The notes under the pieces: model-generated | What the model was told of the DNA's origin: nothing | What the model saw: the letters and a program-made list of their open reading frames with translations, nothing else | The model's database searches: none | Assembly (NCBI RefSeq): GCF_001306915.1 | Contig: NZ_LJTC01000015.1 | Location: 627 to 64,626 of the forward strand | Source: Pseudoalteromonas lipolytica | GTDB lineage: Bacteria > Pseudomonadota > Gammaproteobacteria > Enterobacterales > Alteromonadaceae | Direction: 5' to 3' | DNA: 64,000 nt | Translations under genes and position numbers: made by a program | In this document: one piece after another, positions 1 to 64,000 of the stretch | Layout: each line of letters begins with the position of its first letter | Position numbering within the stretch: the stretch's first letter is position 1

Positions 1-1
1 A

Positions 2-1834
2 AAAAAAATTAATGATTTAAATTATATTGATAGCGGAATAGAGCTGTACTATTTAACTGGTGTAGAATCGCAGATAACAAAAACGGCTTGGTATAATATT
101 TTATTAAGTGGGCAAAACATAATAATAAAAGAGAATGAAACCTATATAGTAATAAATTCTGAGCAAGGGCTGACTGTCGCGGCACTTTCATCAGATGTAA
201 TATTATCTACACTGTTAGCTCCAATAAATATAATTATACTATTATTATTGATAATGGCTGTAAGCTGGATAGTTAATATAAGAGTACAAACTCGAAATGA
301 GAGTTACACTCTCAAATTGCTTAATACTCAAGCATCTGATTTACTTAAAAGTCTCAACTTAGCTACCAGCTCTACAGCTAAACAACCGCATATTGAGCAA
401 CTCCGCGTCAACTATGACGCTCTTCGCACGCATATCACTAACTACACTAAAGAGTCTGAAATAAGTATATTTCAAGATAAGCTCACTCACCTGCTTGACC
501 GCCACGCATACATAGAGCATTTAGCCAAACAACTTAGAATAGCAGAGCGACAAAAATATCGTTGCGCATTACTTTTTATCGACTTAGATGGTTTTAAACA
601 AGTAAATGATTCTTTTGGTCATAGTTTTGGGGATGAAATTCTAATGCAAGTCGCATCACGCTTAAGTAGCATAATGCGACACCATAAGTTATCTAACTTA
701 TCTCCGACGAGCCAACTAGATCAAAACTTAGCCCGACTAGGTGGTGATGAATTTTCGATATTTATTGACCTTAAAGAATGTAAAAATAGAGCCTTAGATG
801 TAGCGCAAAATGTTTTACACGAAATAGAACGTGACTTCGTTTTAGGTAATAAACTAATAAAAATTAGTGCAAGTATAGGCATTGCGGTTTACCCAGATAG
901 TGCAGCCACACCACAATCACTGTTACAGATGGCTGATGTTGCTATGTATAGAGCAAAAACCGATGGTCGAGGCATTTTTAAAGTCTATTCACCTGATATG
1001 GGCAAGAAAATTAGGCGATATCATTATTTACTTGACGAAATGCGTCTTGCAATTGCAAGCGAAAATTTTCATTTATCGTTTCAACCTATTGTTGATGTTG
1101 ATGACTGCGCCATTGATTATTTTGAAGCGCTTGTTAGGTGGGAGCACCCAAAAGAAGGACTTATTTCTCCTGAGGAGTTTATTCCGATCGCAGAAGAGTC
1201 GAATATTATTCTAGAACTTGGAGACTGGATAATGCTCGAATCATGTAGGCAAATGTCGGCATGGTACAACGCTGGTATGAGAAAAGTTAAAATATCTGTA
1301 AATATCTCAGGAGTACAGTTAAAGCATTGCAATATCTATGATTGGGTTATGGATAAACTATCAAAAACAGGCCTCCCTGCCCACGCATTAATGCTTGAAA
1401 TCACTGAATCTACTTTTATTGAAGCAAGCAATAAGATTATTCAAACACTTGAACAATTGCGTGCAGAAGGTATTACTATCGCAATTGATGACTTTGGGAC
1501 TGGCTTTAGCTCGTTAAGTACGCTTGCAGATCTTCCAATTGATGTTATTAAATTAGATCGTCTATTCGTATCGCAAGCTAAAGATAACGCTAAATACCAT
1601 AAAATAATGCATTCTGTGAGCGAGCTAGGTGCTAAGCTCGGTTTAAAAGTCGTGGCTGAAGGTGTTGAAGATGTAAAACAATTTGAATTGGTAAAATCTA
1701 TGGGTATCAACAGTATTCAAGGTTATTTGATAAGTCACCCAGAGTCATCTTTAAATGTGGGGCACAAAGTTTTGCAAGATAACTTAAACTTTATATCAGC
1801 CACCGGCCGTGGTGTTTGGAATATACAAAAATAG
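2..1834 (+). CDS. GGDEF-EAL c-di-GMP signalling protein, 5'-truncated by the window edge
   Basis: Membrane protein predicted to make and/or degrade cyclic di-GMP. The reading frame is open from base 2, so the ATG at 248 is internal and the true start lies outside the window. Residues before that ATG look like the end of an extracytoplasmic sensor region, followed by a hydrophobic membrane segment at about 200-280. A GGDEF domain follows with an intact GGDEF signature, then an EAL domain with EALVR, NIS, EITES, DDFGTG, IKLD, AEGVE and QGY, so all usual phosphodiesterase metal and catalytic positions are visible. The inhibitory RxxD site expected upstream of GGDEF is absent (QLDQ at that place). 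The next gene follows after a short gap. The family is certain; whether cyclase or phosphodiesterase activity dominates cannot be read from sequence. Confidence 0.93.
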   Translation, partial: KKINDLNYIDSGIELYYLTGVESQITKTAWYNILLSGQNIIIKENETYIVINSEQGLTVAALSSDVILSTLLAPINIIILLLLIMAVSWIVNIRVQTRNESYTLKLLNTQASDLLKSLNLATSSTAKQPHIEQLRVNYDALRTHITNYTKESEISIFQDKLTHLLDRHAYIEHLAKQLRIAERQKYRCALLFIDLDGFKQVNDSFGHSFGDEILMQVASRLSSIMRHHKLSNLSPTSQLDQNLARLGGDEFSIFIDLKECKNRALDVAQNVLHEIERDFVLGNKLIKISASIGIAVYPDSAATPQSLLQMADVAMYRAKTDGRGIFKVYSPDMGKKIRRYHYLLDEMRLAIASENFHLSFQPIVDVDDCAIDYFEALVRWEHPKEGLISPEEFIPIAEESNIILELGDWIMLESCRQMSAWYNAGMRKVKISVNISGVQLKHCNIYDWVMDKLSKTGLPAHALMLEITESTFIEASNKIIQTLEQLRAEGITIAIDDFGTGFSSLSTLADLPIDVIKLDRLFVSQAKDNAKYHKIMHSVSELGAKLGLKVVAEGVEDVKQFELVKSMGINSIQGYLISHPESSLNVGHKVLQDNLNFISATGRGVWNIQK

Positions 1835-1882
1835 CATAAACCGCTATAATCCCAGCTATTAATCTGTACTTTTATCCAGTTG

Positions 1883-2809
1883 ATGTTAAAAAAAAGCCTA
1901 TTAACCATTTTTTTAGTTTCCTTTGCGATCACTAGCCTACTCATTGGTTCATCTATTTACACTCTCTATAGCAAGAAAAGATTGTCTGTAGACCCCAAAG
2001 TCAAAGAAATCTCAGGGATTGAATTTGATAAATTTAATCGACTTTGGGCCATAAACGACAGTGGCGATCAACCCAAGTTGTACCGCCTTAATCAAGATGG
2101 GTCTATTGCAAAAGAAATCTTGGTAACCAATGCTAAAAACATTGATTGGGAAGATATGACGCAAAATAAATTTGGTCATTTCTTTTTGGGTGATTTTGGC
2201 AATAACAAAAACGACCGAAAATGGTTAACCATTTATAAAATCGAAAATCCAATCGATATTAAAGGCGAAACCACTGAAGCAGAGATTATCAAGTTTACAT
2301 ACCCCGAAATGGATGGTCGCCCCATCCAACCTGATCAGCGAAATTTTGATTTAGAAGCCTTTGTAGCCTTAGGGCGACATTTGTATCTATTTACCAAAAA
2401 TCGAACTGAGCCATTTGATGGCATTACTAAAGTTTACAAAGTTGGCGATCATGCAGCTAATTTTGATGCTGAATTAATTGATTCGTTCAAAACTTGCACC
2501 ACCATGGAAAAGCTTTGTTGGATCACTTCCGCGGCGCTTAGCCCAGATAGAACTAAGTTGGTTCTACTTGATTCCACCAGTATTTGGTTATTTGAGAACT
2601 TTCGGGGTGATAAGTTTTTTTCTGGGGATGTATCACGTATTGATTTAGGTATTGTTACGCAAAAAGAAGCCATCACTTTTTACGATGACAACACGATTGT
2701 TTTTACAGACGAAGAGTTTAAAGGCATTGGTGGTAATGCCTATGTTATAAAGCTTGATGAAGTCGAAAAGAAGGTCATCCGCAAAGCGCCTCAAGCTGAT
2801 ACAAATTAA
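1883..2809 (+). CDS. Membrane-anchored or exported predicted beta-propeller protein of unknown function
   Basis: A 308-residue protein. The first ~30 residues (MLKKSLLTIFLVSFAITSLL and on) form a signal anchor or signal peptide. The rest has short beta-rich repeats with aspartates at turns (INDSGDQPKLYRL, DWEDMT, GDFGNNKNDRKWLTIYKI, FTDEEFKGIGGNAYVI), recalling SdiA-regulated or phytase-like propellers with one strand group per ~45 residues. No catalytic signature is recognised. A TTG codon directly precedes the ATG; the ATG is preferred, although no strong ribosome-binding site is visible for either. It follows the c-di-GMP gene by about 50 bases in the same direction and may share its transcript. 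Confidence 0.75.
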   Translation: MLKKSLLTIFLVSFAITSLLIGSSIYTLYSKKRLSVDPKVKEISGIEFDKFNRLWAINDSGDQPKLYRLNQDGSIAKEILVTNAKNIDWEDMTQNKFGHFFLGDFGNNKNDRKWLTIYKIENPIDIKGETTEAEIIKFTYPEMDGRPIQPDQRNFDLEAFVALGRHLYLFTKNRTEPFDGITKVYKVGDHAANFDAELIDSFKTCTTMEKLCWITSAALSPDRTKLVLLDSTSIWLFENFRGDKFFSGDVSRIDLGIVTQKEAITFYDDNTIVFTDEEFKGIGGNAYVIKLDEVEKKVIRKAPQADTN

Positions 2810-2843
2810 GTTCTATAGGCAAAAACTAAATCAAAGGTTAAGG

Positions 2844-3314
2844 TTAACGCTTAAACTTCGTTTCTAAAATCACCGACGACGTTGTTCGCTCAACACCATC
2901 TAAGTTACCAATGTCATCTAACAAGTGGCTTAACTTTTCAAGGTTTTGAGCTTGCACAACGGCGATCAAATCAAATTCACCGCTAATTGCATAGAGCTGT
3001 GAAATAGCATCAATCTGCTTTAGTTCAAGGTTCGTTTTGGTGGTCAGTTTTTGTTTCACTTTAATCGAAACGTGGGCTGATACCATTTGGCTCAAATAAG
3101 CATCTCCATAGTCTACGCTGTAGCCTTTGATCACCCCTGTTTCTTCTAATTTTAACATTCGGCTTTGAACTGTTGAGCGCGATAAGTTAAGCGCCCTCGC
3201 TAGGTCTGAAATACTCGCACGCGCGTTGGTTCTTAAGATAGCTAATAGTTTTTCATCTTGTGAAGTTATCACTTTGACTACTCTTTTCGTTAATTTGCTT
3301 TTTATTTTAGTCAT
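2844..3314 (-). CDS. Lrp/AsnC family transcriptional regulator
   Basis: A 156-residue Lrp/AsnC-type regulator. An N-terminal winged helix-turn-helix (about residues 18-75: ILRTNARASISDLARALNLS, then RSTVQSRMLKLEETGVIKGY) is followed by a C-terminal RAM/AsnC ligand-binding domain (about 80-150: SAHVSIKVKQ, LYAISGEFDLIAVVQAQN). It is transcribed away from the arginine/ornithine catabolic operon, with 162 bases between the two start codons. Such divergent Lrp-like regulators usually control the neighbouring amino-acid catabolic genes and themselves in response to an amino acid, so control of ast by arginine or a related compound is a reasonable inference. The basic N-terminal tail (about 13 residues) is longer than usual, so the start could be slightly downstream. 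Confidence 0.9.
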   Translation of the reverse strand: MTKIKSKLTKRVVKVITSQDEKLLAILRTNARASISDLARALNLSRSTVQSRMLKLEETGVIKGYSVDYGDAYLSQMVSAHVSIKVKQKLTTKTNLELKQIDAISQLYAISGEFDLIAVVQAQNLEKLSHLLDDIGNLDGVERTTSSVILETKFKR

Positions 3315-3476
3315 TTTTCACAAAATAGCACTGCAAATTTAAGTTCCTAACCCAGATAATAAGAAAAATAGATAAGAAAAATAATCTCATCGTGCTTAAT
3401 TAGGCAGGAACGGCTTAACTGACCTATTTTTTGCAATTTAACTTTTTTCATACTAAGCCAGATTTAGGTGTAATAA
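3315..3476. promoter_or_regulatory. Divergent promoter region between lrp-like gene and ast operon
   Basis: AT-rich intergenic region separating the divergent regulator and astC. It has A/T tracts and near-repeats (ATAAGAAAAATA and GATAAGAAAAATAA at about 3358-3384), which suit a bendable Lrp-type binding region. No perfect operator is evident. AGGTG about 8 bases before the astC ATG serves as its ribosome-binding site. Confidence 0.5.
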
Positions 3477-4682
<1,206 letters not shown>

Positions 4683-4689
4683 TCCTAGT

Positions 4690-4714
4690 TGGCGCATGCT
4701 TAAAGCATGCGCCA
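4690..4714 (+). other. Intercistronic hairpin between astC and astA
   Basis: Perfect inverted repeat with 10-12 paired bases (TGGCGCATGC and GCATGCGCCA) around a very short A/T loop. It lies in the astC-astA gap and ends just before the GGAG ribosome-binding site of astA. No T-tract follows, so it is more likely an mRNA-stability or processing element than a full terminator. Confidence 0.7.
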
Positions 4715-4728
4715 TTGGAGTGCACTTA

Positions 4729-5763
4729 ATGCAAGTATTACGTCCTATAACAGCAAATGATTTTGCTGCGTTAAAACAAATTGCTGTTGAATCTGGTCAT
4801 GGTTTTACCTCGTTACCAGTTGACGACAATTTACTACAAGAAAAAATTGAACGCGCAGAACGCAGTTTTGCAAAAGACATTAATAAACCACAAGACGAAA
4901 CCTATTTATTTGTTTTAGAAGACAGTAAAACGGGTGATGTTATCGGCACAACGGCTATCGAAGCTGCTGTAGGAATGTCGGTTCCTTTATATCATTACCA
5001 CCAAGGTAAAACTGTTCACCATTCACCTACTCTCAATGTATATAACACGGTTGATATTCTGAGTATGTGTAATGACTACACTGGTTGCTCTGAAATTTGT
5101 ACCTTGTTCTTACGTGAGCAAAACCGCAAAGGTTTAACAGGTCGCTTTTTATCGCGTTCTCGCTTTTTATTTATGGCCCAGCATAGCGAGCGTTTTGCTG
5201 ACACCATCATCGCAGAAATGCGTGGTGTAAGTGATGAAGATGGCCATTCACCTTTTTGGCAGTGGTTACAAGAACACTTTTTTAGCATTGAGTTCCCACA
5301 GGCTGACCATTTAGTTGGTTTAGGCGATAAAGTCTTCATCAGCGAGTTAATGCCGAAGTACCCTATTTATGCCAACTTACTGAGCAAAAAAGCACAAGCT
5401 GTGATTGGTAAGGTTCATGAAAAAACCAAGCCTGCGCTTAAACTTTTGGAAAAAGAAGGGTTTGAGCACCGTGGTTATGTTGACTTATTCGATGCAGGAC
5501 CAACGGTAGAAGCAAAGCTTGGCAATATTCGCAGTGTCCGTGAGTCACAAGTTTGCCCTATCAGCATTGGTGAGCTTGCGCATATCAATGAGCAAAGCTC
5601 AGATACATTAGCTATTTGCAACCAAGGCGTGAATGATTTTAGAGCCACATTCACCAAGCATGCTCATTATAACCACGCTAAGCACACATTAATCGTCAGC
5701 CAAGAAGTGGCAGATGCACTTAAATTAAAACAAGGGGATGCAGCACGGTTTTTCCGTTTGTAA
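4729..5763 (+). CDS. astA: Arginine N-succinyltransferase AstA
   Basis: Transfers succinyl from succinyl-CoA to the alpha-amino group of arginine, the entry step of the AST pathway. From the ATG at 4729 the product is 344 residues, the same length as E. coli AstA, and begins MQVLRPITANDFAALKQIAV as expected for the family. An upstream in-frame ATG would add 11 residues but has no Shine-Dalgarno, whereas GGAG lies 8 bases before 4729. Family-typical segments include GHGFTSLPVDDNLL, the HHSPTLNVYNTVDILSMCND block, GCSEICTLFL, and GDKVFISELMPKYPIY with AQAVIGKVHE. It sits between astC and astD with short spacers. Confidence 0.94.
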   Translation: MQVLRPITANDFAALKQIAVESGHGFTSLPVDDNLLQEKIERAERSFAKDINKPQDETYLFVLEDSKTGDVIGTTAIEAAVGMSVPLYHYHQGKTVHHSPTLNVYNTVDILSMCNDYTGCSEICTLFLREQNRKGLTGRFLSRSRFLFMAQHSERFADTIIAEMRGVSDEDGHSPFWQWLQEHFFSIEFPQADHLVGLGDKVFISELMPKYPIYANLLSKKAQAVIGKVHEKTKPALKLLEKEGFEHRGYVDLFDAGPTVEAKLGNIRSVRESQVCPISIGELAHINEQSSDTLAICNQGVNDFRATFTKHAHYNHAKHTLIVSQEVADALKLKQGDAARFFRL

Positions 5764-7254
<1,491 letters not shown>

Positions 7255-7260
7255 TTGTTT

Positions 7261-7275
7261 GGCGGCCTCGCCGCC
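7261..7275 (+). other. Intercistronic GC hairpin after astD
   Basis: GGCGGC-CTC-GCCGCC, a perfect six-pair GC stem with three-base loop, seven bases after the astD stop and before the AAGGA ribosome-binding site of the DUF1338 gene. There is no T-run after it, so it is more likely an RNase barrier or an attenuating pause than a strong terminator. Confidence 0.6.
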
Positions 7276-7294
7276 TTAATTGAAGGAATTAAAC

Positions 7295-8098
7295 ATGCAC
7301 ACAGATGTAAACGCCCTATTTGAAAACCTATGGGACAACTATTTATCAGTTACGCCATCGGCGGTAAAAGTACATGAGTTACTTGGCTCAACACAAAAAG
7401 ATGACGTGATTAACGATCACATTGCTTTACGTACTTTTAACCATGAAAAAATCGGCTTAGAAAAACTAGCTGCGCACTTTTTAGCAGTTGGCTACAAAGA
7501 ATGCAGCGAGTACCATTTCGAAGCGAAAAAACTATACGCAAAGCACTTCGAACACTCAGATCCTAAGCAACCTAAAGTTTTCATTTCTGAATTACTTGTT
7601 GAGCAATGTTCAGAAGAGCTGCAAACGATTGTCAACGACATGGTTGCACAGATTGACGAAAACGCTGTTACAGCCGATAATTTCCTGTATTCTGGTACGC
7701 ACTGGCAAGTAGGTTCAGACACTTACAAAAAACTGCTCGCAGAAAGTGAATATGCAGCATGGATGTCAGCATGGGGTTACCGTGCTAATCACTTTACGGT
7801 GAGCATCAATGAATTAGCTAAATTCGATGATATCGAAAGTGTAAACCAAGCACTTAAAGATGCAGGTTTTGCGCTAAATACATCTGGCGGCGAAATCAAA
7901 GGTTCACCAGAGGTATTACTCGAGCAATCTTCAACCCTTGCTGATGACAGCGAAGTTGAATTTAGCGATGGTATTGTTGCCGTACCAAGTTGTTTTTATG
8001 AGTTTGCTTTGCGCTACGCAAAACCAGATGGTGAGCTATACACTGGCTTTGTTGCAGCATCAGCTGACAAAATTTTTGAGAGCACCAATGCTCGATAA
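7295..8098 (+). CDS. DUF1338 family protein, putative 2-oxoadipate dioxygenase/decarboxylase-like enzyme
   Basis: A 267-residue DUF1338 protein. Characterised members (HglS of Pseudomonas) are Fe(II) enzymes turning 2-oxoadipate into D-2-hydroxyglutarate; their metal ligands are two His and one Glu. Candidates here are the His in NDHIALRTF, the His in RANHFTVSIN and the Glu in CFYEFALRYA, so the triad appears intact. This is a short form compared with the ~450-residue HglS/YdcJ type. An in-frame TTG lies upstream but the ATG with AAGGA is clearly the start. Its place in the ast operon suggests action on a 2-oxo acid from arginine, ornithine or lysine breakdown. The substrate is inferred, not shown. 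Confidence 0.82.
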   Translation: MHTDVNALFENLWDNYLSVTPSAVKVHELLGSTQKDDVINDHIALRTFNHEKIGLEKLAAHFLAVGYKECSEYHFEAKKLYAKHFEHSDPKQPKVFISELLVEQCSEELQTIVNDMVAQIDENAVTADNFLYSGTHWQVGSDTYKKLLAESEYAAWMSAWGYRANHFTVSINELAKFDDIESVNQALKDAGFALNTSGGEIKGSPEVLLEQSSTLADDSEVEFSDGIVAVPSCFYEFALRYAKPDGELYTGFVAASADKIFESTNAR

Positions 8099-8115
8099 CT
8101 AAAAAGAGTTTATGT

Positions 8116-8943
8116 ATGAGGCTAATTGGGTTTATCGTAATTTTATTTACTCTAAACACTGCGACGGCAAAAGAAAAACCTAAGCTGACAATTTTGTCTC
8201 ATGCATACTATGATAACGAGGTAGATACACAAACTCTTACCCGCCATCTTGATAATGTTTTACAGCCTGCTCTAGCTGATCACTTTAACTTAGTACCTGA
8301 CTTAACAAATCACGCAAGATTAATGAAACGACTAGCCAGTAATGAACCTAGTTGTACTTTTAACGCAATAAAATCGCCTAAACGCGCTAAAAACATGCTT
8401 TTTTCCACCATCCCAACTTTTATGCATGTCCAACGTGAAATATTTGCTCTAAATGAAACAATCCAAGATGAACTAAACCCTGTCTCGGTGGTAACTTTAC
8501 TAAACAAAAAACGAATTTTTGGTGTTATTGGCTCCGCAAGCTATCGCGAACTTGATACTGTTTTTGCGAACCAAAAAACTAATGTGGCTTATATTTATGG
8601 TGAAAATGCATTTCTTCAACTGAGTTTATTATTAATGAATAAACGCATTGACTACATAATAGCTTATCGAGAAGCATTAGAAGCTCACTTATCTTCAGAG
8701 CAATTAGCAAGATTAACTTCAAGAAAAATTGCTGAGTATCCAGAATTTATTGATGGTTTTTTTACTTGTAGTAAAACCCCTGAAGGCCGTAAGGCTATAC
8801 AACTAATGGATAGCTTCATGCTTAGCGAAAGAATGGCTAAATATCTAAAGCAGATCCATAAAGAAGGGAACTCAGAGCAGGTTTTAAACTCAATGCTTGA
8901 AACCTATTCTAATAAGTATGGAATACTCTTTCAAAACGACTAA
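8116..8943 (+). CDS. Periplasmic solute-binding-like protein (SBP family 3-like)
   Basis: A 275-residue exported protein with a clear signal peptide (MRLIGFIVILFTLNTATAKE, cleavage near residue 18). The remainder resembles bacterial family-3 periplasmic binding folds: THARLMKRLASNEPSCTFN, RIFGVIGSASYRELD, and RIDYIIAYREALEAHL, with the late YPEFIDGFFTCSKT block. The arrangement recalls TIGR02285-type orphan binding proteins more than a transport-linked component, as no permease or ATPase gene is adjacent. It starts 17 bases after the DUF1338 gene on the same strand and probably belongs to the ast transcript; it could sense or bind a related amino acid. The ligand is unknown. Confidence 0.7.
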   Translation: MRLIGFIVILFTLNTATAKEKPKLTILSHAYYDNEVDTQTLTRHLDNVLQPALADHFNLVPDLTNHARLMKRLASNEPSCTFNAIKSPKRAKNMLFSTIPTFMHVQREIFALNETIQDELNPVSVVTLLNKKRIFGVIGSASYRELDTVFANQKTNVAYIYGENAFLQLSLLLMNKRIDYIIAYREALEAHLSSEQLARLTSRKIAEYPEFIDGFFTCSKTPEGRKAIQLMDSFMLSERMAKYLKQIHKEGNSEQVLNSMLETYSNKYGILFQND

Positions 8944-9037
8944 GCAGCCTCTAACTTTTGCATAAAAATAACTCAAAATATTAGCAAAAAACACTTGCGC
9001 AAATAAAAACGCAGATCTATTATCTCGCCGCTTCTTG

Positions 9038-9088
9038 ATGATAGCCAATCCGAGTACATTACAAACCCTGTTTGTAGCAAGGCGATAG
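9038..9088 (+). CDS. Possible 16-residue leader peptide upstream of the decarboxylase
   Basis: ATG-to-TAG frame encoding MIANPSTLQTLFVARR. It overlaps the first switching element and first hairpin of the decarboxylase leader, and ends in consecutive arginine codons AGG-CGA before the stop. In enterobacteria the ornithine-sensing leader peptide SpeFL also ends in an aromatic-then-Ala-Arg sequence upstream of an ornithine decarboxylase gene, so a similar stalling peptide is conceivable. Against it: no evident Shine-Dalgarno, and the sequence is otherwise unlike SpeFL. It may be fortuitous. Confidence 0.25.
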   Translation: MIANPSTLQTLFVARR

Positions 9089-9203
9089 AGCAACTATCCA
9101 AGAGTGTATTTGATTGCACAGAACAAACTGTGCGCTTAATAACACTCAACTGACTCGGACTTCCATTTTTTTCCGAGCAGTTGCTTAATTGCCGGAGAGT
9201 AAA
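9038..9203 (+). promoter_or_regulatory. Structured 5' leader of the ornithine-type decarboxylase gene, candidate attenuator
   Basis: The region before the decarboxylase is rich in pairing elements. TACAAAC/GTTTGTA (9060-9076, loop CCT) and GCACAG/CTGTGC (9116-9133) are perfect local hairpins, the latter enclosed by GAGTGT/ACACTC (9102-9107 with 9142-9147). A 7-base element TCCGAGT at 9049-9055 is complementary to ACTCGGA at 9153-9159, which can alternatively pair with TCCGAG at 9172-9177, just ahead of the GGAGAG ribosome-binding site at 9194-9199. Two mutually exclusive partners for one strand is the usual logic of a leader switch. A 16-codon ORF (9038-9088) overlaps the first element. The function is inferred; it is not matched to a known motif. 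Confidence 0.5.
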
Positions 9204-10421
9204 ATGGCTATTTCAACACTTACACAAGATTTAACAATCAAAGTACCTGCAGCGTCGGTTGCTGCAAACGAACCTGTAGCACAACCTTCAAACCAATTTA
9301 TTGAGCAGCTCGTTGAGCAACATGGCGCGCCATTAATGGTGCTTGATTGTGAATCTATTCGTCATCAATACCGTGCATTAAGCCGTGCTTTGCCTGGCGT
9401 TGTATTACACTTTGCATTAAAGCCACTTCCTCATCCTGCGGTTGTTCGTACGCTTTTAGAAGAAGGCGCCAGCTTTGATTTAGCAACCAGCGGTGAAGTT
9501 GACTTAGTCGCTAGCCAAGGCGTACCAAGTGATCGTACTATTCACACGCACCCAATCAAACGTGATCGTGATATTCGTGATGCACTTGAATACGGTTGTA
9601 ATGTGTTTGTGGTTGATAACATCAACGAATTAGAAAAGTTCATTGCATACAAAGACCAGGTTGAGTTACTTGTTCGCTTAAGTTTTCGTAATGCGGAAGC
9701 ATTCGCTGATTTATCGAAAAAATTTGGTTGTAGCCCAGCAATGGCTATTGAAATCATTAGCTACGCGCAACAATTAGGTATTCGTATTAAAGGGTTGTCG
9801 TTCCATGTTGGCTCGCAAACAGCAAGCCCAGCTAAATATGTCACTGCCATTGCTGCATGTAATCAAGTGATTAACGACGTAGCCGCATTAGGATTACCTG
9901 CGCTTAGTACACTTGATATTGGCGGTGGCTTCCCTGTGCCTTACCACAAAGACGTGCTGCCAATTGAGGAATTTTGTGCGCCTATTAATGATGCCTTAGC
10001 ACAGTTACCAGAGACAGTTCGCGTAATTGCTGAACCAGGTCGCTTTATTGTAGCCAGTGCGGTTACCAGTGTTGCATCGGTCATGGGTCAAGCAGTGCGT
10101 GATGGTAAGCCTTGGTACTATTTAGATGATGGTATTTACGGATCATTCAGTGGTTTATTGTTTGATGAAGCCTCATACCCTATCGACTCGTTCAAACAAT
10201 CAAACGAACGTGTTGAGTCCGTGTTAGCAGGCCCGACTTGCGATAGCATCGACGTAGTAAGTGAATCAATCATGCTACCAAAATTAAACAATGGCGATTT
10301 AATCATCAGCCGTATGATGGGTGCTTACACATTAGCAACAGCAACAGATTTTAACTTCTTCAAACGTGCAGAAGTTATCGTACTGAATGATGTAGTGCAG
10401 GTTGACGCACTCACCGGTTAA
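9204..10421 (+). CDS. Pyridoxal-dependent decarboxylase, fold III (ornithine/lysine decarboxylase type)
   Basis: A 405-residue alanine-racemase-fold decarboxylase, predicted to convert ornithine (possibly lysine) to putrescine (cadaverine). The PLP lysine is in HFALKPLPHP, glycine-rich PLP-phosphate contacts are in LDIGGGFPVPY and AEPGRFIVASA, and the substrate-site Cys-Asp is in GPTCDSIDVV. This eukaryote-like ODC type differs from the fold-I SpeC/SpeF enzymes, and matches the ~390-420 residues of bacterial homologues. A TTG lies 15 bases upstream in frame, but GGAGAG five bases before the ATG decides the start. It carries a structured leader and ends at a strong terminator, so it is monocistronic. 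Ornithine versus lysine preference cannot be fixed by eye. Confidence 0.88.
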   Translation: MAISTLTQDLTIKVPAASVAANEPVAQPSNQFIEQLVEQHGAPLMVLDCESIRHQYRALSRALPGVVLHFALKPLPHPAVVRTLLEEGASFDLATSGEVDLVASQGVPSDRTIHTHPIKRDRDIRDALEYGCNVFVVDNINELEKFIAYKDQVELLVRLSFRNAEAFADLSKKFGCSPAMAIEIISYAQQLGIRIKGLSFHVGSQTASPAKYVTAIAACNQVINDVAALGLPALSTLDIGGGFPVPYHKDVLPIEEFCAPINDALAQLPETVRVIAEPGRFIVASAVTSVASVMGQAVRDGKPWYYLDDGIYGSFSGLLFDEASYPIDSFKQSNERVESVLAGPTCDSIDVVSESIMLPKLNNGDLIISRMMGAYTLATATDFNFFKRAEVIVLNDVVQVDALTG

Positions 10422-10467
10422 TCGTTTCCTCGACTAAAAGCATGTAAGGCAACATGCTTTAACTCTT

Positions 10468-10502
10468 AAAATGCAGCTGCTCATTCCAGCTGCATTTTTT
10501 TG
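10468..10502 (+). terminator. Rho-independent terminator of the decarboxylase gene
   Basis: ATGCAGCTG pairs perfectly with CAGCTGCAT around a seven-base loop, followed by seven T. A second hairpin, AAAGCATGT/ACATGCTTT, lies just upstream at about 10438-10460. Confidence 0.88.
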
Positions 10503-10503
10503 C

Positions 10504-11784
10504 TTAAAGAAACAGTGGTTTGTAGTCGTTTTCTAATTGTTCAAACGACAAGTTACCAATAAAACGGCCAAAGCTTAGCCAGGTTGCTAGGCCTCGTAAG
10601 TCTTTAAAGTGTGGTGGTATAAATTTAGGGTCTTCAATCACACCTAAATCATGTAATTGCGATATCAGCCTGAAATCATCAATTGAGATTTTACCGACTA
10701 ATAATAAGTGCAATTGATCAATTCGGCCTAATTGAATGGCAACCCGAATAAGGTTATACACCAACACGAAACCTTTGATGTAGGCGATATCTTTGGTAAA
10801 AGGTAAGCCTGTTGCTGTGCTGCCTCTAAACACGCGTTGAGTAAGTGTATAGCTTTCGTCTTTACTCAACCCTTGCGCTACATAATCACGATAAATATCA
10901 ACAAATTCTGCGCCATCAATGACTTTAGTAATACCTTGAATACGGTTCACTAATTTTGCTAAACGTCGCGGCGTTGACTTTAAGGTAATAATTTCGGTCA
11001 AGACAGCAAGACCTTCTTGGGTGACCGTAGAGCTCGGAGTGCCTTTACTTAAGCAAGTTAAATATGGCTGTGCAAGACCATTTTGCGTGGTCCCAACATG
11101 GATCCAGCCTTCATGCACCTCAAGAATATCTAGCTCTCTTTGAGAAAATTTAACATCTTGATTAAGTTTAATATTATTTGCACCTGCCGCAGCATCACTC
11201 ACAATACCATCACTCAGAATAACCTCAACATCAATGCCTGGCATCGTTTGAGCTACTTGTGATGCTAAAATTTTTACTACATCTTCTGCATCAATGTTTT
11301 TTGGATCATCAGGCAAGATATCAGCATCAAGCATGCTTTTTAGCGGCTGCTCAAGCATGGTTGCAAGTTCAGAAAGTGAAGGCTCTCCAGCATGGAATAA
11401 ATCTTTTGGATGACCAAACAACTCAACAGACAAATCATGAAATTCAGGAGTACCACGATATTCAATCATACTGAGTACGGTTTTATATTCAGTACACATC
11501 TTGCTCATATATTGCGCAATTGGGTTTAATTGCCCTAGCTGGCTGATGATATCGCGATTTAAATCAGAAAACGCACGACGTAACTCACTTGGTACAAAAC
11601 CAAGGTCACGCTGTTGGTAATAGGCTTGATCAACTGTTGGGTTCTTTTGGCACTTATGCTTAAAAAACTCTTCTTTGATTTGTTTATCCCAATTAATCGC
11701 ATCAAGGATACGAATGGGTGTTTGCAGTGCGATTAATCGGTCAGATAACTCGCGTGTTTTTGCTAATAATGCCTTATCTATCAT
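10504..11784 (-). CDS. QEGLA-motif (DUF1704) family protein, putative metallocarboxypeptidase
   Basis: A 426-residue DUF1704/TIGR02421 protein, annotated in other bacteria as flavohemoglobin-expression-modulating QEGLA motif protein. It contains HEGWIH (HExxxH) followed about 30 residues later by TQEGLAVL. The same combination of HExxxH and a downstream Glu forms the zinc site of the related eukaryotic tubulin tyrosine carboxypeptidases (MATCAP), so a metallopeptidase role is plausible, with an unknown bacterial substrate. No signal peptide, so cytoplasmic. It converges on the decarboxylase gene. Its start codon lies at the foot of a 14-pair inverted repeat that would also mask the ribosome-binding region. 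Confidence 0.85.
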   Translation of the reverse strand: MIDKALLAKTRELSDRLIALQTPIRILDAINWDKQIKEEFFKHKCQKNPTVDQAYYQQRDLGFVPSELRRAFSDLNRDIISQLGQLNPIAQYMSKMCTEYKTVLSMIEYRGTPEFHDLSVELFGHPKDLFHAGEPSLSELATMLEQPLKSMLDADILPDDPKNIDAEDVVKILASQVAQTMPGIDVEVILSDGIVSDAAAGANNIKLNQDVKFSQRELDILEVHEGWIHVGTTQNGLAQPYLTCLSKGTPSSTVTQEGLAVLTEIITLKSTPRRLAKLVNRIQGITKVIDGAEFVDIYRDYVAQGLSKDESYTLTQRVFRGSTATGLPFTKDIAYIKGFVLVYNLIRVAIQLGRIDQLHLLLVGKISIDDFRLISQLHDLGVIEDPKFIPPHFKDLRGLATWLSFGRFIGNLSFEQLENDYKPLFL

Positions 11785-11818
11785 GCTCTAGGCTCACTGT
11801 GTAATGAGCCTAGAGCAT
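11783..11818 (-). promoter_or_regulatory. 14-bp perfect inverted repeat over the start of the QEGLA-motif gene
   Basis: ATGCTCTAGGCTCA and TGAGCCTAGAGCAT are perfect inverse copies separated by eight bases. On the minus strand one arm contains the two last bases of the start codon and the whole Shine-Dalgarno region, so the RNA hairpin would close the translation start. It may equally be a dimeric repressor operator. No T-tract follows, so it is not a terminator. Confidence 0.65.
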
Positions 11819-11863
11819 AGGCTAAATTTGCATAATTACAAAGCAAAATTAAGCGTTTTTTAG

Positions 11864-12730
11864 CTAAAATTTAGCTTTTTTAGAGACTAATTTTCCGTCG
11901 TTGTAGAGAAGTAAACTGGGTACCGAATTAATGCCATTTTCGATAAATAAATCATTACCATAATCGATTGAAACTGGCATGGTTGCAGAGAATTTATCAA
12001 CATATTCTTGCACTGCGCTTTGGTCAGTCCATAACTGACTCACTTTAACCTCGACATCAACTCCTTGCTCTGCCAACTGATTAACATGTTGCTGTGCTAA
12101 TTCACACTGTTTTGCCATTGCAGGGCGCGTGTCGGCTAAGTACCAGTCGCACCATGTTGCGGTAAATAATACGGCTTTTTTTCCTTTGTTCGGAATAACC
12201 AAAGGAGTGGCTTGGCCTTGCTTTTCATTTAATAAGCGCGCTTCATCAACTTTGCCATTGTGTGATAACAAACGTAATGTGTTATCAAGCGGTTTATCAG
12301 CTTCGTGGCCTTGAAAAATCACCTTTTTATCACTATCAATCAATACATGAAAAGGGGTGCCCATAAATTCATAATGTTTAGCAACTTGCCCTGTGTGATC
12401 AGTAAAAATTGGCATAGTAAGTGAAAAACGCTCTTTAACCTTAGCAACAGCGTCTGCATCATCATTGAGATCAATATTAATAGCCACAAATTGAATTTTA
12501 TCGCCATATTGCTCATATGCATGCTGAAAATGTGGCATTTGCTCCATACATGGCTTGCACCAAGTCGCCCAAAACTTTAAGTAAACGGGCTTCTTGCCTA
12601 AGTAGCTGTCAAGTTTAACTATTTTCCCCGCTTCATTTTCTAACATCAGGGGAGCTGTATTTGCTGATATGCTTTTGCTTACAAGCAACAAGCCTGTTAG
12701 TAGTATCAGGGGTATAAACTTATATTTCAT
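11864..12730 (-). CDS. Periplasmic TlpA-like protein with two thioredoxin-fold domains
   Basis: A 288-residue exported protein: signal peptide (MKYKFIPLILLTGLLLVSKS..., cleavage near residue 23), then a TlpA/ResA-type thioredoxin domain (about 25-160) with the redox motif WATWCKPC and a cis-Pro at GTPFHVL. A second thioredoxin-like domain (about 178-285) starts FTATWCDWYLADTR, where the CxxC is reduced to one Cys, and has its own cis-Pro at NSVPSLLL. The first domain should exchange disulfides in the periplasm; the second may be a structural or partner-binding copy. It is a stand-alone gene ending about 80 bases beyond the QEGLA gene start on the same strand. Confidence 0.85.
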   Translation of the reverse strand: MKYKFIPLILLTGLLLVSKSISANTAPLMLENEAGKIVKLDSYLGKKPVYLKFWATWCKPCMEQMPHFQHAYEQYGDKIQFVAINIDLNDDADAVAKVKERFSLTMPIFTDHTGQVAKHYEFMGTPFHVLIDSDKKVIFQGHEADKPLDNTLRLLSHNGKVDEARLLNEKQGQATPLVIPNKGKKAVLFTATWCDWYLADTRPAMAKQCELAQQHVNQLAEQGVDVEVKVSQLWTDQSAVQEYVDKFSATMPVSIDYGNDLFIENGINSVPSLLLYNDGKLVSKKAKF

Positions 12731-12932
12731 TGTGTGTCCCTCAAATAAAATCTATCTTAAGTTTAAGGTAAGAGAAAATATTGTAAATTTTCGACATCTG
12801 CTATCTAAATGTGATTTTACTGATTTATCGCAAAGTAAGGTTTTAAAAATACAACAACACAATTAATACCGACATAAAATAGCACTAAACTTTTTATAGA
12901 TCTGAAACGTATTACTTCAAAAAGGAGTTATC

Positions 12933-13193
12933 ATGAAAAATGAACTAGACGGTAAATTGATCCTCTCAGTGTATGAAAAAATCATACAACACGGTGAAGA
13001 CCATGAAGATGGAAAGCTTTATGAGGGTATTTGCGCTTTTTCGGATATCGATGGTTATACGGTCTATCTAAAAGGCAGTGGCGTGTTACTGCGCTTTGGT
13101 TTTCACAATACTTATCACCTTGACTATCAACATGAAAAGAACAAAGAGGACTTTTTAAAGAAAGTGCTTTATATCGCAGAACAGGAACTGTAA
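12933..13193 (+). CDS. Small DUF3081-like protein
   Basis: An 86-residue acidic protein beginning MKNELDGKLILSVYEKI, with a beta-rich centre (FSDIDGYTVYLKGSGVLLRFGFHNTYHLDY) and C-terminal helix. The pattern resembles the DUF3081 family of small marine gammaproteobacterial proteins, which has no known function; I am moderately sure of that match. AAGGAG sits seven bases before the ATG. A second small gene starts seven bases after its stop, so the two are probably cotranscribed. Confidence 0.75.
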   Translation: MKNELDGKLILSVYEKIIQHGEDHEDGKLYEGICAFSDIDGYTVYLKGSGVLLRFGFHNTYHLDYQHEKNKEDFLKKVLYIAEQEL

Positions 13194-13200
13194 AGAAGTA

Positions 13201-13500
13201 ATGAAACGACGGGTAAAAGCTGAGTCAAAGCAACAGCAAGCGTTTATTAACCAAGTTATTAATGAGCTAAAATCTAACCCAGATAAGTTAGATATCATTC
13301 GCGAAAACCTTAGTTACTATCGTGAACAACAGTTCCTCAAGCGTGGTTTTCTACTAGCTATTGAGCGCTTTGATTGGGTATTTGAAGCAAGTAACGATGT
13401 AGAGCAAATCTGTGCGCAAATTCTAGCCGATGATTACATTGGCAAACGTTTGCGCCGCTATCCCTTGCTATACAAGGGCATTTTGGAACGTACCTATTAG
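13201..13500 (+). CDS. Small hypothetical protein, basic N-terminus, helical
   Basis: A 99-residue predicted helical protein (MKRRVKAESKQQQAFINQVI...) with a basic start, a heptad-like middle (NELKSNPDKLDIIRENLSYYREQQFLKRGF) and a terminal RLRRYPLLYKGILERTY segment. No family recognised and no catalytic motif, signal peptide or membrane segment. It follows the DUF3081-like gene by seven bases with a purine-rich AAAGAAG before its ATG, consistent with an operon of two. Confidence 0.7.
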   Translation: MKRRVKAESKQQQAFINQVINELKSNPDKLDIIRENLSYYREQQFLKRGFLLAIERFDWVFEASNDVEQICAQILADDYIGKRLRRYPLLYKGILERTY

Positions 13501-13577
13501 TTCTCCCACCGCTAAAACATGATCTGTCCGGTAAAAAATGCTAGGTTAGCGCCATTTTGAAATAACGAGAACTGGAC

Positions 13578-15173
13578 ATGTCAAAAACTATAAACTCTCA
13601 CAACACCCATGAGGGTGGCAATAATGGGTTGTTTAACCGATTTTTAGCCACCGTTGAATTTTTGGGTAATATGCTCCCCCACCCTATCACTTTATTTGCA
13701 ATGTTCTGCGTTGCTATTATCGTTTTTAGCGGCATTGCCGATTGGTATGGTTTAAGCGCTATCGACCCTCGCCCTGAAGGCGCTGCTGGTCGTGACCCTG
13801 ATGGTGTTATTGAAGTTGTCAGCCTACTCAGTGCCGAAGGCCTGCAGCGTATCGTTACTGGCCTTGTTACAAACTTCACCAGCTTTGCACCACTTGGTAC
13901 GGTATTAGTCGCTTTATTAGGTGTAAGTGTTGCAGAACACTCAGGTTTACTCTCTGCTGCAATGCGCGGCATGGTAATGGGCGCATCAAAGCGTTTAGTT
14001 ACTTTTATGGTGGTGTTTGCTGCGATTTTATCAAATACGGCATCGGAACTTGGCTACGTCGTACTAATTCCATTAGCAGCCATGATATTCCATAGCCTTG
14101 GTCGTCACCCTCTTGCCGGTCTTGCTGCGGCATTTGCCGGTGTTTCAGGTGGTTACAGTGCCAATTTATTACTCGGCACCATTGACCCCCTACTTGCAGG
14201 TATCACCACGCCAGCAGCACAAATGATTGATCCAAATTACCAAGTTGGCGCTGAAGCAAACTGGTATTTCATGATGATTTCGGTATTTTTAATTGCCATT
14301 TTAGGCACATTCGTTACCGAGAAAATCGTTGAGCCACGTCTTGGTAAGTACAACCCTGATGAAGCAAGCAACGATTTGCCTAAAAATGATATTGCCGGTT
14401 TAACCGATAAAGAAAAATCAGGTCTTAAGTGGGCAGGTGTGTCACTGTTAGTGGTGTCATTATTACTTGCTTGGACAATTGTTCCTGAAGACGGCATTTT
14501 ACGTAACCCGGAAACAGGCCTTGTTGCACACTCGCCATTTTTAAAAGGCATTGTGGTCTTTATCTTTGTGACTTTCGGTATTCCGGGTTTTGTATACGGC
14601 CGCGTTGTTGGCACCATGAAAAACGATAAAGATGTCATCGATGCCATGAGTAAAAGCATGAGCTCGATGGGGATGTACATTGTGCTGGTTTTCTTTGCAG
14701 CACAATTCGTTGCCTTCTTTAAGTGGACCAACCTAGGTACAATTTTAGCCATTAACGGTGCAGCTCTTTTACAAGCATTAAACCTAACAGGCCCTGAAGT
14801 ATTCGTGCTATTCATTTTAATGTGTGCATTAGTAAACTTAAGCTTAGGTTCTTCATCTGCACAATGGGCTGTAACGGCCCCCATCTTCGTGCCAATGTTA
14901 ATGCTAATCGGCTATGCGCCAGAGACTATTCAAGCGGCGTACCGAATTGGTGACTCGGTTACTAACCTTATCACCCCAATGATGAGCTATTTTGGCTTGA
15001 TACTGGCTGTTGCCACTAAGTATAAGAAAGACATGGGGATTGGTACATTGGTTGCGACCATGCTTCCTTACAGCATGATCTTCTTTATTGGTTGGGTCGC
15101 GTTATTCTACTTATGGGTATTTGTTCTGGGTTTCCCAGTTGGCCCTGAATCACCGATTTACTATCAGCCTTAA
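13578..15173 (+). CDS. AbgT family transporter
   Basis: A 531-residue inner-membrane transporter of the AbgT family, with about nine to eleven hydrophobic segments plus two re-entrant-type loops. Family marks: LGNMLPHPITLFAMFC near the start, ASELGYVVLIPLAAMIFHSLGRHPLAGL, AFAGVSGGYSANLLLGTIDPLLAG, and LGSSSAQWAVTAPIFVPMLMLIGYAPE with DSVTNLITPMMSYF. Known members take up p-aminobenzoyl-glutamate (AbgT) or export sulfonamides and folate intermediates (MtrF). The substrate here is not evident. The start ATG is preceded by a modest GAGAA sequence. It ends at a bidirectional terminator shared with the giant gene on the other strand. Confidence 0.93.
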   Translation: MSKTINSHNTHEGGNNGLFNRFLATVEFLGNMLPHPITLFAMFCVAIIVFSGIADWYGLSAIDPRPEGAAGRDPDGVIEVVSLLSAEGLQRIVTGLVTNFTSFAPLGTVLVALLGVSVAEHSGLLSAAMRGMVMGASKRLVTFMVVFAAILSNTASELGYVVLIPLAAMIFHSLGRHPLAGLAAAFAGVSGGYSANLLLGTIDPLLAGITTPAAQMIDPNYQVGAEANWYFMMISVFLIAILGTFVTEKIVEPRLGKYNPDEASNDLPKNDIAGLTDKEKSGLKWAGVSLLVVSLLLAWTIVPEDGILRNPETGLVAHSPFLKGIVVFIFVTFGIPGFVYGRVVGTMKNDKDVIDAMSKSMSSMGMYIVLVFFAAQFVAFFKWTNLGTILAINGAALLQALNLTGPEVFVLFILMCALVNLSLGSSSAQWAVTAPIFVPMLMLIGYAPETIQAAYRIGDSVTNLITPMMSYFGLILAVATKYKKDMGIGTLVATMLPYSMIFFIGWVALFYLWVFVLGFPVGPESPIYYQP

Positions 15174-15191
15174 AGCGCTTCTTAAAGGTGT

Positions 15192-15222
15192 AAAAAAGCC
15201 AAGCTTTGAAGCTTGGCTTTTT
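15192..15222. terminator. Bidirectional terminator between the AbgT gene and the giant adhesin gene
   Basis: GCCAAGC pairs with GCTTGGC (extendable by flanking A/T pairs), with six A on the left and five T on the right, so it works on either strand for two convergent genes. Confidence 0.92.
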
Positions 15223-15227
15223 AATGT

Positions 15228-18200
15228 TTATCGATATGTTCGATAATAACTGCGTCTTATCATTGTCAATGCGAATAATAACAAGATTAAGCTCATTGGC
15301 AGCGTACCACCGCCACTGGTTTTGTGTTCTACACTCACCTGCTTATACGCTTTAACAACCACATTAAATTGTCCTTGTGTTGTTCCGCCATCACCATCTG
15401 AGATAACAAAGGTGACTGTGTCAGTACCTTCAAAACCTGCATTTGGAGTATAGGTAATCGTCCCATCATCGTTAATGACCACACTGCCATTCTCTGCTGT
15501 GGCTGAAATTATAGTGAAGTCATTATTATCTTCATCTGTCACATTTGCCAAAATATCAATCGTGACTGGACTTTGATCATCGGTGCTAACATCAATGATG
15601 GCATCTATCATCGGCGCTTCATTGGCTACGACGTCAACTATCACTGTCGCAAAATCAGCCCCTCCCTGACTATCTGAAATGCTATAACTAATCGTTGCAA
15701 TTCCTAGGTGCTCTGCTTGCGGGACAAAATAAAGTAAATTATTAACAATACTTACTTCACCAATGTCTACTGCTGCGGATGTCAGAATTAACGAATCATC
15801 ATTCGCATCTGTGTCATTCGAGAGTACATCAAGATATGTACTAATGTTGCGTTTAACCCTAACCATATCATCTTCAGCAACCGGTTGAGTATTTGTACTC
15901 ATTGTACTGGCAATACCACTTGGATCTTCGATGATACGATTTACTTTTCCGTCGGCGTCATTTGGGCCACCGTCTTCAATAGTAAGTTGAACACACCAAT
16001 GTCCTTCAGTTAATCCTTGGGTATACTGAGCATCATGTGGTGGTGGACAGAAGCCTTCTGCACCAGGTGCTGATGCAATACTATTGCGACTATCTACGAC
16101 AAACTCAGTCCATCCGGTATGCATTAGCTTACGATATACAGCATTGCTCGGAATAGGTGCAAACTGAGCTATAACAATGCCGACTGACTGACCCGCTACG
16201 GGGATTTGGCTAACGTTAAAGTCAAAGACTCCGCTAGCATAATCAAATCCAGCATCTGCTGTGGCACCTGAACCATAATTCCCGTAATGCATTACTTCTT
16301 GCTCTGACACTCCGGTATTGGTGCCATGTGCTACAAACGCTACATGACCTAGGCTAAGTTGCAAACCTGGCTCGGTTTCCATTAAGAAAAATTCACTTTC
16401 GTTCAGTTTTTCTTGTACAACGTTGAGCGCTAACGAATCAGCATCTAAATAATCAGGTATGCCATCATTATCAGCATCCCCGTAACCTTCTTCATTATCA
16501 GGAATACCATCAAAGTCAGTATCTTCAGAAGATAATTGAGGCATTGAGTCAACAATAGTCAGTTCTAATAGTGAAGAACCCGCTTGTTGTCCGTCAAACA
16601 CGCCGACTTCAAATTGATACGTCCCTAGCTCAAGAAGTTGTGGATCAAAAGTAAAACTCTCTTCAACACTGTCAGTATCGACAATGGCACTATCAGACGT
16701 TAACCAACCATATATGTGTGTATCGGTTAGGTTTGCATCCGTTACTAGTGTCGTTAACGTTACATCACCACCTTGTCTATTTATGATTCGCGTCACTATC
16801 CCTTGCTGATTTGCAAAGACCTCAATGCTTGGCGCAACATTCCCCTCTTCGATGGTAAGAGTATGCTCACCTAATGGACCGACAACAGCATTCTCAGGCG
16901 TTGAAAACTGAAGAACCAGTGTTTCAGACTTCTCATCAATGTCATCAGATGACACGTTAACAATCAGACTCGCTTCACGTTGCCCTTTTTCAAATCTAAA
17001 TTCACCTTCAACTAGGTCATGGTCTGCACCCTCTAGCGCATCTCCAGATACTGTATATGGCACAACCACTGGGTAGTTAACGGCATCACCATTGAGAATT
17101 GCTTTAATAGAAACGGCCGTCCCCTCAGTTGCAGTTTGATTTTTACTAAAGTTAACCTGAGGAATAACATTGATTAACTGCGTTGCAGAAACTTGATCAT
17201 CGCCTTCCCCGGCGCTCCAAATCACAGTGTGAGTCCCCGGTGCAAAGAAACCTTTTGAGCTTGCGGTGACACGAACTGGGTTACCCAGTGCATCCTTCGC
17301 AATAGCAGTGCCCATATTCACTTTGGTGAAAAGACCTTTAGATGCAATTGTTTTGTCTTCTGGTGCTGTAATCGTAATTTCAGCTGCCGTAGACACAACA
17401 GATACCACCAATGTGACTTCAACCACTTCACCATTTGAATCTTTAATTTGATAAGTAATTACAACATCAGCATTCAAGCCAACTGGGGCTAAGTACTCTA
17501 GTTTGTTATCGACAATGCGGATCGTGCCAGCACTCACGGTTGCCTTAACAAGAGTAAGTTCATCACCGTCAACATCAATATCGTTTGCGAGCACATCAAG
17601 CACCACATACTCATTTAAATCCGCATTGATGGTAAAGTTATCTGGCATAGACACTGGCGCATCATTGATTGCGTTAACGACAATAGTTACTGTCGCAATA
17701 TTAGAGTTCAGCATGCCATCCGATACGGTGTAACTGAAACTATCAGTACCATTGAAGTCAGCGTTTGGTTGATACACCAGATGGTTTGCATCCATTATCA
17801 ATGTACCATTACTCACAGGTGTCACAAGATTAAGCGTAACCTCATCACCGTTTTCGTCGAAATAGTTTAGCGAAAAGGTAATGCTTTCATCTTCATCCAT
17901 GCTGAACTGTTCGTCATGGGTAACCGGTGCAACATTCGCGATAATGACAACACTGGTTGCATCTGAGGTAAAGGTTTCTGTATTACCATGGCCATCAACA
18001 TAGGTTACGACAACTGTGATTGTCGCGCCAATATCAGCTTCGGTTAGCATGTACTCTGCAAGCGTTGCACCAGTAATGATTTCGCCGTTACGCATCCATT
18101 GGTAGGTAAACTCACCTACGCCATCTGGGTCTTCGATTGTCGACTCAACAGCTAAGGTTTCACCTTCTTTTGCTTCACCAGTAATACTGATCCCGCCCGT

Positions 18201-21200
18201 GGCTTCATCGTTAACATCGGCCACTGTGATAGCAAAGGTTTGAGTATCGGTTAACCCTCCTGCATCAGTGGCAACTAAGTTGATACTATGAGTACCTACA
18301 TCATCATTACTCGGCGTACCGCTTAGCTCGCCTGTTGTAGGGTCAAAATCAAGCCAACTTGGCAGCTCTAGCGCACTTAATTTATAGCTATCTGCACTGT
18401 CTATATCTTTAACAGTAACAACATAACTATACGCTTCATCTTGTGTAGCCGACGTGACCGGGTGAGATTCAATAACAGGCGCATCATTGACTGCTAACAT
18501 GGTGATAGTCACTGAGGCTGTGTTTGACTGTGCACCTTCATTATCAAGTACAGAGTAAGTAAATGAATCAAAGCCCACATAATTGCTAATAGGCGTATAA
18601 GTAACTGTACCATCTACATTATTGGTAATATGACCAAATGCAGGGTTTGTTACAATATTCACTGAATCCTCATCAAGATGACCATCAATGTCTGAATCAT
18701 TCTGCGTCACATCAATAATCACGCTCTCATCTTCATTGGTCTGGATCACATCATTATTTGCTAATGGTGCATCGTTAACAGCTGTCACCGTAATGAACAC
18801 CTCTGCATGGTTTGACCAAAGGCCTAAATCGTCTTTAACACGATAAGTAAATGTGTCTGCTCCATAACTATTACTATCTGGTGTGTAACTGAACACGCCA
18901 TTGTTCACTTGTACATTACCGTGTTCAGGCTGTATAACAACTTCTAGACTCGTCTTATCAAGGGTGCCATCAACATCGCTATCGTTACCTAACACATTGA
19001 TATTATGAGATGTGTCTTCAAGTAATACGGCAGTGTCATTTTGTGCAACTGGCGCATCATTCACACTATTTACCGTTAAAGTGACTGTCGCAATATTTGA
19101 CATTAAAAACTGATCATCTTTGACACTATATTCAAAGCTATCAGTACCAAAGAAATCTGAATGTGGTGTAAAGCGGATTGTGCTTAACTCTTTATTGACA
19201 GTTAGCTCGCCATGCTTAGGGGCTTGCGTTATCGTCACATTCTCTGTAAGCAACTCACTATCAACATCAATATCGTTGTCAAGAATAGACAACTCAATTG
19301 ATGTATCTTCATCAAGTACACCTAAATCATTGGTCGCCACTGGTGCATCATTAACTTCACCGATAGTCACTAAAACACGTGCAATATTTGACACTGCACC
19401 TGCTTTATCTGCAATACGATACGTAAATGTATCGCTACCATTAAAGTTAGACGTAGGCGTGTAAACAATGCGCTCGTTTTGAACATTTGCTTGACCATTT
19501 TCAGGTGCAGAAACGACTGCTAAGCTTGATAAGTCGAGTGAGTCTCCTTCGTCAATATCAGCATCGTTTAGTGCAACATCAATTTCAATGGCCATGTCTT
19601 CTTCGGTCATCGCGCTATCGCTATTTGCAAGAGGCGCGTCATTAACAGGATTAATAGTAATGGTCACCGTCGCCACATCAGAACGGCCATGCTCTATGTC
19701 ATCGACTGTATAGCTAAATGTATCGGTCCCGTTAATATTCTCATTCGGCGTATAAGTGATCACACCATTTGCCGTATTCAAGCTAGTTTGACCTTGTGTT
19801 GGCGTTGTAACAATCATCACGCTTGCTGGGTTTAGCTTACTATCGACATCACTGTCATTGGCAAGAATATCAATCGCAACACTATTATCTTCATCAACAC
19901 TGGCGATGTCATTTTGCACATCGGGCGCGTCATTCACGTTCTCAACCGTAATAGTGAAAGTTTGCTCAACCGTTGCATTGGCACTGTCAGTGACGGTTAG
20001 CGTCACAGAGTGCACACCGACATCATCATTGCGAGGCGTACCAGTAAGCACACCTGTTGAACGGTTAAACACCAACCAGTCAGGGTAGTTTGTTGCTCCA
20101 TACTTCAAGGTATCGTCTTTATCGACATCGCTTGCGTTCAAGGTATAGATATAGCGATTATCCTCCGTTGCCACTGTAATTGGCGTTGAAGAAATCACCG
20201 GCTCGTCATTCACGTTTACAACCGAGATAGTGAATGATTGAGTATCAAGTGCATTAGCACCGTCTTTGACGCTCAAAGTAACAGCATGCTCACCCACATC
20301 ATCATTGCTTGGTGTTCCAGAAAGTACGCCCGTTGATGGGTTGATCGTCAACCAATTAGGGAGCTTCGTTGCCGCATACGTTAGGGTATCACCTTTGTCA
20401 GCATCCTTTGCTGTTAACGTGTAACTATAAAAACTGTCTTCGGTTGCCGATGTGATTGGCACAGAAGAAATTTCCGGCGCGTCATTCACATTTTCAACCG
20501 TGATAGAGAATGATTGCGAAACAGATGCGCCAGTACTGTCAGTAACAGTTAAAGTAATGGCATATGTACCAATGGTATGCTTATTTGGGGTACCATACAG
20601 TTCGCCCGTAGACCTTGTAAAGCCTAACCATCCAGGGATCTTCGTTGCTGTATAAGTCAACGTATCGCCTTTATCGATATCGCTCGCAACAAGGGTGTAG
20701 CTGTATGGCTGGTCTTGTGTTGCTGCTCTAATCGGCGTGGAAGAAATCACAGGCTTGTCATTCACGTTTTCAACCGAAATCGTGAATGATTGAATGTCAC
20801 TTGCATTTGCCTGATCGGTCACTGATATAGTCACCGTATGATCACCTACATCATCATTAGTCGGTGTACCCGCCAGCAGACCGGATGGGTTTAGCGATAA
20901 CCAACTTGGTAATTGGGTCGCTCTGTATGTAAATGTATCGTCCTTATCAGCATCAGATACTGTTAGTTGATACGAATAAAGCGTATCTTCTGTTGCTTGA
21001 GTAACCGCAATTGATGAAATGCTCGGCGCGTCATTTACACCAATCACCGTAATCGTGCCATTCACTGGCGTTATACTATTGCTGCCATCAGTTAAGTTAA
21101 ATGTAATACCCAGTGAGCCAGAAAAATTAGCCGCTGGTTTAAATGATAAATTTGCAAGTGTAGTGGTGACATCCGCGAGGGATCCACTGACTGTTAGTGT

Positions 21201-24200
21201 CGCATTGTCATTATTATAATTAACGACGGCACTACCACTCGCCGCGCCTGCTAGTAAGCCAGATGTGTTATTAGCAAGTGTAATTGTCAGGGTAACATCA
21301 TCACCTTCTTCATCGGTGATTTGATAATTATCGAATAGTAAGCTTGCGTCGCTGTCTTCTGCAACAGAAAGCGCATAACTATCAAATACTGCTCGGCTGG
21401 ATTTCATCGCCGAAGCCTTGAGATCATTAATAAAATCAGTGAAAGAAATATATAAGCTGTCGTCACTCGCAATAGCGAGTGTAACATTAACTGCTCTATC
21501 TGATGTAGAGCCTGACTGAGTCATCGAATGCCAACCTGTGCCATTAAATCTCATCACTGTAGCTTTTCTGTTTTCTTCATAGTCTGTAAAAGCGACATAA
21601 AGGTTATTATTACTGTCAAACTCAATATCGAGTTGACCAACTCTTCCTTTAGATATGCCTGCTTCGCCTAAAAAGACCCAATCTGTCCCATCGAATGTTC
21701 TTACTGAAGGAATACGTGCGCTGGAATTGTAAGCAAGGTAAGGGATATTATTATTAAAAGCTAAGTCAAGATTAATAACATCTTCAGAGAAGTTCACAGG
21801 CCCTACTTGTTCCCAATTATTATTGACTAACTTTTTAACATTGCCGCTATCAGACTTACCATGATCAACATATGCAAGGTAAGGTGTGTTACTGTCATCA
21901 AATGCTAGTGAGAGATACCTTGGATCACTAGGTGTAAAATCAGTGCCACCCACAGTAAGCCAATTTGTACCATCCCATTTTTTTACAATAGCTTTATTAG
22001 AATAACCAAAATCCTGATAAGCAACATATAGGTTGTCTGCACTATCAATTGCAATTGCAGTATGCTTTGCTTGATCTAGACTAACAGGCCCCTCGCCTAC
22101 AACTAGCCAACTGCCGTTGATAAACTTTTGTACAACAGTTTTACCTCCAAGTGATCTATCCTGATAGATGATATAAGGGGTATTGTGACTGTCTATCGCA
22201 ATTTTATGATGGCCGACAGACCCCGCTGAGAAATTTCGAGGCCCTACATATTGCCAAGAATCACCCTCTAATTTCATTACAGTCACACCGGTTTTATCAT
22301 CGAGATAATCCGCGAAAACCACATAAGGAACATCATTATTATCTAATTTAACTTCAATTTCTTCGGCATACGCTTTAGAAAAAGCCGCATTACCCACAAA
22401 ATCCCATTTGAGCTTATTGGTTATCACTGGCGCATCATTCGTTAATGAAATCGAGATAGCAAAATTTTGATTGGTAACTGGCTCAACACCATCTTCCAAG
22501 CCATCGGCTAGGTCAAACGTGAAGCTATCAGAGTTAGTCTCAGAACCATTGTGTTTGTAGTAAAGGTTTGAATCATACAGCGTTTGCTGGGTAAACGTGC
22601 CATTTACAGCAAGCGCTTCGCCTGAGTCTAAGCTGCCATTATTATTCGTATCAACAAACAAACTGCCATTGCTTGGTGCTGATTTAAGTGTAAATGTAAG
22701 CTCTGCGCCTGTGTCATCAGGGTCTGAGGCTGATAAGTCAAGTGTAGAAATTAGTTTTGTAGTACCTTCATCGATTGAAAGGCCTTTATTAACAGAAACT
22801 GACGGCGCTTTGTTAGGTGTAACTACGTTATAAGTTAAAGTTACCGGCGAGGCGCTCTCTGTGCCATCAGTCAGTTCGTTAGTGAATGTGAATTCACCAG
22901 TATAGTTACTATCAAGATTGAAGGTTAAATTTTTGATTGTTGCTTTTACATCACTAACACTTCCAGAGACTGTTAATACACCGCTGCTTGGCTCGTAGTT
23001 ATAATCAGCCCCACCGCTTGCATTACCTGAAAAGCTCCCTGCGTTGGTATCCGAAAGTGTAATCGTTAACACCACATCGTCAGCGTCTTCGTCTGATATT
23101 ATGAAATCAGCAAACGGATCTCCTATTGAGTCTCCTTGAGTAATTATTCTAGATGAATCTGAGAATGTTGTTGTTGCATATTTCATTACACTGGCAAAAA
23201 AAGTTGAAGTACCCTCAAAATAAATAACATATGGTGTATTTTGGCTATCAAGGGCAAAATGGCTGTAGGTCGTAATTCCTGGAGCAAACACTCTTCTCCC
23301 AACAAACTGCCAAGCATTATTTTCGAATGTTATAACGCTGCCCCCAAATTGATCGGCTTCATTATCTATGAAAAATAAAAATGGTATGTCATTCTCACCA
23401 AATTCAAGCTTAGGGAAACCTGCACCACCTCCAGATACATCCTCAACAACTAAAGACCAACTTGTTCCATCAAATTTATAAATACCGAGCCCGTTAGCAG
23501 AGCTACTATTTTCAGTTCTAGTGCTTAAAAAAATATTGTCATTACTATCAATTGCTATTGACGGTTCAATTGCACTGGTATCTGAAATACCTGGTTCGCC
23601 GACATATACCCAAGATGAGCCATTAAACGACATCACTGAAGCTCCAGTACTAGAGTGAGAGTAATCTCTAAATGAAACGTAAGGCGTATTTGAGCTATCA
23701 AAAGCAATTTCAGTATAGGTTGCCTCTGATGGCGTAAACCCCTCTATACCAACACTTACCCAGTGATTACCATCATATTTTTTTACAACAGCTTTACTTC
23801 CAAAATTTGCATTGTTATAAACAATATGCAAAACGCCATTATTATCAAATGCTAAATTATTGTATAAAATATGCCCACTTGAAACAGGTGAGCCAACATC
23901 CACCCAAGATGTTCCATCAAAACTTAGTACTCTTAATCCTCCGTCATCAGTGAAGCAAATAAACGGGGTGTTATTATTATCAAAGATTATATCCGAGTAA
24001 TGAACAATACTACTTGTAATATCTGTGTTACCGACATGTTCCCAATCCGTACCATTAAATTTTAATACCCTTAAAGGTGAATCTGAATTTCCCGAGAAAA
24101 TTGCCCAGGGTACATCATTAGCATCCATGCTAATGTTTATACCCACAGGAGAGTATCCACCTCTTGTGAACCTAGAGTTACCAACAAATTCCCACCCATT

Positions 24201-24518
24201 ACTTGAAAAACTAGGCGCTGTATTTTTCTTTGTAACTGTTAATTCATCACCCTTCTGGATGTTTCTGTCTGACAAAGAAAGATTATCATCATCCAGTATA
24301 AGCGTACCCGCTTCAGAGATTCGAGCGATAATCACCCTCTCTAGCGGGATACTCGTTTCATCGCTTATTAATTGTCGTAGAGTACCAATACTGTCACTGG
24401 GCTCTACATCAAGCGTAAACGTTTTACTAGGAGCGATAATTGTTATTGGCATAGCCAATATCGACATGGGCGCAATAAGTGCGACTAAGTATAAATATTT
24501 AATAATTGTTGATAACAT
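15228..24518 (-). CDS. Giant secreted multidomain adhesin-like protein with N-terminal ubiquitin-like domain
   Basis: A single open 3096-residue frame. Residues 1-22 are a signal peptide; 23-98 a ubiquitin-like domain (see separate entry). About 105-448: seven ~48-residue propeller-type repeats ending in variants of FDGTSWVYVG. 449-695: cadherin-like repeats (SDEDADDVVLTITL). 700-1040: a second set of seven propeller repeats. 1045-1530: a cadherin-like unit and four putative-Ig (He_PIG) units with LTGTPxNDDVG. 1530-2010: five Big/cadherin units linked by NDAP. Then another He_PIG, an Ig-like, HYR-like and Calx-beta domain (~2455-2560), thrombospondin-3-type calcium motifs DTDFDGIPDNEE (~2665), a choice-of-anchor-type segment and two last Ig-like units. 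The tail SGGGTLPMSLILLLFALTMI + RRS resembles GlyGly-CTERM, implying rhombosortase processing and surface anchoring. Likely calcium-dependent adhesion or matrix function; this role is inferred. Confidence 0.93.
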   Translation of the reverse strand: MLSTIIKYLYLVALIAPMSILAMPITIIAPSKTFTLDVEPSDSIGTLRQLISDETSIPLERVIIARISEAGTLILDDDNLSLSDRNIQKGDELTVTKKNTAPSFSSNGWEFVGNSRFTRGGYSPVGINISMDANDVPWAIFSGNSDSPLRVLKFNGTDWEHVGNTDITSSIVHYSDIIFDNNNTPFICFTDDGGLRVLSFDGTSWVDVGSPVSSGHILYNNLAFDNNGVLHIVYNNANFGSKAVVKKYDGNHWVSVGIEGFTPSEATYTEIAFDSSNTPYVSFRDYSHSSTGASVMSFNGSSWVYVGEPGISDTSAIEPSIAIDSNDNIFLSTRTENSSSANGLGIYKFDGTSWSLVVEDVSGGGAGFPKLEFGENDIPFLFFIDNEADQFGGSVITFENNAWQFVGRRVFAPGITTYSHFALDSQNTPYVIYFEGTSTFFASVMKYATTTFSDSSRIITQGDSIGDPFADFIISDEDADDVVLTITLSDTNAGSFSGNASGGADYNYEPSSGVLTVSGSVSDVKATIKNLTFNLDSNYTGEFTFTNELTDGTESASPVTLTYNVVTPNKAPSVSVNKGLSIDEGTTKLISTLDLSASDPDDTGAELTFTLKSAPSNGSLFVDTNNNGSLDSGEALAVNGTFTQQTLYDSNLYYKHNGSETNSDSFTFDLADGLEDGVEPVTNQNFAISISLTNDAPVITNKLKWDFVGNAAFSKAYAEEIEVKLDNNDVPYVVFADYLDDKTGVTVMKLEGDSWQYVGPRNFSAGSVGHHKIAIDSHNTPYIIYQDRSLGGKTVVQKFINGSWLVVGEGPVSLDQAKHTAIAIDSADNLYVAYQDFGYSNKAIVKKWDGTNWLTVGGTDFTPSDPRYLSLAFDDSNTPYLAYVDHGKSDSGNVKKLVNNNWEQVGPVNFSEDVINLDLAFNNNIPYLAYNSSARIPSVRTFDGTDWVFLGEAGISKGRVGQLDIEFDSNNNLYVAFTDYEENRKATVMRFNGTGWHSMTQSGSTSDRAVNVTLAIASDDSLYISFTDFINDLKASAMKSSRAVFDSYALSVAEDSDASLLFDNYQITDEEGDDVTLTITLANNTSGLLAGAASGSAVVNYNNDNATLTVSGSLADVTTTLANLSFKPAANFSGSLGITFNLTDGSNSITPVNGTITVIGVNDAPSISSIAVTQATEDTLYSYQLTVSDADKDDTFTYRATQLPSWLSLNPSGLLAGTPTNDDVGDHTVTISVTDQANASDIQSFTISVENVNDKPVISSTPIRAATQDQPYSYTLVASDIDKGDTLTYTATKIPGWLGFTRSTGELYGTPNKHTIGTYAITLTVTDSTGASVSQSFSITVENVNDAPEISSVPITSATEDSFYSYTLTAKDADKGDTLTYAATKLPNWLTINPSTGVLSGTPSNDDVGEHAVTLSVKDGANALDTQSFTISVVNVNDEPVISSTPITVATEDNRYIYTLNASDVDKDDTLKYGATNYPDWLVFNRSTGVLTGTPRNDDVGVHSVTLTVTDSANATVEQTFTITVENVNDAPDVQNDIASVDEDNSVAIDILANDSDVDSKLNPASVMIVTTPTQGQTSLNTANGVITYTPNENINGTDTFSYTVDDIEHGRSDVATVTITINPVNDAPLANSDSAMTEEDMAIEIDVALNDADIDEGDSLDLSSLAVVSAPENGQANVQNERIVYTPTSNFNGSDTFTYRIADKAGAVSNIARVLVTIGEVNDAPVATNDLGVLDEDTSIELSILDNDIDVDSELLTENVTITQAPKHGELTVNKELSTIRFTPHSDFFGTDSFEYSVKDDQFLMSNIATVTLTVNSVNDAPVAQNDTAVLLEDTSHNINVLGNDSDVDGTLDKTSLEVVIQPEHGNVQVNNGVFSYTPDSNSYGADTFTYRVKDDLGLWSNHAEVFITVTAVNDAPLANNDVIQTNEDESVIIDVTQNDSDIDGHLDEDSVNIVTNPAFGHITNNVDGTVTYTPISNYVGFDSFTYSVLDNEGAQSNTASVTITMLAVNDAPVIESHPVTSATQDEAYSYVVTVKDIDSADSYKLSALELPSWLDFDPTTGELSGTPSNDDVGTHSINLVATDAGGLTDTQTFAITVADVNDEATGGISITGEAKEGETLAVESTIEDPDGVGEFTYQWMRNGEIITGATLAEYMLTEADIGATITVVVTYVDGHGNTETFTSDATSVVIIANVAPVTHDEQFSMDEDESITFSLNYFDENGDEVTLNLVTPVSNGTLIMDANHLVYQPNADFNGTDSFSYTVSDGMLNSNIATVTIVVNAINDAPVSMPDNFTINADLNEYVVLDVLANDIDVDGDELTLVKATVSAGTIRIVDNKLEYLAPVGLNADVVITYQIKDSNGEVVEVTLVVSVVSTAAEITITAPEDKTIASKGLFTKVNMGTAIAKDALGNPVRVTASSKGFFAPGTHTVIWSAGEGDDQVSATQLINVIPQVNFSKNQTATEGTAVSIKAILNGDAVNYPVVVPYTVSGDALEGADHDLVEGEFRFEKGQREASLIVNVSSDDIDEKSETLVLQFSTPENAVVGPLGEHTLTIEEGNVAPSIEVFANQQGIVTRIINRQGGDVTLTTLVTDANLTDTHIYGWLTSDSAIVDTDSVEESFTFDPQLLELGTYQFEVGVFDGQQAGSSLLELTIVDSMPQLSSEDTDFDGIPDNEEGYGDADNDGIPDYLDADSLALNVVQEKLNESEFFLMETEPGLQLSLGHVAFVAHGTNTGVSEQEVMHYGNYGSGATADAGFDYASGVFDFNVSQIPVAGQSVGIVIAQFAPIPSNAVYRKLMHTGWTEFVVDSRNSIASAPGAEGFCPPPHDAQYTQGLTEGHWCVQLTIEDGGPNDADGKVNRIIEDPSGIASTMSTNTQPVAEDDMVRVKRNISTYLDVLSNDTDANDDSLILTSAAVDIGEVSIVNNLLYFVPQAEHLGIATISYSISDSQGGADFATVIVDVVANEAPMIDAIIDVSTDDQSPVTIDILANVTDEDNNDFTIISATAENGSVVINDDGTITYTPNAGFEGTDTVTFVISDGDGGTTQGQFNVVVKAYKQVSVEHKTSGGGTLPMSLILLLFALTMIRRSYYRTYR
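24225..24452 (-). other. Ubiquitin-like domain at the mature N-terminus of the giant protein
   Basis: Residues 23-98 of the giant protein align by eye with eukaryotic ubiquitin almost end to end. After predicted signal cleavage at SILA the chain begins MPITI (ubiquitin MQIFV). Then KTFTLDVEPSDSI matches ubiquitin KTITLEVEPSDTI, an I-x-D-x-x-x-IP helix end follows, and LSLSDRNIQKGDELTV matches TLSDYNIQKESTLHLV. A longer loop replaces the region around ubiquitin residues 42-52. The chain continues TKKNTAPS, with no C-terminal Gly-Gly, so it cannot be conjugated and acts as a fold only. Confidence 0.85.
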
Positions 24519-24642
24519 GGCATTTTAATCCTGTAGAAACTTCAAGCTGTTTGCTAATTCACGATGAGTGGTTTAGTAAGTAGACTCAGCTATTCCTTGA
24601 GATAATTAAAAATGTACGCCCCCTGCATACATTTGGAGTTGA

Positions 24643-25317
24643 TTAGTTAAACTGATACTTAGCGCCAATTGAAAACATTGACGTTGAGTAATCATCTAAC
24701 CTAGCTTGGTCGTAACTTAAGAAAAGTAGAGTATTTTCAAATATTGAATAGCTGATTTCACCGCCAAAAGTTACACTATTGCCGCTGCGTTTCGCTTTAA
24801 AAACATCTGATGTATTGATTTGGTATTGGTAATCTTGTTGCCAATCAAGGTACCCAAGTTTACCTGTTAGTGATAGGTCATTTGTTAGAGGCCATGATGC
24901 TAAAACAACTAGGTGTGGCCCCTTTGCAGATTCAGGGTAAGTTGCTTGCATTACATCATGAAAATTGTCTAAATCAGTCACCTCTCCTGTTAAACGAAAA
25001 TTTCTATCGCCAAAATCTAAATAACCCAGTTGGACTGAAAATATAGAATCTAGCTGATATCCAAATCCTAGTTGATAACCTACGTCAGCATCTTTCACTG
25101 ATAAGTTTTCATAATTGACACTCTGTGCAACAAGCTCATTTTTAACAGCGTCTGCCTTAAAATCAGTCGAAGCGTGGCCTATTTGGCCATACAAATACCA
25201 ATTATTTTCTTTAGCTTGCCCATCTGTACTGAATAGTGAGCCACCAGAAAAAAGAATCAGTATAAAAGCCCATGAAAAACAACTAGAACTTTTAGTTAAA
25301 AAGTATTTATGGTTCAA
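24643..25317 (-). CDS. Outer-membrane eight-stranded beta-barrel protein (OmpA-TM/OmpW-like)
   Basis: An exported barrel of about 224 residues: signal peptide (NHKYFLTKSSSCFSWAFILI..., cleavage near GQA), then alternating beta strands such as NNWYLYGQIGHASTD, VGYQLGFGYQLD, FSVQLGYLDFGD, LSLTGKLGYLDWQ and a final SMFSIGAKYQFN ending in Phe-Asn; aromatic termini are typical for barrel insertion. There is no ATG; the long frame opens with TTG at 25371, but TTG at 25317 has AAGAGAG upstream and puts the signal peptide at the N-terminus, so it is preferred. It precedes the giant adhesin gene on the same strand by about 125 bases, possibly in one transcript. The function is unknown. Confidence 0.72.
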   Translation of the reverse strand: MNHKYFLTKSSSCFSWAFILILFSGGSLFSTDGQAKENNWYLYGQIGHASTDFKADAVKNELVAQSVNYENLSVKDADVGYQLGFGYQLDSIFSVQLGYLDFGDRNFRLTGEVTDLDNFHDVMQATYPESAKGPHLVVLASWPLTNDLSLTGKLGYLDWQQDYQYQINTSDVFKAKRSGNSVTFGGEISYSIFENTLLFLSYDQARLDDYSTSMFSIGAKYQFN

Positions 25318-25613
25318 AATAAAGCACTCTCTTAATCTAATTAAACGGGCACAGAATTGATTTAAATACAATAATATGTAGATTTAAAAGTCAGAATATC
25401 AACTCTGCATTTATGTTTTACATTAGATGAAAAGATGAGTGATCCGAATCAGAATCTTCCTAAATTTATGAGCTTGTGAAATTTCCGACAGACATTGTTA
25501 TTAGTTATTTGGTGATTTTGAATAATTGACAAAAAATCAATTCTAAATAACTAGTCATAGTTTGAAATAAATGGGCTATTATTATTCATAAAATAATGAT
25601 TCCCGCTTTATTA

Positions 25614-26591
25614 ATGAAAAATAGCTATAAATTTAAATTTATTTTTTATACCCCTATTATTTTCTGTATCTGCTCAGCGGTTTTTGCAAACCCGACTAAG
25701 CAGCTCGAATCGGCCTTTGCCACGTCGTTGGTTTTAACCGATGGTGATAGTATTACCTTGGGTTTTGGTGATTTTGATCCACAAACACTGTTTGACTCGC
25801 AACATGCCAACAAAGATGAAGACAGTATTGCGCTTAGAAAAGAACTCAAACTCTACAGTATTCCTTACACTTGGCAGCTTGATGAGCCTGTTTATCAACA
25901 CAAACTAAGCCTGACCAGCAAAGTAAGCTATTTAAATCAATCAGATTTCATTTCGCTTTTTGATAATGTGGCTGACGACTATATTTCAGAAACAGTGTAT
26001 AACGGGATGATCGGTTTTAATGCCGAAAAAGCACTTGGCTCTAAATGGTCATATCAATTTGGTTTTAATACTCACTACTTACATTACAACAATGATTATG
26101 AGTACAACTCTCCCGAGTCTAGACGTAATTTTAAGCCTTTAGCTGAAAATCTTTACACCAACCTCAATAGTAATGCACTGGTGTTAAACCCTAATGCGAC
26201 CATGATCTATCGCTTACCTAGGCATTGGGGCTATTACGAGTACAAACTTAACTTTAATTATTACTATGGCTGGGCACTCTCTCACCCTGATGGAATAAAT
26301 AATGCGGCGCCTGAAACATGGCGCACACTCAATGGTATTAAAGCTAAATTTAACATGTTCAAAATCGGGGTTTTTGAGCAAGCTTTTTACATCAAAGGCC
26401 AACGTATCGATTTAGGCGGCGATAGTCGGGTAGCATTTGGGACCGATCACTTTTATGAATACGGTATTGGCTTTTTATGGGATAGCAGAAAATGGACGTC
26501 ATGGTTCGATAACTTTGGTATTGGTATCAACATTCACAATGGCAGTAGCCTAGATGGCGCTGCTATTGTCTTGTACTTTAATGAAATTTAA
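25614..26591 (+). CDS. Solitary outer-membrane autotransporter-type beta-barrel protein
   Basis: A ~325-residue exported protein with signal peptide (MKNSYKFKFIFYTPIIFCIC, cleavage at VFA) and no passenger domain. Strands such as KLSLTSKVSYLNQ, WSYQFGFNTHYLHYNN, YYEYKLNFNYYYGWAL and FDNFGIGINIHNG then AAIVLYFNEI fill the remainder. Length and pattern fit the solitary autotransporter barrel family of Vibrio and Alteromonadales. An ATG 18 bases upstream (25596) is in frame; the later ATG gives a normal signal peptide, but neither has a clear ribosome-binding site. A TTGACA at 25526 could be a -35 element. No known partner; the function is unknown. Confidence 0.78.
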   Translation: MKNSYKFKFIFYTPIIFCICSAVFANPTKQLESAFATSLVLTDGDSITLGFGDFDPQTLFDSQHANKDEDSIALRKELKLYSIPYTWQLDEPVYQHKLSLTSKVSYLNQSDFISLFDNVADDYISETVYNGMIGFNAEKALGSKWSYQFGFNTHYLHYNNDYEYNSPESRRNFKPLAENLYTNLNSNALVLNPNATMIYRLPRHWGYYEYKLNFNYYYGWALSHPDGINNAAPETWRTLNGIKAKFNMFKIGVFEQAFYIKGQRIDLGGDSRVAFGTDHFYEYGIGFLWDSRKWTSWFDNFGIGINIHNGSSLDGAAIVLYFNEI

Positions 26592-26663
26592 GTCCAATAT
26601 AAAAACACAAACTGAGCAAACAGACTATATTATTAGATATACTTAGAATTCAAGGAAGATTAT

Positions 26664-28392
26664 ATGAAACATCACCTCGCAATTGCATGTTCATTGCTTG
26701 CCTTAACGGCTTGCGATAAAACCTCTGAACAAACAGCTAAAACGCTTCCACTGCAAGTGAGTGCAGCAGATACCATTTATTATGGTGGTGATATTCTTAC
26801 AATGACTGGCGATGAACCAGAGTATGCGCAAGCAATCGCAACGCAAGGCGACAAAATTATCTTTGTGGGTGATAAAACTAAAGCCCTTGAGCATAAGTTT
26901 GGTAAAACGAAGCTGATTGATTTACAAGGCAAGACCCTAATGCCTGGCTTTGTAGATGGCCACAGTCATGTGTACGCGGTAGGCTTGCAAGCCATGGTAG
27001 CCAATGTATTACCTAGTCCAGATGGTGATGCTAACAGCGTTGAGCAAATCGTTAATATTCTCACAGCTGCACAGAATAACCCTGATTACACCACTTTTAT
27101 TGAAAAAACAGGCGCTATCTTAGGATTTGGGTACGATGATGCTGAGCTTGATAGATACCCTACAAAAATGGACTTAGACCGAGTTAGCACCGAAAAGCCT
27201 GTGATCATCATTCATACCTCAGGGCACTTAAGTGTGGCAAACACTAAAGCGTTAGCCATGGCTGGCATCGATGAAAACACAGAAAATCCTGACGGCGGGA
27301 TAATTCGTCGCATGACAAACTCACAAGAGCCCAATGGGGTGCTCGAAGAAAACGCGCACTTTGGATTACTGTTTAAACTTATGAAATCTGTTGATCCTGA
27401 TTTACAAGATTTAATGCTGCAAGAAGGGCAAAAACTCTATACAAAATACGGCTACACAACGGCCCAAGAAGGACGTGCTACCCAAGAAGCTTATGACTCG
27501 ATGGTAAGAGCATCAAAGGCAGATAAATTCGTGATTGATATAGTTGCCTATGCCGATATGGCCACCAGCAGCGGATTTATGGACTCAGCCTATAACAGTA
27601 ACACCTACTTTTCGCATCGGGGGTGTAAAACTTAACTTTGATGGCTCACCGCAAGGTAAAACCGCTTGGTTATCTCAGCCATACTTAAAAGCCCCCGAAG
27701 GCCAAGAGCAAGGTTATGCAGGCTACCCTACTTTTAATGATGAGCAAGCTTATCAGTATATTGAAACGGCCTTTGCCAATGACTGGCAGGTAATGACGCA
27801 TGCAAATGGTGATGCCGCCATTGAGCAGTTTTTAAATGCCGTTGAAAGTGCCAATAACAAGCTCGGCAAAAAAGATCGCCGGCCAGTACTCATTCATGGT
27901 CAAACAATTCGTCAAGATCAGGTAAATCGTCTTAAAGAATTAGGCATATTTCCATCGCTCTTCCCAATGCATACGTTTTATTGGGGCGACTGGCATGTAA
28001 ATTCAGTGCTAGGTCACCCCCGTGCCGATTTTATTTCACCCACTCAAGCTGTTCGCAAACAAGGATTAATGTTTAGCACCCATCATGATGCACCAGTCGC
28101 CCTACCTGATGCACTACGTGTATTAGATGCAACTGTTAACCGCACAACCCGTACAGATCAAGTATTAGGGCCAGAGCAACGTGTTTCTGTGTATACTGCA
28201 CTACAAGCAATGACCACATGGCCTGCGTATCAACATTTTGAAGAAAGTTCAAAAGGGCAATTAAAACAAGGGATGCAAGCAGACTTGATAATTCTTGATA
28301 AGAATCCGCTAAAGATAAAGCCTGTAGAGCTACATAACTTACAAGTGTTAGAAACCATTAGTCGTGGTGAAACCGTCTACAGCAAAAATTAA
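26664..28392 (+). pseudogene. Lipoprotein amidohydrolase (YtcJ-type, Amidohydro_3), broken by a frameshift
   Basis: Two frames together encode one amidohydrolase. The first (to the stop at 27633-27635) has a lipobox LLALTAC, the strand LMPGFVDGHSHVYAVG metal motif HSH, and continues to MDSAYNSNTYFSH. The second frame picks up at RIGGVKLNFDGSPQGKTAWL and carries the later metal His sites (MTHANGDAAI, VLIHGQTIRQ, STHHDAPVALPDA) to the C-terminus. The break falls at about 27609-27620. Inserting one more copy of the eight bases TTTTCGCA there would restore NTYFSHFRIGGVKL, so a slippage deletion of one repeat unit is a simple explanation. A sequencing error is also possible. The family usually covers 550-580 residues, as the repaired gene would. 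Confidence 0.85.
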
Positions 28393-28411
28393 ACACACTT
28401 TAAGGAGTAAA

Positions 28412-28930
28412 ATGAATAAGTTCATACAATTAGCCTGTGCTGCGCTGCTGTCTTTTTCTGCATTTGCAGCACAAACCGTTACTACAAAACTGGATATTTT
28501 AAATCTTAAGGCGCAGTCTGAGAATGTGCTAACTTCAGGGCAGCCAAGTCAAACTGATTTTGCCAAGTTAAAGCAACTTGGTGTTCAGAACATCATCAAC
28601 CTTCGCGGTGATAACGAAACGAATTGGTCTGAGCAAGAGCTAGTCACTGAGCTTGGTATGAACTATTACCATATTCCTGTGCAATCTAAAGCTGATATTA
28701 CCATTGAAAATGCTACGAAACTTCAGGCCTTACTCAATGAGCACCAACAACAAACCACCTTACTTCACTGCGCGAGCAGCAACCGTGTCGGTGCTCTCGT
28801 TGCGCTATACAATGCGGTAACCTTGAATAAGCCAATTGATGAAGCTGTTGAGATTGGTAAACAATGGGGCTTAAAAAGCCTTGAAGGGGTGGTAAGAAGC
28901 AAAGTTAACGAAGAGGTTGGTCAGCCATAA
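28412..28930 (+). CDS. Exported small phosphatase-like protein (HCX5R; DUF442/BLH-type)
   Basis: A 172-residue exported protein: signal peptide (MNKFIQLACAALLSFSAFAA), then a dual-specificity-phosphatase-like fold with LTSGQPSQTDFAKLKQLGVQ, IINLRGDNE and the P-loop HCASSNRVGAL matching HCX5R, so catalytic Cys and Arg are both present. Closest to the beta-lactamase-hydrolase/DUF442 phosphatase group; the physiological substrate is unknown. A longer frame starts upstream, but AAGGAG at 28402 directly before the ATG at 28412 fixes the start. It lies 20 bases behind the broken amidohydrolase gene and likely shares its transcript. Confidence 0.82.
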   Translation: MNKFIQLACAALLSFSAFAAQTVTTKLDILNLKAQSENVLTSGQPSQTDFAKLKQLGVQNIINLRGDNETNWSEQELVTELGMNYYHIPVQSKADITIENATKLQALLNEHQQQTTLLHCASSNRVGALVALYNAVTLNKPIDEAVEIGKQWGLKSLEGVVRSKVNEEVGQP

Positions 28931-28940
28931 GCTGACCAAC
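28916..28940 (+). terminator. Hairpin overlapping the stop of the phosphatase-like gene
   Basis: GTTGGTCAGC pairs perfectly with GCTGACCAAC around CATAA; the TAA stop lies in the loop. It sits between convergent genes; the T-run is delayed (about 15 bases downstream), so termination strength is uncertain. Confidence 0.55.
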
Positions 28941-28948
28941 ATATTAGT

Positions 28949-29455
28949 TTATATTGCTTTTTTCTGACTCTCTTGTTGTTTCTTGGCTTCAACTTGCTGG
29001 AACATTGAATCCACTAATTCGATAATTTTATCGTTTGCATCAATAAATTTATCCAAACCACCACCCGTTCGATAGCTTGCTTGCGCAATTGTTTTAGATT
29101 GGTCAACATTAGTGACCCAGATATTGGCATAGGCCATATAAAGAGCTAAATCCCAATGCCAGTTCGCAACATAAAATGCAATTGCATCACAACCGTTTGT
29201 GTTAGCAGTTGAGATGTCTGTTTGATACGCTTGGTGTTTCATAACATAGTTAGCCGGTATCACGCGTGTTTGCACGTTATGTTTTGCAAAACCTGTTTGC
29301 AATGATGTTACAACACCTTCTTTAACTGCTTGATGCTCTGCAATACACACAGTTTTTGGTTTTTCCGCTTCAAAACGACTTACATCTTGTTTCGCCGCAC
29401 ATCCAGCAAGGATAGTTACCGCAGCAGCAACAGCTGACATTTTTAAATATTTCAT
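28949..29455 (-). CDS. Sbal_3080-type lipoprotein
   Basis: A 168-residue predicted lipoprotein: MKYLKMSAVAAAVTILAGC contains the lipobox LAGC. The mature part (KPKTVCIAEHQAVKEGVV, NGCDAIAFYVANWHWDLALYM, YANIWVTN, ASYRTGGGLDKFIDANDKI) resembles the Sbal_3080 lipoprotein family found in Shewanella and relatives, whose role is unknown. Ala after the Cys suggests outer-membrane sorting. AAAGGAAAA precedes the ATG. It is downstream of the CBM9/DUF5916 gene on the same strand, separated by about 25 bases, so probably one transcript. Confidence 0.78.
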   Translation of the reverse strand: MKYLKMSAVAAAVTILAGCAAKQDVSRFEAEKPKTVCIAEHQAVKEGVVTSLQTGFAKHNVQTRVIPANYVMKHQAYQTDISTANTNGCDAIAFYVANWHWDLALYMAYANIWVTNVDQSKTIAQASYRTGGGLDKFIDANDKIIELVDSMFQQVEAKKQQESQKKAI

Positions 29456-29480
29456 TATGATTTTCCTTTTTTATAATTAC

Positions 29481-31733
29481 TTAGAGCTGCCATGCATAGC
29501 TTAGTTTAGTGAAGAAGGTACGCTCGTCACGCTCAAGACTTTTCAAAGAGTCGTCTTGATATCCTTTGTCTGAATAACCTAAGTAAAACAGCGTCTGAGA
29601 GTTAATTTTGTATGAATACACCAGCTGACTGCCATAATCGCGGTTAGTTTGACTGACATCAAATCGATAAGCTTCGTTGTTTCGATCGACATCTTCAAAC
29701 TGCAAAACGAGTTTTAGCATTGAGCGCATATTAAATTTATAATAAACACGTAAATCAGTTAAATTTGCAGTATAAACACGATCATTTTGTTCGTTATCTA
29801 GATAGCTGTAACTGTGCTCTAGTTGAACCTGCCAATGATCGTTAATATCCCATGTCATCTCAGGTTCAATACGAACCATGGTACCTAAAGCTGCATTACT
29901 GTAATCAATTTTGCTGCCATATTGAGCATACAATAAGAACCGCACATCACGAATAGGTCTAAAACCACCGTAGATATAGCCTATATTTTGATTAAAGAAC
30001 TCGCCGGCATAAAACTCATTACGATGAATAAAGCCAATTTCTGTTTGCGACTGCATCTTACCTTTAAAAGTAATAAAGCCATCGTATTCTTCTTCGAGTA
30101 AGTCGCCATTTTGTGCCCACGTTTTATCCCACTCAACATTGTAGCTGTACTCTGTGATTGCATCATCAGCATCACGATACCAAGTTTGCCCACCACCTAA
30201 TTGTACTTGTTCGTAATCAACTTTAGCTTGGTAGCCTAAATCAGAGCGGTATTCTTTACCTATATTTTCGTAATTAGCATAGACTTCGTAATCACGCTTA
30301 GTTCTTGTAAATTCAATAGCATAAGCTTGATCGGATTGATTCTTATCAACGCCATAATAATCAACTAAAAATTCTGAGTTAGTGGTATCTGTGCTTGCAA
30401 CTTGATACTGCAAACTATCTGATTGGTTAAACCAATAACTACCATCAATCGATAACACGGTATTATGGTAATCATCATTTTCACGGTGAGTGCTCATCAC
30501 ACCAATTGTGCCTTTTTGGCCAATATCAAACTGATAACGCCCCGCTACTGCTTGCGTTTTATCTGCCAGATTAGCAAAGCCCGACCCTTGATTTGTCGGA
30601 AGTAAAACACTGGTATTCTGATCATCAGCGTACATAAAACCATAGCTGTGCGCGCCGGTTTTACCAGTTAATTTTAAACCTACATCAGGTTCAGCAATCA
30701 TTCGCGTATATAAAAGCTCTAGTTGGCTGGTATTAAAATAAGACGCACCATCTAAAAAGAATGGACGCTTTTCAGCATAATAAATTGAATAAGTGGTGTT
30801 TACATCAAGTTCGAGTGAGTCTGCCTCGACTTGCGAAAAGTCAGGATTAATAGTGGCATTAATAACCGCATCTTGCGTCACACCCCAACGTAAGTCCAAG
30901 CCTGCTTCAGTATCAATATCGCCATTTTGCCAATCACCCGGCACTGTGTCTTTGCTATCATGACGAAGCGCAGTTAAAGTGGGTGTAAGCTGAATATTTT
31001 GGCTTTCTGTCATGTTGGCAAAACCTGTGAGTTTATCAAACTGACAAAAGCTACATTTTACATCTCGGTCAAAACCAACGTTCGACATTTGATAATACAC
31101 ATCACGCGGGTAATTTCGCCATACTGCAAAACTCCACGTTAATTCGGCCTGGTCTTTTGGAAAGCGAAGTGCAGTGAATGGAATACGCATTTCAACAACA
31201 TAGCCGTCCTCTGTTATTTGCCCTGCGCTATCCCAAATAGCATCCCATGATGGGTCTTCCACCCAATCATCAATATCTGTCATGCGCATATCACCTTGCG
31301 CACCCAATGGATTTACATAAAACTCATAGCCAGTTCGTTCATCATTAAAAGTATCAATCATCAAGGCAACATTGTCGTCTTGCCAAAGTGTGTCGCGATC
31401 TCGAAGAGCGGCACGAATTTGCGAAGGATCATTATCTTTTGCAATAAAACCCACATACAAGTACTTGCCATCTTCGTACATGTAAGCATCGGTTTGCACG
31501 AGCGGTGTGCCTTTTTCGGTTGGTTCGTTCTGATATTTTAATGGAACTTTAGTGGCGTATTGCCAGTGTGGCTCATCCATCACACCATCAACGCTAATAG
31601 ACTCTTTAATATGGGCAAGGGAGAACTCAGCCTTATCAAATGCATTAGCAGAAAAAGGCACACTAGCAACACTGAGTAAAAAAGTAGGGGCGATTATTTT
31701 ATTTATTATTCTTTTTATGTACTGCATAAACAT
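29481..31733 (-). CDS. CBM9-like/DUF5916 outer-membrane protein
   Basis: About 750 residues. After a signal peptide (MQYIKRIINKIIAPTFLLSV..., cleavage near SANA) comes a CBM9-like domain (about 40-240) with ISVDGVMDEPHWQYA, LYVGFIAKDNDP and YEFYVNPLGAQGD. Then a large beta-rich DUF5916 part follows, with many strands ending in RTFFTKLSYAWQL, typical of an outer-membrane barrel closing with an aromatic residue. Conserved VEADSLELDVNTTYSIYYAEKRPFF marks the family. The longest frame opens with GTG at 31745; ATG codons at 31733 and 31727 give a normal signal peptide and are preferred. It may bind or import sugars or peptides; the substrate is unknown. Confidence 0.82.
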   Translation of the reverse strand: MFMQYIKRIINKIIAPTFLLSVASVPFSANAFDKAEFSLAHIKESISVDGVMDEPHWQYATKVPLKYQNEPTEKGTPLVQTDAYMYEDGKYLYVGFIAKDNDPSQIRAALRDRDTLWQDDNVALMIDTFNDERTGYEFYVNPLGAQGDMRMTDIDDWVEDPSWDAIWDSAGQITEDGYVVEMRIPFTALRFPKDQAELTWSFAVWRNYPRDVYYQMSNVGFDRDVKCSFCQFDKLTGFANMTESQNIQLTPTLTALRHDSKDTVPGDWQNGDIDTEAGLDLRWGVTQDAVINATINPDFSQVEADSLELDVNTTYSIYYAEKRPFFLDGASYFNTSQLELLYTRMIAEPDVGLKLTGKTGAHSYGFMYADDQNTSVLLPTNQGSGFANLADKTQAVAGRYQFDIGQKGTIGVMSTHRENDDYHNTVLSIDGSYWFNQSDSLQYQVASTDTTNSEFLVDYYGVDKNQSDQAYAIEFTRTKRDYEVYANYENIGKEYRSDLGYQAKVDYEQVQLGGGQTWYRDADDAITEYSYNVEWDKTWAQNGDLLEEEYDGFITFKGKMQSQTEIGFIHRNEFYAGEFFNQNIGYIYGGFRPIRDVRFLLYAQYGSKIDYSNAALGTMVRIEPEMTWDINDHWQVQLEHSYSYLDNEQNDRVYTANLTDLRVYYKFNMRSMLKLVLQFEDVDRNNEAYRFDVSQTNRDYGSQLVYSYKINSQTLFYLGYSDKGYQDDSLKSLERDERTFFTKLSYAWQL

Positions 31734-31744
31734 CCATTTAGACA

Positions 31745-31756
31745 CTAACGCGTTAG
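31745..31756. promoter_or_regulatory. 12-bp palindrome upstream of the CBM9/DUF5916 gene
   Basis: CTAACGCGTTAG is a perfect palindrome with a CG centre, 11 bases before the preferred start codon. LacI-family operators often show such CG-centred symmetry. A palindrome of this size is expected several times by chance in 64 kb, so this is only a candidate. Confidence 0.3.
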
Positions 31757-31876
31757 AAACGCTACTTGACTGATTTCAAAGCGATTGTAATTCATCAAGG
31801 TACATTTGTTAATCTAATTTTGCATTTAACTGTATAAAAATTAACAAAATACTCCATTTGTACGATTAGCAGAGCC

Positions 31877-31914
31877 AAAAAAGCCCCATTGCCAAACAGC
31901 AATGGGGCTTTTTT
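31877..31914 (-). terminator. Strong terminator downstream of the RhlE-like helicase gene
   Basis: GCCCCATTGC pairs with GCAATGGGGC around a six-base loop, flanked by six A and six T, so it can work on both strands. It lies about 35 bases past the helicase stop. Confidence 0.92.
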
Positions 31915-31947
31915 ATAGAAGCTCTTATCGTTTGTTATCGAAATTCA

Positions 31948-33249
31948 TTACTTTTTAAGGCTTAATTTATTGCCTTTCAAAGATTTGCGAACATTTGCGA
32001 TACGTGAACGATTCTTCGCACGCGCTTCACCCGTTGCCTGACCCGAAGCCTTATTTGTACGGCTACGGCGTAAATGCGACGGCTTTTTACCAATTTTATC
32101 AATCAGTACTTCACGGCTGCTTACTTCATAACCTGGTAAAACAACACGCTTGATGCGCTGTCCAATTAGCTTTTCGATATCGAATAAAGTGTTTTCTTCC
32201 TCACGGCTCACAAACGAAATAGCTTGGCCCGGCTTACCAGCACGACCTGTACGGCCGATACGGTGTACGTAGTCTTCTGCAAGCCAAGGTAGGTCGATGT
32301 TGATCACACGTGGTAACCCTTCAATATCAATACCTCGGGCAGCTACTTCGGTTGCGACTAGTACGCGAACTTTACCTTCTTTAAACTCGCGTAAAGCGCG
32401 GCGGCGGTTACCTTGGGTTTTATCACCATGACAAACAACAGCAGGAATACCATCAAGGTTAAGCTCCTTTACAAGCTCATCGGCAGTTTCTTTCATGTTT
32501 ACGAAAACAAGTACTTGCTGCCAGTTTTTCTTTCCTATCAATTCAGATAAAAGCTCTTGCTTACGGCGCTCTTCTACAGGATACACAACATGTTGCACTG
32601 TTTCTGCAGTACTGTTTGTTTGATCAACACGAATGATTTCAGGCTGCTTTAGTACTTTACTCGCAAATTGTTTAATTGCCGCCGGGAAAGTGGCAGAGAA
32701 CAATAAGATTTGACGCGCTTCATCACAGCCATTAATAACCGTTTGCATATCGCTGATAAAGCCCATGTCTAGCATACGGTCAGCTTCATCAAGCACTAAA
32801 TGCTTAACATTAGCTAAGCTGATGTTACCTAAACGAATATGATCAAGTAAGCGCCCTGGCGTTGCAACTACAATGTCAACACCCGCTTTCAAATCGTTAG
32901 CTTGACCCGCTAGATTGATACCACCAAACAAGCACACTGTTTTGAGTTCAGTGTATTTTGCAAACGCTTTAAAGTTATTAGCAATTTGCTCAGCTAACTC
33001 GCGAGTAGGTGCAAGCACTAGTGCACTTGGTGCATTATTTTCGCTAACAGTTGATTCTGATAATTTTTGGATAAGTGGTAAAGCAAATGCAGCGGTTTTA
33101 CCCGTGCCTGTTTGCGCACTGACGAGTACGTCTTTGCCTTTTCTTATTGCAGGAATTGCACTACGTTGAACGGGAGTAAGCGTTTCGAAGTTAAGCTCTT
33201 CTAATGCCTGTAAAAGCTCAGAAGAAAAACTAAATGATTTAAAATTCAT
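31948..33249 (-). CDS. DEAD-box ATP-dependent RNA helicase, RhlE-like
   Basis: A 433-residue DEAD-box helicase. The Q motif (FETLTPVQRSAIP), Walker A AQTGTGKT, PTRELAEQI, ATPGRLLDHI, the DEAD box in VLDEADRMLDMGF, SATFP, VFVNMKETADEL, VATEVAARGIDI and HRIGRTGRAG are all intact in usual order. A basic C-terminal tail (~385-433: RRSRTNKASGQATGEARAKN, then RSRIANVRKS) likely binds RNA. Length and motifs suit the RhlE group acting in ribosome assembly or mRNA turnover, often at low temperature. It is a single-gene unit: own terminator downstream, and the aryl-polyene operon terminates just upstream. Confidence 0.92.
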   Translation of the reverse strand: MNFKSFSFSSELLQALEELNFETLTPVQRSAIPAIRKGKDVLVSAQTGTGKTAAFALPLIQKLSESTVSENNAPSALVLAPTRELAEQIANNFKAFAKYTELKTVCLFGGINLAGQANDLKAGVDIVVATPGRLLDHIRLGNISLANVKHLVLDEADRMLDMGFISDMQTVINGCDEARQILLFSATFPAAIKQFASKVLKQPEIIRVDQTNSTAETVQHVVYPVEERRKQELLSELIGKKNWQQVLVFVNMKETADELVKELNLDGIPAVVCHGDKTQGNRRRALREFKEGKVRVLVATEVAARGIDIEGLPRVINIDLPWLAEDYVHRIGRTGRAGKPGQAISFVSREEENTLFDIEKLIGQRIKRVVLPGYEVSSREVLIDKIGKKPSHLRRSRTNKASGQATGEARAKNRSRIANVRKSLKGNKLSLKK

Positions 33250-33295
33250 GCTGTATAACCTGCGGCCATCATATCAAGGGTCGCAAATTATACAG

Positions 33296-33334
33296 AAAAA
33301 AAATGACTTTAGTTAGTTATAACTTAACTAAAGT
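33296..33334 (-). terminator. Terminator of the aryl-polyene operon, overlapping the last gene
   Basis: On the minus strand ACTTTAGTTA pairs with TAACTAAAGT, followed by CA and eight T. The first arm lies inside the last codons of the small secreted protein gene, so the stop codon is in the loop. Confidence 0.82.
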
Positions 33335-33748
33335 GCCTTTTAATGCCACACCAGCGATAAACGTACCCGCACCACATTGATATTCTGTTTGGCTAACAAA
33401 CTCACGCTTCTTGTAATACGATTGAATATTTACAACTGCATTCATGCCTTCACGGACAGCACGCTCTTGTAATGCTTTTAAAGCACTTAGCATTACCCAC
33501 TCACACGCTTCTCGGTCAGTTTTATTAAATGCATTGGTTTTCTTGTTGGTGATCACTTCACCATAAGTTGTTTTAATCGTGTTATGACTTTGATCAGCAA
33601 AATACAGCGGAATATCTAACAATGCTTGTTTCGCTTTGGTGGTTTCAAGTAATGCTTGTACAGGTAGTGTTTGTAAATCATCACGTGCAAAACTGTTTGC
33701 TGAAAACAAACAAGCTACTAAAACACATGCAAGGGTCAATAACTTCAT
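33317..33748 (-). CDS. Small secreted protein of the 'excinuclease'-mislabelled family
   Basis: A 143-residue exported protein with signal peptide (MKLLTLACVLVACLFSANSFA). The mature chain contains YGEVITNKKTNAFNKTDREA, then CEWVMLSALKALQERAVREG, MNAVVNIQSYYKK and YQCGAGTFIAGVALKGTLVKL. The AL-x-ALxxRAxxxGxNAVV pattern recalls YbjQ-like small domains. Relatives are often labelled excinuclease ATPase subunit, which the sequence does not support: no Walker motif and it is secreted. Two Cys could form a disulfide. It directly abuts the MipA/OmpV gene and is the last gene of the operon, suggesting an envelope task linked to the pigment lipid. Confidence 0.7.
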   Translation of the reverse strand: MKLLTLACVLVACLFSANSFARDDLQTLPVQALLETTKAKQALLDIPLYFADQSHNTIKTTYGEVITNKKTNAFNKTDREACEWVMLSALKALQERAVREGMNAVVNIQSYYKKREFVSQTEYQCGAGTFIAGVALKGTLVKL

Positions 33749-34579
33749 TTAAAAATTCCTTCTATAAAATTTCCATGCAACGCCAAAACCGACCGAAACA
33801 TTATAATCTTGCTTCACGAGTGGGCTTGCATCTTGTTGACTGTTAGCAAGATGGTGATATTTAACAAAACCACCTAACCAATACTTTGGTGTGTCAAAAT
33901 GTACCCCAATTGATACATCAGCACCAGAAAAACCTGAACGACTTGAGTATGCTTGGCGAGTTTCATTGCTATGTAAGTCACTCACTCCATAGTAGTAATC
34001 AAGGTATTTATCGCTAGCAAAGTTGATATTGCCACGAAACGCTAATGAAAATTGTGAATCCGCTTTTTCGATGATCGGCACTCGATAATACACACTTGGC
34101 CCATAACGCCAGCCAATATCATCAATACCAGAGAAATCTGTCGCAATGGCTTTGCGTGCAAACAGGCTTAAATACAAGTGCTGTCTAGAATTTGGTTCAC
34201 CTATTAAGTAGTAATTAAGCGAAGGCCCTAATTCAAACACCCAATCTAGATCATCCATACCTTCTCGGGCTTTGTTATCTTCACTATCAACTGCAAGACC
34301 TACGCTTGCAGATAAATCTAAATGGAGATTTTCTTGCTGCCACAAAAAGCCAGTGAAACTATTACGGTCTATGGCCATTGTGTCACTTTGATAACGAAAA
34401 TAAGGCACAGGCAATAGGTATTGCTCACTTTCATCTGAACCTAAATAATGCGGGATATCTGCATAAAAAAGGCCTGCACCGAACTCCATTTTTGCAGTGC
34501 CCTTTTCTCCACTGTCTTCTGCAGCATAAGCATTAAAAGTTAGAATAAATAAAATACTTATGATGCAGCGCTTGATCAT
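33749..34579 (-). CDS. MipA/OmpV family outer-membrane protein
   Basis: About 276 residues with a signal peptide (MIKRCIISILFILTFNAYAA) and a MipA/OmpV barrel: GAGLFYADIPHYLGSDESEQ, LLPVPYFRYQSDTMAIDRN, LDLSASVGLAVDSEDNKAR, FELGPSLNYYL, RYGPSVYYRVP and a terminal YNVSVGFGVAWKFYRRNF. The ATG at 34579 overlaps the TGA of the preceding ketosynthase gene in an ATGA junction, indicating translational coupling; the longer GTG start is rejected for this reason. Family members scaffold murein enzymes or serve as outer-membrane channels. Being coupled to the aryl-polyene operon it may help place the product in the outer membrane, which is inference. Confidence 0.85.
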   Translation of the reverse strand: MIKRCIISILFILTFNAYAAEDSGEKGTAKMEFGAGLFYADIPHYLGSDESEQYLLPVPYFRYQSDTMAIDRNSFTGFLWQQENLHLDLSASVGLAVDSEDNKAREGMDDLDWVFELGPSLNYYLIGEPNSRQHLYLSLFARKAIATDFSGIDDIGWRYGPSVYYRVPIIEKADSQFSLAFRGNINFASDKYLDYYYGVSDLHSNETRQAYSSRSGFSGADVSIGVHFDTPKYWLGGFVKYHHLANSQQDASPLVKQDYNVSVGFGVAWKFYRRNF

Positions 34580-35802
34580 GCTTGCCACTTTTTAAAAATT
34601 AACGAGGTATTGATACCACCAAACGCAAAGTTATTACTCATAATGTAATCTGTTTGCATTTCACGGCCATTGCCTTTGATATAATCTAAATCAGCACACT
34701 CAGGGTCGACATCCGTTAAATTGATAGTAGGTGCAAACCAACAATCATTCATCATATTGATACTCGCCCATGCTTCAATGGCGCCACACGCTCCTAAGGT
34801 ATGACCTAAATAGCTTTTTAATGAACTAATAGGTTTCTTGCCAAGGGCGTTGAAAGTCGCTAGAGACTCCGCAATATCACCTCGATCTGTTGACGTACCA
34901 TGAGCATTCACATAGCCAATTTGATCCGCTGTAAGCTGTGCATCATGAAGGGCCATTTCGATAGCCACTTGCATTGTTTCTGCGGTAGGTTGCGTAACAT
35001 GTTGACCATCTGAGTTACAACCAAAACCGACGAGCTCCGCATAAATGGTTGCTCCACGGGCTAGGGCATGCTCATACTCTTCTAAAATGAGTGTGCCTGC
35101 ACCTTCACCAATAACCAGACCATCACGATTTTGATCAAATGGTCGTGGCGTGCTTTTCGCAGCATCATTTTTTGTGCTGGTCGCGTACAAGGTGTCAAAT
35201 ACCGCGGCTTCTGTGATGCATAACTCTTCTGCGCCACCAGCCACCATGGCTTTTTGACGGCCATACTTTATCGCTTCGTAAGCATAACCAATACCTTGCG
35301 AGCCCGATGTACAGGCAGAGCTGGTGGTGATCACGCGACCTTTTAAACCAAAAAAGACACCCACATTCACAGGCGCTGTATGCGCCATCATCTGGATGTA
35401 ACTGGTGGCCGTTACGCCCGTCATTTCGCCGGTTTCCATCATTTTTGCAAAAGCCAATAATGGTGGTGTTGACCCCGTTGACGAGCCAAAAGCAATGCCT
35501 GTAGAGCCATCGGTTAGGCTAGGATGCTCTAATAGCCCAGCTTCTTCTAAAGCAAGCTCTGTAGTACGGGTCGACATCATAGCAACACGCCCCATTGAGC
35601 GAACTTGTTTACGCTTATAATGACTTGGTTTAGTAAAATGAGTAACAGGTGCCGCTAGTCGAGTGTTTAGTTCTGGCGCCACATCCCAGTCAGTCATGTA
35701 CTGAACGGCATTTTCACCTTTTTGCAAAGCGGTTTTAAACTCGCCCCAGGTATCACCTAATGCAGTGATGGCAGACATGCCTGTAACAACAACACGCTTC
35801 AT
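34576..35802 (-). CDS. Beta-ketoacyl-ACP synthase (FabF/ApeO-like)
   Basis: A 408-residue condensing enzyme with the full Cys-His-His triad: Cys in TTSSACTSGSQGIG, His in NAHGTSTDRGD and His in SSLKSYLGHTLGACGAIE. It should extend the polyene chain by decarboxylative condensation with malonyl-ACP, together with the second ketosynthase in the operon. Matches ketosynthases such as ApeO of known aryl-polyene clusters. Its start shares one base with the FabG stop (TAATG) and its stop overlaps the MipA/OmpV start (ATGA), so translation of three genes is coupled. Confidence 0.92.
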   Translation of the reverse strand: MKRVVVTGMSAITALGDTWGEFKTALQKGENAVQYMTDWDVAPELNTRLAAPVTHFTKPSHYKRKQVRSMGRVAMMSTRTTELALEEAGLLEHPSLTDGSTGIAFGSSTGSTPPLLAFAKMMETGEMTGVTATSYIQMMAHTAPVNVGVFFGLKGRVITTSSACTSGSQGIGYAYEAIKYGRQKAMVAGGAEELCITEAAVFDTLYATSTKNDAAKSTPRPFDQNRDGLVIGEGAGTLILEEYEHALARGATIYAELVGFGCNSDGQHVTQPTAETMQVAIEMALHDAQLTADQIGYVNAHGTSTDRGDIAESLATFNALGKKPISSLKSYLGHTLGACGAIEAWASINMMNDCWFAPTINLTDVDPECADLDYIKGNGREMQTDYIMSNNFAFGGINTSLIFKKWQA

Positions 35803-36527
35803 TACACCATACCGCCATTCACAGAAATAACTTGGCGGGTGATATACGCAGCGTCATCGGAACACAAGAACGACACAGTGCCAGCTACTTCATTAACTGA
35901 ACCCATACGTTTTAATGGAATCATTTTTAGCATTTCATCAACCGGTAAATCGTCTGTCATTTCGGTTTCGATTAACCCTGGTGCCACGCAGTTAACGGTG
36001 ATCTTACGCTTTGCAAGCTCAAGCGAAAGCGCTTTGGTCGCACCAATAATGCCCGCTTTAGCGGCACTGTAGTTAACTTGCCCGCGATTACCGGCAATCC
36101 CTGACACTGATGCCATAGTGACAATCCGGCCACCTTTACGACCTTGCACCATTGGCATCACCGTTGGATGAACCACATTGTAAAAACCGTCAAGGCCCGT
36201 GCGGATCACTTTATCCCAATCATCACCTTGCATCGCAGGGAACGCCATATCATTCGTGATACCAGCATTACAGATCACCCCATAATACGCTCCGTGCTCG
36301 GCAATATCAGCTTCAATTTGTTGTTTCGCACGCTCTCTATCGCAAACATCAAATTGCAATAGGCTTGCATGACGACCAAGCGCACTAATTTCTTCACAGG
36401 TTTGCTCTGCTTCAGCCACACCACTGCGACAATGAACAGCAATATCAAAGCCATCGTTAGCTAATCTAAGTGCGATTGCTTTGCCAATACCACGGCTTGA
36501 GCCGGTGACTAAAATACGTTTTGTCAT
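35802..36527 (-). CDS. 3-oxoacyl-ACP reductase (FabG/ApeQ-like)
   Basis: A 241-residue short-chain dehydrogenase: NADP-binding TGSSRGIGKAIA, CNAGITND, catalytic Ser in MASVSGIAGN, Tyr-x-x-x-Lys in VNYSAAKAG, and the PGLIETEMTDDLP loop. It reduces the beta-keto group during polyene chain growth. A longer frame extends upstream inside the dehydratase gene, but the ATG at 36527 forms an ATGA overlap with the dehydratase stop and begins MTKRILVTGS, the normal FabG start. Corresponds to ApeQ in described clusters. Confidence 0.92.
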   Translation of the reverse strand: MTKRILVTGSSRGIGKAIALRLANDGFDIAVHCRSGVAEAEQTCEEISALGRHASLLQFDVCDRERAKQQIEADIAEHGAYYGVICNAGITNDMAFPAMQGDDWDKVIRTGLDGFYNVVHPTVMPMVQGRKGGRIVTMASVSGIAGNRGQVNYSAAKAGIIGATKALSLELAKRKITVNCVAPGLIETEMTDDLPVDEMLKMIPLKRMGSVNEVAGTVSFLCSDDAAYITRQVISVNGGMV

Positions 36528-36979
36528 TGATTTTCTCTTATAAACTGCATGGGGTCTTGTGGTTGAAACACATTGATTTTTGCTTCTGCTAAGCATGTTT
36601 CATCGCTGTGTATTTGACACTCAAATACACTTAACCCTGATTCTTCTTGATATAATTTTGTCACCGAGACTTTAAGCGTTTGCTCGTTTTTAAATACCGG
36701 TGCATAGGTTTTATATTTGCGCGTGCCAATTAAAAAACCAATTTGTACTTCATTTCCTTTGTCTTTTGCCAGCGCACCCGCGTAAGCTGCGATAGTTTGC
36801 GCCATATATTCACAGCCAATATAACTGGCAACCCCATTTAAGCTCTCGTCATAAAACGGGCTTTGTGAACTAATATCCACTTCACAGCAACCTGACTCTT
36901 CGCTGTAACTAGATAGGCGATTGAGCAATATCATTGGTTCGCTATGAGGGACGACTTGCTCAATTTTATAGTGATTCAT
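36524..36979 (-). CDS. Hotdog-fold 3-hydroxyacyl-ACP dehydratase (ApeP-like)
   Basis: A 151-residue hotdog protein. VVPHSEPMILLNRL carries the conserved His of this dehydratase group; SYIGCEYMAQTIAAYAGALA has the partner acidic residue on the central helix; IGFLIGTRKYKTYAPVF and LSVFECQI complete the pattern. It is expected to dehydrate 3-hydroxyacyl-ACP to the trans double bond that makes the conjugated chain, as ApeP does. It overlaps the upstream ketosynthase gene by 14 bases and the downstream FabG gene by four. Confidence 0.86.
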   Translation of the reverse strand: MNHYKIEQVVPHSEPMILLNRLSSYSEESGCCEVDISSQSPFYDESLNGVASYIGCEYMAQTIAAYAGALAKDKGNEVQIGFLIGTRKYKTYAPVFKNEQTLKVSVTKLYQEESGLSVFECQIHSDETCLAEAKINVFQPQDPMQFIRENQ

Positions 36980-38129
36980 TTAGATGTCCTAGTACTACAC
37001 TGACATTATTGCCACCAAAGGCAAACGAATTTGATAAACAGGTGTTAATTACTGCCTTTTCTGGCTGTGTTATTAAACCAATTTCAGCCAAAGAGTCGTC
37101 TTTTATCACCTGATTACATACTAATTGATTAAATTCCGGGTAGGCCAAATAGAGCCAACATAAGCCCGCTTCTAAGGCACCTGCAGCACCTAGAGTATGG
37201 CCGGTCAAATGTTTAGAAGAGCTCACTTTAGTATTTTTTCCAAATACCTCACTGATTGCCAGAGATTCCATCGCATCATTTTGCGGTGTAGCTGTTCCAT
37301 GGGCATTAATGTAGTCAATATCTGAAGGTGTTAAATTCGCGTCTTGCAATGCCATTGTCATAGCTGCGATTGCACCAGAACCGTCTGCAATCGGTGCTGA
37401 AATATGGTGGGCGTCAGAGCTTTCACCACCACCTAAAAAGGCAATACTTTGTTTTGTGTGCTGCTCTTTACTCATAATAAATAATGCTGCGGCTTCACCA
37501 ATATTGATACCAGCTCTGTCGCCACTAAACGGCTTACAGATTTCATCGCTGATCGAAGATAACGAATCAAAGCCATTAATAGTGAGTTGACACAAGCTAT
37601 CTACCCCACCACAAATTACCACATCGGCTAAATCAGCACTGAGTAAGGCACGCGCACTAATAAGCGCCTTGGCACTTGAACTACACGCAGTTGAAATGCT
37701 GTAACTTGGCCCCTTCGCAGCGAGTTTTTTGGCAATATAATTGGCGGGTGCAACGAGTGCTTGGTCGTAATAATCAAATTCCTCTGGCCACTTTCCCTTC
37801 GCTGCATGGGCTTTTCGGCCTCTCTCACCTTCTTGAATTGCAGCAGTACTGGTACCAATCACCACAGCAATACGGCTACTCGGAATGTCTATGTTTGCTA
37901 ATGTGTTAGCAATTTGCCCCAGCGCTAAATCGATTAGCTGATAAAATCGCATTGATGCGGTTAATGGCAGTTCATCAACCAAACCCACAAAGGTTGGGCG
38001 CTGCTCAAATGCAAGCGACGTCACCTCTGTGAGTGTTTGTTTAGGTTGCAAGCTGATACTTTGCATTGTTTGTTGATGACCAACCCCCAATGCACTAACA
38101 ATACCTAAGTCGTTAAGCCAAAATGGCAT
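36966..38129 (-). CDS. Beta-ketoacyl-ACP synthase (FabB/ApeR-like)
   Basis: A 387-residue ketosynthase with intact triad: Cys in ISTACSSSAKALIS, His in NAHGTATPQNDAME and His in SSKHLTGHTLGAAGALEAG. Second condensing enzyme of the operon and likely the one for priming or early cycles, by analogy to the paired ApeR and ApeO; the division of labour cannot be told by eye. The frame opens at TTG 38135, but the ATG at 38129 (MPFWLNDLGIVSALGVGHQQ) is more plausible, three bases after the DUF3261 stop. Confidence 0.92.
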   Translation of the reverse strand: MPFWLNDLGIVSALGVGHQQTMQSISLQPKQTLTEVTSLAFEQRPTFVGLVDELPLTASMRFYQLIDLALGQIANTLANIDIPSSRIAVVIGTSTAAIQEGERGRKAHAAKGKWPEEFDYYDQALVAPANYIAKKLAAKGPSYSISTACSSSAKALISARALLSADLADVVICGGVDSLCQLTINGFDSLSSISDEICKPFSGDRAGINIGEAAALFIMSKEQHTKQSIAFLGGGESSDAHHISAPIADGSGAIAAMTMALQDANLTPSDIDYINAHGTATPQNDAMESLAISEVFGKNTKVSSSKHLTGHTLGAAGALEAGLCWLYLAYPEFNQLVCNQVIKDDSLAEIGLITQPEKAVINTCLSNSFAFGGNNVSVVLGHLNESL

Positions 38130-38131
38130 AA

Positions 38132-38683
38132 TCAATTAACCCTTTGAAATTTAATTTTGTAATCTCGCTGAAAGTTTACAAGTTCTGTTGCACCGCCTAA
38201 ATAGCGAATTTCACTAATTAACTGCTCACCCTGATATAAGCGTCGCGTTGAGCCTTGTTCAACCAAGCTCAAACCATAAAGCTGCGAGTTAAGCACAGTA
38301 ACTGGCCAGTGTACAAGCATGATATCAGCAAGAATATAGCGAGGATCAACCGCGTTGATAGGAAGCATTTTTTCGCTTTTAATTGGCCCTTGTGGCGCTT
38401 TTTCTAACTGAAAAATTGGCATACCTTGAGCCGTCATAACAGCCAAGTTAATACCCGTTTCACTGTTTAAACTCAGTTGCGCTAGTAATGTATGCTGCTC
38501 ATCGCCATGGCGTACTTCAAGCACTTGCTGCCAATTATCGGCAACTAATGACGGCGGTGGATCAAGCAAATAAATCCCTGCATTTGGCGCTAAATCAACG
38601 CCCGTTTTTACTGCAAATTCACTGGCACAACTTGCCACTAATATGCTCAAAGATAAGAGCAAAGAGCGTGTTAGTCGCGACAT
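38132..38683 (-). CDS. DUF3261 lipoprotein
   Basis: A 183-residue predicted lipoprotein: MSRLTRSLLLSLSILVASC ends in a lipobox (VASC). The mature part is beta-rich, with LLAQLSLNSETGINLAVMTA, ILADIMLVHWPVTVLNSQLY and RRLYQGEQLISEIRYLGG, typical of the DUF3261 family found in aryl-polyene and related lipid clusters. Together with the LolA-like protein and MMPL exporter it likely forms a transport route for the product to the outer membrane, similar to a LolB-type receptor; this role is inferred. The start overlaps the flavoprotein gene by 13 bases. Confidence 0.85.
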   Translation of the reverse strand: MSRLTRSLLLSLSILVASCASEFAVKTGVDLAPNAGIYLLDPPPSLVADNWQQVLEVRHGDEQHTLLAQLSLNSETGINLAVMTAQGMPIFQLEKAPQGPIKSEKMLPINAVDPRYILADIMLVHWPVTVLNSQLYGLSLVEQGSTRRLYQGEQLISEIRYLGGATELVNFQRDYKIKFQRVN

Positions 38684-39912
38684 AATTCAACCAACGTATT
38701 TAAGCGTTTGTTGCTTTGTTTTACAAATGGGTTTTGTAAATCCCATGCATAACCCGCAAGAATAGCACTGATCAACTCGCGCACTTGTTGGTTTTTCTCA
38801 CTGTAAAAAATCACGTCCTGAAAAGAGCCATCATACCAAGCACTGACGTAGGTTCTAAAGCAATTAACCCCTTGTTGCAAAGGCTCACTGTAATCGTTTT
38901 TGAAATCAACTTGCTCACCACGTAAGTAGCTATCAACTAAAGGAGCGACCAATGAGGCTGATTTTAATGCAATCGTCACCCCAGATGAAAACACCGGATC
39001 TAAAAACTCACCAGCATTACCAAGTAGTGCAAAATGCTCACCATACAAGCTCGACACATTAGCCGAATAGCCTTTGATAGCACGCGCTTCACCAATTGCT
39101 TCACGATTGGCTAATAACTCACTTAAATAGCTATCTTGTTCAATAAATTCATTTAAACCAGCGAGTGGTTGTTTATCATTAAGTTGCTCTGGTTTACCGA
39201 CCACACCAATGCTTGCCGTACCATCACTAAATGGGATCAGCCAATACCAAATATCTTTATGCTCTGGATGAACATTAATTAAGATTTTTTCACGGTCGAA
39301 CTGGGGAGCGCTAATATTATCTTTAAAATGGCTGAAAAAAGCCCAACGTACAGGGAAATTTGATGCTGACTCTAAATCAAGTAAGCGAGGTAATACTCTG
39401 CCAAAACCACTGGCATCAAGTACAAAGCGCCCTTTAATTTGATAGCGCTGCTGGTTTTCATCCGTAACATCAAGTAAAGCGCCATCCTCACAATCGGTGA
39501 ACGCTAACACGCTATGTTGGTAACGTATTTCAGCCCCCTGCTGCATGGCACCATCGGCTAAGCATTTATCAAAGTCAGCGCGTTTTACCTGAAAAGTCGT
39601 GCCAGGGCCTTCGCTAAATTTCTCGGTAAAATCTATTGTTGTGTGGTCGCCACGACGCTGAAACGCCGCCCCATTTTTAAACTGAAAACCAAGCGATTGT
39701 GCCTGTGTTTGCACCGGTTGTTCAAGGCCTGCTTCTGCTAAAAAGCTCATGCACTGGGGTAATAAACTTTCACCAATCGAAAAACGCGGAAAGGTTTGCT
39801 GCTCTAACACCACCACATGCCAACCTTTTTTCACCAATAAACTTGCAGCCACGGCACCGGAAGGACCCGCACCAATAATAACAACATCAGCCTGTTGAAC
39901 TTGATTATTCAC
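38671..39912 (-). CDS. FAD-dependent oxidoreductase (geranylgeranyl reductase/halogenase-like)
   Basis: A 413-residue flavoprotein with N-terminal dinucleotide fold ADVVIIGAGPSGAVAASLLV, an FAD Glu at strand end VVVLEQQ, the ASGFGRVLPRLL segment and the late GNAGEFLDPVFSSGVTIALK motif. It resembles flavin-dependent tryptophan-halogenase-like monooxygenases and reductases of lipid clusters, but I do not see the halogenase WxWxIP motif (WYWLIPFSDG is a partial match), so hydroxylation or another redox change of the aryl head or chain is more likely. GTG start, four bases after the MMPL stop. Confidence 0.86.
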   Translation of the reverse strand: MNNQVQQADVVIIGAGPSGAVAASLLVKKGWHVVVLEQQTFPRFSIGESLLPQCMSFLAEAGLEQPVQTQAQSLGFQFKNGAAFQRRGDHTTIDFTEKFSEGPGTTFQVKRADFDKCLADGAMQQGAEIRYQHSVLAFTDCEDGALLDVTDENQQRYQIKGRFVLDASGFGRVLPRLLDLESASNFPVRWAFFSHFKDNISAPQFDREKILINVHPEHKDIWYWLIPFSDGTASIGVVGKPEQLNDKQPLAGLNEFIEQDSYLSELLANREAIGEARAIKGYSANVSSLYGEHFALLGNAGEFLDPVFSSGVTIALKSASLVAPLVDSYLRGEQVDFKNDYSEPLQQGVNCFRTYVSAWYDGSFQDVIFYSEKNQQVRELISAILAGYAWDLQNPFVKQSNKRLNTLVELCRD

Positions 39913-39915
39913 CTA

Positions 39916-42135
39916 TTATTTTTCCTTATTTTTAGGTAATGCAATACTGAGCGGCGCAAAGATATAGATACATATTAGCCCCACTAATACTGTTAATCCG
40001 AAACTGAAAATGGCCGGTGTTTTCGAAACGGCCAACATGCCAAATACCCACATCGATGATGCCGCTGACAAACTAATTGCGAGTACATTGCTCGAGCTTA
40101 AGTTATTGACCTGATAAAACACCAAGTAATCGATTGCCAACGCTAATATCAATAAACAGCCTAACAAATTAAAAATCGATAGCTGAGATTGCAGCGCACT
40201 GCAGAGTAGCAGTACAGCCGCGGTAGTTAGTACAAGTACTAACGTTTGTTTACACGCCGTTTTAAAACCAAATTTAACGCTAAAGAGTAATAACGCAAAG
40301 GTCATCGCAATGGCCAGTGTCACCAGTAACGAATTTGAGTAATGACTTAAACCTTCGCTTATCATCGCGACTTTATCGTAAACAATTAAATCTGGGTAAG
40401 CGTTGGCTAAATCCATCAGCTCGGATTTATTTACACCGGTTACCATAAACCAGCTTGCGGTTAGTGTATTGTTTGAGATCACTTGGTTAGCGATTAACGG
40501 CGCTAACGGTGAATTAAGTGCCGCGTTTAAATCAAGCATTGATGTTGAAAGCTCAACGGTCGTCCCTGTCATTTGGCTAACCACACTCATCGCTTGCTGG
40601 GCCGAATGCAGTTGCTCGTAGTTTTGCTGTTGTAATTGTTTACTAGGCACTAAGTCACTAAGCATCACAGCAGTGCCATTAAGGCCGCGAATAGTTGCTT
40701 TTAATGTTTCTTGTTCTACTAATAATTGCTGCGCATTATCAGCAAATAAAATCATGATTTGACCATTATCTTTACCTAATAAAGACATATGCAGCGCTTC
40801 GTTTTGCATTAAATCAGCAGGACTTGCATTTAACAGCTTTACATCATCATTAATCACAGGGGGTTTTAGTAAAGCAAAAGCACTCAATAACACTAGCATC
40901 AGCATGCTGAGTGCGACGCGATAATGCGCTAATCGTTTTAAATAACCACTTAAGCAGTTAGCTAATCGACGCGCAGCAGTGTTTATGGTTAAACCAGCTT
41001 GCCAATAAGGCAATAAAATACGGGTGCAAAGCCAAGCTGTAACTAGCCCTGCAACAACGAAAACACCCACTTGACTGAGTAACTGCACTGGCGAGAAAAA
41101 CAAACTCGCGTAACCGAGTGTGGTAGTTAGTAACGACAACACCAGCGCCAGTTTGAGCCCTTGGCTAAAACCTTGCGGCTGCTCGGTTAAATCAAGCATG
41201 CCATGAAATGCATAATCAATGGCAATACCAATCAGCGTCACGGCAAACACCATGGTTAATACATGCACCTGACTAAAAATACTGATCAGCGCAATGGTGC
41301 CGCCAATAGCGGCGCTTATCACGGTTACAGAGGCCAACCACAATGCGTTTATCGAGCGGAACACCCAGACCACCATCACAATAAGTGCCAGCAAGCTCAC
41401 CGAACCAAACAAGGTCATTTCAAATTTGGCTTGCTGTGCATTTGCTGCGGTATGAAATAAAGCACCGGCATAGCGAATTTGTGTATCTGGATAGCGGCCT
41501 TCAAGCTCAGCGATATAGGCAACAATCTCATTGCTCAAAGCTATTGATTGATTTATTGAAAAGGCATTGTCAGTACTTTGCACGAATAACATTAAATACT
41601 CATCACCTTGATAGTTAATGTTAATTCGGCCATCTTGCAGCTCAAATTGCTGCATGTGTGCCATAGCCTCAGATAAGAACCCCGCTGTGGCAAGTGTTGG
41701 GTCTTGGTTGATAGTACTTGAAACAAAAGGATCAGCGACTTTACTCAACTGGCTAAAGTAATACTGTTGAAAGCGATTAGCATCGCCAATCGCTTGTTTA
41801 TATTCCTCGGACACTAAATGCCCAGCGTACTGACCGTAAAATGCTGCCAACTGGGATATTTCTGGTAACTTAAAACGAGGCTCAATATGTTTGCTAGAAA
41901 GCCACTGTTCTAAATCATCATAAGCTTTTACTGCATTCTCACCACGAAAAGAAAAGCTCAACTGCTGTTTATTAGCCGCAAAAAAGTGTTCTTCGACTTG
42001 CTGTAAGCGCGGCTCTGACTTTGGTAACAAAGCCAAAATATCATTATTCAACGTCGGCTGTTTTAGAATAAAAACAACCACTAAGGCGCTAACTAATAGG
42101 CTCAGCCAAGCAAGCGTTAGACCCCATGCTTTCAC
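39916..42135 (-). CDS. MMPL/RND-type exporter
   Basis: A 739-residue inner-membrane transporter with about twelve hydrophobic segments in two halves, each with a large periplasmic loop after the first segment (about 25-235 and 420-600). The hallmark GIAIDYAFHGMLDLTEQP and ALAIDYLVFYQVNNL in segments 4 and 10 carry the aspartate of proton-coupled MMPL proteins. It probably exports the aryl-polyene lipid from the inner membrane, in line with exporters of similar clusters. Its GTG start overlaps the LolA-like stop in a GTGA junction. Confidence 0.9.
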   Translation of the reverse strand: MKAWGLTLAWLSLLVSALVVVFILKQPTLNNDILALLPKSEPRLQQVEEHFFAANKQQLSFSFRGENAVKAYDDLEQWLSSKHIEPRFKLPEISQLAAFYGQYAGHLVSEEYKQAIGDANRFQQYYFSQLSKVADPFVSSTINQDPTLATAGFLSEAMAHMQQFELQDGRININYQGDEYLMLFVQSTDNAFSINQSIALSNEIVAYIAELEGRYPDTQIRYAGALFHTAANAQQAKFEMTLFGSVSLLALIVMVVWVFRSINALWLASVTVISAAIGGTIALISIFSQVHVLTMVFAVTLIGIAIDYAFHGMLDLTEQPQGFSQGLKLALVLSLLTTTLGYASLFFSPVQLLSQVGVFVVAGLVTAWLCTRILLPYWQAGLTINTAARRLANCLSGYLKRLAHYRVALSMLMLVLLSAFALLKPPVINDDVKLLNASPADLMQNEALHMSLLGKDNGQIMILFADNAQQLLVEQETLKATIRGLNGTAVMLSDLVPSKQLQQQNYEQLHSAQQAMSVVSQMTGTTVELSTSMLDLNAALNSPLAPLIANQVISNNTLTASWFMVTGVNKSELMDLANAYPDLIVYDKVAMISEGLSHYSNSLLVTLAIAMTFALLLFSVKFGFKTACKQTLVLVLTTAAVLLLCSALQSQLSIFNLLGCLLILALAIDYLVFYQVNNLSSSNVLAISLSAASSMWVFGMLAVSKTPAIFSFGLTVLVGLICIYIFAPLSIALPKNKEK

Positions 42136-42650
42136 TGTTTTTGCTCAATTTGAGGATACGCAAAGCGTAATACCGTAAAGTTACCATTTGCTTCTTGAAG
42201 ACGCACACGGCTCACTTGCTTTGCTGCTACACATAATTCGAACTGACTAAATAGCTGTTTTAGCAAGTCATCTTTAGGCAATAAAGTCTGACAACCGGGC
42301 TCTGCATGATCTGTCATCGTAAATTGCTCAGCAAGTGCCACTTCATCATGCTTTAAAATCGCTTGCAGTAAATTAACGTAAGGCTCAGCGCCTTTTTGTA
42401 GCTGCGGCTCACCTTTAGCGTTAAGGGTATATACTTGCCCTTGCTTGATTAATAGCGTGCTTTTAACCGGAGATTCAACCTTCCAAGTGAGGCCATCTTC
42501 AGCAAGTTCAAACGAACCTGTTGATATAAAAGGTTTACTAAACCCTTTAAAATGCTTTTCTTGGCTAAATGTGCCTTGCTCTGTCACTGCGCTCGATGCA
42601 AACACAGGAAAAAAAACGAGCACACTCAGTAACAACACGCTTAATCGCAT
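42132..42650 (-). CDS. LolA-like periplasmic lipid/lipoprotein carrier
   Basis: A 172-residue exported protein: signal peptide (MRLSVLLLSVLVFFPVFASS) then an eleven-strand-like half-barrel pattern (FSQEKHFKGFSKPFISTGSF, GLTWKVESPVKSTLLIKQG, SRVRLQEANGNFTVLRF) as in LolA. In aryl-polyene clusters such proteins are thought to ferry the hydrophobic product or a lipoprotein across the periplasm. The usual LolA sequence RxxGxF is retained in spirit as KGFSKPFISTGSF. Joined by TAATG to the thioesterase gene and by GTGA to the exporter. Confidence 0.84.
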   Translation of the reverse strand: MRLSVLLLSVLVFFPVFASSAVTEQGTFSQEKHFKGFSKPFISTGSFELAEDGLTWKVESPVKSTLLIKQGQVYTLNAKGEPQLQKGAEPYVNLLQAILKHDEVALAEQFTMTDHAEPGCQTLLPKDDLLKQLFSQFELCVAAKQVSRVRLQEANGNFTVLRFAYPQIEQKQ

Positions 42651-43075
42651 TAAATCACCTTTTGAAGTTTTTCATGTAGCACAGGCGGCGAAACAAACTG
42701 CATTTCTTTTTTCTCTATATCAACCGCAACTTGGATAGTCGTTGCTTTGGTTAACTTTTTACCTGTAGCGCAATCAGTGATTACGTAATCGATACGTAAT
42801 CGTGTTTCATATTCTTTTAAGTAGGCATCAACGCGGATTTTTTGTGTAAATAATGCTGAGCCGACGTACTTAATATGCATGTCAATAATCGGCCACGCAT
42901 AGCCAGACTCTTGCATTTGCACATAATCATAATCAAACAAACGCAGTAATTCGCAGCGCGCGACTTCTAAATAGCGCGGGTAATTACCATGCCATACCAC
43001 ATTCATTGGATCGCAATCATGAAAAGGAATTTCAATCTCAACATGAGTGCTCAGCAACGAGCCACGACTATGCAT
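42650..43075 (-). CDS. Acyl-CoA/acyl-ACP thioesterase (4-hydroxybenzoyl-CoA type)
   Basis: A hotdog thioesterase of 141 residues from the ATG at 43075. The FHDCDPMNVVWHGNYPRYLEVARCE segment contains the catalytic-type Asp and the WHGNYPRYLE signature of the YbgC/4HBT family; later IDMHIKYVGSALFTQKIRV and LRIDYVITD. It may release the finished or misprimed acyl chain from ACP. The track-length start 33 bases upstream has no support; the chosen ATG overlaps the ammonia-lyase stop by eight bases. Confidence 0.86.
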   Translation of the reverse strand: MHSRGSLLSTHVEIEIPFHDCDPMNVVWHGNYPRYLEVARCELLRLFDYDYVQMQESGYAWPIIDMHIKYVGSALFTQKIRVDAYLKEYETRLRIDYVITDCATGKKLTKATTIQVAVDIEKKEMQFVSPPVLHEKLQKVI

Positions 43076-44612
43076 ATAAACTCCAACGTTTTGTTTGAAT
43101 AGCGTCAACTGTAAAACGAAGAACAGCCTCTAGAGGACGGTCTTCATCAAGCAGCGGGAAAAACTCGCTAATGTCTTGATACATACTTTGTACATCAGGG
43201 GTTAAACTAGCAAACTCAAGCTCGCCACTATTAATACGTAAACGCAAACCTTGAATACTCGCAAGCAAGGTACTAGCAACCACTTGCTCGGTAAGTTGCA
43301 ATATACGCAAACAATCTCGCGCAGCGATGGTTCCCATGCTCACTTTATCTTGGTTGTGACACTCGGTTGAACGAGAAAACACACTTGCTGGCATGGTTAG
43401 TTTTAATGCTTCAGCCGTGTATGCACTGGCACCAATTTGGACCGCTTTAAAACCATGGTTAATGTAACGACGTTCATCATTACTCGCCGATAAATTAGAA
43501 GGCAAACCATTGTTATAGCGCGTATCAACTAAGGATGCGATTTGTCTGTCTGCTAAGTCGGCTAAATTAGCAACAGCGGTTTTCATGCTATCCATTACCA
43601 TTGCAATATGACCGCCATAGAAGTGACCACCATGCAATACGTGCTCACCTTCACCATCGATAATTGGATTATCATTTGCCGAATTTAGTTCATTTTCAAT
43701 CATTTGCCTAAACCACGGCAAACTATCTTGCAGCACACCAATAACATGTGGAGCACAGCGAATTGAATACCTATCTTGTAAGCGGTCAGCATTACGCGGG
43801 TGTTCTACATGGTTTAAGTCTCCACGGATCCATGCAGCTACTTGCTGTTGCCCTGGATGTGGCTTCACCGAAAACAAAATATCATCAAAGTGATGACTGT
43901 TACCCTTTAGTGCAAGGCTTGCAAGGGCTGTTATACGGCTGGTTAATTTAGCTAGATAATCTGCTCTATCATAAGCAAGGCATGCCAAAGCTGTCATTAC
44001 GGCCGTGCCATTCATAACTGCCAGCCCTTCTTTCGGGCGCAGCTTTAATGGCTTTAAACCAAGTTCTTGCATCACCTCTAGACTGTTTTTAATTTCGCCT
44101 TTGTAATACACATCACGCTCGCCAACCATAGCACCGGCTACATATGAAAGTGGCGTTAAATCACCACTGGCTCCCACTGACCCTTCTTGCGGGATCACCG
44201 GTACGATATTGTGATTTAAAAAGTCACGTAATAAATTCAACATCTCCCAGCTAACGCCGGAATAACCTTGTGAAAGCGAACTTAAACGGCTCGCTAAAAT
44301 AGCACGCCCTTGGACTTGATTAAACACATCACCAAGGCCACAACCATGAAATCGAGTAAGATGCAGTGGTAACTCATTAACTAAATCAAGCGGCACTTTT
44401 ACGGTTACCGAGTCGCCATAACCTGTGGTAACACCATATATCACGCCATCATCTTCAAGCAACTTATCTAAAAACGCGACGGCGCTGTCTATTTTATTCG
44501 CAAATTGACGATCTGATGTTAACGCTACAGCACCTTGCTCTAATGCAATATGAACAATATCTTCGATTGATAAACGCTGTTGGCCAAATACGGTAGTCGA
44601 GTGCTCTGACAC
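43068..44612 (-). CDS. Aromatic amino-acid ammonia-lyase (HAL/PAL/TAL family), tyrosine type by motif
   Basis: A 514-residue MIO-dependent lyase from a GTG start with AAGGAG seven bases upstream; a longer frame adds 63 non-homologous residues and is rejected. The MIO triad Ala-Ser-Gly is at 148-150 in GSVGASGDLTPLSY; catalytic Tyr in YGVTTGYGD (59); the selectivity pair is His84-Leu85 in LPLHLTRFHGCG, which in this family marks tyrosine lyases (Phe-Leu in PAL, Ser-His in HAL). It therefore likely makes 4-coumarate, as in flexirubin pathways, giving the aryl starter. MNGTAVMTALACLA, RDRYSIRCAPHV-like and NSANDNPIIDGEGEH segments are typical. Family certain; substrate inferred. Confidence 0.9.
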   Translation of the reverse strand: MSEHSTTVFGQQRLSIEDIVHIALEQGAVALTSDRQFANKIDSAVAFLDKLLEDDGVIYGVTTGYGDSVTVKVPLDLVNELPLHLTRFHGCGLGDVFNQVQGRAILASRLSSLSQGYSGVSWEMLNLLRDFLNHNIVPVIPQEGSVGASGDLTPLSYVAGAMVGERDVYYKGEIKNSLEVMQELGLKPLKLRPKEGLAVMNGTAVMTALACLAYDRADYLAKLTSRITALASLALKGNSHHFDDILFSVKPHPGQQQVAAWIRGDLNHVEHPRNADRLQDRYSIRCAPHVIGVLQDSLPWFRQMIENELNSANDNPIIDGEGEHVLHGGHFYGGHIAMVMDSMKTAVANLADLADRQIASLVDTRYNNGLPSNLSASNDERRYINHGFKAVQIGASAYTAEALKLTMPASVFSRSTECHNQDKVSMGTIAARDCLRILQLTEQVVASTLLASIQGLRLRINSGELEFASLTPDVQSMYQDISEFFPLLDEDRPLEAVLRFTVDAIQTKRWSLYA

Positions 44613-44613
44613 C

Positions 44614-45579
44614 TTAGTTCTCCTTGTTTTGACTACGAGACACTTGCTCGTCATTTTGCCAAAAATCATAAAAATTAAACCATTGATACGGATAGGCCGC
44701 AGCATAAAAACTGAGCCTTTGCGCATAATCGCTAACAATTTGTTGTAATGTTTGTTGCCTCGTTTTACGCGGTAAAACGAGCTTGTCGGCGTATTTTTCA
44801 AAAATCACGCGGTAACATGTCTCGCCATTTTGCTTTTTATCTTTTAAACAAAACAGATGAAACACCGGGCAATCTAACAGCGCAGCTAAAATAAATGGCC
44901 CTTGTGAAAAAGGGGCTGGCTTACCTAAAAAGTCCGCTTCAATCACTCTTCCTGCGGTGGTGGTGCTGGTTCTATCACCAACAATCACCACAATTTCACC
45001 CTGCTCGACTTTTTCTTTGAGCATAATTGCCATATCTGGGCCAAGATCGGTTACTTGAATGAGGTTTACTGCAACATCCGGATTGATACTTTTCAGTAAT
45101 TTATTAAATTCAACAGCATGATGCGTAAACACCAATACATTGATCGTTTTACTATTTCGGTGTTGGCTAAGAGCTCTACACACCTCTAAATTGCCAAGGT
45201 GTGAGCCAATAAAAATAGCCCCTTGCTGCTCATCGAGTTGTTCAAACAGCGCTTCGTTGGTATAACGAATATTATTTTGCTGAATTCGTCCAAGCCAGGC
45301 ATCAATTTTGTCAAAAGCGCTGTCAGCAAAGCAGCGAAAATGACGAAAGCTATCGCGCCAAGTAACCGCTTTGCTATTGCCATTCACTTTACGCGTTTGA
45401 GTTAAGAATGCATATGACGCTTGGCGGGCAGTTTTGCCTGTTAAAAACAAATAAAACACCACCGGAAACAACACCAACCACAAGCCTTTTCGACCAAATA
45501 CGCGATAACATACGAGCAATATCTGCATGCCTAAGCGATTGCCACGTTCTTGCATTTTTGACCAGTGCTTTACAGCCAT
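44614..45579 (-). CDS. LpxL/HtrB-like lysophospholipid or lipid acyltransferase
   Basis: A 321-residue membrane-associated acyltransferase with one N-terminal hydrophobic segment (GLWLVLFPVVFYLFLTG) and the catalytic H-x4-E in FIGSHLGNLEVCRA. GDRTSTTTAGRVIEADFLGK, QGPFILAALLDCPVFHLFCL and the C-terminal YPYQWFNFYDFW are typical of LpxL/LpxM-related proteins in aryl-polyene clusters. It likely acylates the polyene head group or transfers the polyene onto a lipid. It starts in a TAATG junction with the glycosyltransferase gene and ends one base before the ammonia-lyase GTG. Confidence 0.87.
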   Translation of the reverse strand: MAVKHWSKMQERGNRLGMQILLVCYRVFGRKGLWLVLFPVVFYLFLTGKTARQASYAFLTQTRKVNGNSKAVTWRDSFRHFRCFADSAFDKIDAWLGRIQQNNIRYTNEALFEQLDEQQGAIFIGSHLGNLEVCRALSQHRNSKTINVLVFTHHAVEFNKLLKSINPDVAVNLIQVTDLGPDMAIMLKEKVEQGEIVVIVGDRTSTTTAGRVIEADFLGKPAPFSQGPFILAALLDCPVFHLFCLKDKKQNGETCYRVIFEKYADKLVLPRKTRQQTLQQIVSDYAQRLSFYAAAYPYQWFNFYDFWQNDEQVSRSQNKEN

Positions 45580-46316
45580 TAGCCAGCCACCTTACGCCAA
45601 AGTAGCTTGGGAGAGCGTAACAACATACCAAAGAATAAACGCGTATGCAGCCAAGAAATTCCCACGTTATCGTGTAAGGCTCGAAAGTGAGATACACCAT
45701 TTTCAGGGTAAATGACCTGGGTTGGCAAAAACGTGACTTTAACACCTTGCCAATAAAGCCTGACTAAAATTTCAATATCAAAGTCCATGCGCTTGCCAAG
45801 CGTTTGCTTAGCCATTAATTGTTCAACGGCTGCTAAGGGGTAAACCCGAAAACCACACATTGAATCAACAATATCAAAGCTGAGCGTTTCTACCCAAACC
45901 CAAAAATGGGTGATGTAACGACTCAAATAACGATGCTTTGGCACGGAGCTATCATAAATAGGACAACCACTGATCACCTTGTTAGGTGATGCATTACTTA
46001 GTTCAATCAACTTACTAATATCTGCTAACGAATGCTGGCCGTCAGCATCAACCTGAATGGCATGGCTAAACCCTTGCTGATAGGCAGCCAGCAAGCCAGT
46101 TTGAACTGCCCCACCCTTACCTTGATTTTGAGCATGGCTTATCAAGGTCAAAAAATCGTACTGTGCGTCAAGCTCTGCAAATACTTGCTTGGCATCAGCG
46201 TCACTGCCATCATCAACCATGATTATCGGCAGCTGTAGCTCTTTTAGCTCATCGAGTACAGCAGCAATAGCATGGGTGTGATTGTAATTAGGAATAACAA
46301 TACAAAACTGGTTCAT
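45579..46316 (-). CDS. Family 2 glycosyltransferase (ApeJ-like)
   Basis: A 245-residue GT-A enzyme: CIVIPNYNHTHAIAAVLDEL, IIMVDDGSDADAKQVF for nucleotide binding, the metal DxD in IQVDADGQHSLADI, then MCGFRVYPLAAVEQL and MDFDIEILVRLYWQG. It resembles dolichol-phosphate-mannose-synthase-like GT2 proteins; a sugar donor cannot be assigned. In the operon it could glycosylate the aryl head or build the lipid anchor. It starts three bases after the dehydratase stop. Confidence 0.88.
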   Translation of the reverse strand: MNQFCIVIPNYNHTHAIAAVLDELKELQLPIIMVDDGSDADAKQVFAELDAQYDFLTLISHAQNQGKGGAVQTGLLAAYQQGFSHAIQVDADGQHSLADISKLIELSNASPNKVISGCPIYDSSVPKHRYLSRYITHFWVWVETLSFDIVDSMCGFRVYPLAAVEQLMAKQTLGKRMDFDIEILVRLYWQGVKVTFLPTQVIYPENGVSHFRALHDNVGISWLHTRLFFGMLLRSPKLLWRKVAG

Positions 46317-46319
46317 GGC

Positions 46320-46673
46320 TTAATCACAAAATACTATTCGACCGGATGCATGTTGGCCTTTGTCTGAGTGATAGCTAAACAGGCACTTGCCTTTTGCATT
46401 GCGCTCAAGGGTGAGATTTACCGTCATATCGGGGGTTGTTACCACCTGAAACTTTAACACTTCTAAATCTTGTACTAGTTTGCCAAAAACCAAATATTGC
46501 TGAGCATATTTTACTGCCCAATCCAGCTGTACTACGCCTGCTAAAATTGGAGCATCAGGAAAGTGGCCGCGAAAATAATCTAAATCAGCCGCAATGGTTA
46601 ACGCTAAACTCACGCTAGTTTCTGTTTGTGATAAAACGGCCACCTCTGGGGTCACGTTATTCAGGCTTGGCAA
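46320..46673 (-). CDS. Hotdog-fold dehydratase (ApeI-like)
   Basis: A 117-residue FabA/FabZ-related hotdog protein. RGHFPDAPILAGVVQLDWAV contains the active-site His and conserved proline loop; the second conserved acidic residue is in QLDWAVKYA. It probably dehydrates 3-hydroxyacyl-ACP intermediates in concert with the ApeP-like protein. Initiation is at TTG: no ATG exists, and GGAG lies seven bases upstream. It overlaps the ligase gene by 17 bases. Confidence 0.84.
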   Translation of the reverse strand: MPSLNNVTPEVAVLSQTETSVSLALTIAADLDYFRGHFPDAPILAGVVQLDWAVKYAQQYLVFGKLVQDLEVLKFQVVTTPDMTVNLTLERNAKGKCLFSYHSDKGQHASGRIVFCD

Positions 46674-48015
46674 AATACTGCTCCAATGTTTTTAAACTTA
46701 ATTTAGCTTGGCTGTTAAAAGGAAGTGCATCGATATAGCGCCATTTGCGTGGTAAGCAAATACGTTCAAAGCGGTTTGAGAGGTGCGCTTGTAATGTGCG
46801 GTTAATTGCCAATTTCCCCTGCTGTTCAAGCTCTTTATTTGCCTCATCACTGAGCACAACCACCGCACCAATTTGCACGCGCTTAGCTGGAATAACCACT
46901 ACTTTAACTTCTTTTACCCAGTCATGGCTTTGTAGATAACCCTCAAGCTCATCAAGATTTAAACGTTTTTCTTCAATTTTTATCGTTCTGTCTATACGGC
47001 CCAACAGTTTAAATTGACCATTTTTATGAACGAGTGCTCTATCGTCTAAAGGGAAATTTGATTGCTCTAAAATCGCAGAATCTAGCATCAAGCGTCCTTC
47101 ATGATTCAGCGATAAAAAATTACCATTAAACGGCTGCCATGGTACATCAACCGCGGCTTGTGTAACTTGTCGATAAGCAATACCGCCAGTTTCGGTACTA
47201 CCAAATACTTGGGTAGCTGGGCGAGCTAACTGGTTAAATAAAGTTTCGGCATGCTCATTATTGAGTGGTCCGCCAGAGGAAAATAACCATTTAATTTTGT
47301 CGCGCTCAGGAATTAACACATTATCAGCGCATAAACGACCAAGTTGCGCAGGGCTTGAAACGAGCGCTGCATAACGAATATTTTTTAGCCTTTGCGCAAT
47401 ATGTTCAGGATACTGAATTTGTTCACTATCAATTATATGGCCTTTCGCCAACGGCCAAAGTAAGCGAAACAATAAACCGTAAATATGCTGATGCGAAACA
47501 GTTGCTAAAAACGTAAATTGGCTGGGTAAGTCAAATGACATTGAAAGTACTGCAAGCTCTCGATTTAGTACCCGCCACGGTTTTACTATTGGTTTAGATT
47601 GTCCTGATGAGCCTGACGTATAAAATATAACTGCTGTGTTTGTTGGCCATTGTAAACGGTTAGTTTGCAAAGGCGTGTGACCCAGACTGAGTTCAAGGTT
47701 GGTAAATAGCACATCATCATCGATATTGGTCGCATCGCCTGCAAAAAAAGCAGACTGAGCAAGCAATAAACTTAAGGTTTCGTGCTGACCATTAGGCGGA
47801 AGAATAACATTATGACCACTACAGGCTAAGGCAAATAAACGAACTGCAAATTGGTAGGTATCGGGGTGGAATAACACCACATGACTGCCAGCTTTAAGCG
47901 CCGTAAGCTTACTTTGATAAGCCGCAATATCAGCAAAAAACTGTGTGTGTGTTATTGGCTGCCCTGCAATAACAAATGCAGCATCTGGGTGAAATTTCAG
48001 GTTACTCGATACCAT
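46657..48015 (-). CDS. AMP-dependent acyl/aryl-ACP ligase (ApeH-like)
   Basis: A 452-residue ANL adenylating enzyme: P-loop-like VIFYTSGSSGQSKPIVKPW, FSSGGPLNNEHAE, FGSTETGGIAYR, and LDDRALVHKNGQFKLLGRIDRTIKI with C-terminal KRLNLDELEGYL. In aryl-polyene pathways ApeH loads the aryl carboxylate (here presumably a coumarate- or hydroxybenzoate-type acid) on ACP. Shorter than typical 500+ residue acyl-CoA synthetases, as ApeH proteins are. The ATG at 48015 gives MVSSNLKFHPDAAF; the earlier ATG would intrude 50 bases into the upstream gene. Confidence 0.88.
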   Translation of the reverse strand: MVSSNLKFHPDAAFVIAGQPITHTQFFADIAAYQSKLTALKAGSHVVLFHPDTYQFAVRLFALACSGHNVILPPNGQHETLSLLLAQSAFFAGDATNIDDDVLFTNLELSLGHTPLQTNRLQWPTNTAVIFYTSGSSGQSKPIVKPWRVLNRELAVLSMSFDLPSQFTFLATVSHQHIYGLLFRLLWPLAKGHIIDSEQIQYPEHIAQRLKNIRYAALVSSPAQLGRLCADNVLIPERDKIKWLFSSGGPLNNEHAETLFNQLARPATQVFGSTETGGIAYRQVTQAAVDVPWQPFNGNFLSLNHEGRLMLDSAILEQSNFPLDDRALVHKNGQFKLLGRIDRTIKIEEKRLNLDELEGYLQSHDWVKEVKVVVIPAKRVQIGAVVVLSDEANKELEQQGKLAINRTLQAHLSNRFERICLPRKWRYIDALPFNSQAKLSLKTLEQYFAKPE

Positions 48016-48568
48016 TATTTTTAACCTTTTGTCTAACAAGCCATTCCACAAGACCCAAGAGAGCTATCAGAATATAGGCTACTAGTCCGTTGTACAGTGT
48101 CCATGTCTGTAACGATGTAAATAGGCTAGTGTATAACGCAATACTGCCATTAATAATAAAAAACGCGCACCATACTTTAGTAACTTGGCGCGTGTAATTA
48201 ACCCCTTTCTCATCAAGCTCAGGCTCTTTAATTCGAGCAAAACTCTCAATGACTGTTGGGCCACTTTTCAGTGAATAAGCAAAGGTTATGGCCATTACTG
48301 TATTTATAATGACCGGGTACAGTTTTAAGCCCAGATCATTGTTAAAAAACTGCGTTGTAGCTAAAGCGATAATAGCCCAAATAGAGGCGGGCTTTATCCA
48401 TGGCATAGATGTGAGCAGCTTTTTGCTCAGCAAAAGCCTTAAACCTAACAATACCATCAGTACCAAGCTCACTTGCCTTATTGAGATATGCTGTAATCCA
48501 AAATACACAATAAATGGGTATAAAGATAAGCACACTAAAAGCAGTGTTGTGGTTATCGCTTTGAGCAT
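48002..48568 (-). CDS. COG4648-type membrane protein of aryl-polyene clusters
   Basis: A 188-residue integral membrane protein with about five or six hydrophobic segments (TTTLLLVCLSLYPFIVYF, VSLVLMVLLGLRLLL, PASIWAIIALATTQFF, YPVIINTVMAITFAYSL, FFIINGSIALYTSLF, LVAYILIALLGLVEWLV). A soluble loop GPTVIESFARIKEPELDEKG lies between segments 4 and 5. Conserved in these clusters; its biochemical role is not known. It lies nine bases after the second ACP gene and overlaps the ligase gene start. Confidence 0.82.
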   Translation of the reverse strand: MLKAITTTLLLVCLSLYPFIVYFGLQHISIRQVSLVLMVLLGLRLLLSKKLLTSMPWIKPASIWAIIALATTQFFNNDLGLKLYPVIINTVMAITFAYSLKSGPTVIESFARIKEPELDEKGVNYTRQVTKVWCAFFIINGSIALYTSLFTSLQTWTLYNGLVAYILIALLGLVEWLVRQKVKNNGIE

Positions 48569-48576
48569 AGTAATGT

Positions 48577-48822
48577 TTATGAAACGAGTTTTTCTACTTC
48601 ATTTACAACATCTTGCACAGTACGCACTTGTTTAAATGCATCTGGCTCAATTTTCTTGCCAGTGATTTCGCGTAGTTTTACAACTAAATCAACAGCATCA
48701 ATACTATCAAGATCTAGGTCTTGATACAGGTGCGCATCTAGGCTGATATCATCAGCATCAATCTCAAATTCATCTACTAAAATGCCCTGTAAAACGTTGT
48801 AAATGTCAGCAGCGGTTTTCAT
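48577..48822 (-). CDS. Acyl carrier protein (second of two)
   Basis: An 81-residue acidic helical ACP with the phosphopantetheine serine in LDLDSIDAVDLV. A longer frame adds 21 residues, but MKTAADIYNVLQG with AGGAA upstream is the right start. In aryl-polyene systems two ACPs share loading and elongation; which does which here is unknown. It follows the other ACP gene by 25 bases. Confidence 0.92.
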   Translation of the reverse strand: MKTAADIYNVLQGILVDEFEIDADDISLDAHLYQDLDLDSIDAVDLVVKLREITGKKIEPDAFKQVRTVQDVVNEVEKLVS

Positions 48823-48847
48823 GCTTATTCCTACTTCTAAGTCTGTA

Positions 48848-49105
48848 TTATGATTGGTGTTGGTTAATAAATTCTGCCAGTGCATCTACTGATGCAAAAT
48901 GGGCTTTTGTTTGTTCTGAGTTTGCGTCAATTTTAACGTTAAACTCTTTTTTAATGGCTAAGCCAAGCTCTAACGCATCGATGCTATCTAGGCCTAAACC
49001 ATCAACAAACAAAGGTTGGTCATTTTCAATATCATCCACGGTAATATCTTCAAGATCTAAGCTGCTAATGATTAATTGTTTTATTTTGTTCTTTAGTTCA
49101 GTCAT
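48848..49105 (-). CDS. Acyl carrier protein (first of two)
   Basis: An 85-residue ACP: helix I TELKNKIKQLIISSLDL, phosphopantetheine Ser in GLGLDSIDALELGLAI, acidic throughout. Its ATG overlaps the acyltransferase TGA (ATGA). Paired with the second ACP gene immediately downstream, as in known aryl-polyene clusters. Confidence 0.92.
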   Translation of the reverse strand: MTELKNKIKQLIISSLDLEDITVDDIENDQPLFVDGLGLDSIDALELGLAIKKEFNVKIDANSEQTKAHFASVDALAEFINQHQS

Positions 49106-49887
49106 AGGTGCCTGAGTTCCTCTGAAAAGTAATGTTGCAAATCACGGGTTAAATGTCGTGCTTGCATAGCGGGTTGTTCATTATTAAATGTATCGTTAAA
49201 CGTAAATCGGTCAGTGGCAAAGCGCATCTCAAAATGCGCTTTTGTTGCGGCAACGCAATACCATGGTGTGCCTTTGGTCAAAGTGCTGGGTTTCATACTA
49301 ATCAGCACTGAGGTTATAGGGGCTTTACAACGCGCAGCAATATTTGCCGCGCCACGCTTAAATTTTAACTGTTCACCTGGGGTTGTGCGGGTGCCTTCAG
49401 GAAAGATAATCAGGTTATTTCCAGCAGCGAGTGATGCTTCACAATCATTAAGTAACTCTTGCGGGTCTTCATTACTAATATAACCTGTGCCTTTAATTAC
49501 GCCGCGCATAAATGGATTTTTAAATAAGTGCGCTTTGACCACGCAATCAGCATTTTTAATCACAGATATCAGCACCACAACATCAATTAATGAGGGGTGA
49601 TTGGCAAGTACTAACTGCCCTTTAAGATCATGAAATTTCTGTTTATCTTGCACAGAGAAATGGATAGCACCGGTGTAATGCATTAAAGCAACAAAGAATT
49701 TAAAACTATAGTGAACAGTTAAACGGGCTTTCTGCTTACGTTTAAATTCACAAGGTTCCAAAAATCGTTGAATAGGTAAAACTAACAAGGTAAGTAAAAT
49801 ACCGCCAAACCCAAAAACAGCAAAGCAAAAACCAGTTGCTAATACACGCCAAATTTTGTTCAGCTTTTTATTTAAATTAGCCACCAT
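49102..49887 (-). CDS. PlsC-type 1-acylglycerol-3-phosphate/lysophospholipid acyltransferase
   Basis: A 261-residue acyltransferase with N-terminal membrane segment (VLATGFCFAVFGFGGILLTL), the catalytic H-x4-D in LVLANHPSLIDVVVL, and FPEGTRTTPGEQLKFKRGA as the phosphate-binding block. It is probably involved in attaching the polyene acyl chain to a glycerolipid-type anchor. The start overlaps the preceding gene by 11 bases and the stop overlaps the ACP ATG. Confidence 0.9.
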   Translation of the reverse strand: MVANLNKKLNKIWRVLATGFCFAVFGFGGILLTLLVLPIQRFLEPCEFKRKQKARLTVHYSFKFFVALMHYTGAIHFSVQDKQKFHDLKGQLVLANHPSLIDVVVLISVIKNADCVVKAHLFKNPFMRGVIKGTGYISNEDPQELLNDCEASLAAGNNLIIFPEGTRTTPGEQLKFKRGAANIAARCKAPITSVLISMKPSTLTKGTPWYCVAATKAHFEMRFATDRFTFNDTFNNEQPAMQARHLTRDLQHYFSEELRHL

Positions 49888-50587
49888 GGTACTGTAGCAT
49901 CCAAGCTGATTGTTGATGTGTCAGCAGCGATTGTGATCCTTTGCTTGCTAAAGCAGCTGCTAACTGTAGACTCAAGGGTAAGCACGAGTCACTTTGAGAG
50001 TGTTCAGATTCAGGAAGTTTTGTTAATTCAAAATACGGTTTGTCTACCTGAACTTTGGATAATATGAACGACACACTATGAGCGATTTGTTGCTCATCGC
50101 TAAATGGTAAGTATTCATCAGGTAATACACTTTCGGCATGGGCAACCAAAATTTGCTGCTCAACACCACTCTGGACACGTGCAAAACCATCAATCATGGC
50201 TGAAATAATGCTGTCTTGATCACCTGCTATGGCATTCATCGGGGCTTTGTTTTTTGCAATAATCGAGAACAAGCCTGTTGCAGCATTATGTACACTCAAA
50301 CCAAATGCGGTCGGAGAAAGCGGTTCTTGTTCAACAAGTGAATGCAATAGCTGCGCTGTTTTAGGTAAGTCACCATGACGAGATGAAAAATTAACGGCTA
50401 ACTGCTGATGCTCACCTTGCGCTTGATGCATAGTATGAAGTGCCATTTTCATAAACGGGCTTAGACGGCGGCGCTGCATTGGTGCAACCCAGCTTAAATC
50501 AAGGTCAGGGTGATCAAGATGGCTTAATTCTGCAATTTGTTGCTCGGGCGCAACCCATACACACAAATTATTAACAACAAATTTCAC
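49877..50587 (-). CDS. Beta-ketoacyl synthase chain-length-factor-like protein (ApeC-like)
   Basis: A 236-residue member of the Ketoacyl-synt_2 family: APMQRRRLSPFMKMALHTMH, VNFSSRHGDLPKTAQLLHSL, SPTAFGLSVHNAATGLFSII and AMIDGFARVQSGVEQQILVAH. There is no active-site Cys in the usual nucleophile place, consistent with a non-condensing partner that sets chain length by pairing with a ketosynthase. First gene of the operon; initiated at GTG with a weak AAAGAA upstream, and preceded by the dapA terminator, so the operon promoter should lie within about 50584-50660. Confidence 0.86.
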   Translation of the reverse strand: MKFVVNNLCVWVAPEQQIAELSHLDHPDLDLSWVAPMQRRRLSPFMKMALHTMHQAQGEHQQLAVNFSSRHGDLPKTAQLLHSLVEQEPLSPTAFGLSVHNAATGLFSIIAKNKAPMNAIAGDQDSIISAMIDGFARVQSGVEQQILVAHAESVLPDEYLPFSDEQQIAHSVSFILSKVQVDKPYFELTKLPESEHSQSDSCLPLSLQLAAALASKGSQSLLTHQQSAWMLQYHGG

Positions 50588-50654
50588 AAATATTATTCTT
50601 TTAGCGCCAAACGATTGCTAATTTTACCCATAAGGCATAAAAAAGTAAAATAAT

Positions 50655-50683
50655 GGTGCTTAATTGTAGTGAAATTAAGCACC
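50655..50683 (-). terminator. Terminator of the dapA-type gene
   Basis: GGTGCTTAATT pairs perfectly with AATTAAGCACC around a seven-base loop. On the minus strand it follows the dapA stop by about ten bases and precedes a T-rich stretch (ATTATTTTACTTTTTT), separating dapA from the aryl-polyene operon. Confidence 0.82.
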
Positions 50684-50692
50684 CATTCATCT

Positions 50693-51607
50693 TTATCGTA
50701 AAATAACGTCTTTTTCGTCTAAAAGTTGAGCTTTTTCGCCTACTATATCAGCAATATTAAGTTCGTTAATGTAGTCTAAACCGATTTCTTGCTGCGCACA
50801 TGTAAGTGGCACATAAGGAAGACGGAACACAGGGTTCACGGCGCCTGTCATCATCAGCGCCGTATTAATAGCGATTGGGTTAGGTTCGCAGAATAGCCAG
50901 CCCATAAGTGGCTGCAGTTTTGCATTAAGTGCATCATTTTGCTCATCCATTAACTGACGGAACAAGCCCGGAATAATGTTAGATGTAACCGAAATAACAC
51001 CGTGAGCATTATGAATGTGCCGTGCATCATGTGCTTCATCGTCATTACCAGACCAACAAGCAATACCTTGCTGTTCATAATGAGCAATACGCTCATTGCC
51101 ACCGCACTCTTTTACACCGATAAAGTTTTCGTGCTTAGCGAGTGGCTCAATGATATCTGGTGTTAAATCTTGGCCTGTACGCCCTGCTACGTTGTAGATA
51201 AACGCAGGACCAATATCAAGTAAACGGTTAAAGTGCTCTTTCACACCCGCCAGTGACGTGCGCCCGTAATAAGGGTTGATTTGTAGCGCGGCATCCATAC
51301 CGGTGGCAAAACCATACTGGGTTGCTTTAATCGCTTCACGCGTGTTGTTGCTACCTGTATTACCAACAATTAATAAACGATCAGAGAATTTGCTAACACT
51401 GTGTGCAATTAGCATTAAGTGTTCTTCCCAATTCATTAATTGGCCTTCACCTGTGGTACCACCGACGATGATGCCATCAACACCAGCTGCAATTTGCTGC
51501 TCAACAAGGTCGTCATAACATGCAAGATCAATGTCACCATTGGTTAAATACGGTGTTTTTATAGCGGTGATCAAACTTGCTTGTTTAATTGTTTCTAGGT
51601 TGCGCAT
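50693..51607 (-). CDS. dapA: 4-hydroxy-tetrahydrodipicolinate synthase family protein (plant-like DapA)
   Basis: A 304-residue DapA-type aldolase condensing pyruvate with aspartate semialdehyde in lysine synthesis. Visible: GGTTGEGQLM near the N-terminus, Tyr in FIYNVAGRTGQDL, Schiff-base Lys in FIGVKECGGNERI, and SGNDDEA. The start MRNLETIKQASLITAIKTPY resembles the plant enzymes more than E. coli DapA. A longer frame adds 41 hydrophobic residues unlike the family and is rejected. Paralogue or sole enzyme cannot be known from this window. Confidence 0.85.
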   Translation of the reverse strand: MRNLETIKQASLITAIKTPYLTNGDIDLACYDDLVEQQIAAGVDGIIVGGTTGEGQLMNWEEHLMLIAHSVSKFSDRLLIVGNTGSNNTREAIKATQYGFATGMDAALQINPYYGRTSLAGVKEHFNRLLDIGPAFIYNVAGRTGQDLTPDIIEPLAKHENFIGVKECGGNERIAHYEQQGIACWSGNDDEAHDARHIHNAHGVISVTSNIIPGLFRQLMDEQNDALNAKLQPLMGWLFCEPNPIAINTALMMTGAVNPVFRLPYVPLTCAQQEIGLDYINELNIADIVGEKAQLLDEKDVILR

Positions 51608-51724
51608 AACTTTTTTAATGTTTGGAAAATTTGCGCTAGTTGTATCATAAACACAGGCATTTTCCGAGTAATGAGCTGCAATAAATAAAAATACTTGAGA
51701 AAAAATCAAAGTTAAGCCAAAATC

Positions 51725-51750
51725 AAACACTGTATAAATTAACAGTGTTT
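51725..51750. promoter_or_regulatory. Inverted repeat in the divergent dapA / DUF6058-like promoter region
   Basis: AAACACTGT and ACAGTGTTT are perfect inverse copies with eight bases between, 17 bases before the ATG of the rightward gene and about 120 bases before dapA. Form and place fit a dimeric repressor operator; which regulator is unknown. Confidence 0.5.
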
Positions 51751-51767
51751 ATTGTGAGTATTTGATA

Positions 51768-52421
51768 ATGCAACTTTCTAAATTTTTGGCAACCTACTTT
51801 TATACTACCGAAGAGCTGTGCCATACCCTCTCAATTGATGAGGAAACGCTATCGGCATGGCAACAAAGTAGTTTATTTCCAAAACCGAGTTACTGTTTGC
51901 AGAGTCAATTAGAATGCAGTTCGTATTCGGGCATTTATCAATGCGAAGAATATCAAGACTATTACCCTCGTGGCGCCGCTAGTTGGGGGCAATTAATTAT
52001 CAAACATGACATAACCTCATCCTGCCAAGCGTTTAATTATTTTGCTCAGCAATATTCGAATCAACTTAGTAAGCTTGCCGAGCAAGGCTTTGCTATCAAT
52101 GAAGAATTATTTGGCAGTGAAATTGACGAGCACTTACAGCAAGTTTGGCAACAGTTTTTATGCAGTAAATACGGTGTGCTCACACAAAATGGCTTAGTTG
52201 AAGAAGCCGTTCAGCTAGATGTGGCCAAGCTATTGATTGATGATATTACTGAAATGCGCACTAAAACAGGTTTAAACATGGATGAACGTCAAAGCTTGCA
52301 TAAGGCACTAAAACTAATAAATCGCGCGTTAAGCCATGGTACGGGCAACGAAGGTAAAAATACCTTACGCCATCGTTATATTGATGACGTAGTGGCAAAG
52401 TACGATCTATCGATAAAATAA
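51768..52421 (+). CDS. DUF6058-like protein, possible natural-product-associated
   Basis: A 217-residue soluble protein starting MQLSKFLATYFYTTEELCHT, with TLSIDEETLSAWQQSSLFPK as a helix-turn-helix-like beginning, then QSQLECSSYSGIYQCEEYQD and YYPRGAASWGQLI with several Cys and aromatic residues. I believe it matches the DUF6058 family labelled natural product biosynthesis protein, with moderate confidence; no enzymatic motif is evident. It is transcribed away from dapA and the aryl-polyene operon. A TTG six bases upstream is in frame but the ATG is preferred. Confidence 0.65.
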   Translation: MQLSKFLATYFYTTEELCHTLSIDEETLSAWQQSSLFPKPSYCLQSQLECSSYSGIYQCEEYQDYYPRGAASWGQLIIKHDITSSCQAFNYFAQQYSNQLSKLAEQGFAINEELFGSEIDEHLQQVWQQFLCSKYGVLTQNGLVEEAVQLDVAKLLIDDITEMRTKTGLNMDERQSLHKALKLINRALSHGTGNEGKNTLRHRYIDDVVAKYDLSIK

Positions 52422-52568
52422 CCTCTCATTTTTGCGCTTAAAATGAAGCGAAACTGAATGACCGCACAAAGTTACAACTGTGTTTATTTTGTTGTAAATA
52501 GGTTAATACAATTTGCTACTTTTGTTTTGTAGGTTTTCATCTGCTTGATCGATAGATTGGTCTGGTCG

Positions 52569-52615
52569 AGTTATTGCTCTTGTCATATTTGTTATTTTGA
52601 CACCTAGCAATAACT
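52569..52615 (+). promoter_or_regulatory. Long imperfect hairpin in the subtilase 5' region
   Basis: AGTTATTGCT pairs with AGCAATAACT, a small 2/3-base internal loop follows, then TGTCA pairs with TGACA around a 12-base A/T-rich loop. It ends about 42 bases before the subtilase ATG. It may be a leader structure or an extended operator. There is no T-tract. Confidence 0.5.
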
Positions 52616-52657
52616 TCTTTCTTCCAAACTAATTACATCAAAATACAGGATGAAAAA

Positions 52658-55600
52658 ATGAAACCTTTTCCAAGGCTTGGTCGCTTAAAGGCGACCTACT
52701 TAGCCATGCTCGGCTTATCGATTGCCCAGCCAGCAACCGCAGAAGAATCATTTGTTACACAACAAAGTAAAGCGGATGCCCTTACATTCACTTTGATCAC
52801 TGGGGACAAAGTATCGGCTGTTGTCAATAAAGACGGCAAGCTAGGCGGCATTCGATTAGTGAATGCCGATGGTTCAGATACATTCACCAGTATCTTTAAA
52901 CGTGGTAACAACACCTATGTTGTTCCAAACCATGCTCAAGCCTTAATTGATTCAAATACGATTGATTTAGAGTTATTTAACATTAATAAGTTATATGAAT
53001 CTGGTTACGATGATGCATCAACAGACGCCCTCCCAGTCATTGTTGAATACCGCGACGGTACCCTTGCAGGACCGGCAGTCCCAGCAACGCTTGCTGGTAT
53101 GTCATTAACCGGTGAAATTGAGCTAATCGACAGCGCCGCATTTTCAATCAGCAAAGACAAAGCAGCGCAAACTTGGCAAACTCTCGTTGCACAAGCTGAC
53201 GTTGAAGGTCTTTGGCTTGATGCTGTCGTTCATGCTCACAAGGTTACCCAGTCAGAAACACTCACTCCAACAGTCCCGCTTACCGGCGCATATGGAGAGT
53301 CTGCGATTAACTATAATGGCGCAGGTATTAAAGTTGCCGTACTCGATTCAGGATACGACATTGAGCACCCAGATTTACAAGGGCGAGTAATAGCATCACG
53401 AGACTTTACTTACTCAAGCAACGGTGTAGATGATTTAAATGGTCATGGTACTCATACAGCCTCAACCGTTGCAGGCAATGGCCATGAGTCAGAAGGTAAA
53501 TGGGTCGGTGTGGCGCCTGCTGCCGATTTAATAATCGGTAAAGTACTTGGCAATACAGGAGGAGGATCAACTTACGGTATTTTAAATGGCATGCAATGGG
53601 CGGTGCTTTCTGAGCACGCTGACATTGTAAATATGTCGTTAGGTGGTACGGCAACAACCTGTAGTGGCCCACTGGTTGAGATGGTTGAAGCACTGAGCGA
53701 TAAAGCTTTATTTGTTATCTCTGCAGGTAATAGCTTTACCCGTGAAACGATTGGTTCACCGGGCTGCGCGCCAAGTGCATTAACCGTGGGTGCCATTGAT
53801 CGTGATGGCAATACGGCGTCGTTCTCTTCACGCGGTCCATCGCCAGATGGCCATTCAGCAAAACCGGATATTGCCTCGCAAGGTGTATCTGTTGTTGCTG
53901 CTGCTTCTGGTGGCTTAGGTGATACGGCTTACCGCGTCTATTCAGGTACTTCGATGGCAGCCCCGCATGTTGCCGGTGGTGCTGCAATTGTTATGCAAGC
54001 TCGCCAAGACCTTACACCAAAAGAAATTAAAGACGTGCTTACATCATCTGTATTTAGTGGTGATTCTCACGTACTTGAGCAAGGTGCCGGTGCTATGAAT
54101 ATCAACCGTGCCATTGACCAAGCTATTGTAGCCCCTGCAAACCGTGAACTTGGCTACTTTGATAGCGCTACTAATAATGAATTTACAGAAACACAGATCA
54201 CGCTGACAAATACGTCTGATGAGAGTATTAAATTAAAATTGAAATTAGACTTAATTGGCGAAGATGGCAAAACACAATTGCCGGGGACTCTGGCAGGATT
54301 AGAAGTTAAGTCTGTGACAATCCCTGCCAAAGGTGTTGCTCAAGTTCCTATGTGGATTGACCCAAGTGTGGCACTTAATAACAGTGCTTATGGTGCAATT
54401 ACAGGTCGTATCACAGGCACAACCGTTGGCAATACCGACCAACAAGTGACTGTACCAGTGTCGTTTTGGATTGACCAGCCTCACGTTAATTTAACGGTAA
54501 ACCTGACTGATCGCTGGGGTAATCAAGCAGGCTCTCCATCTAAGCTTTACTTAATTAATGAAGAAGATGATTGGGGCAGTCTTGTTAGGCTCACTGGCGG
54601 TAAAGCCAATATCGATGTACCTGCTGGTTACTATACGTTGATTGCTAACATTATGACTTACGATAACCCGCAAACCAGCTCTGGTTTAGTTGAATCAGCG
54701 GCACAAATGGCTGTATTAAATCGTAAGATTGATGGCAAAACAGAGATTAACTTTGATGCACGTAACGCTCAGCCTGTTACCTTTAAAGCTGACCAGCCTC
54801 TTGATCCACAAGGTTATTCGTTTGGCTTTACTTACGCGATTGACGATCAAGAAGTTGCGAAGCTTGCTGCTATCGAAATGGCACCTGATTACGTAAATGA
54901 TATGTATGCATGGTCACAAGGTCATGACGACCGTTTTCGTTCATTTATCACCACCCGCGCGGTAGCTCCAGAAACAACCGTCACTATGCAAAACGGCGTT
55001 GAACTTGATTACATCAAACAAGGTTTAGCACTGTCTTTTCATGGTGAAGGCTCTGCAGAAGTCGTACCTGTAGGTGATGCAGGCTACAGCACTGATTGGA
55101 GTCAATTTGAGTTAGATGGAAAAATTGCGCTTATTGCTAACCCTAATTACCTCACGTCTTACATGGTTGGTAACGCGATGAAACATGGCGCCAGCGGTGT
55201 GATTTTTTATCGCCCTGATCGTGGTGGCCGATATAAAGGCGCGATCACAGGCACACCAAAAGTACCCGTGATTGGTATCAGTACCGAACAAGGTGAAGCC
55301 TTAATGGCAGAAATAGAGGCTGGCAACAATATCGTTAGCTGGTCTGGTATTGCGGCTGAACGCTCACCTTATGCTTATTCAATAAACCATATTGTTGATG
55401 GCCGAATTCAATCTGGGCAAATCAATATTGCTGAACATAAAATGCATAAAATAAGTGCGTCTTATCACTCCCAAAATGATGAGCGTCCGGCATGGACTGA
55501 TGTTATGGCAATGACCAACAGTACCGGTGAGTTCTACTCGACAGGTAGCTCGCAGTTAATTATGTTACCTCATCAACGTGATGAATATTTCACAGCAAGT

Positions 55601-56437
55601 GCAAAAAATGCATGGACGAATGTCGTTATGCCAAACTACCAAATTCAAAGCGCAGGCGCTTATTTTGATGGTCCACGTGCAATGACTGAAGGTGCTGAGC
55701 AAAGTACCACTTGGTTTAAAGGTCCACGTGCTGGTAGCTTAGGCAGCAGTGGCTCGGCGATTATTAGCCGCGATACCAATGTTCTTTACTTTAACCTTGC
55801 TTCGTTTGGCGATGCCGCAAACCATGATGGTATTTTTGGCTTTATGGGTAGCTCAGCCTTTGGTTTAAAAGTAAATGGTGAGCCAGCATCTCCGTATCAA
55901 GGTACGTTAACACTTGAGCCGGGCTCTCATCAAATTACCTTAGAAATGCGTTCTTATGCCCGTGGTGTTGGTGAGCGCTCTCCAATAAATGATAAGCTAG
56001 GTTCTCTTTACCAAGGTTTCTATACAGTTACCGCTGACGAGCAGCAACAAGGTGTTCAGCCAATTTTAGTGCCTATGGTTGATTTACCGGTTGATATTAA
56101 CAACAGCATGAAAGCAGGTGAAGCCGCTCAAGTTAAGTTAACGGGTTTACTAGACGGTGTAGGTGAAGTGGCGCTGGCAGATGTACAGTTCCAATTTGCA
56201 TACGGCCAAGAATGTACGATTGCTAACGTGCCTGCTTATATCTATTGCCCTGTATCAACGAAGTTCTCAAGCGAAAACTGGTTAGATGCACAAGTTGAAC
56301 ACATTGACGGTGAATGGGTAGCTACGATCCCTAATACTGGAAACGTTGGTGACTTTGTCCATATTCGTACGATTGTTTCTGATTATGGTTCAAGCCAAGC
56401 TGAGCAAATTACCATGCGAGCTTACATGTTAGATTAA
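52658..56437 (+). CDS. Secreted S8 family serine peptidase (subtilase) with PA insertion
   Basis: A 1259-residue exported protease. Signal peptide (~1-28, ending PATAEE), N-terminal prodomain-like region (~30-200), then a peptidase domain with catalytic Asp230 (VAVLDSGYDIEHPDL), His263 (NGHGTHTASTVAG), oxyanion Asn358 (FVISAGNSF) and Ser432 (YSGTSMAAPHVAGG), all intact. A PA-like domain follows much later, near 800-890 (GDAGYSTDWSQFELDGKIAL, AMKHGASGVIFYR, VPVIGISTEQGEALM), and beta-sandwich C-terminal domains after that. The propeptide TLITGDKVSAVVNKDGKLGG is reminiscent of large actinobacterial subtilases. It degrades extracellular protein for nutrition; specificity unknown. AGGA precedes the ATG. 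Confidence 0.93.
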   Translation: MKPFPRLGRLKATYLAMLGLSIAQPATAEESFVTQQSKADALTFTLITGDKVSAVVNKDGKLGGIRLVNADGSDTFTSIFKRGNNTYVVPNHAQALIDSNTIDLELFNINKLYESGYDDASTDALPVIVEYRDGTLAGPAVPATLAGMSLTGEIELIDSAAFSISKDKAAQTWQTLVAQADVEGLWLDAVVHAHKVTQSETLTPTVPLTGAYGESAINYNGAGIKVAVLDSGYDIEHPDLQGRVIASRDFTYSSNGVDDLNGHGTHTASTVAGNGHESEGKWVGVAPAADLIIGKVLGNTGGGSTYGILNGMQWAVLSEHADIVNMSLGGTATTCSGPLVEMVEALSDKALFVISAGNSFTRETIGSPGCAPSALTVGAIDRDGNTASFSSRGPSPDGHSAKPDIASQGVSVVAAASGGLGDTAYRVYSGTSMAAPHVAGGAAIVMQARQDLTPKEIKDVLTSSVFSGDSHVLEQGAGAMNINRAIDQAIVAPANRELGYFDSATNNEFTETQITLTNTSDESIKLKLKLDLIGEDGKTQLPGTLAGLEVKSVTIPAKGVAQVPMWIDPSVALNNSAYGAITGRITGTTVGNTDQQVTVPVSFWIDQPHVNLTVNLTDRWGNQAGSPSKLYLINEEDDWGSLVRLTGGKANIDVPAGYYTLIANIMTYDNPQTSSGLVESAAQMAVLNRKIDGKTEINFDARNAQPVTFKADQPLDPQGYSFGFTYAIDDQEVAKLAAIEMAPDYVNDMYAWSQGHDDRFRSFITTRAVAPETTVTMQNGVELDYIKQGLALSFHGEGSAEVVPVGDAGYSTDWSQFELDGKIALIANPNYLTSYMVGNAMKHGASGVIFYRPDRGGRYKGAITGTPKVPVIGISTEQGEALMAEIEAGNNIVSWSGIAAERSPYAYSINHIVDGRIQSGQINIAEHKMHKISASYHSQNDERPAWTDVMAMTNSTGEFYSTGSSQLIMLPHQRDEYFTASAKNAWTNVVMPNYQIQSAGAYFDGPRAMTEGAEQSTTWFKGPRAGSLGSSGSAIISRDTNVLYFNLASFGDAANHDGIFGFMGSSAFGLKVNGEPASPYQGTLTLEPGSHQITLEMRSYARGVGERSPINDKLGSLYQGFYTVTADEQQQGVQPILVPMVDLPVDINNSMKAGEAAQVKLTGLLDGVGEVALADVQFQFAYGQECTIANVPAYIYCPVSTKFSSENWLDAQVEHIDGEWVATIPNTGNVGDFVHIRTIVSDYGSSQAEQITMRAYMLD

Positions 56438-56456
56438 TTAGTTAGCGCTAATCAGC

Positions 56457-56481
56457 AAAGCCGCCTTCGGGTGGCTTTTTT
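56457..56481 (+). terminator. Terminator of the subtilase gene
   Basis: AAAGCCGCC and GGTGGCTTT pair (one G-T) around a TTCG-type loop, followed by T residues. Confidence 0.88.
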
Positions 56482-56506
56482 CATGTAAAAACAACATGAT
56501 CAAGTA

Positions 56507-56782
56507 TTAAGAATCTAAATGCTCGTACTGACCTCGATACACTTCAAAAGTCTTCACAACGGTGTGTTGCTCTTTACTTAGGTTATCAAACCAGGTATCG
56601 AAACGCTCATCATCATCTTGTTCACTTAACGCTAAATACTGGGCCAATAATTCAATAATATCGTTGTGAGTACACGACAAGGTGTCTACATGATTAGCTA
56701 AAACAGAATGGTCTTTATCGCGAAGCGTGTTCATTACATTTTGATCTAGTTCTTCACGGCTAGTTTTATCATTCACTTCCAT
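56507..56782 (-). CDS. Small acidic hypothetical protein
   Basis: A 91-residue acidic helical protein (MEVNDKTSREELDQNVMNTL, IIELLAQYLALSEQDDDER, FDTWFDNLSKEQHTVVKTFE). No family recognised. The frame could begin 21 bases earlier, but AGAGGG stands four to ten bases before the chosen ATG. It is transcribed away from the L31B/L36B genes, so the two share a 200-base promoter region. Confidence 0.7.
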   Translation of the reverse strand: MEVNDKTSREELDQNVMNTLRDKDHSVLANHVDTLSCTHNDIIELLAQYLALSEQDDDERFDTWFDNLSKEQHTVVKTFEVYRGQYEHLDS

Positions 56783-56956
56783 ATCCCTCTTAAAAATAAG
56801 CACGCATACCTAGTTATAACAGCCTTATCGACAATATCCAGCTTTTTAAATCTAACTGCTTATTGATTGTTCAGCTTGTACAAATTTAAGACAATGCGAT
56901 ATAAATAAGAATCATTTTTATCTTGATCTAAATAGTCAACCACCCTATAATCGCTA

Positions 56957-56970
56957 CATTATCACATAAC
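56957..56970 (+). promoter_or_regulatory. Possible Zur-type operator upstream of rpmE2
   Basis: CATTATCACATAAC reads on the other strand as GTTATGTGATAATG, a rough match to the TGTTAT-N3-ATAACA core of gammaproteobacterial Zur sites, 14-27 bases before the L31B ATG. Only about ten of fourteen core positions match, so it rests mainly on knowledge that these genes are zinc-regulated elsewhere. Confidence 0.35.
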
Positions 56971-56983
56971 AAATAGGTGCATT

Positions 56984-57235
56984 ATGAAGCCAAATATCCA
57001 CCCTGATTATCAGCAAGTCGCTTTTCATGATACAGCGGCAGACAGCTATTTTATTATTGGTTCGACAATTAAAACTACACGTACGATCGAACTTAAAGGC
57101 AAAACTTATCCTTATGTACCAATTGACGTATCAAGCGATTCGCACCCGTTCTATACCGGTAAACAAAAAGCCGTTGCGAGCGATGGCCGTGTTGCAGCGT
57201 TTAATCGTCGTTTCAAAAACTTGGCGAGCAAATAG
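56984..57235 (+). CDS. rpmE2: 50S ribosomal protein L31 type B (zinc-free)
   Basis: An 83-residue type B L31: [51 protein letters not shown] and [10 protein letters not shown]. It has no cysteine at all, so it lacks the zinc site of the standard L31. Bacteria use this form under zinc limitation to replace the zinc protein and free zinc. AGGTG precedes the ATG. It is followed 18 bases later by the L36B gene. Confidence 0.95.
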
Positions 57236-57253
57236 TTGCTTTAAGGAAAGAAC

Positions 57254-57391
57254 ATGAAAGTATTAAGTTCATTAAAAAGCGCTAAGAACCGCCCGGGCTG
57301 CCAAATCGTAAAACGTAAAGGTCGTGTCTATGTTATTAATAAAGACAACCCGCGTTTTAAAGCAGTTCAAGGTAAAAAGAAAAAGCGTTAA
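57254..57391 (+). CDS. rpmJ: 50S ribosomal protein L36 type B (zinc-free)
   Basis: A 45-residue frame, [20 protein letters not shown] then [20 protein letters not shown] and KKKKR. It has only one Cys, lacking the C-x2-C...C...H zinc ribbon of standard L36, so it is the YkgO-like paralogue. AAGGAA precedes the ATG and a terminator follows the stop directly. Cotranscribed with L31B; together they form the zinc-sparing ribosomal pair. Confidence 0.95.
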
Positions 57392-57417
57392 AAAAGGTGC
57401 CTCGGCACCTTTTTTTA
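57390..57417 (+). terminator. Terminator of the L31B-L36B unit
   Basis: AAAAAGGTGCC pairs with GGCACCTTTTT through GGTGC/GCACC and flanking A/T, with seven T; the stop codon of L36B overlaps its foot. Confidence 0.92.
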
Positions 57418-57442
57418 ATTAAAGTAAATCTAACTCAATAGC

Positions 57443-57829
57443 TTAGTTGCCAAATAACAACTCCCAAAAGCCTGGCGGCTCATGTAGCTCATGGTATTTT
57501 TTACGTAACTCATCAATAGATTTAAGCGGCGCTTTTGCAGCTTCAAGGCCACGAGTCGTTGCAAGTTGCTTCGCTTGCTTTGCTTGATTTATGACTTTAT
57601 CAAGCCCTTCTAGAGACGCTGTTTTATGCTGTTTAAAATCAGCTGTTTTAGCTGTCTCTAACAACACAATAAACTCATCAATAGCGGCATTAAAGGTAGC
57701 TAAATCAGTAGCCCGTACGGAGTTTTTATAAGCAAGCCCCATATTTTTCATATTGGCCTCAAGATCAATATCAGAGGCTACACTCACACTCGAAAAAACG
57801 ATTAAAATACTAATAATAATGGCTTTCAT
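57443..57829 (-). CDS. Cytochrome b562 family protein
   Basis: A 128-residue exported four-helix protein. After a signal peptide (to about residue 19) the mature chain begins SDIDLEANMKNMGLAYKN, matching ADLEDNM of E. coli cytochrome b562, with Met27 as heme ligand, and ends LRKKYHELHEPPGFWELLFG, where the first His corresponds to the second heme ligand. The rest is helical with KQAKQLATTRGLEAAKAPLK. It may carry electrons or act as a small heme-binding sensor in the periplasm. Stand-alone gene. Confidence 0.83.
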   Translation of the reverse strand: MKAIIISILIVFSSVSVASDIDLEANMKNMGLAYKNSVRATDLATFNAAIDEFIVLLETAKTADFKQHKTASLEGLDKVINQAKQAKQLATTRGLEAAKAPLKSIDELRKKYHELHEPPGFWELLFGN

Positions 57830-57949
57830 ACACCCTCAACCAAATGCTATTTATGGACCATTATAAAGCGAAACAAATAATAAACCCAATCTCAAACCTA
57901 CCAATTCGCGCTATACTTCACCATAACAACCTTTTAACCTAATCAGATT

Positions 57950-58993
57950 ATGCCAAGAACAGTATTTTTCATTATTTGCCTATTTTACTTACCAAGTGTT
58001 TTTGCCAAACAAAGTATTATTTTTATAAACCCTGGCTATGAAAATACGAATGTCACAGGCCCATTTTGGTTTGAAGTGTCTCAGTTGATGCGTGATGCTG
58101 CCAAAGACTTTGATCTCGATTTAACGATTCATTATGCCAATCGAAATCATATTGAAATGAAGTCATTAGTAGCTAAGGCGATTGAAGCAAAGCCTGATAT
58201 GCTGATTTTAGTTGACGAAAAAAGCGTGCTCACCCAACAACTTTTAAGCTTAAATAGCACCTCTACACCTATTTATTTTCTACTTAACCGCCCATCAGAA
58301 TTAGAACTAAAACGTTTGATTGATCATGGCATTAAAATCGCAGGTAGTGTGGAACCCGACAACAAACAAGCAGGGCAATTACTCGCAGATAAACTGATTG
58401 AAAAAGCTCAGTACGCGGCCAATTTTCTCGCTATAAATGGTGATTACACCACCCATGCAGCACTTGATAGAGAAGAAGGTTTAGAGCAAAGTGTTCAAAC
58501 GCATGAGAATGCTAATATCACCGCAAAAACGGTTGCCAACTGGTCAGCAACACAAGCGTATCGCCTTAGTCTTGGCTACTTTAGCCATCAATCAAACATG
58601 AATATTGTCTGGGCTGCCAACGATGCTATGGCATTAGGAGCAATTACTGCGCTTGATGAGTTAAACAAACGCAAAGATGTATTAGTTGGAGCAATAAATT
58701 GGCCGCTCAGAGCCGTATCAGAGAAGATAGACGTCACTATCGGCGGCCATGTTACGTTGGGGGCGTTTGCTTTGGTAAATATTTATGATTTATTGAATAA
58801 ACACGAAACCGCACCTATGCATCATGAAGTGGCAATTTTCAGCCAACATAACGAACAAACACTCAAGCTTGTTGAACAAATTCACAGTGATAACTTAGCA
58901 ATTAACTTTCGCGTTTTCAGTAAATCAAATGAAAATCCCCTTCCCTTCAGTGTTGAATCACTTCTGTTAGAAGCAACCAAAAGCGCACTGTAA
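57950..58993 (+). CDS. Periplasmic sugar-binding-type protein (RbsB/LacI-like), orphan
   Basis: A 347-residue exported protein with signal peptide (MPRTVFFIICLFYLPSVFAK). Two-lobed periplasmic-binding pattern: IIFINPGYENTNVTGPFWFE, KAIEAKPDMLILVDEKSV, IKIAGSVEPDNKQAGQLLAD, LAINGDYTTHAALDREEGL, NIVWAANDAMALGAITAL and VLVGAINWPLRAVSE. No permease or ATPase gene is adjacent; such orphans often feed a sensor kinase or chemoreceptor. It converges on the glucosylglycerate module with only 12 bases between, so a link to that sugar is possible but unproven. Confidence 0.82.
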   Translation: MPRTVFFIICLFYLPSVFAKQSIIFINPGYENTNVTGPFWFEVSQLMRDAAKDFDLDLTIHYANRNHIEMKSLVAKAIEAKPDMLILVDEKSVLTQQLLSLNSTSTPIYFLLNRPSELELKRLIDHGIKIAGSVEPDNKQAGQLLADKLIEKAQYAANFLAINGDYTTHAALDREEGLEQSVQTHENANITAKTVANWSATQAYRLSLGYFSHQSNMNIVWAANDAMALGAITALDELNKRKDVLVGAINWPLRAVSEKIDVTIGGHVTLGAFALVNIYDLLNKHETAPMHHEVAIFSQHNEQTLKLVEQIHSDNLAINFRVFSKSNENPLPFSVESLLLEATKSAL

Positions 58994-59005
58994 AGGGCGT
59001 TTACA

Positions 59006-60775
59006 TTACTTATTACTGAGCCATACAGCTTGATATGGCGTTAGCGACATTGTTTTTGTCTGCTCGGTAATTTGCTCACCGCTAATTAAATCTCGCCATT
59101 GCTCGGTACCAATCAAATTTAAGTCGGCAAGCGTAAGCGTTTGCGGCTCGTCACTAATGTTATAAACACAAAACATACTTTGCGAACGATTGATGCTTTG
59201 TCGCCAAAAACCAAAGAGCCCTTCGCTTAAATGTAACGTATATTGCGTCGCATTGGGGTGAAATGCACTTTGCGCCTTTCGAATAGCCATTAGGCTTTTC
59301 ATCGCTTTAAACACAGTACGATGATGGGCATTTTCGTTACTTAACTTGGCCAGTAAATCTGACTCTTGCCAGCGGTGACGATTAATCGCTCGGTTATGTT
59401 GGCTATTTTCAAAGCGTTCATAATCATTGGTAGTACCGAGTAAGCTATGAATATACAAACCTGGAATACCTTCAAGCGCAAACATAATGGCATGCGCACA
59501 TAAAAATCGTGTAACACCCCATTTATCTGGGCCTTTATGGGTACCTTGCAACGCATCAAATAAGGCAATGTTTAACTCATAAGGGGTATTGGTGCCATCT
59601 GGGGCGGTACGTAATGAAACTTTACCGCCATATTTCGCAGTCGTATTCACCATTTCGGCAATTTCACTTTGCTCTAACAAGCCTTCAACGGGGCGCAGGC
59701 CAATACCATCATGTGAAGCTATAAAGTTAAAGTATGCCGTCCCTTCTTGAGGAGGTGGCATACTCATCATCCAGTGTTTTAATGCGGTACTGTCGCCACT
59801 GAGTAAGGTATGTAATAACAGCGGTGGTAATGAAAAGTTGTAAATACAATGCGCTTCGTTGGCATTACCAAAGTACGATAGGTTTTCGCGGTTCGGGATA
59901 TTAGTTTCTGTGATAATAATCACATTAGGCTCAAAATGCTCAATAAGGGTGCGAAGCAGCCTGATCACTTCGTGTGTCTCAGGCAGGTTAATGCAGCGGG
60001 TATTGAGTTTTTTCCATAAAAAAGCCACCGCATCAAGGCGGAATATACGTACACCGTTATCTAAATAATGACGAATAATGCTGACAAATTCATTAAGCAC
60101 ATCTGGGTTAGCAAAATCAAAGTCAACTTGGTCGTGACTAAAGGTACACCACACATGCTGCAAACCATCTTTTGTTTCAACCGCTTGTAAAAGGGGCGAT
60201 GTTCGCGGGCGAACAACTTGTACAAGATCGTCACTTGGGCTTGCCGTTTTAAAATACCCTTTTCCCGGCACTTTACCCTGAATAAAGTTTTCAAACCAAA
60301 CGCTGCGGCTAGAGCAATGGTTGATCACCAAATCTGCCATCAACCTAACATCCGCTGAAATATCACGGATATGTTGCCAACTACCTAACGCTTCATTCAC
60401 TTGCACATAATTCATTACCGCGAAGCCTTCATCTGAGCTATATGGGTAAAACGGCAAGATGTGCAGTGCATTAAGTTCAGGTAAGCATTGGTTTTTTACA
60501 AAGCGATGTAACGTTTGCAAAGGTGGTTCTTCGGGCTTGGCAACGGCTTCATCCGTATTAGCATGACGAATAATCGAATCACCGTAGGCGATTAAAATCA
60601 TATCTTGCTCATCCCAACGGTTTTTATGCGGCGTTGGGTCTCGAACAGGATCATCACCTAACATGGTACTAATTAGTCTGTCTGCGAGTTGTTCAAGCGT
60701 TGTTGATAGCTCAACCTCGCTGTAGATGCAGGTTAAATGCTGAATAACCCTTTGTTGCAAAAGCTCTAAAGTCAC
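59006..60775 (-). CDS. GH13_18 sucrose-phosphorylase-type enzyme, probable glucosylglycerate phosphorylase
   Basis: A 589-residue GH13 alpha-glucosyl phosphorylase. Catalytic nucleophile Asp248 ([10 protein letters not shown]), acid/base Glu290 ([11 protein letters not shown]) and stabiliser Asp356 ([12 protein letters not shown]) are all visible. In this subfamily, enzymes next to glucosylglycerate genes cleave glucosylglycerate with phosphate to glucose-1-phosphate and glycerate. Here it follows a GT81-type synthase by 12 bases and a glycerate-kinase fusion, so glucosylglycerate is preferred over sucrose. It starts at GTG with GGGGAAGG upstream. Enzymatic proof lies outside the sequence. 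Confidence 0.84.
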
Positions 60776-60787
60776 GTGCCTTCCCCG

Positions 60788-62008
60788 TTAAATATATTCT
60801 TTGTTATCAAGCTCTACGGCTTCTTCTAAACGAGCAAACACCTCCGGCATTGCCGAAGCTACTCGGTTCCAACTCGGCACAAAGGGTGCTTCCATTGGAT
60901 TTTCTAAAAAGTGCTGACCCGCATTCATAATATTTTGAGCAAACATTTCAACGGCTTTTTCTTCGTGGTGAATATCAAGTGTTAAGCCATTCATTAACGC
61001 ATCGTTGTGATAGGTTTCAATAAAATCGAGTGCAATTCGGTAATAGGTTGCCTTTAATGAACGAATCGTTTCTGTCGTAAAGGTAACGCCTTGGGTAGCG
61101 AGCTTTCTGAATAAAGCTTTGGTGATATCAATCGACATTTTCGACAAGCCCGCCGCTTGGTTTTCTAGCGATAAGTCTTGGTGTTTGTGATCATAGTTAT
61201 CAGCAATATCGACCTGACATAAACGGTTATGCGAGTAATTGCGATACATCTCTGATAACACGCCAATTTCTAAGCCCCAGTCACTTGGAATACGAATATC
61301 GTTAAGTACATCGCGACGGAATGAAAACTCACCCGCTAACGGGTAACGAAAAGAATCCATATATTCTAAGTAATCGTTGCTGCCTAAAATGGTTTTAAAT
61401 GAACGCAATAACGGCGTTACCAGCAATCGTGACACGCGACCATTAATTTTGCCCTCAGCGGTGCGCGGGTAAAACCCTTTACAAAATTCATAGTTAAAAC
61501 GAGGGTGAGCAACGGGGTAAATTAAACGTGCTAATAGCGCTCTGTCGTAAGTCAAAATATCACAGTCATGCAGTGCAATTGACTCTACTTTTGAGGTTGC
61601 CAGCTTATAACCCATGCAATACCAAACATTACGGCCCTTACCTAGCTCTCGTGGCGCAACGCCCAATTTTTGTAGTTCTTTATCTAGCGCTTGTAAACGC
61701 GGGCCATCATTCCAAAGTACCTTATGAGGCTGATCAAGCTCCGCAAAAAACTGCAGTGCAAGACGGTATTGGCTTTCATCAGCGCGATCTAGACCAATTG
61801 TAATTTGCGATAAATAAGGCACATGTTTCAGCTCAGCAATAATATTTTGCAGAGCGGGTCCTTCTAACTCACTGTAAAGCGAGGGTAAAATTAGGCCCAT
61901 TGGGCGTTGTTTTGAAAAGCTCAGTAACTCTTGTTCTAGTTCTTCTACTGGGCGGTCAGCAATATTGTGTAAGGTCGTGATAATGCCATTTTGATAAAAA
62001 TCAGCCAT
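60788..62008 (-). CDS. gpgS: GT81-type glucosyl-3-phosphoglycerate synthase-like glycosyltransferase
   Basis: A 406-residue retaining GT-A transferase. MGLILPSLYSELEGPALQNI, LSQITIGLDRADESQY, GKGRNVWYCMGYKLATSKVE and the metal motif ALHDCDILTYDRAL suit the GpgS family (NDP-glucose + 3-phosphoglycerate to glucosyl-3-phosphoglycerate). EYMDSFRYPLAGEFSFRRDV and DWGLEIGVLSEMYRN are family blocks. The ATG at 62008 has AGGAG upstream; the longer frame is rejected. It overlaps the kinase-phosphatase gene by eight bases, indicating joint expression. A mannosyl analogue is less likely given the GH13_18 partner. Confidence 0.8.
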   Translation of the reverse strand: MADFYQNGIITTLHNIADRPVEELEQELLSFSKQRPMGLILPSLYSELEGPALQNIIAELKHVPYLSQITIGLDRADESQYRLALQFFAELDQPHKVLWNDGPRLQALDKELQKLGVAPRELGKGRNVWYCMGYKLATSKVESIALHDCDILTYDRALLARLIYPVAHPRFNYEFCKGFYPRTAEGKINGRVSRLLVTPLLRSFKTILGSNDYLEYMDSFRYPLAGEFSFRRDVLNDIRIPSDWGLEIGVLSEMYRNYSHNRLCQVDIADNYDHKHQDLSLENQAAGLSKMSIDITKALFRKLATQGVTFTTETIRSLKATYYRIALDFIETYHNDALMNGLTLDIHHEEKAVEMFAQNIMNAGQHFLENPMEAPFVPSWNRVASAMPEVFARLEEAVELDNKEYI

Positions 62009-63743
62009 GAGATTGCTCCTGTTTTGCTGCAAAACGCGCTTTGATGATAGTTAACGCAGAAACTTCTTGAACCCAACCTGCAGGGGCGGGCTTTTCGCTG
62101 AGCTGCCATGCTTTTTGTAATATTTGTGATTGTACTTGGCTGCCAGGGTTATTGATTAAAATAGCGGTGTCGGCCGCTTTTAGCATGGCTACATCGTTTT
62201 GACTGTCGCCAAGCGCTATCACAGTAAATGGATTGCGGTAGGCTTTTTTGAACTGATTTAACAGCCACTTTTGTGCAAGTCCTTTATTGTTACCTTTAGT
62301 TAAATGGATAAAACGGCCGCCAACAAGCACTTCGTAGCCTGCTTGGCTCATTGCATCTATCAAACCTTGCTTTTCTTCATTGCTGCCAGAGAAACAAACC
62401 GGATCTGAATATTGACGCTTTAAAGCCAGTTCACTTTTATCGACGGGTAGTCCTGTTAACTGGGCTATTTCTTGTGCACTAAATTGACTAAATAAGCGTA
62501 CACAATGGCTAAATTGACTGGCATATTGTTTAAGGTCGTCATGCAATTTATCGGTACTTTGCGTCATGGCAAAGCGCCAATAACCTTTATATTCATCACA
62601 GCCAATTGGCTTTACTTTAAAATGGTCTTTCGGGATATAAACAGCCGCACCATTTTCCACAATAAAGGGTTGGTGATGATCCAAACCTTTTTGAATATCA
62701 GTAACTTCAGCAAAGGTTTTGCTGGTATTAAAAACCACATTGACACCGGTATCATTCAACTTTGCCAAAAATGGTTTGATCACTTCACATTCGTAACTGT
62801 CGTGATCGAGCAATGTGCCGTCTAAATCAGTAAAAATAATTGGTTGAGCAATCTGGTCTGCGAGAAGTTCCATCTTGGTGATATCACGCTCAGTATCAAG
62901 CAATAATAACGCATCAACGCTGTGCGCAAGCGTGGCTAAGTTTTCCCGCGTAATACGTTCAAAATGAGAGATAAAACGCTTTAAACTCACTTCGTCAAAC
63001 GTGCCCTGCCCCTGGCCTTTTTTGGCAATTAGTTTATGCTCTTGTTCCAAGCGCCACGCATACACATCTTCAAATGAAGGCGCTTTTAACATAATGGTGT
63101 AATCGGCCATTGCGAATACATGTTGATATTCATTCGCTAAGCAACTATTTACGCAGCGGCGCCAAATACCGTCAGCATCTTCTAGTTGCTCTAATTCATT
63201 TACCGGAGTTTGCAGTTGATAAGGCTGTTGGGGCGTACTGGCTACACACCAGCCTTCAAAAAACACGATATCAATCGGCTTTTGGTTACTAGGCCACTGC
63301 TCTTTTGGCACCGGATCATCAGTTAGCTTATCAAATTGAGGTAATGGCACATCCACTTTACCAGCCAACAAAGCTGATAAGGTTTGTTCCATTAATTGCG
63401 TATCATGTGTACCCGGTACACCACGACTCGCAAACAAAGGATGAACATCTTTAGCAAGCTCATTTCGTGCATCACGACTTAAATAAAAGTCATCGATTGA
63501 TAATGACACGCTATTAAATTCGGTATTGCTATTAACCCAGGTCACTAAGAAGTCAGCGAGGGTCGTTTTACCTGAGCCTTGGCAGCCGTTAATCGCCACC
63601 AGCATAGGTTGGCCGGTCATTTTTGCGCTTAAGATATCGTGCGCGAGGGGTATAAAAAACTGCTCACTTAAGTATTGATACTTGAGTGGTAACTGATGCT
63701 TCGCTAAAAACGGGGTAATATCCACAACATTTGCCTCTTGCAT
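62001..63743 (-). CDS. Bifunctional fusion: D-glycerate kinase-like domain + MPGP/GpgP-type HAD phosphatase
   Basis: A 580-residue fusion. Residues 1-295 match the D-glycerate 3-kinase type of P-loop kinase: Walker A GCQGSGKTT (53-61), SIDDFYLSRDAR (82-93), FASRGVPGTHDTQLM (104-118), LPQFDKLTDDPV and FFEGWCV. Residues ~302-575 are a mannosyl/glucosyl-3-phosphoglycerate phosphatase HAD: DLDGTLLD (catalytic Asp306/308), FNTSKTFAEV, and GDSQNDVAMLKAAD. Thus one protein could return glycerate to 3-phosphoglycerate and also dephosphorylate glucosyl-3-phosphoglycerate. First gene of the three-gene module. The two activities are inferred from motifs and context. Confidence 0.86.
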   Translation of the reverse strand: MQEANVVDITPFLAKHQLPLKYQYLSEQFFIPLAHDILSAKMTGQPMLVAINGCQGSGKTTLADFLVTWVNSNTEFNSVSLSIDDFYLSRDARNELAKDVHPLFASRGVPGTHDTQLMEQTLSALLAGKVDVPLPQFDKLTDDPVPKEQWPSNQKPIDIVFFEGWCVASTPQQPYQLQTPVNELEQLEDADGIWRRCVNSCLANEYQHVFAMADYTIMLKAPSFEDVYAWRLEQEHKLIAKKGQGQGTFDEVSLKRFISHFERITRENLATLAHSVDALLLLDTERDITKMELLADQIAQPIIFTDLDGTLLDHDSYECEVIKPFLAKLNDTGVNVVFNTSKTFAEVTDIQKGLDHHQPFIVENGAAVYIPKDHFKVKPIGCDEYKGYWRFAMTQSTDKLHDDLKQYASQFSHCVRLFSQFSAQEIAQLTGLPVDKSELALKRQYSDPVCFSGSNEEKQGLIDAMSQAGYEVLVGGRFIHLTKGNNKGLAQKWLLNQFKKAYRNPFTVIALGDSQNDVAMLKAADTAILINNPGSQVQSQILQKAWQLSEKPAPAGWVQEVSALTIIKARFAAKQEQSHG

Positions 63744-63823
63744 AATCGCTCCTACCAGTATGACATAGAGATAAATGCAGTTAGTAGACCAGTTTTATAA
63801 TTCCTTAAATTTTAGTTAGTTAC

Positions 63824-63853
63824 AAAAAAAGCGCATATTAAATGCGCTTTTTT
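63824..63853. terminator. Bidirectional hairpin terminator
   Basis: GCGCAT pairs with ATGCGC around ATTAA, with seven A on the left and six T on the right. On the minus strand it lies about 30 bases past the permease stop. Confidence 0.85.
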
Positions 63854-63881
63854 GGTGCAATATTCAAGCTGTTTTTAAGTT

Positions 63882-64000
63882 CTAATCAGCTTGTTGCACT
63901 GCTTTGGGGAGAACAGCATTTAAGATAATCCCCAAAATTGCGCATAAGCTCACACCTTGCAAACTAAACTCATCACCACCTATATGCATGCCACCAATAC
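63882..64000 (-). CDS. NCS2 uracil/xanthine permease family, C-terminal end only
   Basis: The last 38 codons of a gene entering from the window edge: GGMHIGGDEFSLQGVSLCAI, then LGIILNAVLPKAVQQAD and stop. The G-x-x-L-xG-hydrophobic-LP pattern is the final transmembrane helix and tail of UraA-like nucleobase permeases. The rest lies outside the window, so substrate cannot be judged. Confidence 0.65.
   Translation of the reverse strand, partial: IGGMHIGGDEFSLQGVSLCAILGIILNAVLPKAVQQAD

What the first reader, a model, noticed from the sequence alone, without database searches (positions are those of the whole stretch)
24225..24452. Ubiquitin-like domain at the mature N-terminus of a giant bacterial secreted protein
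Seen: after the predicted signal cleavage the protein begins like ubiquitin and keeps KT-F-TL-VEPSD-I, IP, LSD-NIQK and L-V at equivalent spacing over about 75 residues; no C-terminal Gly-Gly. Known: ubiquitin and its closest relatives are eukaryotic and cytosolic. Inference: either a gene captured from a eukaryote (marine protist or animal host) and used as a secreted fold, perhaps for host interaction, or a remarkable convergence. The identity looks higher than for ordinary beta-grasp domains.
Basis: partly seen in the sequence, partly recalled or inferred. Interest (0 to 1): 0.88.

Follow-up and report, generated by a model that had tools for sequence, protein, structure and literature searches.

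The report
Ubiquitin-capped giant bacterial surface protein
A marine bacterium makes a giant, probably surface-anchored protein whose outer tip begins with a domain descended from ubiquitin, the tag that animal and plant cells use inside themselves, and similar secreted ubiquitins turn up in many unrelated bacteria.

Summary
Confirmed and extended. Residues 23-98 of the 3,096-aa protein (15228-24518, minus strand; Pseudoalteromonas) match Pfam ubiquitin above its cut-off. Same-genus orthologs match far better (57-59 bits). The predicted fold is ubiquitin's. No Gly-Gly tail; the Ile44-patch residues are replaced. It heads an Ig/cadherin stalk with lectin-like propellers and a GlyGly-CTERM-like tail (sub-threshold); the genome encodes a rhombosortase. 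Tip alleles are shuffled: between two strains filed as one species the propeller is 29% identical, the stalk 90-93%. In the window's allele group the Ubl's first half is constant, its second half variable. This is no isolated capture. One genome scan confirmed 274 stretches encoding relatives; of the best 80, 63 show signal peptide + ubiquitin. In homologous families ubiquitin stays about 91% identical while the rest is about 33%, with synonymous sites near randomised, suggesting selection to remain ubiquitin. In print I found only Bacteroides fragilis BfUbb. Best reading for the window: ubiquitin reused as a non-conjugating recognition or cap domain on a polymorphic adhesin. No function has been tested.

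The parts
24453..24518 (-). Signal peptide (residues 1-22), presumed cleavage immediately before the Met that corresponds to ubiquitin Met1
   Evidence: Read from translation; A-x-A-like site directly before ubiquitin in 57 of 63 secreted-Ub ORFs. No predictor run.
24225..24452 (-). Ubiquitin domain, residues 23-98
   Evidence: PF00240 above cut-off; AF2 model and Foldseek; orthologs 57-59 bits
24351..24452 (-). Constant half of the Ubl (residues 23-56)
   Evidence: 33-34 of 34 identical in five alleles P0015-P0019
24225..24350 (-). Variable half of the Ubl (residues 57-98, strands 3-5)
   Evidence: 24-28 of 42 identical in the same five alleles; 20 of 21 variable positions lie at mature positions 35-76
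23139..24224 (-). First propeller (residues 99-460), lectin-like, hypervariable tip cassette
   Evidence: AF2 pLDDT 80.1, pTM 0.86; Foldseek best hits PLL/PHL lectins and GH/PL propellers; allele identities 28-100% and 29% between two strains
21399..22418 (-). Second, homologous propeller region (about residues 701-1040)
   Evidence: 32% identity to the first, matches; absent or replaced in some orthologs
17529..21368 (-). Stalk: He_PIG and tandem-95 / cadherin-like Ig repeats (about residues 1051-2330)
   Evidence: Pfam and NCBIfam
15819..17528 (-). Anchor-proximal region (residues 2331-2900) with Calx-beta (2459-2557) and choice-of-anchor U domain (2756-2870)
   Evidence: shared with 104 other listed proteins that carry no PF00240 tag
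15231..15320 (-). C-terminal tail TSGGGTLPMSLILLLFALTMIRRSYYRTYR, GlyGly-CTERM-like
   Evidence: Sequence; TIGR03501 GlyGly_CTERM matched over 21 of 22 positions but at 11.5 bits, below its cut-off of 15.5; rhombosortase elsewhere in the genome
24643..25371 (-). OmpA-like outer-membrane barrel gene just upstream, same strand; possible partner
   Evidence: PF01389 52.7 bits; adjacent to the giant gene in G057 (= P. shioyasakiensis SDCH90), G023 and A316, and a barrel gene lies next to another Ub-headed protein in L109; homologous barrel at the C-terminus of 49 of 104 chassis homologs

Best explanation
The domain is a ubiquitin that entered bacteria from a eukaryote, was fused directly behind a Sec signal peptide and now forms the outermost, N-terminal tip of a giant surface protein. 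Steps shown by sequence or prediction: ubiquitin homology and fold; loss of the conjugating tail; Ig/cadherin stalk; a GlyGly-CTERM-like tail (just under the model's cut-off) with a rhombosortase in the genome; a neighbouring OmpA-like barrel; one or two lectin-like propellers right behind the ubiquitin; exchange of the tip cassette between strains while the stalk stays more constant. Inferred: the protein is secreted, clipped by rhombosortase and held at the outer membrane, possibly with the barrel, so that the Ubl and propellers point outwards; the Ubl acts as a compact folded cap and part of a recognition head, not as a protein tag; its second half and the propellers are varied to change the ligand, most likely glycans or surface proteins of algae, animals, grazers or other bacteria.
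For: PF00240 hit and ortholog hits; AF2 and Foldseek; no Gly-Gly; stalk and choice-of-anchor domains; rhombosortase 163.3 bits, cut-off 84; barrel linkage: of 104 chassis homologs 49 carry a homologous barrel at the C-terminus, 43 a GlyGly-like tail, 12 neither by my rules, none both (the tail count excluded barrel carriers beforehand, so 'none both' holds by construction for the tail rule); propeller fold nearest to Photorhabdus PLL/PHL lectins; tip exchange at DNA level: P. shioyasakiensis SDCH90 versus A316 blade region aa 0.29 against 0.90-0.93 from residue 1101 on, while SDCH90 versus G023 has blade 0.84 against 0.64-0.82 from residue 1101 on; P0016 joins the Ubl allele of P0015 to the propeller allele of the window.
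Against: No ligand, secretion or surface location is shown. The sugar sites of the propeller were not examined. The variable half of the Ubl could be relaxed constraint plus recombination rather than ligand choice; the five alleles compared are one phylogeny and I had no DNA for them. The propeller model was built from only two sequences. The direction of transfer is inferred from distribution; the tree is unresolved.
Confidence: 0.57

Rival explanations
1. Mimicry: the displayed ubiquitin engages ubiquitin receptors or extracellular ubiquitin-binding proteins of eukaryotic grazers or hosts.
For: In the wider set of secreted ubiquitins the classical surfaces are retained although the conjugation tail mostly is not (RGG in 3 of 63): of 63 signal-peptide ORFs Leu8 61, Ile44 57, His68 63, Val70 52, Lys48 59, Lys63 61; within downstream-homologous families Ub is about 91% identical and the rest about 33%.
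Against: In the window copy those residues are replaced (Leu8 by Ala, His68 and Val70 by Thr, Ile44 by Ser in the MAFFT alignment, register near Ile44 uncertain). The 63 come from the best 80 of 274 hits, so retention is biased upward.
Confidence: 0.12
2. Bacterial antagonism: like BfUbb, the domain attacks or blocks related strains, and tip variation reflects target choice.
For: BfUbb is a secreted, Gly-Gly-less ubiquitin cleaved exactly at ubiquitin position 1 that inhibits other B. fragilis strains (PMC5705921, passages). A review reports antibacterial activity of extracellular ubiquitin and of a Gly-Gly-less oyster ubiquitin (PMC10892293, passages). Tip polymorphism as seen here is expected under conflict.
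Against: The domain is fused to a 3,000-aa, probably anchored protein; no immunity gene was recognised among the ten neighbouring ORFs scanned; BfUbb is a free 76-aa protein.
Confidence: 0.15
3. Passive cap: a fast-folding, protease-resistant N-terminal module that merely protects the tip or aids secretion, with no ligand of its own.
For: At the mature N-terminus in all 63 signal-peptide ORFs, in front of quite different passengers and anchors; ubiquitin's stability is textbook knowledge (recalled).
Against: A mere fold constraint should not keep exposed lysines and His68 across phyla, nor make Ub the more conserved part in 105 of 106 family pairs. This argument applies to the wider set, less to the window copy.
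Confidence: 0.25
4. Convergence or chance: an ordinary beta-grasp domain that looks like ubiquitin.
For: The window copy is only just over the Pfam cut-off when the full protein is scanned (25.8 versus 25.4 bits); four of the 16 orthologs (P0015, P0017-P0019, of the window's diverged type) carry no precomputed PF00240 tag.
Against: Orthologs at 57-59 bits with long shared motifs; ubiquitins are the top PDB hits by sequence and fold.
Confidence: 0.02

Closest known systems
BfUbb, secreted ubiquitin of Bacteroides fragilis (PMC3352274, PMC5705921; passages seen)
   Same: Signal peptide cleaved at ubiquitin position 1, no Gly-Gly, eukaryote-like ubiquitin sequence in a bacterium
   Different: BfUbb is a free 76-aa protein with activity against other B. 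fragilis strains; here the domain heads a 3,096-aa protein, is more diverged and has a variable second half
Ubiquitin family PF00240
   Same: Profile match above cut-off and predicted ubiquitin fold
   Different: Extracellular (inferred), no conjugating tail, Ile44-patch residues replaced; insertions in the second half
GlyGly-CTERM / rhombosortase substrates such as VesB (PMC3237569, PMC6219818; search listing with abstract starts only)
   Same: Gly-rich motif, hydrophobic stretch, basic end; rhombosortase encoded in the genome
   Different: Tail model under its cut-off; giant Ig/cadherin stalk with ubiquitin and propeller tip rather than an enzyme; processing untested
Photorhabdus PLL/PHL fucose-binding propeller lectins
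   Same: Best Foldseek match of the propeller behind the Ubl (E 5e-10, TM about 0.57-0.62 in the top rows)
   Different: 12-14% identity, rmsd 5-7; sugar sites not examined; here part of a giant protein
Ruminococcus albus 7 'ubiquitin family protein' WP_013483628.1 on plasmid pRUMAL01
   Same: Bacterial gene with ubiquitin near its N-terminus, on a completed replicon
   Different: About 246 codons, in a Gram-positive bacterium; architecture not examined further

Membership tests
Ubiquitin family (PF00240) | Profile score above curated cut-off | tested here: met
   32.9 bits on the N-terminal 104 aa, 25.8 on the whole protein, cut-off 25.4
Ubiquitin family (PF00240) | Beta-grasp fold of ubiquitin | tested here: met
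   AF2 pLDDT 88.9; Foldseek top hits ubiquitin; prediction only
Ubiquitin as a protein tag | C-terminal Leu-Arg-Gly-Gly or a cleavable form of it | tested here: not met
   Domain runs into TVTKKNTAPSF
Ubiquitin as a protein tag | E2 enzyme or ubiquitin hydrolase in the genome | tested here: inconclusive
   No PF00179 or PF00443 match in the own genome, but no control genome rang either
Ubiquitin receptor-binding surface | Leu8, Ile44, His68, Val70 | tested here: not met
   Ala, Ser, Thr, Thr in the MAFFT alignment; register near Ile44 uncertain because of insertions
Secreted bacterial ubiquitin of the BfUbb kind | Signal peptide directly before ubiquitin position 1 | tested here: met
   Sequence reading only; same layout by eye in L006, L007, L008, L011, L015
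Secreted bacterial ubiquitin of the BfUbb kind | Free single-domain protein | tested here: not met
   Domain is followed by about 3,000 further residues
Secreted bacterial ubiquitin of the BfUbb kind | Antibacterial activity | not testable with these tools
   Needs an assay
GlyGly-CTERM / rhombosortase substrate | C-terminal tail matching the GlyGly_CTERM model | tested here: inconclusive
   TIGR03501 11.5 bits, cut-off 15.5, positions 1-21 of 22, at the right place; Gly-rich, hydrophobic, basic pattern by eye
GlyGly-CTERM / rhombosortase substrate | Rhombosortase encoded in the genome | tested here: met
   rhom_GG_sort 163.3 bits over cut-off 84; the 14 controls ring too but none over the cut-off
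GlyGly-CTERM / rhombosortase substrate | Cleavage and surface attachment | not testable with these tools
   Needs biochemistry
PLL-type propeller lectin | Seven-bladed propeller | tested here: inconclusive
   Predicted all-beta model, best hits PLL/PHL, from a two-sequence alignment; blades not counted rigorously
PLL-type propeller lectin | Conserved sugar-binding residues | not tested
   -

The most novel reading that the evidence does not exclude
Secreted ubiquitin is a widespread, selected bacterial surface module: unrelated lineages in many phyla display an almost unchanged, non-conjugating ubiquitin at the outer end of autotransporters and sorted proteins, with the lysines and Ile44 patch kept by selection because the molecule must be read as ubiquitin by some partner. 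Pseudoalteromonas shows a second stage in which the same domain has been released from that constraint and turned into a variable recognition head.
Probability: 0.35. Interest if true: 0.92.

Novelty: new variant of a known kind. Interest (0 to 1): 0.77.

Why it matters
Ubiquitin is treated as a eukaryotic intracellular signal; in the papers found here BfUbb is the bacterial exception. The data indicate that secreted ubiquitin is not confined to one bacterium and that in several protein families it is the most conserved part although it mostly lacks the tail for conjugation. That raises a testable question: what reads ubiquitin outside the cell? For the window, it offers an example of ubiquitin used as a natural variable scaffold, parallel to engineered ubiquitin binders.

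Tried and rejected
Convergent beta-grasp was rejected on orthologs and fold. A local capture unique to this genome was rejected on distribution. Contamination as the source of the wider set was considered: several of the 80 hits look like eukaryotic or cytosolic ubiquitin (L027, L037, L039, L048, L070: no signal peptide, RGG kept), but 63 pass my signal-peptide test, and by my count of the titles, 17 of those 63 are not MAGs (one is a single-cell genome). A tree to count captures was built but is unresolved: 10 of 84 inner branches starred; it supports window + L002 + L003 (100/100) and a few small groups. Phage carriage: no match in phages; 9 in viral contigs, of which L125, L127, L131 and L132 have a signal-peptide layout by eye.

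PF00240 hits set aside: L014, L016 and L017 (inside ORFs that look like ribosomal L23, a formyltransferase and a peptidase; names recalled, not scanned), L018 (94-codon ORF with a weak ubiquitin-like stretch, no signal peptide), and L009, L012, L013, L099 (no signal peptide). In one search, 2 of 18 hits (P0002, P0003) are long proteins of another kind and were left out of the ortholog comparison.

Literature: no paper on secreted ubiquitin fusions among what searches listed (searches returned nothing; one search listed 20 of 878). The library holds open-licence papers only, and the BfUbb paper of Jiang et al. (Nat. Microbiol.) was seen only as a reference.

Bias notes: the 80 loci are the best 80 of 274, found with patterns taken from six such domains, so conservation figures are upward biased. 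The profile searches, which do not have this bias, also gave more diverged secreted members (L006, L007, L008, L010, L011). My signal-peptide test is a hydropathy rule; it fails L073, L079, L080 and L082, which look exported, and L054, whose ORF starts near the contig end.
Full report
WHAT IS THERE. The feature lies on the minus strand. ORF 15228..24518 encodes 3,096 aa. Residues 1-22 look like a Sec signal peptide; residue 23 is Met, aligned with ubiquitin Met1. Pfam reports ubiquitin (25-98), cadherin-like, Big_9, He_PIG and Calx-beta domains. NCBIfam adds tandem-95 repeats and a choice-of-anchor U domain at 2756-2870, 42.5 bits against a cut-off of 32. The protein ends TSGGGTLPMSLILLLFALTMIRRSYYRTYR, by eye a GlyGly-CTERM tail. 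The dedicated model TIGR03501 matches there over positions 1-21 of 22, but with 11.5 bits, under its cut-off of 15.5; the SDCH90 ortholog gets 11.0 and A316 is not listed. The own genome holds a rhombosortase at 163.3 bits against a cut-off of 84; the 14 control genomes also ring for this family, none over the cut-off.

THE UBIQUITIN DOMAIN IS REAL. The N-terminal 104 aa give PF00240 32.9 bits, E 5.5e-8. In the genus, 3 of 108 genomes have a PF00240 match: the own genome (32.3 bits), G057 (58.7) and G023 (57.6). G057 is P. shioyasakiensis SDCH90: its stretch lies inside NZ_CP077771.1. The two orthologs read MPITIIAPTQTFTLDVEPSDSIETVKGLVEQQTSIEQARQIITFNGQTLENGRSLSDYNVQKNSTLNVTKS and a near copy. 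Their propeller regions are 56% identical to the window's, and the propeller query matches the same 3 of 108 genomes. AF2 on residues 23-104 with 40 other bacterial rows gives pLDDT 88.9 and the ubiquitin order of strands and helix. The Foldseek rows shown (50 of 1786) are ubiquitin and engineered ubiquitin variants. The tail that is used for conjugation is missing. In the MAFFT alignment Leu8, Ile44, His68 and Val70 correspond to Ala, Ser, Thr and Thr; because of insertions the register around Ile44 is uncertain.

A HYPERVARIABLE TIP ON A MORE CONSTANT STALK. A protein search with the first 110 residues of the G057 ortholog found 18 proteins; 16 are orthologs, named Pseudoalteromonas or Pseudoalteromonadaceae where a source names the organism, under labels such as Ig-like domain-containing or tandem-95 repeat protein; 12 of the 16 carry a precomputed PF00240 tag. 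Against the five alleles nearest to the window (P0015-P0019), residues 1501-3096 are 98-100% identical and Ubl residues 23-56 97-100%, but Ubl residues 57-98 only 57-67% and residues 99-460 28-100%. Of 21 variable Ubl positions in this group, 20 lie in mature positions 35-76 (Fisher p 7e-6; the positions are not independent). P0016 combines the Ubl allele of P0015 with the propeller allele of the window. DNA was available for two strains deposited as P. shioyasakiensis. From residue 1101 on they are 90-93% identical in amino acids (nt 89-90%, so they may not be one species by genome identity; not tested). Their propeller region is 29% identical (nt 47%), their Ubl halves 94% and 84%. SDCH90 and G023, which are different species in the genome set, instead share the propeller region (84%) more closely than the stretches from residue 1101 on (64-82%). 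Such discordance points to recombination of the tip cassette. Two limits: the second half of the Ubl is strikingly variable only in the window's own allele group, and the variable zone extends beyond the first propeller (residues 461-1100 of SDCH90 and A316 are 60% identical).

THE PROPELLER. Residues 99-460 were modelled with the second, homologous region as the only other row: pLDDT 80.1, pTM 0.86, all-beta. The ten best PDB matches are Photorhabdus PLL lectins, propeller glycoside hydrolases or lyases and human LGI1, E 5e-10 to 1e-9, TM 0.57-0.65, rmsd 5-7, 11-15% identity. A glycan-binding role is plausible, not shown.

ANCHOR AND PARTNER. The anchor-proximal residues 2330-2900 matched 811 proteins; 120 were listed, 16 of them the orthologs above. 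Of the other 104, 49 carry at the C-terminus a barrel homologous to the gene just upstream of ours (24643-25371, OmpA-like), 43 of the rest a GlyGly-like tail by my regular expression, and 12 neither; some of the 12 end like barrels. None of the 104 has a PF00240 tag in the listing or shows my ubiquitin motifs near the N-terminus. So barrel and tail look like alternative anchors, and the split arrangement here suggests a barrel partner. In the genus the close barrel orthologs (54%) sit beside the giant gene in G023 and G057; 94 of 108 genomes match at E <= 0.001, and by my count of the printed rows 56 of 108 have a (mostly weak) match inside an ORF longer than 1,000 aa. L109, another Ub-headed protein, also has a barrel-like gene next to it (by eye).

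DISTRIBUTION. Searches with PF00240 gave 3 of 108 in the genus, 7 of 395 in the family, 5 of 394 in the order, 5 of 369 in the class and 2 of 398 in the phylum. The own genome is counted in each, and the samples overlap. With signal peptide plus ubiquitin by my reading: own, G023, G434, G432, G460 and, more diverged and below the Pfam cut-off, G128 in the family; own and G785 in the order; own and G974 in the class; own alone in the phylum. By eye G434, G432 and G128 end in GlyGly-like tails and G460 in a PEP-CTERM-like tail; the G974 gene, the same as in L019, has an IPTL-CTERM tail over the Pfam cut-off.

THE WIDER SET. A scan of genome contigs (one genome for each of 84,980 species) gave 274 confirmed stretches; the best 80 were kept. 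Read in frame, they mostly show a signal peptide, MQIFVKTLTGKTITL..., then diverse regions. My hydropathy rule accepts 63 of 80; 57 of those 63 end in an A-x-A-like site. Of the 63, 3 keep Arg-Gly-Gly. Their identity to human ubiquitin over 72 residues is 59-71 (median 67). Lys6, 11, 27, 29, 33, 48 and 63 are kept in 62, 63, 63, 62, 60, 59 and 61 of 63; His68 in 63. Pfam on all 80 finds an autotransporter barrel in 23, IPTL-CTERM in 4, SLH in 3, T9SS tail in 2. For 56 ORFs GC3 of the ubiquitin part follows GC3 of the rest (r 0.94, slope 1.03). Over 1,953 pairs the median amino-acid identity is 87.5% while fourfold sites agree at 28.6%, against 26.3% expected from composition. The cleanest test uses 106 pairs in 10 families with homologous downstream parts (formed from all 80, not only the 63): median identity 32.6% downstream, 91% in ubiquitin, 30% at its fourfold sites; ubiquitin is the more conserved in 105 of 106. 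This points to long residence and strong purifying selection in bacteria, unless ubiquitin cassettes are repeatedly replaced and then ameliorated. The pairs are not independent, and the selection of the best 80 of 274 biases these numbers towards conservation.

TWO STAGES. The material falls into a conserved class (near-human ubiquitin, many phyla) and a diverged class (window, L002, L003, L006, L007, L008, L010, L011), in which most Ile44-patch residues are changed (read by eye; L011 keeps Ile44). The window belongs to the second. The tree cannot say how often ubiquitin was captured.

COMPARISON WITH WHAT IS KNOWN. BfUbb is titled unique; it too has a signal peptide that ends exactly at ubiquitin position 1, lacks Gly-Gly and inhibits other B. 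fragilis strains (passages of PMC3352274 and PMC5705921). The plasmid collection already names a Ruminococcus albus 7 protein 'ubiquitin family protein', and 12 of 16 Pseudoalteromonas orthologs carry PF00240, so the match itself is visible in databases. I found no paper on fused or anchored secreted ubiquitin (open-licence library).

VERDICT. The origin from ubiquitin is secure; the role as tip of an anchored, polymorphic surface protein is supported by anatomy, with the anchor itself the weaker link; what it binds is open.

Noticed in passing
window 26664-27635 and 27544-28392 (+): An amidohydrolase (Amidohydro_3) is split over two overlapping ORFs, matching profile 2-209 and 221-472; in P. 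shioyasakiensis SDCH90 an amidohydrolase is one annotated CDS at the corresponding place.
   Followed up: no
L129 and L130 (viral contigs): Ubiquitin at the N-terminus of about 250-aa proteins without signal peptide in virus-assigned contigs, followed by a region of unknown kind.
   Followed up: no
L053, L062, L081, L084: Family from records titled Actinomycetota, Acidimicrobiia/-ales or Bifidobacterium with N-terminal ubiquitin, no signal peptide by my rule and homologous downstream parts.
   Followed up: no
L025, L029 (Methanotrichaceae/Methanothrix MAGs): Signal peptide + ubiquitin ORFs in records titled as archaeal.
   Followed up: no
L012, L013: Short ubiquitin-like ORFs without signal peptide and with an in-frame TAG reported inside the match, in two genomes of one genus of the order.
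   Followed up: no
window 13578-15173 (+): The AbgT transporter next to the giant gene is also found in three Pseudoalteromonas plasmid-collection records in which the query matched only over that gene, so the giant gene may be an accessory insertion; in P. shioyasakiensis it lies on an 860-900 kb replicon filed as plasmid.
   Followed up: partly
window 25596-26591 (+): A solitary outer-membrane autotransporter barrel (Omp_AT, 286 bits) lies on the other strand beyond the OmpA-like gene and is annotated at the same place in P. shioyasakiensis A316.
   Followed up: no
L009 (G167): N-terminal ubiquitin fragment (profile 10-44) on a 633-aa ORF with many near-identical repeats and no signal peptide by eye.
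   Followed up: no
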